Assembly: GCA_947172415.1 (NCBI GenBank)
Contig: OX359199.1
Location: 5,329,384-5,393,383, forward strand
Origin: Chondrosia reniformis
Lineage: Eukaryota; Porifera; Demospongiae; Chondrillida; Chondrillidae
Direction: 5' to 3'
Length of the DNA: 64,000 nt
The notes beneath the pieces were generated by a model. It ran no database searches and had not been told where the DNA came from. It saw only the letters and a program-made list of their open reading frames with translations. A program made the translations under genes and the position numbers. Below, piece after piece: positions 1 through 64,000 of the stretch; the first letter of the stretch is position 1, and each line of letters starts with the position of its first letter.

Positions 1-380
1 AACTTTACAACTGTTATACTACGTATGTTTAAATGTGTCTTGTATGTAGACATATGGTTGGATTTTCTCAAGTTTGAGGTTGAGTGTAACACTGCAGAAA
101 GCTTGCTAAATGCCAATAACATTTACTGGAAAGCCAGAAAGACTTTAAAAAAGGAGCTAATTTCTGAATTCACTACAAAACATTCTCTGCTTCGTTCAAA
201 GTAAATGTACATTTCAAATATTACTTTTGATTCAAAGTTGGGACATTGAATTGCGACATCGCTTGCATATGGGCTTATGAACCTTTGGTAGTCGCCATGG
301 CAACACAGCAGTCAGCCTTAAACATGTAGTGCATGCCAGATTCCCACAGTTGGAACAGGTCAACTACAGAAAAAGGTTAT

Positions 381-617
381 CCATACATACACATGTCTAC
401 ATACACATGTCTACAGACACATGTCTACATACACATGTCTACAGACACATGTCTACATACACATGTCTACAGACACATGTCTACAGACACATGTCTACAG
501 ACACATGTCTACAGACACATGTCTACATACACATGTCTACAGACACATGTCTACAGACACATGTCTACAGACACATGTCTACATACACATGTCTACATAC
601 ACATGTCTACATACACT
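381..617. repeat. 14-bp minisatellite (ACATGTCTACATAC / ACATGTCTACAGAC)
   Basis: About 17 head-to-tail copies of a 14-bp unit in two variants that differ at one or two positions (ATAC versus AGAC). The array starts about 20 bp past the GTAAGG donor of the last clear myotubularin exon (minus strand), so it is probably intronic. The short open frames across it are a by-product of the repeat. Confidence 0.9.
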
Positions 618-636
618 GTAGTCCATGCATCCTTAC

Positions 637-3432
637 TCGTCTGTTTGTCAGGGAAAAGGCTTGTTTGCATACACATTGCTCAGTACAACGCGGAACAGTA
701 AACTGTATTGGAATGGGGTAAACCTCTCTCATTAAAGGAGTGGGAGGAGTGTCTGCTTCCAGGGACTGTTTCAGCTCAGTCAAAGTCTACCAAAGAGTCA
801 AAATACAGTTCCAAGGTTGTCATGACAACCTTGTACTACAGGTATATGCCTACTTGCTGGAGGTAGTCGCAATGATCCTCAAGAGCTTCATCGTACTGAC
901 ACAGACCAGTAATGACATCCTCAATGTTCTCATTCAGCAAGGGAGCAGAATGAAATTGGCAATACATGTCCCTCCATAATCTAAAGGAGTTAATAGAGCT
1001 CATACTGTGTCTAGTGAATGAGAAGGGTTTAATCAGAAACACACTGCAGCTCTGCTAGAAAGGATACTCACTTGAACTGTCTAATGTCAGTTGAAGGAAA
1101 TATAAATTCTGAAGAATTTGGATCATACAAAGGATCACGAAACTCGGCTTCTTTGCTATACATGTAATTCCAAATTGAACTAGTTTTCTCTGATAGTCTA
1201 CATACAAACAAATAAGTTACCTTGACAACAGTGAATATACAAACATAATTATACACACATATATATACATACTGCAGTATTTTACGTTCCCTTTCACAAT
1301 TTCCCAAAAATGTTCCGAACTGTACATTTTAATAAGAATAGAATACAGTGAAATGGACAACAGATTGTAGCAAAATTTGTGCCTTACCTGACATGAATTT
1401 ACATGTTCCTGCAGGATAAGTAGAAAATGTGTGTTAAATTGAAAGGCAGTTGGATATTGCTGTTTAATCTGCCAAACACATTCTAGAAATTGTAAAAACA
1501 CAGGAGAAACATCTTTTCCTCCATCATTAGTTGCTAAATGACCATGTCTGCCAGAAAATTTGTGCCCAAACGATAACCACTCTCGCTCAATCAAAATCTA
1601 CATACCAAATATGGAAACTGAGGCATGCAAGCAATAGCTATGTAAGACAGTTCAGCCTACCATAAAGCCGTGTAGAGTTCTATAGTAAGGGTCAACTATA
1701 AGCTCTGCAATAGAGCAGGTCTGTGAGGTTCTATCCCAGCCATCAGAACAGTGCACAATGACACTTTTACCTTCAATAACCAGAGCCTAGGTTTGAAGAA
1801 AAGGCATCAGTTATATTCATTTGTTTTCCTACAGCAGTTCATACCCTGGCTAGGAAAGTTGATGCTTCAAGGATTGCTCTGATGTGCTGAAACCAGTTAG
1901 ATGACTCCAACAATGAGTAATAGGTAGACATCTTCTTGCTCTCTGCAGCTGGAGGACACATGATTGTCACATGATTGTCACATGACTGTTACATGATATA
2001 ACAAAGACACTCAAGAAAGCTAACCATCAGTCAACTTTCCCAAGGATTCTCGCATGACATGAATATTGTGTATTCCAATAAAGTAAAAGTCTGCACTAGT
2101 GTAGTTGCCTTCTGCTTCAAATCCCTTCCCAGCAACCTTGTTACCCCAGGCATTGGCCTGAAGAAGACACAAGATACTAAATTAGTTGGTAACTATGGCA
2201 ACTATTCACTAACCTTTGGCCGTACATCTATTATGTAGACTTTGTCCTTGTCAGGTGTAGTCTTGCTGATGGCCATAATCATGTCCTCGTCTTCCTGGGA
2301 ACGCTTGCTCATTCCAGAGAGAGGCTGACTGCATCTACACAAGGAAGTCTAATAATGGAGGAACAGTGATATTAGTCAGTGCTGTTACACAGCCATTTTA
2401 TACATAATAGAATAAGGATTTCTTCTAACTGCATCAAATTTGTTTTTTGAATGGTTCATCTTTCAACTTTTGAGCGTTTAACGCAGTTGCATTTAATCCT
2501 TTGTCAGATGTTTTGACCCTGAGGGTCTTCTTAAGGGACAAATTAAACGCAACTGTGTCATTAGATGATCAAAAAATCAAAAGAAAAACCATTCGAAAGA
2601 CATTTTATATGTGTGTGTTCTAGTTGGGTCACATTTTCAAACTGACCCCCTTTGGTTCATAAAAGTAAGTGAGCGATGGCAGTCGCATGCGGCTTCTAAA
2701 CTTGGCACTGCCAAACACCACCTCCTCGCTACAGCTCGTTGGCAGCACTAACACTGACGGGTAGGTATCACACAACTGGTATTCCTTGTTCAGCTCAGAG
2801 AGACACCAGTGTTTGTTAGGGAGACCCATTCTAGCGAATTCGTGCTCTGGCTTAAAGAGTTTCCATCCTTTTTCCTTGCTTATTGGGTGCTTTGGAGTGT
2901 AGCGGAAAGCGTACAGAGACTCGTATTCATCTACATGCAGACAAGCTATGATATTAATTGCTTCATCTGTCTGATAAATCATCTTAACCGACTTGGCTGC
3001 ATCAGTGCCTGAACAGCTTCTAAAACATCTTGGCATAACTTCTCTTCAGAGAAAAAAATTGTAAACTTCAAAAAGTGTTTGCATATAAATTTCAAGGGTA
3101 TTCCTCGGGCCGTCACTGGTAGCTTTTCCAAACGGTGGATCAAACTATAAAGCAACTATATCACATACATTATCTATGAAATACAGTTCATAATTCTTTA
3201 GTATACTGCTATACTTACCCAAATTTCTCGCCTTCCAGACGGTTCTGTGAAAGCTACGCTGTCTTTAGTTAAATTAATGCTACCCGTCACGTCTTCATTC
3301 GGCTTGTGATCCGAATGAATTATGACGCCTAATATCTTTAAAATTTAAAATAGAAATATCAAGTCTTATGTATATTAGGGATGATAAGCTATTTTATTGA
3401 CTAACCGAGAAAGGTACTCTCTGCTCCGCCAT
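637..3432 (-). CDS. Myotubularin-related phosphoinositide 3-phosphatase, MTMR6/7/8 type
   Basis: Multi-exon gene. Family members remove the 3-phosphate from PI3P and PI(3,5)P2 on endosomal membranes. The start ATG at 3432 opens a PH-GRAM domain ([14 protein letters not shown], then [18 protein letters not shown]). An exon with [10 protein letters not shown] and [10 protein letters not shown] follows, then [17 protein letters not shown]. The catalytic CX5R motif [11 protein letters not shown] lies near 1710-1760, so the enzyme should be active. Next come [14 protein letters not shown] and [13 protein letters not shown], which resemble MTMR6 more than MTMR1/2. The acidic and coiled-coil tail begins near 1040. 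A further exon at about 637-765 encodes [18 protein letters not shown] and ends at a GTAAGG donor, so the true 3' end lies in or beyond the first 600 bases. That exon has several Cys followed by AFSLTNRR, faintly like the first half of a FYVE finger but with unusual spacing. The exon joins near 2350-2630 and 2930-2990 are unresolved. Confidence 0.88.
2440..2600. repeat. Foldback (long inverted repeat) in MTMR intron
   Basis: The left arm around 2446-2508 (GAATGGTT, then GCAGTTGCATTTAATC) is matched in reverse complement by the right arm around 2538-2597 (ATTAAACGCAACTG, then AACCATTC). The centre is the small palindrome GACCCTGAGGGTC near 2516-2528. The whole could fold into a hairpin of roughly 150 bases with imperfect arms. 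It looks like a MITE-type foldback element; no target-site duplication was established. Confidence 0.55.
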
Positions 3433-3661
3433 TGTAAATTTATTGCGCAATATATACCCGGTATCTTCTATGCGCTTCTATACGTATCTACTATATTGCC
3501 CTACCTATCTGAATATCGTATTTTCTGAATTGGCGAAAGCTGTATACGAAACATTTTAGTTTCAGTCAAAGAATAACATCATAATGTGACCATATACAAG
3601 AATAAAGTTGACTAATCAATTAATACCTAATTTAAAAGATAGTTATTAAAAGTGTATAAAG

Positions 3662-4413
3662 TTACTTTGGTAATACCAACCTTTTTCTTCCTCCAGAAAA
3701 TCGTGGCATTAAGCCAGCATGAGGAATAATATTCCATTCTAAAATTAAACTCACGTCACGGTTACCCCTACAAAGCAAATGAACTGTGAAGAGGTGTACA
3801 CACAGTATTGTGAGACGTGTGTACAAACAACCTCATTCCATATCCATCGTCAATAAACTGGTACTTAGGGCTAATTGCTTGAAACTTCAAGTCAGCCTTC
3901 TCCCCTCTCAAAATTATCTTGTCCCAAAGGACAACCTGATTCACCACCTAAGACACAGAATTAACTTTAAACATGTAACCAGCCAAATAATTACCTTATT
4001 TAATGCATGTACAAACTCACATTACGTTTAGAAGTATAATTTGCATATAAATAGACAAATAGTTCTTTGGTGTTCCAATCAAACAGACTGGAGAAGTTGG
4101 CATTAATGTCCAATGTCAAAGTCACCAAATCATTCTTCATACCCATTTGATGCACTGCATTACTATAATAGATTGATTTTATTTTATCTCACTAAATGTA
4201 CAGAAGCTAATAACAAGTGGCAATAGACTACATTGACAGAGAAATGGCTGTATTTGAAACCTACACTGTGATGTCCGGAGAAGAACCAAGTTTAATGTCT
4301 TCAATACTGCGGTCCTTGAAAACTGTACTCAGAAAGCATAATAGGGTCAAAGCAGCCAGTACAGAAAGGGCGTACGCGAAGACTGCGTTGAATCTGTTGA
4401 GTGTAGTGTTCAT
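3662..4413 (-). CDS. SPCS3: Signal peptidase complex subunit 3 (SPC22/23)
   Basis: Accessory subunit of the ER signal peptidase complex, a type II membrane protein with a lumenal domain. The start at 4413 gives [20 protein letters not shown], matching the family N terminus with its single membrane anchor, then TVFKDRS. The in-frame ATG at 4464 was not chosen because the family starts at the MNT position. Later exons give [43 protein letters not shown] and [18 protein letters not shown]. The stop is at 3662. The exons are small with short introns. The start codon lies 114 bp from the divergent phosphomannomutase start, so the two probably share a promoter. Confidence 0.93.
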
Positions 4414-4527
4414 CTGCACCAGTGGGTTTTTTCGGATCTGGGGAAACCCCCGACCACAAGCCATGCTTCACAACAAGTTTATAAGTGTACTTTGACCTTC
4501 GCTGTGTACAAAGGTGGAAAGGACGAA

Positions 4528-5985
4528 ATGGCGAAAAGGAATGTTTTGTGCTTGTTTGACGTGGACGGGACCCTGACGCCGTCGCGACTGGTGAGTCGAA
4601 ATAAGCAGTATTGTACGTAATGCGCAGTCGCTTGATTTATTTCGAGTGGCTGTTGATACAAGTTTGTTACTGCTTCCGCTTTTCCAATTGCTATTCCTGC
4701 CGAGAGCCCCTTTCTCTACATCCAGACCTAAATGTTCTTAGGACAAGACTCTTGACTACTAACATCCTCACTCATATACTGTACTGTAATGCTGGAAGAC
4801 GTTCCCTATTTCAGGTTATAAGTCCAGAGATGAAAACGTTCTTGCAAAAGCTAAAGGAGAAGGTTGTGGTGGGTATAGTTGGCGGGTCGGATCTACCAAA
4901 GATGCAAGAACAGATGGGAGGAGATGATGGTAAGTGCCCGTGCAATGTGAATGTTCTAACCACCAAACAAATATTACATGCATTATTCTGTGAGCCTCTT
5001 CATAGAGGGTCATAGGAATCTATGGAATAACGCATGAAGACATAGAATATACATACCATTCAAAAGCCATTTCCTCTCTCTATGTTAACACTTAATTCTA
5101 AACATATTAGTTTGTATAGTAATCGTATTCCAATCTAATTTAAGAGGTCAACTTCTCCCAATTTAGTGACCAAGCTGTACGATTATGTCTTCAGCCAAAA
5201 CGGTCTTGTCGCCTTCAAAGACTCTGCTCTCATTGGAAAGATGAGCATAAAGAAGAACATGGGAGAAGAGAACATTAAGACCTTTGTCAACTATGTCCTT
5301 CGCTATATTGCAGACTTGGACATTCCCAAGAAAAGAGGCACCTTTATAGAATTCAGGGAGGGTCTCATTAATGTGTGTCCTGTGGGTAGGAACTGTAGCC
5401 AGGAAGAGAGGGAGGAATTTTTCGCTTATGACAAGGTATACTTTACTAGTTATGACTCTGAAAGTGCTCATGTAATTACAGATTTCTGTCAAGTTTACAG
5501 TATTAACATTGTTTTTTTGTATCCATTGACAGGAACACGGTGTTAGGGTAAAGATGGTGGAAGACTTTAAGAAACAGTTTGTAAACATGAATCTGAGATA
5601 TGTGATTGGTATGGCTCTGCTAAGACTTGCATGTGACTTGCATGTGACTTCCATGTGACTTCATGAGACAATTTAAATGAAAAATTCCCTACCTTTCAGG
5701 TGGTCAAATCAGCATTGATGTCTTCCCAGAAGGATGGGATAAAACATTTTGCCTTTCCCTGGTAGACCTCACTCAGTTCAAGCAGATTCATTTCTTTGGT
5801 GACAAGACAGCAGAGGTGTGTAGAGTAACATGTCTTGGCTAGTAACGCTGTACTGATAGATGATTGTGGTTTTTGTATAGGGTGGCAATGATTATGAGAT
5901 ATTCTCAGATCCAAGAACAATTGGACACACTGTGACATCACCTGAAGATACTAGGAGCCAACTACAGGAGCTTTTCTTCAAATAG
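4528..5985 (+). CDS. Phosphomannomutase (PMM1/PMM2 family)
   Basis: Converts mannose-6-phosphate to mannose-1-phosphate for GDP-mannose and N-glycan synthesis in the cytosol. This is a HAD-superfamily enzyme; the N terminus [14 protein letters not shown] carries the nucleophile DxDGT motif. Other conserved blocks are [83 protein letters not shown] and [17 protein letters not shown]. The stop is at 5985, for about 250 residues, normal for the family. Exons are separated by short GT-AG introns; the first exon ends soon after the DxDGT motif. I cannot tell PMM1 from PMM2, and a non-vertebrate animal would be expected to have one ancestral gene. Confidence 0.95.
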
Positions 5986-6235
5986 GGAACCTATTGCACT
6001 GGTAATTGTGTACAATCATATTTTCCTCTAATTCTCATCAATATAATATAATGACTAATATATATATTGCATATTTATAATGTAGTATAACAAAATTATC
6101 TTATTGTTCAAAGAATATCCGGTGTTTTCCGGTTATGGGTGTGGCATAACGTAAGTGAGCAGTCTTCTGTGCGTGAGTGATGTCGTAAAACTTATTGCGT
6201 AATCAGCCACGTGTAGTTGAAAGAAGAAGTCGACC

Positions 6236-7672
6236 ATGGGTCGTAGACCGGCGCGATGGTAAGTTAGTATCGAGTGAAAATCAATGAGAGGTTTGTAATG
6301 ACTGACGTATACTTTCCACTACATAGTTATCGTTATTGTAAAAACAAACCTTACCCGAAGTCGAGATTCTGTCGAGGTGTACCTGGTAAGCCATTTTATG
6401 AACTGCACGTACTCTACCAACAGGTTTCAGTCCGCTTATCTTGATAATATAGATTCAAAGATACGTATTTTCGACTTGGGCGCTAAGAAGACCCCGGTGG
6501 ATGCCTTTCCTTTGTGCATTCACATGGTGTCTGACGAGTACGAGCAGTTGAGCAGTGAAGCTCTGGAGGCAGCACGCATCTGTGCCAACAAGTATATGGT
6601 AAAGAGGTGTGGCAAGGACCAGTTCCACATTAGAATAAGACTCCACCCATTTCATGTCCTGAGAATAAACAAGATGTTGTCATGTGCTGGAGCTGACAGG
6701 TAATCAAGGGCTGTCAAATTGCTTTGTATGTAAAGTACCAACTAAGTCATGACATCTTGACCAACTGACACAAACTCAGCCTTGGCTTTGGGAGACTTTA
6801 ACAGATGCTACAGGGTTGGCAGATCAGCTAATGTGATGGTGTCCATCTTGTCCTCTTGTGTAGACTCCAGACTGGAATGAGAGGAGCATTTGGAAAACCT
6901 CAGGGGACTGTAGCTCGTGTACACATTGGACAGCCCATCATGTCCATTCGCTCTAAGCCCCAACATGAAGCATCTTGTATTGAGGCATTCAGAAGAGCCA
7001 AGTTCAAGTTCCCAGGCAGACAAAAGGTAGTTCCATCTCACTCAATCTTTCAATTTAATCTGTGTGCCCTATTATGAATACATTTGCGAAAGATGATTTT
7101 GCCAGATTTTGGTTTATAACTGCTAGAGGACACCTTTAATGGGTCCACATTGTTCCTTCAGCAGAGATACTCAATATGAAGGTACACTGTAGATAAAGGT
7201 AAAGTAGCTAATCAAGACTAGGTGGATCTCCAGTACAAAATAAATGGATGAATAATTGCCAAATGTAGGATTCTCTATTCATTTGGTTAGTGTGTGGAAG
7301 TGTGGCACCAACGAGAGACTCTCACGAGCCAATGCTATGATCGAGTGGTTCCACTATGGTGCTAGAATGTAACCTTGATTGTCTTTGGCTGTTGTGGACT
7401 TGATGCTTCAGCCTAAGTATCAAGTTGACATATATTGAATACCTTTACAATCAGTTTATACACAGTCCTATCATATTGCCTGACACTGTTTTTTGTGCTT
7501 TGTGTAGATTGTCATTTCAAAGAAGTGGGGTTTTACTAAATGGAACAGAGAAGAGTATGAGACAATGAGGCAGGAGGGAAAACTCCTGCCAGATGGTGTT
7601 AGCGTCCAGTATTTTCCCAACCGCGGCCCACTGAGCGAATGGAAGAAGCGGCAAGACATTTCAGCTGAATGA
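6236..7672 (+). CDS. RPL10: 60S ribosomal protein L10 (uL16)
   Basis: Core large-subunit protein that is added late to the 60S particle. The start at 6236 gives MGRRPARC. The next exon (from about 6328) gives [20 protein letters not shown]. Further exons give [68 protein letters not shown] and [13 protein letters not shown], ending DISAE at 7672. Conservation is near complete, so the call is firm. The intron at about 7027-7507 is long for this window; vertebrate RPL10 introns host an H/ACA snoRNA, but I could not confirm one here. The gene converges on the UBE2D gene. Confidence 0.98.
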
Positions 7673-8044
7673 CATAATTTTCATATTAGTTTATGATGTA
7701 ATGTTCTAAAAAGAGCATGTGGAAGGTACACCCCCGAAACCGCGATCTCAAAAAGGGAGTGATATTTGAATATTTGGATGACTCAGCCACGTCGAATAGT
7801 CCGTTACGCATACCTTGTACTTTGACTCGAAACGAATAGAGCTACCTTATGAAGACGGTTCACCCTTTATCAACTTAATTTATCCCAGTTTACATTTCAT
7901 AAACACCAACAATTAAATAATTGACAAATAATGCACTATTATGAGACGCAGCAGCTTAAAATGTTAATCTACACATCTGTGTACGATAGTTACACAAGCA
8001 TGCTTTATGGTGGATATTATCAGTAAGACGCCAGTAGCTGAGAG
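7673..8044. other. Convergent intergenic gap, RPL10 to UBE2D
   Basis: 372 bp that must hold both 3' UTRs. I see no coding frame, repeat or RNA gene. Confidence 0.6.
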
Positions 8045-8506
<462 letters not shown>

Positions 8507-8562
8507 TTATTAGTGCCTTCAATGAGTCGTCTCTCGTTCACCCTAACTGGTAAAATGCTTTC

Positions 8563-8574
8563 TGCGCATGTGCG
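8563..8574. promoter_or_regulatory. NRF1-like palindrome upstream of UBE2D
   Basis: TGCGCATGTGCG, 75 bp upstream of the UBE2D start codon, is close to the NRF1 consensus YGCGCAYGCGCR common in animal housekeeping promoters. Motif match only. Confidence 0.35.
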
Positions 8575-9074
8575 AGATCATGTGTTGTCATGCTAAATTC
8601 CGCGGCAAATTCGAATGTGTCCCTATATATTAAGGAATATTTTACTGGTAATTTCAACTTTTATGGCCAACTTTACCCTCCTCTACAAGTCTAGTCTAAC
8701 ATGTACAGCTGTAATCAGAAGAGCAATGAGGCTGTAGTTAGTTCTTTTGATAATTTTCATGATTATAATAGAATAAGGATTCCTTCATGATTATACTTTA
8801 CACATTTTAGCATGCGTGTTATATAGTAAAAATACAAGCATATACTTGTATTTACAGATTCTTCAGATATCTAAAAACACCAAACAGATGTTTAATACAT
8901 TGCCCTAAATTAAGGACTAACTTGTAATGAAGCAAATGATGTATAAAATGGTTAGATTCAAAAGCAAAAACACATTGTCAATAAAAGATTGTATACATAT
9001 ATAGTGAGGGAAATGCTTAGTGATACAACGTGATGAATAAAGTGAGTTGTCAAACTGAAAAATGCTGGGATGGT
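8575..9074. other. Intergenic gap between UBE2D and the peroxidase gene
   Basis: AT-rich spacer with no open frame or RNA gene that I recognise. A stretch at 8763-8783 (ATAATAGAATAAGGATT plus CTTC) also occurs near 2404-2424 in the myotubularin intron. Confidence 0.5.
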
Positions 9075-12037
9075 CTAAAAGTATTCATCTAAAGCTTCTT
9101 CAAGTCTTTTCAAGTAATCATACTCCTCTTCCTTGGTTGAACCAGAATCATATACGTTACTTTCATCCTCCTTCACATTATCATCATGATGTTGTTTTAT
9201 GTTAGTCCTGTTAAGTGCAGCTACAATGTCATTACTGTCTATCAAAATGCTACCAACATTGGCATCATCATTAGCTCTGTGAGAAGCACCACAAGAAAAC
9301 ATTAATGCGTTTGTTGTTCCAGCAAGACAGTCTTCTTTAGATGCAAAGAAGCCATATTTCTCTGTTATGAACTCCCTGGTCACATACCCGTCATAAGCTG
9401 AAGATGATGAGATGGAACGCGGCAGACCATCAGCTGGAGTAGGAGGTTGGCATGATACAAGCTGACCAAGAGCAATTATACGAGTAAACTCTTCTGGACA
9501 CTCTACCCTTGGACAAGCCACTTTGTTATTAAGAGAAACAGAGGTACCATCTAAAGGTACTGAGAACACGCTTTTGTCCTTCAGAGCTGCAAAACCTATG
9601 CTGTTAGCACTGGAGGCAAATATTCTCATAAAATAATACCTGCTTAAACAGCTTTTTATCTGCCATTTAGTTAGATTGATGCCAATCAAACTATCACATG
9701 GAACACGAGGATTTCTAAGGGAAGGTACTCTGAATACATTTGGTTGAATCATCTTGATATTATCACTGTTCTCACAAAGGATCTTGGAGAATCTAACAGT
9801 GGTAATTTCTTTCATCTGTTCTGGAGTGAAAACACCAGGAAATCTGTAGAAATGTCGGTCACCTTGTACTAGAGATCTAAATGTCTTTATAAGGATGTAA
9901 GTAAAGGTTGGTCCAAGTATAGAATTAGTTCCATTGAACTGAAAGGGTTCCTCAGCCATTCCACCAACAATCAAATCTACAGTATCTAAAGATCCGTAAA
10001 CATGCATGAGACGGAGAAGGGTAAGCTCATTCCTGAATGTAGGGCTGACTATTATGCCTTGCTGTCTAAAAAAGTCTATACAGTGATCCTTCCACACAAT
10101 GTATGGAGCAAGGCCATGATCTCGACCTCTATTGATGTCTAGCGAAGCAAGATCTTGTCCAAAGGAATGACCTGTTTTGTAAAGTGATCCTGTTAAAGCT
10201 GACGTTATGAATTCATCTGCCCGTCTTGCATGTTGAGATGCCAATCCTCTTATTATACTGTCAGTACCACCACTTTCATTAAACTTGTTAGGCGAGAAAA
10301 AAAGATCCTGCAAATTGATTGGCCCAATTTCTAAAGGTTTATACTTTTCTCCCAGACGAGCAAAGTCTGGTCTGATCATGGAATGACCAAAACGAAATGC
10401 AGCAGTTGCAAAGGAATTTGGAATTTCCCCAAAAGTATTTGGATTGTATTCAATTGGATTAAGAATGAACCTTTGGACAATCTCCCTACCCAAAACCTCT
10501 ACAAGGTACTCCTGGAAAACAATAGCCTGTATAAATCCTCCAACTATCTTCCTAGCAGTAAAGTAAATGGTGTCATCGTTCCACCTTGGGTTGAGTCTGG
10601 CCAGCTCTTCAGCTATACTATTATGTTGCCTAACCCAAATGGTTTGCATCACTATTGAACCTATGTGCTCATTTACCCTTTGGTGTCCCCCTATGAAGCA
10701 ATGTTCCAGAGGTTCAGGACATTGAGTAATACTAACTGCATTATCACGAATTTGGAAGGGGAGGGAGGGCTTACCAGTGGGTGTGGCAGAAGGGCCAACC
10801 TTCAGCTTCCCTTCATTGCCTAAATCTCTAAGTTGTCCTGAAGTCCAATCATCTGAACCATAAATCATTGAAGCATCAATGTAATGCGTGGCAAGGTTAA
10901 ACTGTTCCCTAACTGGAAATCTACCACTCTTACTCTTACAAGAGGGGATGGATCTACCAAAGGCCAAACAAGATAGAGAGGTGAAACCTGGATCTTCTCC
11001 CTTCTTTACTTGAATAGGATAGCATTCTTCATTGGGTGTACAGCCAGAAGCCTGACACACCCCTTTTCCAAATGCAGGGGTGTAGACTACATCACTGCTC
11101 AGGAACTGGCTCCATTGCATAAGGAAATGTGTCCTAATGTCGTCATCTATTGCCTCAGGTCTATTAATATGGCGACTGACTTCTCTAGAACTTGGATACG
11201 GACATTCAAAAGGTGTACTCTCTAAGATTCCTGTTTTAGTGCTCTGCAGAAAACCATGTGGCCTACTTGAATCATCCTCATAATGAGCAGGCATGAGACG
11301 ATGGAAATTTTCTCCTACAGATCCCTTAAGGGGGCTAAATAAATTGTTACAGGTGCCATTAAGTGTTCTGAAGTACACTTCTTGAAACCTGCTACATGAA
11401 GGCGAAGCAATGTTAGGGCACTCGTCTTTCAACGATTCCTGTATCTTCTTCAGTTCTAGTGTGGTTAGGAGTGAACCAGGTTTATGGAAGGCCAACTTAG
11501 CTAGCACTTCAGCCTTGGCTTTCTTATCAGAAGAAGAGAGCTCGTGCTGGTATCTAGTTTTGATTAAATCTGCTTCAGCCTTCCGTACAGCTTTCTCATA
11601 CTTTACTCTAGCTAGTCCAATAGCATTCCAGTGTACTGGAGTGAGGCTGCTGTGAGGTTGCATGCCTATCTCATATGTTAAATTTGCTAATGGTTGCAAT
11701 TCATCTTGGGTACTCTGTATTGCATTCAGAACTACTTTCATTCTTTCTATAGTAGACAAAATTATTTCAATCAAAACTGCAATGTATACAAATGTTTGAG
11801 TAGTATGTGCTTATTTAGCATATCTAAAGAATCTCTAGTTAAATAGCTGACAAGTCCAATATTATATTTGGGGTATTTCTATATCAAATTATCAAATTCT
11901 TCCCTATCTTGCTGCTATACAACCTCTGAACAGTAGTTACCTGCTGTTGGAAGGCCTGATAATTCCTTTGGTGACATAGCCAAGCACTCATCTTCCAAAG
12001 TTAGAAGGCAAAAGCACAGCAAAACCAGCCTCTTCAT
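9075..12037 (-). CDS. Secreted animal haem peroxidase homologue, distal His missing
   Basis: Two exons, 11941-12037 and 9075-11776, about 932 residues. The first exon encodes a signal peptide (MKRLVLLCFCLLTLEDE). The peroxidase domain runs from about residue 175 (FRTLNGTCNN) to about 760. Retained sites are the calcium loop THYIDASMIYGS, the Arg399 site (GHQRVNEH), the proximal His497 (AFRFGHSMIRP) and SLDINRGRDHGL. The distal segment usually reads GQFLDHD, where D is a haem-ester site and H the catalytic distal His. Here it reads SQFLSSDVVY: both are Ser (residues 259-260), while the preceding Gln and the calcium-binding Asp remain. Classical peroxidase turnover is therefore doubtful. The acidic C-terminal tail (KEEEYDYLKRLEEALDEYF) has no peroxidasin-type Ig or LRR modules. 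The upstream exon and signal peptide show the gene starts at 12037, not at the start of the long exon. Confidence 0.9.
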
Positions 12038-12088
12038 ATTGAAACTACTGTAGCAAGTGTGAGTTATGGGTTATACTCAGAGGCCCAC

Positions 12089-12097
12089 TTTATATGT
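12089..12097 (-). promoter_or_regulatory. TATA-like element upstream of the peroxidase gene
   Basis: CATATAAAG on the minus strand, about 52 bp upstream of the ATG at 12037, at a plausible distance for a TATA box and a short leader. A TATA promoter would fit a regulated secreted protein. Based on sequence only. Confidence 0.35.
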
Positions 12098-14030
12098 CAA
12101 TTACCACAGCATTCCTCTGTTAAAAACCACATATTTGTCACTATAATTCTGACCAATCAGATTGCAGTTGGCACCCATATATAAGTCATGATATATACAG
12201 CATACACATGGCTGCTGACTGGAAGTGGTTGCCTATCAACGCAGTGATTCATCTGCCATCATCACATCATCATATTTTAACATATACAGCTATGTATAGG
12301 TAGGAATGTGATCATCTTTTTCAATAAACCTGTCATTAATCAAGACCCAAGGTGCAAAACTGTATCTATGCATATTATTATAAAAATGTCTTGATAAGGC
12401 CTTTCCCTTGTCATTACAGATATGATTTTAGAGATGTGGTTTATCCATCTTATGTACATTAATGAATCATTATGAATGATAGCTTTTTAATGGCACAACA
12501 CTAAAAGTGACAAGACTAACAGGGAAACCTAACTGTATACACAAGTCTAGCTGTGAGACACAAGTATTTAGACATTACATGGTGGCTTTTTTGGCTAAAT
12601 ACTTCCATGATTAAAAGGAAATAACATCATCAAGGCTATACTAGTGTGGTGTCTATGGCTTCCTCAGATCACTACTCAACCCTAAACAACAGTCTGGTTT
12701 GAAACATTCATGGCTGAAAGTAGAAAGTTCTGCATTAATAAATCATTTACTCACTCTCATTATATCATTACCATCAGAGGTCACAGATAAGCAAAATCTG
12801 ATTTCTCTGACCTTCTGCAAACAGCCTCTGAAGTATGGATGGTGGTAGAAGTATGTAGTTGTAGGTATTCCTGTGAATCCCTTGCTAGTGGCTAGTGGTA
12901 ATGAGTGATCTTGTACCTAACCGGCAGTAGCTGATACTTGTGCATGTATATCTTTATATATTTTATTTTATGTATCTAATATTTGGGTATAGATGATCAA
13001 ATGGCAGCTGCAATATAAATTTTGGAATATGAAGTGACATAATCTTTTGCTGTATAGTATATCCATGTAATAATCATGATAAATGTAAAGTTATAGCCCA
13101 GAAGTGATGACTATATATAGCTAAAATATAATAAGAAACCGAGTAATCACAAATCATTCCTTTAGTGACTTCATTTCTGTTTGCACACAAATCTAACAAC
13201 TACACACAGCTACGTTAATATGAAATATACAGACAATTTTCATAGAGAATTTCAATTAAGTTAAACATTGGTTGGGATTTTCCACAGCAGTTTCACTTCA
13301 ATCACTTGCAAATCAAAAACATCCTGAAATATTTTTTCAATTTCTAATATTAATGGTAGGTATGCTTACAACAGAAGACAAGTTTTATAATAACTCTTTT
13401 ATTAAGATTTTAAAGAATGTACTATTATATGTGCATTCTACATTGTTACTACACTGGACGTAGCTACTTGAGAGAGGCCAGGGTTACACAAATACACGCA
13501 ATGTGCATCAGTGATCACTAATTTCATTCTGTGGTAAGCACTGTATATACTTCCATGGATATAGGAAATAACAATACTGGGACAGTTCAATGCTTTCCGG
13601 GGTCAGTTACACGTTACTAGTCAGAACAGATCAAGCAATCATGCAAAGACACAAACACGAAACATATTCCACCAATTGCTGCATGTACGTAGTAATGGGC
13701 TTTGGCTATCTCTCCAGTTCAGTATTGAGTAAGTTTAAACTGATATGTATATGTACTACTATTGGAATGCAATAGCATATACGTACATGTATAAAGGAGA
13801 TTCAAAATGGTGTTTTAGATTATTTATGCATTGATTTACAAATGTATATATTCAAACTATAACTAATGCTGTCATCAGAGGATTATAAAACACAACCATT
13901 GTAAACCTTTCTTGTTGATTACACTGTAATACAATTAAACATATTTGCAGGTGTTCAATACATATATTTTGTAGTCACTCTTTAAAGCAATCAATGGAAG
14001 AGTCAAAATATGATGCAATTTCAAATGTGA
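12098..14030. other. Largest gene-free stretch (about 1.9 kb)
   Basis: AT-rich sequence between the peroxidase promoter and the REEP stop codon, with only short chance frames. It must contain the REEP 3' UTR at its right end. I see no transposon frame, tandem array or recognisable RNA gene. Confidence 0.5.
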
Positions 14031-15445
14031 CTACTGCTGCTTTGTCTGTCGATAGTGAAGGTGTTCGTCAGTGTCTTGATATTTCTGGGCCATCCCAGAT
14101 GACTGAGTCAGGTCTTGATACAAAGATGGATCAGTTGGTACTTTGGGCGCACTTGTGCTTGGGGAAACAAGTATCTCCTCAGTTGCTTCATCCATATCTT
14201 CATCTATCAGTACATATTGTTCGTCTGCATCATAACCCTCCATCCCCTGGGGGGGTGGGGCAGGGTTGGGTTCCCCAGCAGTTTGTTGACTGTTTCTTCG
14301 TATGGCTTCCCCAATGACCTCTTGACCCTAAATAGCATTTTTGGTTTGACCAATCTGAAAGTGGAGTCTGAAGAATTCTTTACTCACTTTCATTGCACCT
14401 GTCACCACAGTTTGTGCTGCCAAATTTATGCCTTCCCTACCAGCCCTCCGCAATAATTTTAATCCAATATTACCCAGTTGCTCTAATAGTTGATCAATTT
14501 TCTGCAAGGAGAGAGGGTGACCAATAAATAATTGGCTAATGTCAGACTTCTCACTCCTCCTCTCATAGACTTACAGCCTCGTGTTTCTTAATATACGGAT
14601 GTATCCATTTTCTGTACAAGTAGTTTGATCCCTATAGATACATGGATGGGAGCTGAGTGGAACTGACGTACGTATGTTCTAGTAGAGTACTTTACTACAC
14701 AACATATATACACATATGACTATATCTTACCCGTGTCATAGGGAGAACTAGCCATAGTATTATGACAATCTTCAATTCATAGTAGAAAGGCATCCTAGAA
14801 AATAAAAGATATCCGTTACCATGGCAACAGGTGGTTTAGATAACTCACCAGGAGATGAAGAGATCAGTGACATTTTCAAGGTTTAAATATAAAGCAAAGG
14901 TGATCCAGTACATCATCCACTTGACATACTGGCGTACATTCTTGGTTCGTATGGCTTTGAAGGAAGAATACGCAGGATATAGAGTGCCTATAACAAGACT
15001 GTAGTAGAGAGGATATAGAGTGCCTATAACAAGACTGTAGTAGAGAGGATATAGAGTGCCTATAACAAGACTGTAGTAGAGAGGATATAGAGTGCCTATA
15101 ACAAGACTGTAGTAGAGAGGATATAGAGTGCCTATAACAAGACTGTAGTAGAGAGGATATAGAGTGCGCCTATAAATGTGACAAGTAGAGAAATTACAGG
15201 ATGGAAATAACAAAAAATGACAGATAATAATTTATAAATCATTTTACAAGTCTAATTAAGGATATACTAACGTGTATACAAGCAATGCAAAACGGTTCCA
15301 GAAGACATATAAGCGTGACGTTAGTAGACGAACGTACAATGTTCTAAAATGCACTGAAGATATTAATTATCACATTTTAAAATGTACACAAACAACTACT
15401 TATTCAAACTCACAAAATACTTCTGCTTAAAATGTAAGACAGCAT
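14031..15445 (-). CDS. REEP1-4-type ER-shaping protein (TB2/DP1/HVA22 family)
   Basis: REEP1-4 proteins are ER hairpin proteins that bend tubular ER and contact microtubules. Exon 1 (15414-15445) gives [10 protein letters not shown] plus two bases. It joins in phase to an acceptor CTACTACAG that yields [16 protein letters not shown], matching the REEP N terminus. Then come [56 protein letters not shown], an amphipathic [16 protein letters not shown] stretch and an acidic tail ending YRQTKQQ at 14031. The second-exon acceptor sits inside a 36-bp tandem array, so up to five acceptors can each be used in frame. This would add 12-residue blocks of [12 protein letters not shown] to the first membrane hairpin. 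The start is 274 bp from the divergent SMC3 start. Confidence 0.9.
14975..15170 (-). repeat. 36-bp tandem array containing the REEP splice acceptor
   Basis: Five near-perfect 36-bp units (14975-15154) plus a diverged partial sixth. On the coding strand each unit holds TATCCTCTCTACTACAG and then TCTTGTTATAGGCACTC, that is a pyrimidine tract, an AG acceptor and the first exon bases. AG dinucleotides fall at 14999-15000 and every 36 bp upstream (15036, 15072, 15108, 15144). All units are open in the REEP frame. Confidence 0.93.
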
Positions 15446-15719
15446 CTCATAAAAAGCGATGACAGATTAACGCGAGTCTTGTAAAGCAGTATCATCGCAT
15501 TGCGTGTGGTTTTGGCGCCACATAACAGAAGATTCGTAATTTAGCTGGGCAAGGAATTGTCTCCTTTATAAGCATTTAGTTTATTCGGGGACTTTAGTGA
15601 ACCTATTTTTTGTAAGTTTTAAGATCAAATGATAACTTTTTGAATTAATTTGTTAAATTAAACTAGTTTGTGTTTTATCTTTGATAGCGTGTCGACTGGG
15701 TTCATGTTCCCGCAGTGAC

Positions 15720-22619
<6,900 letters not shown>

Positions 22620-22703
22620 CTCGTAGATTAGCAGTTTCGTTGAATGTAACGCTTGCATTTAATCGTATTCGTTTTTATGTAATCAGTTTCGTAACTGTTA
22701 AAA

Positions 22704-25410
22704 ATGTCGGCCCAAGCTAGCGGTGGCCTAGGTCAGCAGAGCTTACTTGCTACGGGATTGGGTACTTCCGGCTTTTTGGCGGGTTTAAGTGGAACGGGAA
22801 TGCTCGGACAACAAAGTGCTGGTGGATCGAGCTCTCTTCAGAGCACGTCGATAGGGCAGAGTATCGGGGGTGGACTGAAACTGGGACAGACGCCATTGTT
22901 AGGAGGACTAAATAAAGGATCCACCTTAACTACAACCACTGGACAGTCAGGTTGGGTTAACTTACATCGTGCAATAACTAAAACAAAATCAGAGAGATGG
23001 AAATTTGGAAATGTCTTATTTGGCTACTTACTACAGGTAGCATGGGATTGTTAGGCCTGCCCAGTGCAGGTACCACAGGAGGAGTGGGTCTGTCTATTGG
23101 AGGAACGGGACTGTCCACTGCAGGTACCACAGGAGGAGTGGGTCTGTCCACTGCAGGTACAACAGGAGGAGTGGGTCTGTCTATTGGAGGAACGGGACTG
23201 TCCACTGCAGGTACCACAGTAGGAGTGGGTCTGTCTATTGGAGGAACGGGACTGTCCACTGCAGGTACAACAGGAGGAGTGGGTCTGTCTGTTGGAGGAA
23301 TGGGACTGTCCACTGCAGGTACAACAGGAGGAGTGGGTCTGTCTGTTGGAGGAACGGGACTGTCCACTGCAGGTACCCTTCAGCTAGCATCTGGACTCTC
23401 CTTGTCCACTTCAACTGCTGAATCTTCCACTGAATGTAAGTATATTACAGAGAAAGATCCATTCCAGCAAGTATATTAAAAATGAACAATTGCTGAAAGT
23501 TATTACACTGGATCCCTTTAATTAGTATGTTTCTTCTATGTTGAACATTCTACGTTAAATTTGCCAATTTCCTATTTTATTTACTGTTTATATGAACCTA
23601 TCCTGGAATAGTTTTAAATTAATGGGTTTTACTCCATTTCAATGTATTATATACAGCTTCATCGGGACCGAAGTCAATTCTAGATCAGGAGTTGCCACCT
23701 GAATTAAATCAACTAGCCAATCAGTTTGTGTGAGTCTTTCTGTACATAGTAACCTATTTCTATTACACCTAGATGAACTTGTTTGATTTAGTGCATTCTT
23801 GGGAGCTCAGAAAGAGCATCAAAAACAACTTGTTCACTTTAATGATAAAAATATGAATAAAGTTGCAAGTGAAACAACTTCCTTAAAACAAGTTAGCGCT
23901 TACTCTTCACTAAACATCTTAAATTTAGTGTTGACTTTTACATAGCGTTTGAACAATGTAAGCATGTCTGTGCAAAGGGATGGTCATGTAGTAGTCAACC
24001 TGAAGAAGGACAACTTGCGGACAGTTCATTTTGCAGAAATAGCTCAGCAGACACATGAAGTGCCACCATCACTACAGTATGAGCATTCAGCTCCCCTTCA
24101 GTGAGTACTATGCAGCAAACTGTACTCCTAAAAACAATGGAGTCTGGATAAATCGAAACCTCTGGGGGCCTAAAAATAGATTTATCTCTTAGGCTTTTAA
24201 CTTACCAGAATGCATTATATAATGCATTACTCCAAAGACCACAGTATCCAAAACAATAATTTGGCAGACTGGACAAGTCAAATAAGTATTTTGTGACACA
24301 TTAAATAGAGCAGCCATGTTTTTGGGTTTTCCTAATTAGAGAGCACTCTCAGAAATTTGGGCTAAGCAAGTTTGATTTAAATGGACTCCACTATACTGCA
24401 TTTGTAGTTGATACTTTGTATGTAGTGAATACTTACTACTATAATATAGATGAATTAATGCTTCTGTTGTACATAATTCTGTGTACTATGACCTTATATC
24501 ATTTATTAACAATATAAATATTGTCTTTAGGTACTTTCAATGGCTGATTGACAATTTTGATGTCAAAATGAGACAATTTTCACGTCAAATCATTGAAATG
24601 GAAAGTCATCTCAGATCAATTAGTTTGGAAGACATTGATCCTAATAGTAAGATGACATGCTAGTCAGTCATGTGATAGACATGTGACATGGCAGCCTATT
24701 CAGTTATAGTGAATGTGCTGCAAGTGCAACATAAAACATTTGTTGCTCTGGCCTCGCACCTGCAATCCCTCCACGAAGCCATACAAGTAAGCATACAAAG
24801 AAACTTTAAAACCATTGTATAGATAGATTGAAGTGGAAAACGTTAACATTGAAAGATTTTTACATTTCATCCTTTAGAGTCAATGTGCATTGTACTTGCA
24901 GTATAGACGAAGTCATTTCAATGATTCAACTGATGTCTTTTCAGAACGTCGTAAGATGAAAAAAATTGGTAAGTATATTCCTCTCCATGGTAACCATTAC
25001 CATGGAAACATAGCCTGATTATTCCTGATTATTAGGCTATGCTTGGAAGGATGTGAAAAAGGGTCCCACCCCTTTCAAGGTTCCGCCTCCTTATCAGTAC
25101 AACTTTGGTTGGTTCTTTAGAATATTAGGAGAAACTGTTTATGTTACTTCATTTTCAAATGTCTTGTTCATGTTAAGGTTATGTCCAACAGCCGTTACAT
25201 TCGCAGCAGATGGTGTCAACAGGTCTCACCACAAGATTAACATCTGGACCAATGGCACTCTCAAGCATGCAACCTTCAACATCACTAGGGATTGCCTCAA
25301 AGCCACTGGCCCCGCCCACTGTGGGCCTCAACCAATCTCAGAAATTGATGGGTACCTCAGGAAGTGAATTTCAACTAAAGCCACCTCCTCTCTCTAAAAA
25401 ATTTAAGTAG
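22704..25410 (+). CDS. NUP58: Nucleoporin p58/p45 (NUP58, formerly NUPL1)
   Basis: Central-channel nucleoporin that forms the NUP62-NUP54-NUP58 coiled-coil complex. It opens MSAQASGGLGQQSLLATGLG, a Gly/Ser/Thr-rich domain with GLNKGSTLTTTTGQSG spliced to SMGLLGLPSAGTTGGVGL. A repeat of TGLSTAGTTGGVGLS follows. The structured part has ILDQELPPELNQLANQF, FLGAQKEHQKQLVHFNDKNM, SLQYEHSAPLQYFQWLIDNF, FVALASHLQSLHEAIQ and VFSERRKMKK, each matching NUP58 coiled-coil blocks. The last exon ends FQLKPPPLSKKFK at 25410, like the basic tail of the human protein. The low-complexity domain uses GLS and GTG in place of the FG repeats expected of this family. The joins around 25080-25205 are uncertain. Confidence 0.9.
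23060..23380 (+). repeat. Coding minisatellite in NUP58
   Basis: Degenerate in-frame units of about 54 bp made of GGAGGAACGGGACTGTCCAC, GCAGGTACCACAGGAGGAG and GTGGGTCTGTC. They encode runs such as GGTGLSTAGTTGGVGLS. Most units contain CAGGTA, which resembles a 5' splice site, but the frame is open throughout. Confidence 0.85.
24125..24405. mobile_element. Possible pogo/Tigger-like MITE in NUP58 intron
   Basis: The left end AATGGAGTCTGGATAAATCG pairs in reverse complement with the right end GATTTAAATGGACTCCACTA. The shared core is TGGAGTC followed by TAAATC. The ends resemble pogo-type terminal inverted repeats. No transposase frame is present. A perfect 20-bp palindrome AATGCATTATATAATGCATT lies inside at 24209-24228. 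Confidence 0.45.
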
Positions 25411-26030
25411 TACAATATTTGTTGCCATGAATACAGACCCTTATAATTATGTCTTGTCAAGTTATGCAGTGTTTTAATTTTCTGCGATGCACTTAATGAT
25501 GGATTACATTCAGATTTTACTGGAATGAGTGCATATACTCCTCATTATAAGACAGTATAATGCAACTAGCTATATAGCATGCAGTTAATCATACTAAAAT
25601 GCACACAGCAGCACATTATATGCACCTCTTAATGGAACAACTACATACATTTAAGTTCAGCCTCTTAAGCTCATGAAGTTTGGGCACTGACTGTACCTCA
25701 GCCACTGAGAGTAAATGCCCTTAGCTGTGACTAGGTATGCCAGTGTTACTAAGTGAAGTTTACAGTTTACAAATGCTGCTGTAAAACAATTCATCATTTA
25801 AACTTTGCTCCGGCAATTAAGAGTGTAAAATGAGGCAGCTATATGTAATCATCCATTTATGGCATTTCTCCTCTGCAGGAGGTAGACTATTTAGTACAAT
25901 ATATATGCAGTTACATATTTTAAGTGCTATTGTTAATAATCAAGGCAGCAATGTGTTGTGTTACTGAACAATTGGAATGAACTGATACTATCATATGAAT
26001 TAATATACAAGATTTTTTGTACCAAATGTT
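25411..26030. other. Convergent gap NUP58 to LETM1
   Basis: 620 bp of AT-rich sequence holding both 3' UTRs. No coding frame, tandem array or RNA gene seen. Confidence 0.5.
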
Positions 26031-28899
<2,869 letters not shown>

Positions 28900-28943
28900 T
28901 TTCTTTAGATTTAGCCTTTATCGTTTGTGCGTTATGAGGGAAA
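28900..28943. promoter_or_regulatory. Bidirectional LETM1/RAB24 promoter interval
   Basis: Only 44 bp separate the divergent start codons at 28899 and 28944, so the core promoters and leaders must overlap, or the start sites must lie inside the opposite gene's leader. No TATA box is visible. Confidence 0.6.
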
Positions 28944-30670
28944 ATGGCGTCTGGTAAGGTGGATTTGAAGGTGGTCCTGTTAGGAAAGGAGTATGGTGGG
29001 AAAACCAGTCTAGTAGAACGTTACATTCACGGAAAGTTCAATGAAAATGCTCCTTATCAAGCCGTAAGTGCACAGAAATACATTTATTAAGGTGTTTCCC
29101 AAGTAAACCAAACTATTTCTGATCTCTTCTCACAGACAATCGGGGCTGCGTTTGGCGCTAGAAGAGTCACTATTAATGGTCAGACGGTGACGCTAGGAAT
29201 ATGGGTGAGTCACGACCGATTGGCGTTCCTAATAAACATTGTCCTTCTCTTAATATTATTAACCTGTCAGTCCGCATCGAACCATTCACTTAATATGATA
29301 ATTGACACTCTTTAAATTTGGTAATGAAGATCTACAGATCTCATACGTATCTCTCGGGAGCGTTGCTAGCTTCCAGAACTCAAACCATTAAAAAGTCCAC
29401 ACTTTCGGTTGAAATATTGCGGCACTTTTTCTGTTTATAGGATACTGCCGGGTCTGAGCGATATGAAAGCATGAGCAGAATCTACTACAGAGGAGCTAAG
29501 GCGGCCATTGTCTGCTATGGTAAGCTTGCGGCCCATTGTTTCGGAAGGCACGCGCGTAAAGCCTATTTCCTTGCAGATTTAACTGATGTATCGAGCTTTG
29601 ACAGAGCCAAGTTTTGGGTGAATGAACTGAAGACGAGTGAAGAGGATTGCAATGTGTACCTGGCAGGTACCAAGTATGACTTAGTCCAGGAGAACAAGTC
29701 GGAGCGTAAGGTTGATAAGCATGCTGTTGAAGGCTATCAGGAGGAGATTGGTGCCAAGGACATTATTGAGACCTCAGCTAAGACTGGACACAATGTTGGT
29801 ATGTAGGTCATACATTAGAATATTCATGGGTCCTGAAGGATGAGAGGGTACCATGGGCACTGCTCAAGTGGCTCATGGGAGTGATGAAGGGAATGGTAAA
29901 CTGTGTATCCTAATCCAAAGCACTTTAAAGAAGAATACAATGTTTCCTCATTATAATAACAAACTTGAAACCAGGAACCAATGGGAATTCTGGTATTACA
30001 ATGTGCCCTTAAACAGTATTGTTGGCATTTTATTGTAGTTCATGCATGGGCACTCTAACAATGTAAATAATTATTATTATTATATATAAGCACAAATATT
30101 ACATGCTAAGAAAGCTGTTTTAAAGCTTTCATTGACAGAAAGCATAATGTGCCTTATAGGGTGAGTGGTAGTTTATATAAATATAAGTGCTATAAATGTC
30201 TGCTGTGAATCAGGATGGCAACATTGACACATTTTATCTATACATTATATATACAATGGGGGTAACACGTTGTTTAATGGTTACCTTTAGTGTTCCATAA
30301 TAGAACACCGTATTCCAAAAATAGGGTTATCATAGATAGACTTAAAAACACAATTTTCTTAGAATAGTTACTTAGAGCAAGCTTAAAGAGTGGATATTGT
30401 TGGACTTCCTCACTTTCTTCCTCCACTGAGCCGTTTATGTGTATATGAAGTGTTTATTGTCCTATTTGTAGAGGAGTTGTTTACAAAGATAGCAGCTGAC
30501 TTTGTAGAGGCCATGTCAAGACAAACTGTAAAAAAGGGTTAGTTTAGACACTTGGTTGATCTTTATACGTAGTTGTTACAGGATAAATAAATTCTTTAGA
30601 GGATGACAATGTGAAGCTGTCCCTCGTTAATCCAAGAGAGCAAAAGAAGAAGGGTTGCTCCTGCAACTGA
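28944..30670 (+). CDS. RAB24: Small GTPase RAB24
   Basis: Atypical Rab linked to autophagosome clearance. It opens [20 protein letters not shown] (P-loop), then [14 protein letters not shown] and [12 protein letters not shown]. The switch II motif is DTAGSERYE: Ser replaces the usual catalytic Gln, a hallmark of RAB24 that lowers GTPase activity. [43 protein letters not shown] (for NKxD) and [10 protein letters not shown] follow. The tail is KKKGCSCN at 30670. Orthologues also have an unusual Cys tail (human ends CCHH). The intron at about 29803-30471 is the longest in the gene and shows nothing coding. The gene converges on LIN54. Confidence 0.96.
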
Positions 30671-31419
30671 TGTGTATATTATTTTACAACTTGTCCTTAG
30701 CCAGGGACTTGGATATTTTTGCTATCCTGTTGATATTTTGTACACCTTTTGTTTTGTCCAATTGCTATTTAGCCAGTACACTTCAAAACATCTAGATCAG
30801 TACTGTAGAGTATTTGCTATTTGTTTGTTAGAGTTTTCTTTCTAATTCAGTTGAGATGTTATATTGTTCTTATAATATAATATATCTTGTGCCTATGTCT
30901 TGGATTGAATTGATAAATTAGTACTCAAAATTAACTTGAGAAGATTGATCACATTTGAGACTAGACAGATCTATATAGTAAATGATTAGTCCATGGCAAA
31001 CTCGTACATACGTAAGTGGAATTAGATGAGAAGACATACAGTAGGTAGAAATTTCCCACATTATAAAACAATAACAATGATCTTTTTTGAAGTTTCAGCT
31101 AATTTCAATTCCAATAACTGTAAAACATTGATGTATTGATGTAAGCTTAATGGCCACAGTAATGCAAAATAAAGAACTTTCTAAATTAATGTTTAATAAT
31201 CAGTTTTAAGAAATCATTGAAAAATTACACAACATTTATACTCCTTAGCACAATACAATTATAAAATTTCTTACAATTCGTATAATACATAAACAATTTT
31301 AACTCTAAAATTCATAAATAATGCACAATTTCATGAATATTCCTAATTTAGGATTCTAGTGGTGTGGTTGCTATAGATACAGAAATACATATAGTTGGTA
31401 ATATATGTACTTATGCATG
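30671..31419. other. Convergent gap RAB24 to LIN54
   Basis: About 750 bp of strongly AT-rich sequence with 3' UTRs of both genes. No feature recognised. Confidence 0.5.
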
Positions 31420-33841
31420 CTAATGGTTACTTGACTGACTAGCATTAGAGGCAGCTTGTATAACTTGCTCCAAGCAACTACCATACTCTTCCAAAACCAA
31501 TTCTTCAACTTCTATATCACTCTTTCCATGCTACAGGAAAGTAAATAATCACATGACTGTCATGTGTGAGATTTACCAGCTCCAAAACTTGCCTGCTCTG
31601 CACTAGCTGCTACTTGGAGGAGACAACTTAACAAAGCTTCTGTAACAGGTGTGTTTACAAATGCCAAAGGTAATCTACAAATATGTATATTAAACAGATT
31701 CATCCGGCGCTAGTTTAAAAGGTCACACATCCTTGGCATGTCTTACTTCCTTCCGTAGGACATTTTGGTGACTGGCTTTAATGTCTGTCTTTCAAACTCC
31801 TCTAAGAGGCAAGCACTGTTCCTTGTATAAGACTGGGACTCTGTGATGTCATTTAAAACATCATCAACGAGACGAGACATACACAACTGTATTGGTGTAT
31901 AGCAGCTGGAATGACACACTTACCTGCCACATTTGCAAGATGGTAGAGACTCTTCATGTATTTGTCACTGTCCGGCTTGTTGTGGCAGTCCTGACATTTA
32001 CAGAGGTTTGAGCAAGGGATCTTGGCTTCATAGCACTCACAATAGTTTTTTAAGCAGCCAGATCTTTTACAGTGACAGCCTAAAAGGAGAGCAATAGGGG
32101 GAGAGGAGGGAGGGGGCCTTTGTATGGGGCATCCTCTGTTTTACATACGTACCTCTAATGTGTCTTCTTTGGTTGTCTGTCGACTTGTGCTTAGCCACTT
32201 TAGGGTGGAAAGCTAAGGGATTTCTCTCCAAGGTTGACTGCAGATTGTAAATTTGGTGAAAACAGGAATGATACACTTGTCAACCTGATGCCCGCCTACC
32301 TGAATTGCAACTGCTCTGTCACTTTCATGTTCCATGCTGTTGTGACAATTAACACAGTGACAACTGTCCCTACAAAACTCCCCATTAGCAAAACAGTCAC
32401 AGTATCTGTAGCATAGCAAGGTAAGACATTATAAGCTTGCGCAATAGGGAGGCTAGATTGTACTTACAGCTTGAGACACTTTGATGCCTTGCAGTTACAA
32501 GGTCTACGAGGCTTGCAGTGTAGACCAACTATAGGACGACTTGGAGCATCTCCCATTAGTCTAGAAGCATGTATACACACGTACAGGAACAGAGCCCTCA
32601 GTACACCCCAATAGTTCTAATGTACTTATGTACGTACCTGGAGCTGGTGTGTAATGAAGACTTGCTTATGTCCATCCCTTCATCCTGGACCTCAAGCCCA
32701 CTTGATGTAGGCAATTCACTTAGCAAAGCATGTGCTAAGCCTTCATTGGTTGGAAGGGCAGTAGACAGTCTGGGCGGGTCACTTGCAGACAGTGGGTGTG
32801 TCAACTGATCTGCTATGGTAGATTTTTGTACGTTATCTAAGATTTGCTGAAGGTGAGGTGGTATAGAAAAGTTTCCTGGAAGCAACTGGGACTAGAAAAG
32901 GTAAACAACAAGAGTAAATACTACATGTTACCAGAGAGTACTTATGTATATTGTAACTTACACTTATCCTACTTTGAGTGACTGGTTGAACTGGTAGCAG
33001 AGGGTTGGGGGCAGAGAGGGAGGGTTTGGGAAGAAGAAGTTTGCTCTTTTGTCCCTTTCCAGGAGACCTTTTGGTGGTTGGGGCAGAGGTGGGCTGGGAT
33101 GGGAACACTCTTTTAGAACCTTTAACGGTTGGCATCTGGCTGCTGGAAGCTGTTGACACAGGTGGTCTTGTTGGTTCAGGAGGAAGGGAGGAAGGTTGGT
33201 CTAAGGTAGTGGCGTCCAACATTTGAAGCTGTTGCATAACACTGGCAATGCTGTCACTCACTAAAAACAGAACAAATGGACACAGATAGGTGTCTGACCA
33301 AGTGAACATCTTCAACAAGTCAATATCATCTAGTTTGTGGTGTGAACTTTGTTAGTTCACTGTCATCATTTTTCCACATATTATATAATTAAAAAGTATT
33401 GGTCTCAATTCATCCAAGACGCTCACCAGCTTCGCCAGATAAAAGTTTGGCTTGAAGAGTAGCCAGCGTTTGGTTCATTAGAGAATTTACACTTTGTTGT
33501 GCATTGGACACGGTATTGAGAATGTCTTCCGTGCTTTGAGTGCTACTTACAGCTGTTGTCGGCAGGTCATAGGAGACCTGCCCTCCAGCTACAGTAGGGA
33601 AAGTAACTCTACTATCAATATAATCACTACAGTGCTAGTCTCGCTGCTAACCTGAGGCTTTTACTACAATCATCTTACTGGGTGCGCTCGAAGGATTGGA
33701 GCCATCAGAATTGCCTTGACCGAGCACTGTGGCCATTACCATTGTTTGTCTCTTGATATTAGAAGGCTGATTTACGAAATTCGCTTCTAGTTCCTCCAAA
33801 TGCTGACCAACCGTTTTTGTAGACTCTGAAAGATTGGCCAT
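31420..33841 (-). CDS. LIN54: LIN54, DNA-binding subunit of the DREAM/MuvB complex
   Basis: LIN54 reads the CHR promoter element for cell-cycle gene control. The start at 33841 gives [20 protein letters not shown], a poorly conserved N-terminal region with Ser/Pro-rich stretches (near 33000-33200). Two tesmin/TSO1 CXC domains follow. The first is [19 protein letters not shown] with [13 protein letters not shown]. The second is [18 protein letters not shown] with [13 protein letters not shown]. Both keep the minor-groove Tyr (LKLYC, LKNYC). The linker [21 protein letters not shown] matches LIN54. The C-terminal helical block [20 protein letters not shown], ending SQSSNH at 31420, matches the MuvB-binding end of the family. 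The gene is divergent from XPO7 with 272 bp between starts. Confidence 0.93.
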
Positions 33842-34113
33842 TGCTAACAAACACCTCTTCGTAGAATGAGAAAGAGAAAAGGAGAGTCTTGTTACCTAAA
33901 CCTTTACGCTCCTTTCCACAAGTTGACCGAGACCGCCATTAGTTTGAACATGGATACTAGCGTATACGTAACCGGAAGTTTGAAATTATAAAACGGAAAT
34001 TTAAGATCTAAAGAATTTAATATGATGTCATCATAAACCGGAAAACAGTGAACGGCGGACAAATAGAAGTGCAATACGTTTTATCAAGGCTGAGATTACC
34101 TCTCTCAGAAGAA
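33842..34113. promoter_or_regulatory. Shared LIN54/XPO7 promoter region
   Basis: Divergent starts 272 bp apart. The interval holds an ETS-type CCGGAAGT at 33972-33979, a second ACCGGAAAA near 34037, and the palindrome ATGATGTCATCAT at 34022-34034, which resembles a CRE/ATF site. Motif matches only. Confidence 0.4.
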
Positions 34114-37100
34114 ATGAATGAGCAAGTAAGAGTCCCATTTGTTAAAAAAGATAGGTTTTACTAGATTTAGTAAATTTGAAGTGATCCTTGTTAGTAAGCG
34201 GTGCGCAGCAGCAAAATGTCATGCTGGCTGCCCGCCATTTTGTCTTGTTGATTCGTACATTTTTTTTCTTAATCTGTCAGTTATTCTTTATTGAATCCAC
34301 TGCACGTTAACGTTTTATGTAGTAAAATGATCTTATGCAGTGCATCCTGCGTTTATATTCTCTGCTCCTTGAAGTGTTTTTTTTATCAACCACGATAATT
34401 AGTTATCATAGAAACGTGAAAATTAAAGCATACATACAACTGTAATCATGTTCTGTTTCCGCATAGGATCTAGCCCAATTTGAGAGCGTCTGTCAGCAAC
34501 TCTACGAGCCCCAGACATCTGGGTTGGTGCGTCAAGCCGAAGAGGCTCTTTCTGGTCTCTATGAATCCCCTAATGTTCTCCAACAGTGTCAGTACATCCT
34601 CGATCGCTCACAGGTTTGCCAAATTTGACTGCCATAGCCCATTTCAGTGTTTTGTTTCATTTACAGGCGAGGGGCAGGGTGAGGCATTTGCCTCTTAAAA
34701 ATGTCAAACTGCCAAATTTAATACCAAACAAACATGAACTCACACTCCCACAGAATTTTATTACATGAATATTGTTATTTGTCCCCCATTGGGTTGAACC
34801 TCTGCATGTGCTGATCTGCCTCTCTCCTCAGAGTGCCTATGCACAACTGGTTGCCTGCAATACTCTAACTCGGGTCATGGGAAAGTCTAGCAATACTTAT
34901 ACAGTGAACGAGAGATTGCAACTAAGTATGTCAAATGGTTACCGACACATAATTGCATCCTCACACCTCACTGTATTCTAACCTTAGGAGACTACCTCCT
35001 CCAGTACATGTTCGGTCGACCACAACTGCCTCAGTTTGTGCTACAGGCTTGCATTCAACTGGTGGGGAAACTGACAAAACACGGATGGTTTGACTCAGAT
35101 AAAGGCACTTACATCTTCAGAGATATTCTTGACAAAGTGCATGTGTTCTTGACAGTGAGTTGCAGAATTTGATAGATTTGGGAAGTTAGTTAATTTCCCA
35201 TATTATGTAGTCATATTTAGTATTTTCAATTTATTCTTTTAGAACTCAGTTCCCCTTTGTATTTGTGGTGTACAAATACTCCATCAGCTGGTTGAAGAGA
35301 TGAACCAGTCAGAGACTATGCGATCCTTGACTAAACATCGTAAAATAGCCAGTTCTTTTAAAGATGAACTTTTATTTGAAATTTTCAATCTCTCCTGTTC
35401 CCTTCTTAGACAAACCAACTGTCAGGAGGATCACCAAGTTGGTGTTATTGTGCATTAATACTCTCACGATATCTAGTACTGCTGTTCTTCCTTATCACTC
35501 CCTATTGACTCATATCTTCCTCTTAACCTTTCTTTCTCACCTTGGCTCTCCATTGCTCCCCTGTTACCTCCACCCTCTCCCTTAACCATCTACCTCTCCC
35601 ACCACCCTCCACTTCCTCTCTAACCTCCACCTCTCCCCTTTCACTATCCATCTGTCCTCCCCCACCCTCCACCTCCCTATCTCCCCTCCTCTTCTCCATC
35701 TGTACTCCCTCACCCTCCCCCTCCCTATCTCCCCTCCTCCTCTCCATCTGTCCTCCCCCACCCTCCACCTCCCTATCTCCCCTCCTCTTCTCCATCTGTC
35801 CTCCCCCACCCTCCACCTCCCTATCTCCCCTCCTCTTCTCCATCTGTCCTCCCCCACCCTCCACCTCCCTATCTCCCCTCCTCTTCTCCATCTGTCCTCC
35901 CCCACCCTCCACCTCCCTATCTCCCCTCCTCCTCTACATCTGTCCTCCCTCACCCTCCCCCTCCCTATCTCCCCTCCTCTTCTCCATCTGTCCTCCCTCA
36001 CCCTCCCCCTGTAGCATGGTCTTATTGGCTGGTTGCTGAAGTTAGTCGCTGTCTGTCTGAGCTTTGATTTCATTGGCACCTCTTTGGATGAGAGTAGTGA
36101 CGACTTGGCAGTTGTTCAAATACCTGCCAACTGGAGAAGTGTCTTTATGGACTCCAGCACTCTACAACTGTTTTTTGAACTTTATCAAAACCTGCCCCCA
36201 GAAGTAGCATCACAGGTAACCTGACAGAAATACTCTCAGCATGTGCAATGATTAGTGTTATAAATATGTTATAACTTTTTACTGTTGAATTGCACAATTG
36301 TAGTCCTTGACTTGTCTGGTCCAGCTGGCCTCAGTTCGTAGGTCCCTCTTCCATCCTCCTGAAAGGGCTACCTTCTTGGGAAATTTGGTTAAAGGAGTTT
36401 GCAGCATTCTTCAACACCATGCCACTGTACGTATGCAAATTGTGTAGTTAGTAATGACAATTGATTGCTACGTAAATCATGTATGGTTTACTACTTATTA
36501 ATTGTATTCATAGGTGATAATGAATAATAATATTTCAGACCATCCCTGACTCATATTTTATTAATTTTTATACATACTGACTCCTGCAGGCCTTAACGTT
36601 AGACACTACCTGTTATCATGAGTTCTGTCGGTTGCTCACGCGCCTCAAATCCAACTATCAGCTTGCAGAGCTTGTCAAGTTGAACGATTATGCAACCTTC
36701 ATTCAGCTTGTTGCACAGTTTACAATTTCAAGCTTAAGGTCATGGCAGTTTTCAGCTAACAGTATTCATTACCTCTTATCGCTATGGCAACGACTGGTAG
36801 CATCTCTGCCCTATCTGAATGATGGTGATAATGCACATCACTTAGAGACTTGCGTACCTGAGGTTAGTAGATATAACATAACCATGGCAACTTGAAAGAG
36901 TACACCCACACCCACTAATTGGAATCCTTATTACTCAAGTATTGTTCATTACTCAAGTATTGTTCATTACTGAGTATTGTTCATTACTCAAGTATTGTTC
37001 ATTACTCGAGTATTGTTCATTACTCGAGTATTGTTCATTACTTGAGTATTGTTCATTACTCAAGTATTGTTTATTACTCAAGCAAGGAGATGTTTGCAAT

Positions 37101-40100
37101 ATCTATTTGTATTTGTAGTTATATGGATAAGTAATTGTACATGTTTGCTATCTAATTAGCTTTATAATAACAACAAAATTATGCTACATTAGTGGGAATT
37201 CCCCTTTTATAGATCACTCAAGCCTATGTTACCTCAAGACTGGAATCAGTGGAGACTGTTTTGACAGAAGGCGGGGACAATCTCTTGGATGACACACCCA
37301 CCATTGGAATGCAGTTGGAACAGATATCCACCATCTCCAGGTGCAAGTACAGCAAAACATACCAACTGCTTATCTCCCTTGTGGAACAGACTGGAAGAAG
37401 CTACCAAGAGATGTTGGAGCAGACTGGACCACTACATAAAGAGATTGAGCTCAGGGAAGGTCTGCTGCCATATTTGTAGTTGCCATGGTAACATTAATGT
37501 GTCATTTTCTTCATCTCTGTGACCCTGATGTAGGTCAGCTCAGCTGGATTGTGTACCTGATTAGTAGTGTGATAGGTGGGCGTATGTCCTACGCCGAGGA
37601 AGAAGAGTCGGATAGACTGGATGGAGAGCTTATTGTCCGAGTTCTGTCTCTGATGGATTTCACTGACAGGCACTTAAATAAGGTTGTCTATTTTGTGTTC
37701 AAAGTGCATCACCATGTCATCATGTCTTGTGATGTTTTATTATGCAGAGGGGTTGTGAGTATTTGGAGCTTGCTTACTTGAGCTTCTTTGAGCAGTTTCG
37801 TAAGGTGTACGTCGGAGATACCATGCAGAAGAACACGGTGGTGTATCAGACACTGACTTCACATCTAGGAGTGGTAGACGAGACTGCTATTGTTAATGTG
37901 ATAGCACAGAAAATGTATGCAACTGGTAGCCATTTTTTAGATTATTTATGTGTATATGTATCTCTGTTTTTATAGTGTCTCTAACTTGAAGTACTGGTCT
38001 ACCAGGGTAGCCGTCATCAATAAGACCCTTCACCTGTTGAGTGACCTATCTATTGGATTCAGTAGTGTACGGAAACTGCTTACCTTAGATATAGTAAAAT
38101 TTACAATGGAAGGTCATACTGTAAGTCTTTCACATGACAGTCACATGATATTATGGTGTTCTGTGCATGATGACTAGTGCTCCCTTGTGGTTGTGTAGGC
38201 AGAGAACTTTCCATTCTTGTCTGCAAGCAAGCAGATGAACATGAAGAACAGATACATATTCTACTCTGCCCTAGGTCGCCTCCTGCTCTGTGATCTGGGG
38301 GAGGACGAGGACAAGTTTTTACAGTTTATGGGTCCTCTCTCTGGTAGGTTGTGTGGGCGTGTCCTGTGGGCATGTGTAGTGAGCATGTCTTGTGGGCGTG
38401 TCTTGTGGGCGTGTCTTGTGGACATTTCTAGTACGTGTAACTACCATGTGCCATTTCCATCTGCAGTTAATTTTGAGCGCATCCGAACGCTCATGGCTCA
38501 GGGACAGGGGGTGGATGTGGAGGAAGTAAAACTGATGTTGATCGGGATGTGTCATGACCTGAGGGGAATAGTGTCTGTTTTCAACTCCAGAGTACCTTAC
38601 CTCATGTTATTTGAGTGGATGTATCCTAGGCAACACTGCTTGAAGCTGATAAAGTCAATTAAGTTAACTGTTTGGCCTCAAATCTTAGTACGTATATGTG
38701 TATGCCATGTCACATGACAGTCACATGTTATTTTTTGAGTGCATATATCCTAGGAGACAGTGCTATGTAGCTGATAAATCAATAAACTGTTTGACCTCAA
38801 ATTATAGTATATGTATGTCTATACCATGTCACATAACAGTCACATGTTATTCCTTGACCACTTTAAAGCTATCCTAACTACACTGAAATATTGACTCAGT
38901 CGTTAAAGATTTGGTTTCATGACCCAGATGTGACTACACCTGTGTTGAAGCTCATTTCAGAACTGGTACTAAACAGGTCAGCCCGTGTACCCCTATTTTC
39001 ATTAGTACACACGTCATGGTACTTGTAACATGTGTTCAATGTAGGTCACAGAGACTCAGTTTTGATGCAACTTCACCAAATGGTTTTCTTCTATTCAAGG
39101 AGGCATCTAAAGCCATTGTTAACTATGGTAAGATGCATTTGAACCTCTTTTAAAATGGTGTTGTGAAATGGAACGTCGATTATCCTAACATCAATTAACC
39201 AAACCGTCAGTTATCCGAACGTTTTTTAGTATTGCATAATACCAAAATGGCTACTGCTAAAAGGAAGCAAACGGTGCTGACACTTACGGAAAAACTGAAT
39301 ATTTGCGAATGACTGGCTACACTTATTCTCCTTTTCTGTCTGCTGGCTATAACCAGCTCTTCTAACCAAGTGTCCATGCATCCCTCTCTCTAATCCTTCA
39401 AGGTGAGCGCATCTCGACTGTCAACCCGTCAGAAGACCAGTTACACGCCCTCAAACTGAAGGGGATGTCAATTTGTTTTAACATTCTCAAGTCCTCTCTC
39501 AGTGGGAACTATGTCAACTTTGGGGTATTTAAGCTCTATGGAGACAGAGCCCTGGACGATAGTCTACAAATGTTTGTAGATCTTTTAGTATCGGTCCCGT
39601 TGAAGAGTCTTTTGGTAAGTTGATATTGTTACAGTCAGGAGGCTGCATTGTAGCTGTCGTGTGTTGCTTATCTAGGCTTATCCAAAGGTCAGTTTATCCT
39701 ATTACAACCTCTTGGAGATGTTGACATTGGGCCACATTGACTTTCTTTGCAATGTTAATCCAAAGGTAATTCTTATCATTATAATCGCATGACTGTCACA
39801 TGACCCAGTTGCTCAAAATCTCAGGTGTTTGGTTACATAATGTCATCCATATCCGAAGGAATAGGATCACTTGGTAGGTATTTGAGTGTTTTAGTTTACT
39901 AGCTTTGAGTCCATGTCTGCCCTCCCTCTCCAGATTCTATGGTCAGTACAAACTGTTGCAGTGCTATGGATCACATTGCTACGTTTATCTTTAAGAGACT
40001 GCAAAAACGCAACAAGTCTGCTAACCAACAGCCAGTCCTAACACCAATGGAACAGGGGCTTCAAATGCAACCTCAAATTTTGCAACAGGTACACTTGAGT

Positions 40101-41171
40101 TGGTCGTGTGACTGTCACGTGATCATTGTATCTGCCATTTTGTTGGTGTACATAGATGATGTCATCTATTCTGAATATCATTATGTATGAAGAGTGTCGC
40201 AATCAGTGGTCCATGTCTCGTCCACTTTTACCTCTACTACTACTTAACGAAGAGGTATGAAAATACAGGCAGAGTTGATTTCTTCTTTGCTGTCATAGTC
40301 TCTGTCTATTCACTTCAGTTCTTTCAGAGCTATCGGACAAACGTTATTTCTATGCAAACGCCTAACAAACAAAGCTCAATGTCTCTCTGCTTTGAGCACT
40401 TGATGGATAGCATAGAATGTAACTTACTACCAAAGAACAGGGACAGGTCAGTACTTCATTACACTTCTTCTGTGTGACATTGGTCTATGGACAGGACCAT
40501 CTAGGGAGAGCTGATCCTCCAAAGGGAGCCGATCCTCCAAGGGGAGCTGATCCTCCAAGGGGAGCCGATCCTCCAAGGGGAGCCGATCCTCCAAGGGGAG
40601 CCGATCCTCCAAGGGGAGCCGATCCTTCAAGGGGAGCCGATCCTCCAAGGGGAGCCGATCCTCCAAGGGGAGCCGGTCAACCAAGGGGAGCCAATCCTCC
40701 AGGGGAGCCGGTCCTCTAAGGAGTGCAGGTTGACCAAGGGGAGGCAGTTCTCCAAGGGGAGCCGGTTGACCAAAGGGAGCCGGTCCTCCAAGGGGAACTG
40801 GTCTATAATGGGAGCTATTCCTCTATTAGTAGCTGGTCCTACAAGACATCAGGTCATAGTTAGCCTTACCAGTTGCTAGTAAGAGTGACAGTATTGTTAG
40901 AGAAATGCTACAGTAAGGCCATCTCCAAAACTCAAATCTGATCAAAACTTTAAGCTAGTCTGGTGTGCTGGCCCCTACTTTCTGCCCTCCCCTGATAATT
41001 GCACAGGAAATATGCTGGCATGTGTTTCACTGGTGTCTTCGTTCACTGTGTTGTAACCTTTTCGTCTTCTTTAGGTTTACCCAGAATCTTTCAGTTTTCA
41101 GAAGAGAAACATACAATTCTTTAAAGGAGAGTACATCGACTACTGGTACAGGACCTGAAATGATGGTTTGA
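34114..41171 (+). CDS. XPO7: Exportin-7 (XPO7/RanBP16 family)
   Basis: Importin-beta-superfamily nuclear transport receptor. The start at 34114 gives MNEQ, joined to [23 protein letters not shown]-repeat blocks match XPO7 throughout: [184 protein letters not shown] and NLLPKNRDR. It ends [10 protein letters not shown] at 41171. More than 20 exons. Several introns carry tandem arrays and one carries a transposon relic. The gene is in tandem with CHMP3, 191 bp downstream. RanBP17 is the vertebrate paralogue and cannot be distinguished here. Confidence 0.95.
35560..36014 (+). repeat. Polypyrimidine minisatellite ending at an XPO7 splice acceptor
   Basis: Units of CTCCATCTGTCCTCCCCCAC plus CCTCCACCTCCCTATCTCCC, about 46-48 bp, repeated about eight times. 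The array runs without a break into CCCCTGTAG at 36006-36014; the next base begins the exon that encodes [15 protein letters not shown]. The array thus acts as a very long polypyrimidine tract. Confidence 0.88.
36935..37085 (+). repeat. 18-bp minisatellite in XPO7 intron
   Basis: About eight copies of ATTACTCAAGTATTGTTC with small changes (TCGAG or TTGAG for TCAAG, and one copy lacking the AAGT portion). Confidence 0.88.
39150..39320 (+). mobile_element. Fragment of a pogo/Tigger-type DNA transposon in XPO7 intron
   Basis: A short frame from the ATG near 39247 reads [17 protein letters not shown] and then stops. This matches the N-terminal helix-turn-helix start of pogo/Tigger and CENP-B-like proteins. 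Just upstream are AACGTCGATTATCCTAAC and GTCAGTTATCCGAACG, which look like pogo-type terminal repeat sequence. The rest of the transposase is absent, so this is a relic. Confidence 0.5.
40502..40804 (+). repeat. 18-bp minisatellite in XPO7 intron
   Basis: About 16 units of GGAGCCGATCCTCCAAGG, regular to about 40,680 and then more diverged (GGTTGACC and GGTCCTCC variants). All frames are open because the unit is a multiple of three. The array lies in the intron between KNRDR and [11 protein letters not shown]. Confidence 0.88.
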
Positions 41172-41362
41172 CAGGAGTAGAAACAACTTGTCATTTTATA
41201 TAATAATTTTTTCATTGTATTGATAGCAAATTTGACAGTCGTCTGTGGCGATTTATCATTAAAATGTTTTTGTCCATAATCGATATTATATCGAATGTAA
41301 CAGAATTTTTTCCACCTAATTTGGGCGTGTTAGGGTGGGCATTAATTCAAGTATACGTAGTT

Positions 41363-42970
41363 ATGCCTTTATTTCAGAAGAAAAAGGATCCGAAAGAACA
41401 GGTATTTCTAAACAACCTTAGCTCCTTTATGCGCTATCAATAGTTTATTAAATTGTCCCAGATACGAGAGTGGAAGTCTGCACTGAGAAAGGAACAGAGA
41501 ACCATTCAAAGGCAGATTAACGGTAATCATTTTAATATAATCATTTTAATACATGACAGTGGAGTAATTGGACATACCAAAGGAATTTCTATGAGAAGAA
41601 GTATAGTTTAATAGGCCAAAGGGAAGGGTTTGTGACACAAGTACCACTCGCATTTGAATGACTAAGGGAGACTCTGGTACCATTAGCTCATTGCGCTCCT
41701 CAGGGGACATGAGTGGGCAGGGGTAATATCCAGAGTTCAATGATGATGATGATGTCGCATTTATAACTAGGAATTCAACGCGAAGAGAATAAAGTGAAAA
41801 AGTCTATCACAGATGCTGCGAAAGCTGGTAGCGTGGATGTTGCCAAGATACTTGCTAAGGAGATAGTCCAGTCGAGGAAGGCTGTCAGCAAGCTGTATGC
41901 TTCCATTGCTCAAATCAACTCTGTAATGATGAGTATGGACCACCAAATAGGTGAGAGGAGTCTCACAAGCCAGCCCTAGAGCCAGACTCCATTTTTCATT
42001 AGGAGTAGAACACAGTGGATAGGCTGATGTGTAGTGTCCATGTTATTTATAATTGTTTTTTTCGTTAGCCTCTATCCGCATGGCTGGTGCTTTGTCAAAG
42101 AGTACAGATGTCATGAAAGCCATGTCAGCACTTGTTCGAGTTCCAGAGATTCAGCAGACAATGATGGCACTTTCTAAAGAAATGACTAAAGTAAGTACAT
42201 TGCTACACTAGGCTGGTATAGTATACCTGTTTCGTGAGTCATTGATATTGCTACACTAGGCTAGTGTAGCATACCTGTACTGTGAGTCATTGATATTGCT
42301 ACACTAGGCTAGTGTAGCATACCTGTACTGTGAGTCATTGCTATTACTACACTAGGCTGGTATTATGGAAGAACTGATGCAAGACACATTTGAGAGTTTA
42401 GAGGATGAGAGCTTAGATGAGGAGGCTGATGAGACCTTAGATGCCATACTCTTTGAAGTCACCAAAGGTCTGTTCCATATTCACTTTAGTCTATAGTGAA
42501 GCTCTTTACTCCTGGATCTATGTGTCTGCAGGTGAAATGGGCAAGGTAGGACCAGTAGTGGATAAAGCCATTGAACCAGTAAGTTTCACCACGTTCTTGA
42601 AGGAAACAAAGTTCTGTTGACTGTGGCATAAACACATCCACTGAAACTGCACCTCTATTCATAATATGTAATTACAGCAGTTGATGACTTTCAGTTAATT
42701 TTAGAATGATCCAACATGGCTATAACTGATAAGATTTGATATAATTCCATTCTGATAGTGCCAAGTCATGTGTTTACAGCTTGTTGGCGGAGCTGAGGGG
42801 AGTTTTGAGTCCCACAGATGTTTTCATTTAAATTTAATACTTGTGGTTTGATTATCAGTTACCTAAAATGTTAATTTCTTTTGCTCCTTACCTCCCTTCA
42901 GGAGGTGGCAGCTGAATCGGATGAAGAGGAAGAGGAAATGAGAAAAAGACTTGCAGCTTTACACAATTAA
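41363..42970 (+). CDS. CHMP3: ESCRT-III subunit CHMP3 (VPS24)
   Basis: CHMP3 co-polymerises with CHMP2 and CHMP4 on membranes for multivesicular-body formation, abscission and membrane repair. The start at 41363 gives MPLFQKKKDPKEQ, aligned with the family MGLFGKTQEKPPKE; an in-frame upstream ATG was not chosen. Then REWKSALRKEQRTIQRQI, QREENKVKKSITDAAKAGSV, EIVQSRKAVSKLYAS, MAGALSKSTDVMKAMSALV, VPEIQQTMMALSKEMTK, GIMEELMQDTFESLEDE and LDAILFEVTKGEMGK. The C terminus EEEMRKRLAALHN is a MIT-interacting motif that would bind VPS4. The stop is at 42970. The intron at 42191-42355 consists almost entirely of 48-bp repeats that contain its own acceptor. Confidence 0.96.
42199..42365 (+). repeat. 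48-bp array containing the CHMP3 splice acceptor
   Basis: Copies start at 42199, 42247, 42295 and 42343 (partial). Each has ATTGCTACACTAG or a close variant, then GCTGGTAT or GCTAGTGT. The AG dinucleotides are at 42211, 42259, 42307 and 42355; the last is the true acceptor before GCTGGTATTATGG (AGIMEE). In copies 2 and 3, GCTACACTAGGCTAGTGTAG is part of a perfect 9-bp-arm inverted repeat. Confidence 0.92.
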
Positions 42971-43149
42971 TTGGAACTGCATTAGTTGCACAGCCATTTG
43001 TACATAGATTTAATGATTCTACGCTTCTATCACATTGTTCATGCTTCAGTAACAATGTTAACCAAAGATTGATATACTGCATCTTATTCTAAATGAAAAA
43101 TCTTGCTTGAATGTATGTACATCCATTGAAAAGTTAGATTATTCATCTA

Positions 43150-44669
43150 TTATAGAATTCTTAACCGAGACAAGAAGACGTACAAGCACACAAGTCCAAA
43201 TAACACTAGTCCCAGTACAATAAGAATGTTGTCACAAAAAACTCTTCTTCCATATTTGGTTATGAGGGTGCTACCAATGCTAATCAACCCTCCAATCTCA
43301 CTCATTCCTCGATCCACTTGAGTTATCTGATTGGAGGAGTTAGCTACACAATGGAGGGTCAAAAAATGTTATTGTTGTTATCACATGACCATCACATGAC
43401 TTCTCACCCAATACTTCAACTGTCTCGTAGCTTCTGTGTACCTGTGTGTTCAACATCTCCCTTAGTTCCTGAAGATTTTCGGTGGTTGATGTGACTCGTT
43501 GTCTCAGTGTCTCTTTGGTTTGTCTACAAACAAAACAGCCGCTCAGAAGGTATCTCAGGCAGAAAGGTCACCTAGACTGACCTCCCCACAAGTCCATCCA
43601 TATTGCCCGTGAGAAGTTCTTCTCTAATACTCCTCTCTATTGCTTGCTTGCAGGCCAGATTGGCCTGCCTAATTAATTGGTGTAGTTCTGACATCTGTGA
43701 GTTGTGGTATTCTGCCATGTTGCTGTACTTGGTACGATCATCACTGCCAGTCTCCAAAATTGACATCCTTTCACACAACTATATGTAGCAGACTTAGATA
43801 CAGCTCATGGGTATGTAATAACACAACTATATGCAGCAGACTTAGATACAGCTCATGGGTATGTAACAACACAACTATATGCAGCAGACTTAGATACAGC
43901 TCATGGGTATGTAACAACACAACTATATGTAGCAGACTTAGATACAGCTCATGGGTATGTAACAACACAACTATATGTAGCAGACTTAGATACAGCTCAT
44001 GGGTATGTAACAACACAACTATATGCAGCAGACTTAGATACAGCTCATGGGTATGTAACAACACAACTATATGCAGCAGACTTAGATACAGCTCATGGGT
44101 ATGTAACAACACAACTATATGCAGCAGACTTAGATACAGCTCATGGGTATGTAACAACACAACTATATGCAGCAGACTTAGATACAGCTCATGGGTATGT
44201 AACAACACAACTATATGTAGCAGACTTAGATACAGCTCATGGGTATGTAACAACACAACTATATGTAGCAGACTTAGATACAGCTCATGGGTATGTAACA
44301 ACACAACTATATGCAGCAGACTTAGATACAGCTCATGGGTATGTAACAACACAACGTAGCTAATTTTGATTAATTATCATATTGATATTCAGCTGATCCA
44401 TTAAAAAGACTGCTTATATTATCTCTAAAAGAACCTTATATTGGTTCATGGATCAGTAACATATGCGTATCAAATGCATCCAGATTGTCAAGGTGTTATA
44501 GTACCTGGATTTTGGCTCTTAGTCTGTCAAAATTCAAATTTATTTCATTATTCAAATGATTGACTTCATTAGTAGTCCCAACAGATTCTTTCAGCTGTGC
44601 AGCCAAACGCGTTATCGTTAGCTCTAGTTTTACAGCATCATCATTCAACTTGTCCACCTGATTAGCCAT
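43150..44669 (-). CDS. BNIP1: Sec20/BNIP1 SNARE
   Basis: ER SNARE for Golgi-to-ER retrograde transport. Exon 1 (44505-44669) gives MANQVDKLNDDAVKLELTI and ends NLNFDRLRAKIQ. The next exon starts at 43778 with LCERMSILETGSDD and continues YHNSQMSELHQLIRQANLAC, which matches the BNIP1 block before the SNARE motif. The last exon (end 43150) has QITQVDRGMSEIGGLISIGS, TLITKYGRR and the tail anchor DNILIVLGLVLFGLVCLYVF. The intron between the first two exons is 726 bp and holds a 48-bp array whose units contain the acceptor. The start is 148 bp from the divergent NSD start. Confidence 0.9.
43774..44354 (-). repeat. 48-bp array containing the BNIP1 splice acceptor
   Basis: Twelve near-identical 48-bp units. 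On the coding strand each ends CTGCTGCATATAG followed by TTGTG. The exon-proximal unit supplies the real acceptor at 43779-43780 (TATAG, then TTGTGTGAAAGG). In the BNIP1 frame the upstream acceptors read into a TAA within the unit, so using them would introduce a stop. Confidence 0.93.
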
Positions 44670-44817
44670 ATTTTGCTGTTTCTCCGCTCCTCTATTTACA
44701 GATCGGACGCCATTTTACTAAGGCACGTTGGCGGGACTACGCGGGAAAAGTTGCTACTATTATAAGTGGTGAGGCAATCGACTGATTATCTTGATTTTCT
44801 AGATCTCCCTTAAGGCC

Positions 44818-47800
44818 ATGGAAGGAATAATTGTAAGCTTCTGGATCTGAATTGTTATTTATGTTCATTTTATAATTCCTAGTATTATATTAAGCATTGT
44901 CAGTGACGTAATTTACTAGCATATGTACATGTACGCATATGTAGACACAAAAGAAGATAGATAGTGAATACAAAGTTTGTGAAAATGAATGTGCCACAAT
45001 GGAGTCTGTAATTGGCGATCAGTCGGCCAATGAATGCAGCCTACTCCCAGAAGACAAGGAACAAGAGGTGTCTTCAAGTATCACAAGTGAAAATGATGGA
45101 AGAGAACTAATTAAAACTGTTGCTATGGATACAGGCCTTAGTTTGGTTGTCAGTATTGCACTGGGGAATTCAGATATTGTCACAAGTGCTGACCTTGCTA
45201 TTGCCATGACAACCACCAGCGACCATGTAGCCATGGGAACTAGACAACCAATAGCCATAGAAATGAATCATAATGACGACATAAATACAACCAAGCCTAT
45301 TGTAAAGTCTCCTTCATCACTCTATGAAGCCAATAGGACTATCTATGGTGAAGGAGTGCCACGGGATAACAGTTTCAGGAAAAGGTCTCAAAGGGATTAT
45401 ACCACTTCTAAATGTAAGAAGATGTGCAACAATCTGTCAAAGATGACCTCCTCCAATGGTCCCACATGTGAAATGGAGACTGGAGATTTGCCATCCCTCA
45501 CAAAATCCACTCCGACCACCCACCCCATTTACTGTATTGGAGATCTTGTATGGTCCCGTATCACGCCTAAGTCTCCCTGGTGTCCCAGCATGGTAACGTA
45601 TGACCCCAAAATGGTTGTATTCTTCAAGAAGACAAGAGGCCGAATGGAGTATCATGTTCAGTGGTTTGGTGCGAGGGCTTCCAGGAGCTGGGTCCCAGCC
45701 TCCCAAATGCACCCTGTGACCAGCCCAGACAAGCATCCACTGTGAGTCTCCTATCATTTAATCTACATACTTAGTACAATATTACATTTATACACTTTTG
45801 TGTATTGCACAACCATTTTAATAATATACGTAATACCTATGTAGAGAAAAGAGGACAAGTGGTACAATTTCCTTGAAGGAGCTTAAAAGAGCTTTTCAAT
45901 TGACCAACAGAGAAAGAAAAATAGAGTTTATATACAATTTTAGTCAGGACAAGCCACTCCCATCTGTTACTAAGCAACAGAAATCAAAACCAAAGCAATC
46001 CAGCAGGGCATCAGAAGAATGTGTGGGTGGGGTCAATCAGTCAGGGGGTGTGGTCAGGTCATCAGCGGTTGGGGTGAATGTTAGCTCTCTAGGAAGTGCA
46101 CTGTCTTCTTCTCTAATTGCAACCAAGGGGGAAGAAAGTACACCAGGTTGTCATAGCAACCAAACCCATCCCCCTGATACTCACCCCCACCTAGAAGATA
46201 CTAATGTTAGTGTATTGTTGACTCCCCCTGAGTCAAGTCCATCCATCTCTCCACAGCCTTCTGAGGTGGGGCAGTTCTCTGATGTGTTGACCAATCACAT
46301 TTCAGACGAACCAGCCATCATCAAAGCAGTCAATCATAAGAAATCCAAGTCAAAAAAGAGTAAGCCCCATGTGTCTTTAGATGACCACACCCCTTCTGTG
46401 CTAGGCCCTGGTGAATGTTCCATTTGTCTGAAAGGCTCCAAAGAGGTCATCATTTGTGACAAATGTAAAAGGGGTGTGCACCATGACTGCATTGGTCTGA
46501 CACACCTACCAGCCTTCCCATTTGTCTGTGACGAGTGCCTGCTCTTGGAGACACAGTGCTTTATTTGCAAGTCATCTCGTGGGGAGCCTATCGCTTGCAG
46601 AGAGAAGAGCTGTTACCTGAGATATCATGAGGCTTGCATCAAGGATAAAGAAGGTTTTGTATGGTTAAAGGATGGCTTTAAGTGTCCCGCTCACTGCTGT
46701 ATGAGATGCAAGCTGTCTACAAACAGCCAGCCCTCAAAGGCCCATCTAATCACCTGTGAGAGGTGTCTGTTAACCTTGCACAACAACAGCGAGTGCTTGG
46801 TAGCCGGATGTGAAATATTGGGCAACGGGAGCATGCTCTGCTACCGGCACTTTAAGGAGGAGAAAAGGTCTGGCTACGCAAGGAAGGGGAAGAGGAAGCT
46901 TCCCCTGAATATCAACCTGGACTGGTGCTTCTTGTGCGGGGAAGGTGGCCTGCTTCTCTGTTGCGATGTGTGCTCCACAGCCTACCACACCAAGTGCCTC
47001 AAAAGTGATGAGGAGGATGAAAAAGATCAACAGATCTGCCAAGCCAACAAGATGGCACCTCCAGAAGAGAGTAAGATGCTATTTCCAGATGAAAAGGGAA
47101 AACAGCTTCCACAAAATGACAGCAGTGACAAGGGACCACAAGATGACAGCAGTGACAAGATACCACAAGATGACAGCAGTGACAAGGGACCACAAGATGA
47201 CAGCAGTGACAAGGGACCACAAGATGACAGCAGTGACAAGGGACCACAAGATGACAGCAGTGACAAGGGACCACAAGATGACAGCAGTGACAAGGGACCA
47301 CAAGATGACAGCAGTGACAAGGTACCACAAGATGACAGCAGTGACAAGGGACCACGAGATGACAGCAGTGACAAGGGACCACGAGATGACAGCAGTGACA
47401 AAGGACCACGATATGATAGCAGTGACAAGGGACCACAAGATGACAGCAGTGACAAGGGACCACGAGATGATAGCAGTGACACGATGGATGTCTTCAACCT
47501 CAATGGTGAGGTTACAGAATTGGCAGATCATCCAGCCTCCTTGTGTTCTGGTGGCAATGAGTGGCTATGTCCAGACTGCCGGGTCCATAACCAGATAACA
47601 TACGGAAGTCTAGCATGGTGCAAGTGTGGTAGTCACAGGTCAGTAAGATGTCTATCTTAGCTAATTGCTGTACTCTATGTGTGCATTAATACATGTGTAC
47701 ATTTTACTATCCCAGGTGGTGGCCTTGTGAGGTGATTCACCCAAATAAGGTAGACCCGGGTGTCATGAAGACCAAACCATGCAATTGCACTTTTCTGGTT

Positions 47801-50000
47801 CAGTTTTTTGGGACCAAAGAACATTGGTGGACACATCACGGAAGGTGAGAAGGCTCAGGAGTGATGAGGGGGTACTTGAGTGAAGGGCGTGTTTAGAGGT
47901 ACAGTACTTGAGTAAGGGGTGTGACCATCTATGATAAGGGGTACTTGACTGAGGGATGGTATTAAGGAATTTATTTTAGCATAGCAATTGGCATAGGTTG
48001 AACAAAATACTATTATCTACTGAACTAATTTTGATTATCATATCTGGTAGGTGTGTCCCTTATCATAAGCCAGAAGTAGGAGGGGCTCAGAGGAATGATT
48101 TCATCCTAAAAGTGAAGGGCAAAGTGGAGGCTTCGCTGAAGAAAGGTAAGAAATGAAATGGAGTTTATCGTTATCTTTAACCTCTCAAATGTACCCTTTC
48201 TCTAGCATATGAAGAAGTTGCTCAAAGAGCAGAGGAGAAGGACAAGGCCAAGAAAACAAGCAAGAAGTACACTAGTCTTAAAGTATGTGTCCACATACAG
48301 TTGGCGGACTGTAAGATGGTCCCCCTCATGTACTGTCATTCCTCCTCCGTTGCCCTCTCCTATTTAGAATAACAAGTATTTGGTGCCTGTTCCAATGAGT
48401 GATGTAAGTCAGGGTGCTTGTCAGTGTACCGAGCAGTGCCCCTGTAGCGATGATGGAGTATGCTACAACAGAGCCATGAAGATGGAGTGTTCTGGAGAGA
48501 CATGTCGACTAGGTGAGCCAGTGATGGACACGGATCAGTCAGGCCTCATTGTACATTACATTACAAAACTTTAATGTCTCTTAGTAATGTAGATTGGTGG
48601 GTAGGTGGGTAGGTAGGTAGGTGGGTAGGTAGGTAGGTGGGTAGGTGGGTAGGTGGGTAGGTGGGTAGGTGGGTAGGTAGGTGGGTAGGTGGGTAGGTGG
48701 GTAGGTAGGTGGGTAGGTAGGTGGGTAGGTGGGTAGGTAGGTAGGTGGGTAGGTAGGTAGGTGGGTAGGTAGGTGGGTAGGTGGGTAGGTAGGTAGGTGG
48801 GTAGGTGGGTAGGTAGATAGGTAGGTAGGTAGGTAGGTAGGTAGGTGGGTAGGTGGGTAGGTAGGTAGGTAGGTAGGTAGATAGGTAGGTAGGTAGGTAG
48901 GTAGGTAGGTGGGTAGGTGGGTAGGTAGGTAGGTGGGTAGGTAGGTGGGTAGGTAGGTAGGTAGGTAGGTAGGTAGGTAGGTAGGTAGGTAGGTAGGTAG
49001 GTAGGAGGTAGGTAGGTGGGTAGGTAGGTAGGTAGGTCCCAATTTGTTGTATTGTAAATATTTATTGAATTGACATAAAAATCCATCTTGCTGTTTAAAC
49101 TCTGACAGGTGAAGTTTGCCAAAACAGGAGAATATCTGAAAAGAAGTATGTTCACTGCCAGCCATTATTCACTGGTGCAAAGGGCTGGGGTCTCAAGACA
49201 TGTCAGGATATTCAGAGTGGGGAGTTTGTTATAGAGTACATTGGTGAGGTCATTGATGATGCCATGTGCAAGGAGAGGTTGGAGAGATACATGAGGAATG
49301 GAAAGAATTGCTTCTATATACTCTCTTTGGATAAAGGGATCTACATTGACGCTGCATCAAAGGCCAGCCTAGCCAGGTGAGCTGATGGCATTTGAGTATG
49401 CCTGTGGTTATTGTAAAGCTGATGTACCACTGGACAGGCCTTTAAAGATTCAATCCAATTAGCACACTTAACCACAACTTTTCCTTTTTAGTAATTGAAT
49501 TGGGTAGGATTTCATAAAGTTATGTTGTAATTAAAGACTAATAGAAATATATGCATAAAATACGTATAGTACATACTTTAAATTTAGCTTCAAGTTTTAT
49601 ACTTTGTGTTGTGTTCAATGGAATGATTCTATCCCTCCTTCCATTACATTCTCACCCTCATAGGTTCATTAATCACAGCTGCCAACCCAACCTGGAGACC
49701 CAGAAGTGGTTGGTAGGTGGCCGAACATGCATTGGTCTGTTTGCCCTCTCCGACATCCCATCAGGGACAGAGCTGACCTTTGACTATCAGCTGGACACCC
49801 TTGGCCACAGCAAGATGAAGTGTCACTGTGGGGCAGAAAACTGTAGTGGGTTCCTTGGAGAGAAGGTCAAAGGAAGAGCTGGTAATGTACAGGTTGCGGA
49901 GAAAGGTAATGGAAGTGGCAGCAAGAGTACTTTGAAAAAGAAAAAGATCAAATCTAAGAGGCACTCATCTGCTTCCAAACAGAAGGAAGATATTTCTTGA
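44818..50000 (+). CDS. NSD-family histone H3K36 methyltransferase
   Basis: Chromatin enzyme that dimethylates H3K36. The start at 44818 gives MEGII, spliced to [19 protein letters not shown] 1 is [21 protein letters not shown] Ser/Thr-rich linker leads to PHD fingers ([19 protein letters not shown], then [28 protein letters not shown]). The next PHD starts [19 protein letters not shown], but its last ligands (WLCPDC) follow about 190 residues later, after a DSSDKGPQD repeat. Then comes a second PWWP ([16 protein letters not shown]). The AWS region has [17 protein letters not shown]. The SET domain has [36 protein letters not shown] and ELTFDYQLD, and a post-[17 protein letters not shown] Lys-rich tail ends KQKEDIS. 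Domain order fits NSD1/2/3. An intron at about 48513-49108 is filled by a tetranucleotide array. Confidence 0.94.
47117..47482 (+). repeat. 27-bp coding minisatellite inside an NSD PHD finger
   Basis: About 14 units of GACAGCAGTGACAAGGGACC plus ACAAGAT encode DSSDKGPQD with variants (KIPQ, KVPQ, KGPR). The coding frame is open from 45873 to 47660, and three reverse frames are open too, as expected for a repeat whose length is a multiple of three. Confidence 0.92.
48595..49037 (+). repeat. Tetranucleotide array (GGTA/GGTG)n in NSD intron
   Basis: About 440 bp of TAGG and TGGG units. Runs of GGGTAGGTGGGTAGG give several G-triplets in a row, so the plus strand could form G-quadruplexes. It lies between the AWS exon and the exon starting [12 protein letters not shown]. 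Confidence 0.95.
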
Positions 50001-50436
50001 CCTATGGACTGTAGCTCTAATATATTTCTAAGTTGTGCATATTAATTTAAAGTGTTTTAAGCTTCTCAGTATATTAATTTTATATCATTAACTTATGTTC
50101 AGGAGTGAACAATTAAGCTTAAAGTATCTCAATTGGTATTTTATTAATATTGCTGGATCAATGTTTGGGAAGACCAATTTTTATTACAGGGTTATACCCT
50201 CAGCCATTTATCAACTGATTCTAATACGATTGCTAGTTATATACTTAATACATGTATACTTCTTTGTTACTTTGACATATGTGTAGTATGCATGATGTGC
50301 AGCATATGTGTATAATGATACTCCAATGTCTGTTTACATGTACTTACCACATGTTTACAAAACCATACATTAGTGTGCCTTGTAAGCCACTTATAATTAT
50401 TCTATTATGAAGGGTTCATCAAACACCACTAGGAAG
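50001..50436. other. Convergent gap NSD to GATD3
   Basis: AT-rich sequence holding the two 3' UTRs. Nothing else recognised. Confidence 0.5.
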
Positions 50437-52141
50437 CTACTTTTCAGTCAGTTTCACAACTTCTGCTACAAAACCAGCAATCCCATCAAATATATCAGCA
50501 AGAGGGGCTTCCCCCATGAAGGCTGGCACTGTGACAACCTTGTTTACTGCATCCACATGACATTCCTAATGCAACACAAAGTCAAGCCATTAAGGTAAAC
50601 ACCCAGCCCCTAGTATGTACTAGAGATGGATGTAGCATTGATGACCAATCATTGGGACCATATACAACTATGCAACTATCAATTAATTGTTATAATATAT
50701 TGTGCCTATTGTGTGCAATACCTTGACAGTGTCCTTAGCAATGTGGTTTGCACCTAGTGTTTTGAGATCTTTCACTGTACCAGCATATGGCCAACACCCC
50801 CCCTCCTCTGATTCCCCACCCACTGTTATCTCCACCCCTTTGAGTGCCTTGGCAACCAGCACCGGAGCAATGCATGTGAAACTAAGTAGACATAATCTAA
50901 GTCAACAAATCTAATAAAAATGAAAAATTTTAATGAGCTAACCCCATTGGTTTGCCCGATGAGTGGAACCCTTTAATTATACGCTCTACATCCTTATCAA
51001 GAGTGCACTCTGCCTGTTTTATTGCATAATCACACCTATAGAAATGCAAAGTCAAGCATATATGTCCCATATGATTCTCCTAAGTCAAGGGGGCGGGGCC
51101 TACAGGTTCTTAGCAGCTCCAAATCCTCCAGGAAAGACAACAGCATCGTGCTCCTCAACTAAGAGTTGAGAAAGAGGGTCTACTTTACCTCTAGCAATGC
51201 GAGCAGACTCCACCAATACATTCCTATATAACAGTGATATGGCTGACGTGAAACACAATATAGTAGTAGTATTATCCAGAGAAGCATTATAATATTATAC
51301 AGTACAAGTTACAATACTAAATATATATATGCAAGAAGACATGCTGTAAAGTAATATTACCAACTAAAGCACTACCTATCTGTTAGATTCTTAGCATTCC
51401 ACTCCTGCCCAGGTAGCTTTAAACATTCAATATAAATGTACGATGACAGCTTTTATGTAATATATACGTACCTCTCCTGCTGCATCTCTTCTCCTTTGAT
51501 GTGGTTAATCACATGATGCTGTGGCTTGTCTGGTGCATACATCTTCACATCAGCAGAATATCTGGAGAGGTTAACCAGTATGGCCGAGGCCTCGTGTATC
51601 TCGCTCCCATCGTATACTCCACTACCTGACAACACCTACAGGCCATAGATATAACGATAACGATAATCGATTCTGATCTGTACTATATATGGTATTTTAA
51701 AACTGAATATGACCCTTGTATTTTATATTTTATAGTGACTCATGGGCCCAGTCTGGCCTAGTGCATACATCATATTTTGATTTGCACTTGTCACTCTTAA
51801 TAAATGTTATTATCATTATAACCGCATCGTATCAGGTATATTTCCATTGGAACTAATTGGAACTTCACTGTGAAGAGGCATACGGCTTCCTTGATAAAAT
51901 TAAAGCAATCCATATATACACATGGGTCATGCTCGTCTCGGTATTGCATTGAATGAGTTTCACAAAATTATTAAATGTTTCGAGTTTTGAAATAATGCAA
52001 GTTGGTACTTGAAAATCAGTGCATTTTACAGGAAAATCAAGCTCCCCTAATTCCACTCACAACTGCTATTTTAGGAGTTCTACCAACAGTCGCAGCTATC
52101 CCTCGAGAAAAGAACACACCCCTGCTGAGAGCGGTATTCAT
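50437..52141 (-). CDS. GATD3: GATD3/ES1 mitochondrial glutamine-amidotransferase-like protein
   Basis: DJ-1/PfpI-superfamily mitochondrial protein implicated in removing glycation products. Exon 1 (start 52141) gives [20 protein letters not shown], a basic presequence, then RTPKIAV. The next exon gives [39 protein letters not shown]. Later exons give [75 protein letters not shown] and [20 protein letters not shown]. The end is [19 protein letters not shown], then VVKLTEK at 50437. The nucleophile-elbow Cys lies in GLCCISP. The intron between exons 1 and 2 is about 420 bp and non-coding. It is in tandem with PDCD4, 183 bp away. Confidence 0.92.
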
Positions 52142-52269
52142 CGTATTCATTTACGCACACGCACGAAAACGTATACGACTCCACCCGCAATCTAACGTGA
52201 AAAAACTAATAATTGTACATTGGCAAAGCTACTGGAATACATTTGTTAAGTTCAAATGATTTGTAATAC

Positions 52270-52352
52270 GTGAAACATAATCAGTTATTATTCAATCTTC
52301 AGGTTCCTTTATCAAGCCACCGATTCAATCTTCAGGTTCCTTTATCAAGCCA
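52270..52352 (-). repeat. 32-bp tandem duplication at the PDCD4 stop codon
   Basis: TTCAATCTTCAGGTTCCTTT followed by ATCAAGCCACC occurs twice in a row, with GA or similar between. On the coding strand the unit covers GGLIKEPED and its stop TGA, so the last codons and stop are repeated just downstream of the real stop. Confidence 0.85.
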
Positions 52353-55300
52353 CCATCTCCTTGACTTACAAAACGTTTGCGGCCACTGTAGAAGAAGATG
52401 TATTGTAACACATGTACAAACAAGCCGGACCTGTACATCTCAAAAGACAATACAGCCAGCTATCCAACCAAATGTGGTACCCAATTGGTAAACGCGCAAT
52501 ACTTCCATAAAGTAATTGCTAAAAGTTAAGACAGCCCCCATAACACTGACCTTAATGCATTCACTAGCAATTCAAGCATGCTCTGCTTGTTGTTGTACAC
52601 TCACCGTTGTGGCAGCTCTTGCATCAGTCGGTTGGACACAAACCCACTTTTGTGGCCTTTCTCAATAAACTTGGCCAAAGTGGTGTAGGCATTGGGTACA
52701 TCAAGGCATATCTCAGCTATATCTTCATAGATACGGAGGACACCCTACAAGTGTTAAACAAAAGAATAAAAAGCAAATGGAAGATGTACTTTTCAGTGAT
52801 GGTAGTGTCAGATTTAGTTCTTCAGTGGCCATGCTATATTACAAGACCCACATGATTCATTTGGTCTTTAGTGATAACTCCAGCTTCATATAAGTGTCCC
52901 GTTAGCTTGAACATCAACTCTAAACATAGTTCTGAACTCTTCTCAATGGACAACAGAATAGCCTGAGAAAAGGTATGCTCTATTTAACTAATGCATTTAA
53001 CAAGCTTCATGTAATGTGTATGTGATTGCAATATTCACCTCATACACAATTTCATGGTGGAAATGCGGCACATCAAGGTCACTGATGCAGCGACACGCCT
53101 CCTGAAGGTCACTGGAAGCTATGTATTCCTCCAGTATCATGTTCATCTGATACAACAAATGCAACACAGTTACACCACACATGGAAAGAATGCATGATGA
53201 AGTGTTTACCTGCTTAGTGAGGGCCTTGACTGGCCACTGTCCTCCACCCACCCCCCAAATGCTGTCCAGCCTCGCTATGCCATGCTTCATTGTGACCAGC
53301 ACCTCAGCTCTTTTATAGGCAGCTCTACACAGTGAGGAATGGTGTTACCATCTGACAAAGGCCACACACACAGAGACTGTATTATATAGACACACCTCCC
53401 TACCCACATGCCACACCTCCCTACCCACATGCCACACCTCCCTACCCACATGCCACACCTCCCTACCCACATGCCACACCTCCCTACCCACATGCCACAC
53501 CTCCCTACCCACATACATACTTATAAAGCAGTGCACAGCACTGGACTGTTAAAATTTCCTCCTCACACACCCATCACACTCACTTTGCTTTATCATTGTT
53601 GGCTCCATTCTTAGTCAGATAAGATGGTGGAATACAGTCATCTGCAATCGCTCGAGCTAAAAATTTACAAAATACCTGGAATGGGGTACAAATAATCATA
53701 TAACACACTAACAAACACGTCCCATTCACAGCACACATACATCTGAGGCATCAGGAGAATCCAAAGTTAAATCGTCCAGTTCTTTGGATACGGCATCAAA
53801 ACCTACAAAGGGGCACATTAGAATGAACATTATGAAGATCACCACCCACTAATCACATATACATTATCAAATACTCCTTTACAGTCTCAGAAGTTGGAGA
53901 CCATTTGATCTAATTGGTTACTTGTATTTCATGCAACATTAGAGTATACAAACACCAAATGATCCCTACACAATCTCTACACTGCTTCTCCTATCACCAT
54001 ACCTTTAATCATGTCTCTCGAGTTGAAGTACTTTCCATGCAAGACAGCTATGAGTCTCGAACTCATCTCCTTATAAGCTGGTTTTTTCTCCATTGCCAAA
54101 GTGAGCAACACACGAATAAACTATGTCAAGATTTGCACCACAAGTAAAATTAAAATCTAAAGACAACTACAAATCATATTCACATACTTCAGAGCGGCCA
54201 TCTTTTACATTGTATTCATTCAATGCTCTCTATTCATAAAAAAAAACATTTTTTAGTACAATACTTTACCAAAATCTTCACATAACTCACCAAAACCTCA
54301 TCACTGTTGGCTGAATCATAATATTCCTGCAAGGATGATAAGGGTGCACACTCACTGGTTCCCTTGAGACAAGCCACATTTAATAAACAGCAAATTTGCT
54401 TTCATGATGTAACCAGGGCCACCAATAACAGAACTATTCATACCCAGCTTCACACACAACAAGACATACTTCTATGGTATCTTTAGATATTTTTGCAAAT
54501 TCTTCCCCAGAAAGTTCAACATTTGAAGCTGTTACTTGTACAGTGTCCTGCAAATGAGGGCATAAGCCATACAAATCCTTTCTAATGCTCATATAGTTTA
54601 CACTATAATAATCAATTTAAGGAGTAAAATTGTCTATTTAAAGGTGCCTGTTTGTAATTTGCAGAGCAAACAAGATTCTACTTTGTAAATTAGGACAGTC
54701 TACAGGTGCTTACCAGCTCCTCCTCGCTATCATAGTTTGGATCTTTGGTGTCTCTGGTGTGACCTGTTTCCTCAACATAAGTATCAGTCAACTTTCCCCA
54801 AGTGTACTTGCCTCCTCCGCCACCTTCAGAAGATGCAGAGAAGTGGAAGAGAGGGGAGGGAGAGGGAGAGAGGAAGAGGAAGTGGGAGAGGGGACGAGAA
54901 AGAGAGAAAAGTTGGAAGGAAGGGAGAGAGGAATAGGGAGATAGAGAATGAGATAGTGGAGGTCAACCTTAAAGAAATAAATCAAACACTAGATAAAATG
55001 AAAAAGCCCAAAAGATAACTCATTTCAAAAGATCTCACACAGCTATATACAGTCCATTCATATACTACATTTGTTATGCTTGGTTGAGGACAATAAGTGT
55101 ATAAATTGATTTACTTTTGATATAAAATTCCATTTACTACATTAGTAATGTTTCCATACCTACAATTGTGGCAATGAATAGTTTAAAACATGTTGTCATT
55201 GACTAGCCTATTACTATGAGAATAAAATTGCATTGTAATAGTTACACCAACCACAGTCGAACTCTACACAAACACAAGGACAAATAATTGGATTCACAGG

Positions 55301-55722
55301 GGCATCATAATGACATTCATGGCTTGTTATCAAAGCTACAGGTTATTCATCACCTGATGATGTGCAAAATCTTGAGTTACACTGCACACTAGCTATACAT
55401 TAATACCTTTCTTGGGGAGTCCTCTCACACCCGTACGAGAATGTCTGTCCTTGCTCATGTTCTTCAGCAGCTTGGTGGGGGAGGGCGGGGTCAGGGGTTC
55501 CAGAGCTGCAGTAGGGGAGTGCCCGTTCTTGCTCAGCTTTGGTAGCTTTCTCTTTGCTTTGTTTTTTGGTCTCGCGTCTATCTTGTCCAGCTCTTCCGCG
55601 TCTGCCATGTCTCCAAAGTTGAATAATTGCTCAGGCATCTTACCTACCTGGCTTCCTCCATTCTCGAATCCGTTTTCCAGCTGCTTTCCATCCACTTCCA
55701 TCTCGCCTGTATGTTGTGACAT
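52325..55722 (-). CDS. PDCD4: PDCD4, MA3-domain translation inhibitor
   Basis: PDCD4 binds eIF4A through two MA3 domains and represses cap-dependent translation. The first ATG in frame is at 55722 (MSQHTGEMEVDGKQLENG). The N-terminal exon is basic (RPKNKAKRKLPKLSKNGHSP) and contains RGLPKKG, a family block. Then GKYTWGKLTDTYVEETG, TKDPNYDSEEEL. MA3-1 includes ISKDTIEEYYDSANSDEVL, LTLAMEKKPAYKEMSSRL, TLDSPDASDVFCKFLARAIA. The linker has SIWGVGGGQWPVKALTKQ. MA3-2 includes LEEYIASSDLQEACRCISDL, DVPHFHHEIVYE and CLDVPNAYTTLAKFIEKG. The last exon gives GRKRFVSQGDGGLIKEPED, very close to the vertebrate end. About a dozen exons. A separate open frame overlaps the 5' leader. Confidence 0.95.
53396..53516. 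repeat. 21-bp minisatellite in PDCD4 intron
   Basis: Six copies of CCACACCTCCCTACCCACAT plus G, in the intron before the exon AAYKRAEVLVTMKHG. Confidence 0.88.
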
Positions 55723-56357
55723 TTCCAATCCGTTCCACTGCTAACCAGTTCTTCCAATGCCCTTTTACCAGTAGAGCGTATCCTGCACACGATATATATC
55801 TCCTTTCCAGTTGGTGGGGGGTTAGGGGTACGACTTTTAGCGTACTTCGCTCTCGGCTCTACTGTCACAGCGTTCCCTTCCTTCGTGGCAATTACGTTGC
55901 CAGACGTTCGCTTCCCTAAATGTTCTCTAGCTATTTTGTCGGTCCTGTCTTTTGTAAGCGTCTGTATCGACCTTCTCGAAGTACCTACTGTAAAAAAATC
56001 TGATGCAACGAAATCGGAAGTAAACAAATGACGTTTTACTTATGTGGACCAATCAAATTCAATTATTTTATACTATTGTTATTCCGTAAGTTCCTAATTA
56101 TTACTAAAGTTCACTAATCGAATAACTCAGCTGACACTGCAATTGAATTCACCCTACATAAATAGAGAATACACAGTAGTTTCGATTGGCTAAATCAAAA
56201 CACACAAATTACAAATTGACATTATCTCAACAGCAACAGTATTCAAAGAGCTAGCACAGAGTTCAAAGGAGAGTTGCATCAACTATACTACCTATATACA
56301 CTTCACCCTTCGTTGCTCATCAAGATAGCTATGACATCACAACTTACATCAGCTTTG
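55723..56357. other. Gap between PDCD4 start and aminopeptidase stop, with an unexplained open frame
   Basis: A minus-strand frame stays open from 56027 to 55644 and overlaps the start of PDCD4 in another frame. It contains TKDRTDKIAREHLGKRTSG and TGKEIYIVCRIRSTGKRALE. A good acceptor-like TTTTTTTACAG ends at about 55988. I do not recognise the product. It could be PDCD4 leader or an alternative first exon. The rest of the gap is AT-rich with nothing recognised. Confidence 0.35.
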
Positions 56358-59300
56358 TTAATATTTTCCTACGACAAAGTACTTGGTCAAAGAAGGGATG
56401 GGTGCTCCGGTGGGAATGCCGGGGAACGGGCCAGAGGAGCCAGCTACATCCATGTGGGAATAGCGAAGGGGATTCTTGGAGTCACGGCCGTGCTGTGCAT
56501 GTAAACATGGAGGATCATTTGATGATAACTACACCACAACTGTATAATTATTTTATAACTTGTATTTTATAATTATAAGCAAAATGAAGAACACTGTAGA
56601 GAACACTGTAGAGATGTGTTTAGGTGACAGTAAATTGGACAGGAATGAGGAAGAAAATGCATCACATGTTTAAGGGTAAATGAGGCCTTACAAGTGTAAT
56701 TGTCATGGTAACCTCGCTAGGTTTCAAATGCAACCCTTGCAATGTCATAACCATATAAGGATGGAAGCCATGAGTTCACACACTGCGTAATCATTAATTA
56801 TGCCTGGTACTGGTGTATGGTATTCACCTCATTCAACTTGGAAGCCCTGATCATAAATGCAGCTGGAAACTGGTGGCCTCTAGCAGTCCCTGTAGATGGC
56901 GCATTGTTACACTGAAGCACATCTTCATATTCACTCTTGCCAACAACAAAGTCATAATCCTGCAGGATATTCAAAAGTAGTCGGTCAACAGTCAGCTTCA
57001 GTGTACATTAATTGTATTCAAACTGACCTCTCTCCTGATAGTAGAGATTTCAAACACATCCCCAAACAAGTCACCAGCTGTGAAGTAAAAACAGATTTGT
57101 GCTAACTCAACTCTAATAACTATACACAATACAGACCTTGTTGAATGTCCCTGGCAAAATTGGCTTGCTTGGCTGGTCCATTATCCATAACACCCTGAAT
57201 ACAAATACAGCAAAAACAAATAAATATTATAGGGGTTTCCTCATTTATAAACACAGTACTCACAGTGTAAGCTGGTCCAAAGGCACGAATGACATGTCCA
57301 GTGAGTGTTGCCACAGTCATAATATGTGGATTCACAGCTTCCAATGCCTTGGGTAAGAGTAAGAAAGGTGTGAATGATGTAGCACGAGTCATGCATGTTA
57401 AGGTGAATGGAATAGCATAATAAAGCCTCATTGGCAGTACAATTCATATAATTAGTACAAATGCCAAAGAAAGGTGAACTGGTTATTGCTGACTATTGAG
57501 AATAGTGCAGTTCCTTGATAAGTGGTGTTGCAACAGCAGCTGTACATTTGAATAGGCAGAGAACAATGAGTGGAGCAAAGGGCAGCTTGGAAAACAGACC
57601 AACAACCACCTTCACTGCAGAGTAGACACACTCCAATTTACAGAAGGTCCAAACTCTGTCAAACTGACTGACTGTCACTACCTCTCCTGTGTGTGTACTT
57701 CTCTTGATTGCACAACTCACCCACTCCTTAGCTCTGCACAGAGGATCACTCATCACGTTCCTTCCTTCAGCATCAGTGTTACCAATACGGACTCTCACTC
57801 CCGCTCTAGTTGTGATCAACTCATCTGCCACATAGGACTCTACACAGCATACATCACCATGGTAACCTCATATATGGATATGATGGACAGACCATTGTTC
57901 AATCACCTTCACCGACACTGTTCCTCACCATGGCCATTTGGCCAACCACTTTGAGACCTTTTGGCTTTAGCATAGCCACAGTCTGGAGAGGTGGAGGGGA
58001 GGAGGGGTAAGGTGGAAGCATGTAGGGGAGAGGTGGAAGGATGGAGTGGAGGGGAGGAGGTTTGGAGGTGGAAGGATGGAGTGGAGGGGAGGAGGGGAGG
58101 AGGGGAGGAGGGGTAAGGTGGAAGTATGGAGGGGAGGGGAGGAGGGGTAAGGTGGAAATATGGAGGAGAGGGGAGGAGGGGTAAGGTGGAAGTATGGAGG
58201 GGAGGGGAGGAGGGGTAAGGTGGAAGTATGGAGGGGAGGGGAGGAGGGGTAAGGTGGAAATATGGAGGAGAGGGGAGGAGGGGTAAGGTGGAAGTATGGA
58301 GGGGAGGGAAGGAGGGGAGGAGGGGAGGAGGTGTAAGGTGGAAATATGGAGGGAGGGGAGGAGGGGTAAGGTGGAAGTATGGAGGGGAGGGGAGGAGGGA
58401 GGGGTAAGGTGGAAGTATGGAGTGGAGGGAAGGAGGGAAGGAGGAGAGGAGGTTTGGAGGTGGAAGGATGGAGCGGAGGGGAGGAGGGGAGGAGGGGTAA
58501 GGTGGAAGTATGGAGGGGAGGGGAGGAGGGGTAAGGTGGAAATATGGAGGAGAGGGGAGGAGGAGAGGGGAGAGGTGGAAGGATGGAGTGGAGGGGAGGA
58601 GGTTTGGAGGTGAGGTGGAAGGATGGAGTGGAGGGGAGGAGGGAAGAGGTGGAAGGATGGAGGCGAGGGGAGGAGGGAAGAGGAGATGTGGGGGGGTGGA
58701 GGGAAGAGGAGATGTGGGGGGGTGGAGGGAAGAGGAAAAAGAATGAAACTGAGGGGAGGAGGAATTGAGACTTGCCTTCAAGAATCCAGCAACGGCTGCT
58801 GCTCCACACTTGTCTCTGTGCATACCAGCCATAACACCACCAGCCTTGATGTCAGTACCACCAGTGTCATAGGTGATACCCTGTAATTAACAGGAATCAA
58901 AATGCACTAAAGCCAGCTCTATGCCCCCATCTCCTCTCCATACCTTTCCAACCAAGAAGAGGGTCTGAGTGACCTGATCTGGAGGGTTGTAAGTCAGCGT
59001 GATCAAATGAGCTCTGTGGCGCTCAACCTCTGCAGGACATGGAACATTAGGGTCACATGACCCAGTGATTATGCAATACCACTTCTCTTACGGTTGGCAG
59101 CTCTGTCTACAGCAGCAAGCAGAGGAAAGTTGGTTTTGAAGTAGTCATGTCCCGTTTCAACACTCCGCTAGCCCAAAGTAAGGAACAGAAGGGCAAGATA
59201 CGTACAGTAGAAAGTGCTAAACATGTGAACCTCTTACGTAGCATGGAACAGACTTAAGGGGGAGGTGCTCTGGGCGCTGAAGCACCCCCCTGAGTATGAC

Positions 59301-61750
59301 TTTGTATTAGTCTCCTTCTGGGAGACCCTAATTCCTTTCTGTTACACCCTTATACAGCTTAGCAGCCTATTTACAGATTTCAGGTCTGCCACTTGGGGAG
59401 GTCTTTAAAATGGCTAAAAATTATACTTTTACTTTCAGTGGTACTTCACTTCTAAAAACATTGGGATTGACCAAATAAGGTCTGAATACTGAGGTAGTCT
59501 GATTAGTGAAATTTCCCAGTACAAAGTATGGGGTAAAGTGGAAGCCAATTCAATGCAGTGAAATGCTTGTTTCAGTTGAAGATAACACAATACTACAAGT
59601 TAGTTGTGGTGTCTGTCTTAAAAGCCTGATACATTTATATGGCTGTAAATTTCACTTAACTAATGTGTTTCCAAAAACCTTGAACAGGTCAAATTAAACA
59701 CAGGTAGTGTTGTGAATTTCACACTTTCTTAATAGTTGTTTTACCGTTACAGTATCTGGAAAAAGGCATTCCACATATTTCCACACATTCTGAGGAGCCA
59801 TGGTCTCTGGGTCGGATCCTCCGATGTCCCGAGCAGCAACACGACCCAACTCAATGGCATTAGCCAGTTTCAGTAGGTCCTCTCCCGCCTGAGAGCAAAC
59901 AGAGGCACTCGTGATGCATAGCTTGGAGAACATGGGAGAATGTTAGTCTCACAGATTGATGCTTTGACCAGAGGCCCAGGGCTTCAATCTTGTTGGCCCT
60001 TCCAGGAACGTCTCTTCTGATCTCCAATGGCTGCATACAGATAGACCATATCCAGCAAATAGTGAATGTGGCTATATGTCGTAGTGATCATGCATGTTGT
60101 CATAGTGACCATTACTATACAAATCACTATAGTGACCATGTATATTGCTATGAATACTATGCATGTTGCTATAGTGACCATGTATATTGCTATGAATACT
60201 ATGCACGTTGCTATAGTGACCATGTATATTGCTACAGTATCTATACTAAACCCATATATTACTATACAGAACATACAGTGAAAAGAGCATGCATTCCTCC
60301 CAGCCAGGTCACAAGAACAGAGCTGGGGTACATCTCTTTGTATATATCAGGAACCATCAGAACAATCTTCTTGCAGCCAGCCTTAATGGCTCTCTGGATT
60401 CCTGCATTAGCTGCATCGGCAAACCTCCTCACATCATCCTGGTCTCTCCCTATTGGACCAGTGGGAGAGTAGATCTAACGGGGGAGGAGAACATGTAGGC
60501 AACATTACAACCAGTCAAGGTTCTAGCACCGCTCATTAGCAATCAATCTTGACAGAGAAAAATACAGTCTAAATTTGCACTATATCAAGTTTCCCTTGAA
60601 AACTTGAATTTAATAATAAAAATTAAATTAAAAATTTTAGACATTACAATGGTGGTGAAAATCTTCAGTTTCTTTGTCTAACATTACACTGTTACTAATC
60701 ACCAATTACAATCAGAATGCAAATATAATAAAATTTGAAAGGTAGCTGAATAATGCAGCAATCAGTACATGTGCTCATGTTTGATTGTACGATAGATACA
60801 TTTAATTGTGTAATGTATTCTACATCATTTTAAAGGGGCATCACAATACGTATAATAGAATGTATTCAAAACAGTTTCTGGAAACTGTTCTGTGTAAACA
60901 TGAGGAAGGTTGACCTCATAAATCCATGTTTGCTATGTGCATTCTGTAGCCAACAAGGCACGGAGTTCAGACTTACAGATTCATATTAATGTACCTTGTA
61001 CCACAACCAGGATAACACAAAAAAAAATCAAATTTCCATATTGAAAATTCTACAAATTCTTGTTTATTCGGTCCAGTTCAGAGGACACTATTATCATAAT
61101 TATTCATGCACTATAGGGACACAAACATTTTTGGCCAATCATAGGTGTCGCAGGGGTGGTATGAGTAATGATTATTACCAGACTGCACTGATAAGTCGTG
61201 AATTGGAATGCTTGATAATAACATGCTTGAAAAGAAGACATCTTGAGGAAACAACATATGAAAGACGAACCATTCAAAGTTCAACCAAATTCTAAAATGA
61301 TTTTCTATGATACTCAATATCACATAAGTAGCTGCCCTTACCAGCCGTTTTGGAGTGACAGAGGGGAGATTCAACCTCAAAACTGACGGTTGCTTGGTAA
61401 CAGAACTGTCAACCTGCATTCATATGAAAGAATACAAATCTACCAAAACAAAGAGACAAAGAGCAGCAACAAGTAGCTGCTCATGGTTGCTAACTGTTAC
61501 TCCACATTTAGCTAGTTACAGAGATATTTCTTCAATTAACAGGAACCTAATTTAGCTTTACAAGCAATCTGTTCCCCTCAGCCTTGCTTACCTCAACTTG
61601 ACCTGCAACTACCTGCAGAAGGTGATTCCGAAGCTCATTCGACTTGTCTATGGCATCAGTCCAACAGGTAACCAAGACAACGCCGTCCCAGTCCCCCTGG
61701 AGATCAGTCACCATCACTGGCTTGTAGTACAACTCGTGAACTGCAGTCAT
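56358..61750 (-). CDS. M17 leucyl aminopeptidase-like protein
   Basis: Di-metal exopeptidase of the M17 family, closest in my recollection to the nematode W07G4.4 and fly granny-smith group. The start at 61750 gives MTAVHELYYKPVMVTDLQGD, then WDGVVLVTCWTDAIDKSNEL. Then VDSSVTKQPSVLRLNLPSVT, IRRDVPGRANKIEALGLWS and LLKLANAIELGRVAARDIGG. The catalytic core is intact: VGKGITYDTGGTDIKAGGVM (metal-binding Lys and Asp), GMHRDKCGAAAVAGF, VRIGNTDAEGR, MTVATLTGHV. The C-terminal part has RGHQFPAAFMIRASKLNEHG, YSHMDVAGSSGPFPGIP and the end VGKY at 56358. The introns hold a large polypyrimidine array and a 42-bp array. The upstream neighbour (Ig protein) is divergent, 266 bp away. Confidence 0.92.
57985..58740 (-). 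repeat. Polypyrimidine minisatellite abutting an aminopeptidase splice acceptor
   Basis: About 750 bp of GGAGGGGAGGAGGGGTAAGG and GTGGAAGTATGGAGGGGAGG units (plus strand), purine on the plus strand and pyrimidine on the coding strand. It runs to within a few bases of the acceptor (CCACCTCTCCAG on the minus strand; the exon begins at 57982 and encodes VAMLKPKGLKVVGQMAM). Proline-rich open frames across it are repeat artefacts. Confidence 0.9.
60080..60235. repeat. 42-bp tandem array in aminopeptidase intron
   Basis: About three copies of GCTATAGTGACCATGTATAT, then TGCTATGAATACTATGCATG, preceded by looser related sequence with GTGACCAT motifs. Confidence 0.8.
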
Positions 61751-62016
61751 CGCACTCTTCAGATTCTAAAGCTACGGAAAGGGGAAGATATGGAGTGACT
61801 TGTCCTTTTATAAGCCAAATGGGTCACGTGTTCTCGGGGAAGTGGTCTGGGGTAAAATTCTCAGTTTACCCGCCGAATATTCGCTGTCTGGATATGCTAA
61901 TGAAATTCATTAGGCAAGCAGCGTCGAGTCGGCTGGCCCCTGGTAGTGCCGTATACATTAGCAGTAATAGCAGCGAATCTTAATATAGCGGTTTAGTAGC
62001 CTGAAGAGAAAGAGAA

Positions 62017-64000
62017 ATGGGAAGGGACATTTTAAGTGTTCTTTTGTTACCTTTAGTATTGCAGATATTTACTGCTACATCCTTTGAAGTTGGTAAGTAC
62101 AGATGACAGTGGTTGTGTATCTCTGCATTTTCCTTTCGATAATTCTCAAGCAAGTTTATTGTGTCTGCTGCCGTATTCTTACAATAGAAGCCGTAATTTA
62201 TAGAAGTATCGTCCTAGGAGGCCGATTTGAAGCAGGATGTACTAGTGGACTTAATGTATGGTACTTAAATACATTACCAATTGACCTCCAAACTTGTGGG
62301 TGTAACGCAACGACCGAATCTCTAGTTATCGACCCTGTGTTAGAATCAAGTACCGGAGAATATAACTGTGCATTCGGCGAGATATGGAAGCTCTGGGTAA
62401 TTGGTGAGTATCATCGCATTTATATCCACATAGTGACTGGACTAGTCATTACTAGATATCATACTACTTATACTATGTTCAGCAACAATTTCACGTTGGC
62501 CTTTATTTTTATAGCATAAGGGACTCTTAAATATTTCTCTTAGACACTATTAAATCTATTTAAAGCAACTAATCTCAAAGTTATTTAATATTAATCTTCC
62601 TTTTTCTTGTTAAGTTCCTCCCTCTGTCAGGATCTCTGGTTCAACTGAATACATTGCTGGCCAGACTCTCTCCCTCTTCTACAATCTTGAGGAAGGCAGT
62701 AACATTACCAGTGTACGGTGGTTCCAAGATGATTCAGAACTGGTTTCTGAAGGACGTATTAGGATATCAGGAAAAAACTTGACAAAATCCATTCTAAACA
62801 GTATGGACATAGGAATGTACTCTGTCACAGTTACTAATGATGCAGGAGAGGATACCAATGCAGTTAAAATAATCATTCAATGTTAGTAATGTAGAAGTGT
62901 TTGAAATTTTATCCCAAGATTTTTTATTTTAGTTAACAGCACTAGCTTGGTCAATAAGTAATATATCTCTACATAATGGAGATAACCCATACCGAAACTA
63001 TTATATATTTATTATGTATAATAGCAGTATAGGAGCTGTTCTTAGCTATTACAAACCTAAAAGTAATTCTGTTTGGCCTTATATTCTGTAGTTCAGCCAG
63101 ATGTCTCAGTTGTGGCAACACCAAGCAGCTTGGTAACTTTGACACAGAATGTAACACTGCAATGCACCATACGTGCCAATCCTGGAGCTACCTTGGTGAG
63201 TTGGACCAGAAGGACAAGTGAAGGTGTAGAAGAACCTGTGTCTCTTCACAGAGAGACAAAGGCAACTGATGAATTTTCAGTCACAACCACCATTAGCACT
63301 CTTGAAGTATCCTTAAATGAGATTGATAGCCAGGTAATACTTTGTAGTAATGGATAATGTACATATATGCATTGTGAAATAAAAAAACCTTACAAGAACC
63401 TGCAAAAATGTAACATTGTAATTGTGTGTTATAATATTGGATGGCTAATGTGCAGAATGTTTACAGTCATTTAAATTGTTTACAAATGCAGCCAAACAAG
63501 GTCATTATTTACTAGTGTATAATCATGATGAACATTATTTGTGTTATTCTCTTTAATCATCTCACTTTCATTATCAATACAGCTCTGTGGAAGGTTATTA
63601 CCCTATATAATAATATGTTATTTCAATGAATGCAATATGAATTACTTGTTGTAATGTCTGTTTACAGTATTCATACACATGTTCAGCTGAAAATGTTCTT
63701 GGAAATAGCCAGAATAGCATTACAGTTCAGAAAGGTGGTACGTTCCATGCATGAGTCAATCCTTTCCTATAATTATATCTCTATATTATATGTATTGTGT
63801 ATATATGTATTCTACTGATATGTTAGATGTCTGATATAGCTAATAGATAGTAAGTTATCAGATCTTAATAGCTCTTGCTTAGGGTTGTCATAATCTGCAG
63901 TATTGGTATGCATGTTTATAAGACTACAGTATACAGCATACTTAATTCTGTGATATACACATGTGTTAACATACTGTGCATACCATAATCTCTATCTGTG
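62017..64000 (+). CDS. Immunoglobulin-domain secreted or membrane protein, 5' part
   Basis: Partial gene running off the window. The start at 62017 gives the signal peptide MGRDILSVLLLPLVLQIFTA. The first exons hold a short Cys-containing segment (GGRFEAGCTSGLNVWYL, STGEYNCAFG). An Ig-like domain follows: PPSVRISGSTEYIAGQTLSL, VRWFQDDSELVSEGRI, DIGMYSVTVTNDAGED. A second is QPDVSVVATPSSLVTLTQNV, TLQCTIRANPGATLVSWTR, YSYTCSAENVLGNSQNS. The second domain has the Cys-Trp-YxC core; the middle one lacks the usual B-strand Cys. It could be a receptor or adhesion protein; the rest lies beyond the window. Which product it is cannot be told from two or three Ig folds. Confidence 0.8.

Follow-up and report, generated by a model that had tools for sequence, protein, structure and literature searches.

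In the human CBS polymorphism 844ins68, the duplicated piece of DNA spans the intron 7/exon 8 acceptor. The insertion is a 68-bp duplication (PMC2630376) that creates an alternative splice site, and the mRNA produced is mostly wild type (PMC1334203). Competition among splice sites that an insertion creates can thus be settled in favour of one. Human minisatellites of about 30 bp in about four copies lengthen exons or introns and sometimes bring cryptic splice sites into use and yield alternative transcripts (PMC2812944). The Rlec lectins of prawns contain one to nine coding repeats of 30 or 33 bp, and alternative acceptors are used within the family (PMC7536079). Intron gain by tandem genomic duplication has also been described (PMC4974935). 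Minisatellites that alter exon-intron structure (PMC2812944) and duplicated or tandem acceptors are already known.

Here we describe a REEP gene of the sponge Chondrosia reniformis that carries an array of 36-bp units at the junction between intron 1 and exon 2. The array resembles each of these systems in some way. Like CBS 844ins68, it adds DNA with splice sites that can compete and, like NAGNAG and other tandem acceptors, its neighbouring acceptors could add or drop a few residues. As with the human minisatellites, a short-unit array may lengthen an exon or an intron. Its period is close to that of the Rlec coding repeats, whose number alters the length of the protein, and, as in intron gain, tandem duplication acts on gene structure.

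The REEP gene and its 36-bp array

The window, which is the whole 64-kb stretch of DNA that was analysed, covers positions 5329384-5393383 of chromosome 11. The array-bearing gene lies on its minus strand and has six exons, with GT donors and AG acceptors at all junctions. The coding part of exon 1 (15414..15445) encodes 10 residues plus TT, ends in phase 2 and is followed by the donor GTGAGT. When the last acceptor of the array is used (the distal form), exon 2 occupies 14849..14998 (150 nt) and holds the start of the TB2/DP1/HVA22 domain. Exon 3 (14731..14794), exon 4 (14575..14631), exon 5 (14388..14501) and exon 6 (14031..14327, stop codon included) follow on the same strand. The distal form is 237 amino acids long and includes a C-terminal tail, the part of REEP1-4 proteins in which the sites for microtubules and 14-3-3 lie. 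Its first 183 residues match the full PF03134 profile (TB2_DP1_HVA22, positions 1-77) at 96.4 bits, against a curated cut-off of 27.2. A sequence search for a solved REEP structure gave two matches only, with E-values of 0.36 and 0.95.

We searched the genome (117,379,552 bp in 15 contigs) for the TB2/DP1/HVA22 family and found two loci, the array gene and C4:12733-13036. The exons of the C4 paralogue, read by eye, are of the REEP5/6 type. The domain begins at residue 19 of the distal form, a short N-terminus that resembles REEP1-4 as opposed to REEP5/6, whereas the N-terminus of the C4 paralogue, again read by eye, is much longer. The region between the two membrane regions is reported to be positively charged in REEP1-4 and negatively charged in REEP5/6 (PMC9437294). 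The array gene has a positively charged stretch of 14 residues in this region, compared with CKAIDSEEKDDDTQW in the C4 paralogue, read by eye. Because the other family locus reads as REEP5/6-type, the array gene is the sole REEP1-4-type locus that the family search found in this sponge.

Other features were seen close to the gene. On the minus strand, at 15450-15427, a short upstream frame that overlaps the REEP frame begins at an ATG five bases ahead of the REEP start, reads MRCCLTF and then stops. An SMC3 gene lies on the plus strand, divergent from the REEP gene; its exon at 16059 to about 16195 matches solved SMC3 chains (best E-value 5e-19). A candidate SMC3 start is found at 15720, where the frame opens with MYIKQ, as the SMC3 protein does. 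This start and the REEP start codon are about 275 bp apart, so the two divergent genes may share a promoter. A tRNA scan of the 64-kb window found none.

Tandem Repeats Finder (TRF) reports 5.4 copies of a 36-bp unit at 100% match over 14974-15167 (minus strand, 194 bp). The units stand head to tail, as in a VNTR. Five full, identical units span 15153-14974. Unit 1, the 5'-most full copy, occupies 15118..15153, with its AG at 15144-15143 and a would-be exon start at 15142. Unit 2 (15082..15117) has its AG at 15108-15107 and exon start at 15106; unit 3 (15046..15081) at 15072-15071 and 15070; unit 4 (15010..15045) at 15036-15035 and 15034; and unit 5, the last copy (14974..15009), at 15000-14999 and 14998. 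One unit consists of an 11-nt intron tail, CTCTACTACAG, and then 25 exon bases, so the acceptor has been multiplied together with the start of the exon. A first-pass annotation had described five 36-bp units, each with a pyrimidine tract, an acceptor AG and the opening bases of the exon, and this anatomy was borne out.

At the 5' edge (15154..15191) the array continues into a 14-bp exact partial copy, which may belong to a degenerate sixth unit that has two additional bases, GC. The rest of such a copy was equalled by 157 of 2000 shuffled windows and, in fixed register, by 299 of 22178 intronic 24-mers. A shuffle test that gave 0/2000 had also counted the 14 exact bases and was not fair to the question. 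A complete degenerate sixth copy is thus only suggestive.

With two joined units as the DNA query, the REEP locus was the only locus recovered among the best candidates scored in the genome, and we rejected the idea that the array is a dispersed repeat, since no second locus appeared among those candidates. Chance was rejected as well, because 5.4 copies at 100% identity lie far beyond it. The perfect identity of the copies is also what an assembly artefact might produce, with copy number inflated or collapsed, but a 194-bp array is far shorter than a HiFi read and we find this explanation scarcely credible. The assembly was made from 10.31 Gb of HiFi data in 0.80 million reads, at about 70x and QV 69.8, and the alternate haplotype is available as GCA_947172445.1 (PMC12181767).

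Reading frames and choice of acceptor

Exon 1, which ends at 15414, joins the exon starts at 15142, 15106, 15070, 15034 and 14998 in phase and without a stop, exactly as had been claimed. There is also a sixth in-frame acceptor that the first reading overlooked. It lies upstream of the array on the minus strand, at 15170..15171 (cacatttatAG/GCGC, where the slash marks the junction), and is in frame because the partial copy there has the extra GC. Use of this edge AG, with the exon starting at 15169, opens the entire array plus RTLYP. The resulting protein of 294 amino acids has 16 residues, then the 12-residue block five times, then AYSS. Thus, the entire array could be ordinary, constitutive coding sequence. 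The six acceptors give proteins of 237, 249, 261, 273, 285 and 294 amino acids with one common stop.

Each unit contains a second AG, TTGTTATAG/GC, which had also been overlooked. It lies 11 nt downstream of the first, and the exon starts that it would give (15131, 15095, 15059, 15023 and 14987) are out of frame and run into a stop. It is conceivable that the array damages the gene in this way, by mis-splicing or as a non-functional insert, in a decaying allele or gene, as every unit adds an out-of-frame AG. However, none of the six exons or their splice dinucleotides is disrupted, the frame is open as far as the stop in exon 6, and the gene is the sole REEP1-4-type locus found. We regard damage as highly improbable.

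All copies share one frame because the period of 36 is divisible by three. When the 11-nt tails of 91 real introns were swapped into the array, 80 of the 91 kept the frame open. Because identical copies share their frame and most tails stay open, the open frame is not independent evidence of function. We therefore rejected the in-frame copies as a sign of selection; at a period of 36 the frame is nearly automatic.

Which acceptor is ancestral can be approached from the human gene. Exon 1 of human REEP1 ends at c.32. The exon assignments of human variants in PMC2492855 bracket that end. They assign c.60 to exon 2, which ends at c.105, c.164 to exon 3, c.183 to exon 4, c.320-347 to exon 5 and c.419 to exon 6. 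These assignments put human junctions before c.60, after c.105, between c.164 and c.183, between c.184 and c.320, and between c.347 and c.419. In the distal form of the sponge gene the junctions fall after c.32, c.182, c.246, c.303 and c.417. Thus, without any array block, four of the five sponge junctions fit the human brackets (c.32, c.182, one of c.246 and c.303, and c.417). The sponge gene has no counterpart of the human junction that follows c.105, and it has one additional junction between c.184 and c.320. Exon structure partly favours the last acceptor, at 14998, and the unit 5 junction is the probable ancestral junction, given this partial fit to the exon map in PMC2492855. The fit matters for deciding which of the end acceptors came first but does not discriminate among the explanations.

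To score the acceptors, we used introns inferred from exon matches to dynein (PF08393) and myosin (PF00063). There were 108, of which 91 were kept; 17 were dropped for a weak donor, a length mismatch, a duplicate end or short length. The sample is biased, as it covers dynein and myosin genes only and tends to miss introns whose exon grew by an array. TAG/G is found at 35 of the 91 acceptors and CAG/T at only four. The edge AG at 15170 scores 7.88, the 70th percentile of the 91 real acceptors and the top score among the intron 1 AGs scored. Each array CAG/T scores 6.84 (41st percentile), and the six in-frame AGs thus lie between the 41st and 70th percentiles, as alternative tandem acceptors should. 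The out-of-frame AG of each unit is nearly as strong as the in-frame AG, at 6.38 (37th percentile). These array scores come from the copy at either end, and the choice model described below took in every copy. An earlier matrix from 47 introns had separated 15170 from the array more widely (8.12 vs 5.18), and with 91 introns the gap narrows. In 51 introns another AG lies 13-40 nt upstream of the one used, and this upstream AG equals or exceeds the score of the used site in only two, a count that leans towards used sites because the matrix was trained on them.

A conditional-choice model built on the 91 introns gave a weight of 0.13 to 15170, 0.07-0.13 to the middle copies and 0.14 to the last copy. 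The five out-of-frame sites received 0.05-0.08 each, and the six in-frame sites 0.66 in total. The model was right in 61 of 91 introns, and the best score alone was also right in 61. A rule that takes the first good AG was right in 45, and the coefficient for preceding good AGs was +0.09, so there was no preference for the first. Choice of the acceptor by score was rejected, as the gap shrank with 91 introns and the choice model is near-even. The acceptor in use cannot be picked from sequence alone.

These weights leave room for several of the six in-frame acceptors to be used at similar rates, whether or not the products are functional. Such use would give zero to four extra 12-residue blocks, as the first-pass annotation had proposed, or 57 extra residues via the edge acceptor. 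Five identical acceptors and one that scores higher stand within 172 nt, all in frame; the choice model weights all sites similarly; and each of the six predicted proteins is open to the same stop. Conversely, about one-third of the model weight falls on the five out-of-frame AGs, so promiscuous use would waste many transcripts. In addition, no YTNAY-like branch-point motif was found inside the array, although this genome shows no clear excess of the motif near its acceptors (89 vs 75 expected). Similar use of several acceptors is possible, and we would give it rather less than an even chance.

The explanation that we favour, with somewhat better than even confidence, is that the array is a splice-junction minisatellite, tolerated because it is neutral to the reading frame, and that most transcripts use one end acceptor. 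We propose that the minisatellite grew by tandem duplication from the intron 1/exon 2 junction of the REEP gene, presumably through slippage or unequal exchange, and that this expansion would have multiplied the acceptor and the exon start together. The array would be tolerated because 36 is divisible by three and the intron tail has no in-frame stop. Splicing would then occur mostly at one end, either at the AG at 15170, in which case the array is coding and the protein has 294 residues, or at 14998, in which case the array is removed with the intron and the protein has 237. The middle acceptors would give minor in-frame isoforms. We infer the dominance of an end acceptor; the weights of the choice model are themselves nearly even.

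Repeat arrays and splice junctions in the genome

We took a census of arrays with a period of at least 12 and at least 2.8 copies in the window and the further loci L008-L043, 214,536 bp altogether. There were 51 arrays, and the period was divisible by three in 29 (binomial p = 0.0005). Among arrays wholly inside inferred introns, where the reading frame should not matter, the period was divisible by three in nine of 16. By our own reading of the table, an acceptor that scores at least 6 on the open-frame strand is found in four of the 51 arrays (L011, L019 and two in the window, one of them the REEP array). A unit with a decent acceptor on the open-frame strand is thus less special than the array itself.

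Arrays with a period of at least 10 and at least 2.5 copies make up 15.3% of the bases in the 108 introns. None of the 108 acceptors and one of the 108 donors lie inside arrays, compared with 16.6 expected at random, in a sample that tends to miss array-grown exons. In 106 distinct introns, the donor junction was multiplied in one and the acceptor junction in one, while random 24-mers from intron interiors were repeated at 14.5 per 106. The multiplied acceptor is probably a wrong call on a GT-microsatellite. Splice-junction arrays are rare within this intron sample of a repeat-rich genome.

The multiplied donor is found in a myosin-head gene (L030, G000:C5:8778000-8783600). There, nearly all of a 1363-nt intron at 3194-4556 on the minus strand is taken up by a 31-bp array that is built on the intron's own donor, CTCATTCAA/GTGAGT, with 43 copies of CAAGTGAG. 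This donor array is the mirror case of the REEP acceptor array. Its period is 31, and splicing at most of its copies would throw the reading out of frame. Together, the two arrays suggest that minisatellites can begin on splice junctions and survive if they are frame-neutral or unused.

The window holds another array, of 12 copies of a 48-bp unit at 43773-44355. By eye, this unit contains the acceptor-like ATATGCAG and the donor-like GGGTATGT; no AG in it scores 6 or more.

Five dispersed short matches cover the same stretch of the dynein DHC_N2 profile (209/210-239) with near-equal scores, each in an open frame of 38 amino acids (G000:C12:2443695, C5:2195894, C1:5988937, C12:4539904 and C9:4380270), and are possibly a mobile or duplicated dynein fragment. 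Two dynein loci, L022 (C13:4036700-4041000, minus strand) and L023 (C13:3996200-3999500, plus strand), lie about 40 kb apart on opposite strands and have identical intron ends at two introns. They are perhaps a recent inverted duplication.

Membrane topology and comparison with known systems

The first-pass annotation had gone on to suggest that array length could tune the length of the first ER hairpin and membrane curvature. One part of that reading stands, namely that an in-frame acceptor has been multiplied in a genuine REEP1-4-type gene. The tuning of a hairpin has no support here, as the topology is disputed and the block is only moderately hydrophobic. A three-transmembrane model of REEP1 has been described, in which TM1 is missing and the N-terminus is shielded from a cytosolic reagent (PMC10162974), and a two-hairpin model is backed by protease data (PMC9437294).

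An isoform that includes the array would lengthen the region before the TB2_DP1_HVA22 domain. The array falls on the first hydrophobic stretch of the protein, and this position is compatible with the idea that array length, or regulated choice of acceptor, sets how long the first membrane segment is and so how the ER curves. However, the mean Kyte-Doolittle value of the 12-residue block is a moderate 1.06, and 19-residue windows across the array range from 0.57 to 1.43, in a test that discriminates poorly because no 19-residue window of the canonical form reaches 1.6 in the 101 residues tested. Moreover, oligomeric scaffolding is described as the main source of curvature, and Yop1p stays active when TM1 is absent (PMC10162974). 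We saw no evidence of a dedicated length-tuning function and consider it very unlikely.

A related possibility is a length-variable ladder of acceptors in which use of an acceptor at least two copies upstream (at least 24 extra residues) adds a membrane pass. A REEP1-type protein with three passes would then become a REEP5-type protein with four, and its N-terminus would be flipped. We give this only a slight chance of being right. If it were true, splice-junction minisatellites, of which the REEP and myosin arrays are examples, would repeatedly give rise to variation in protein length in this genome.

Identical tandem acceptors at one natural locus are a ready-made competition experiment. If the five copies are used unequally, the difference must come from position (scanning, branch-point distance or edge effects), not from the sequence of the site. 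The project on this species has a public RNA-seq run, ERR10177766, and HiFi reads, run ERR10224860, so the way in which the spliceosome chooses among identical 3' splice sites can be studied by mapping reads.

Among the papers listed, judged by titles and the starts of abstracts and drawn mostly from outside subscription journals, none described an array whose units are all copies of the acceptor of the gene itself. The passages of PMC2812944 considered here describe no such array among human minisatellites. In Rlec, the repeats are contained in exon 2 and slippage is given as the cause of their varying number, whereas the alternative acceptor of that family is in exon 5, outside the repeat (PMC7536079). 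Tandem genomic duplication as described in PMC4974935 leads to the gain of an intron; in the REEP gene an existing acceptor has been multiplied and no new intron has arisen. NAGNAG acceptors are 3 nt apart, whereas the REEP candidate acceptors are 36 nt apart and come from the growth of an array. Finally, CBS 844ins68 has one extra copy, whereas the REEP array has five identical copies with a period of 36, all in frame.
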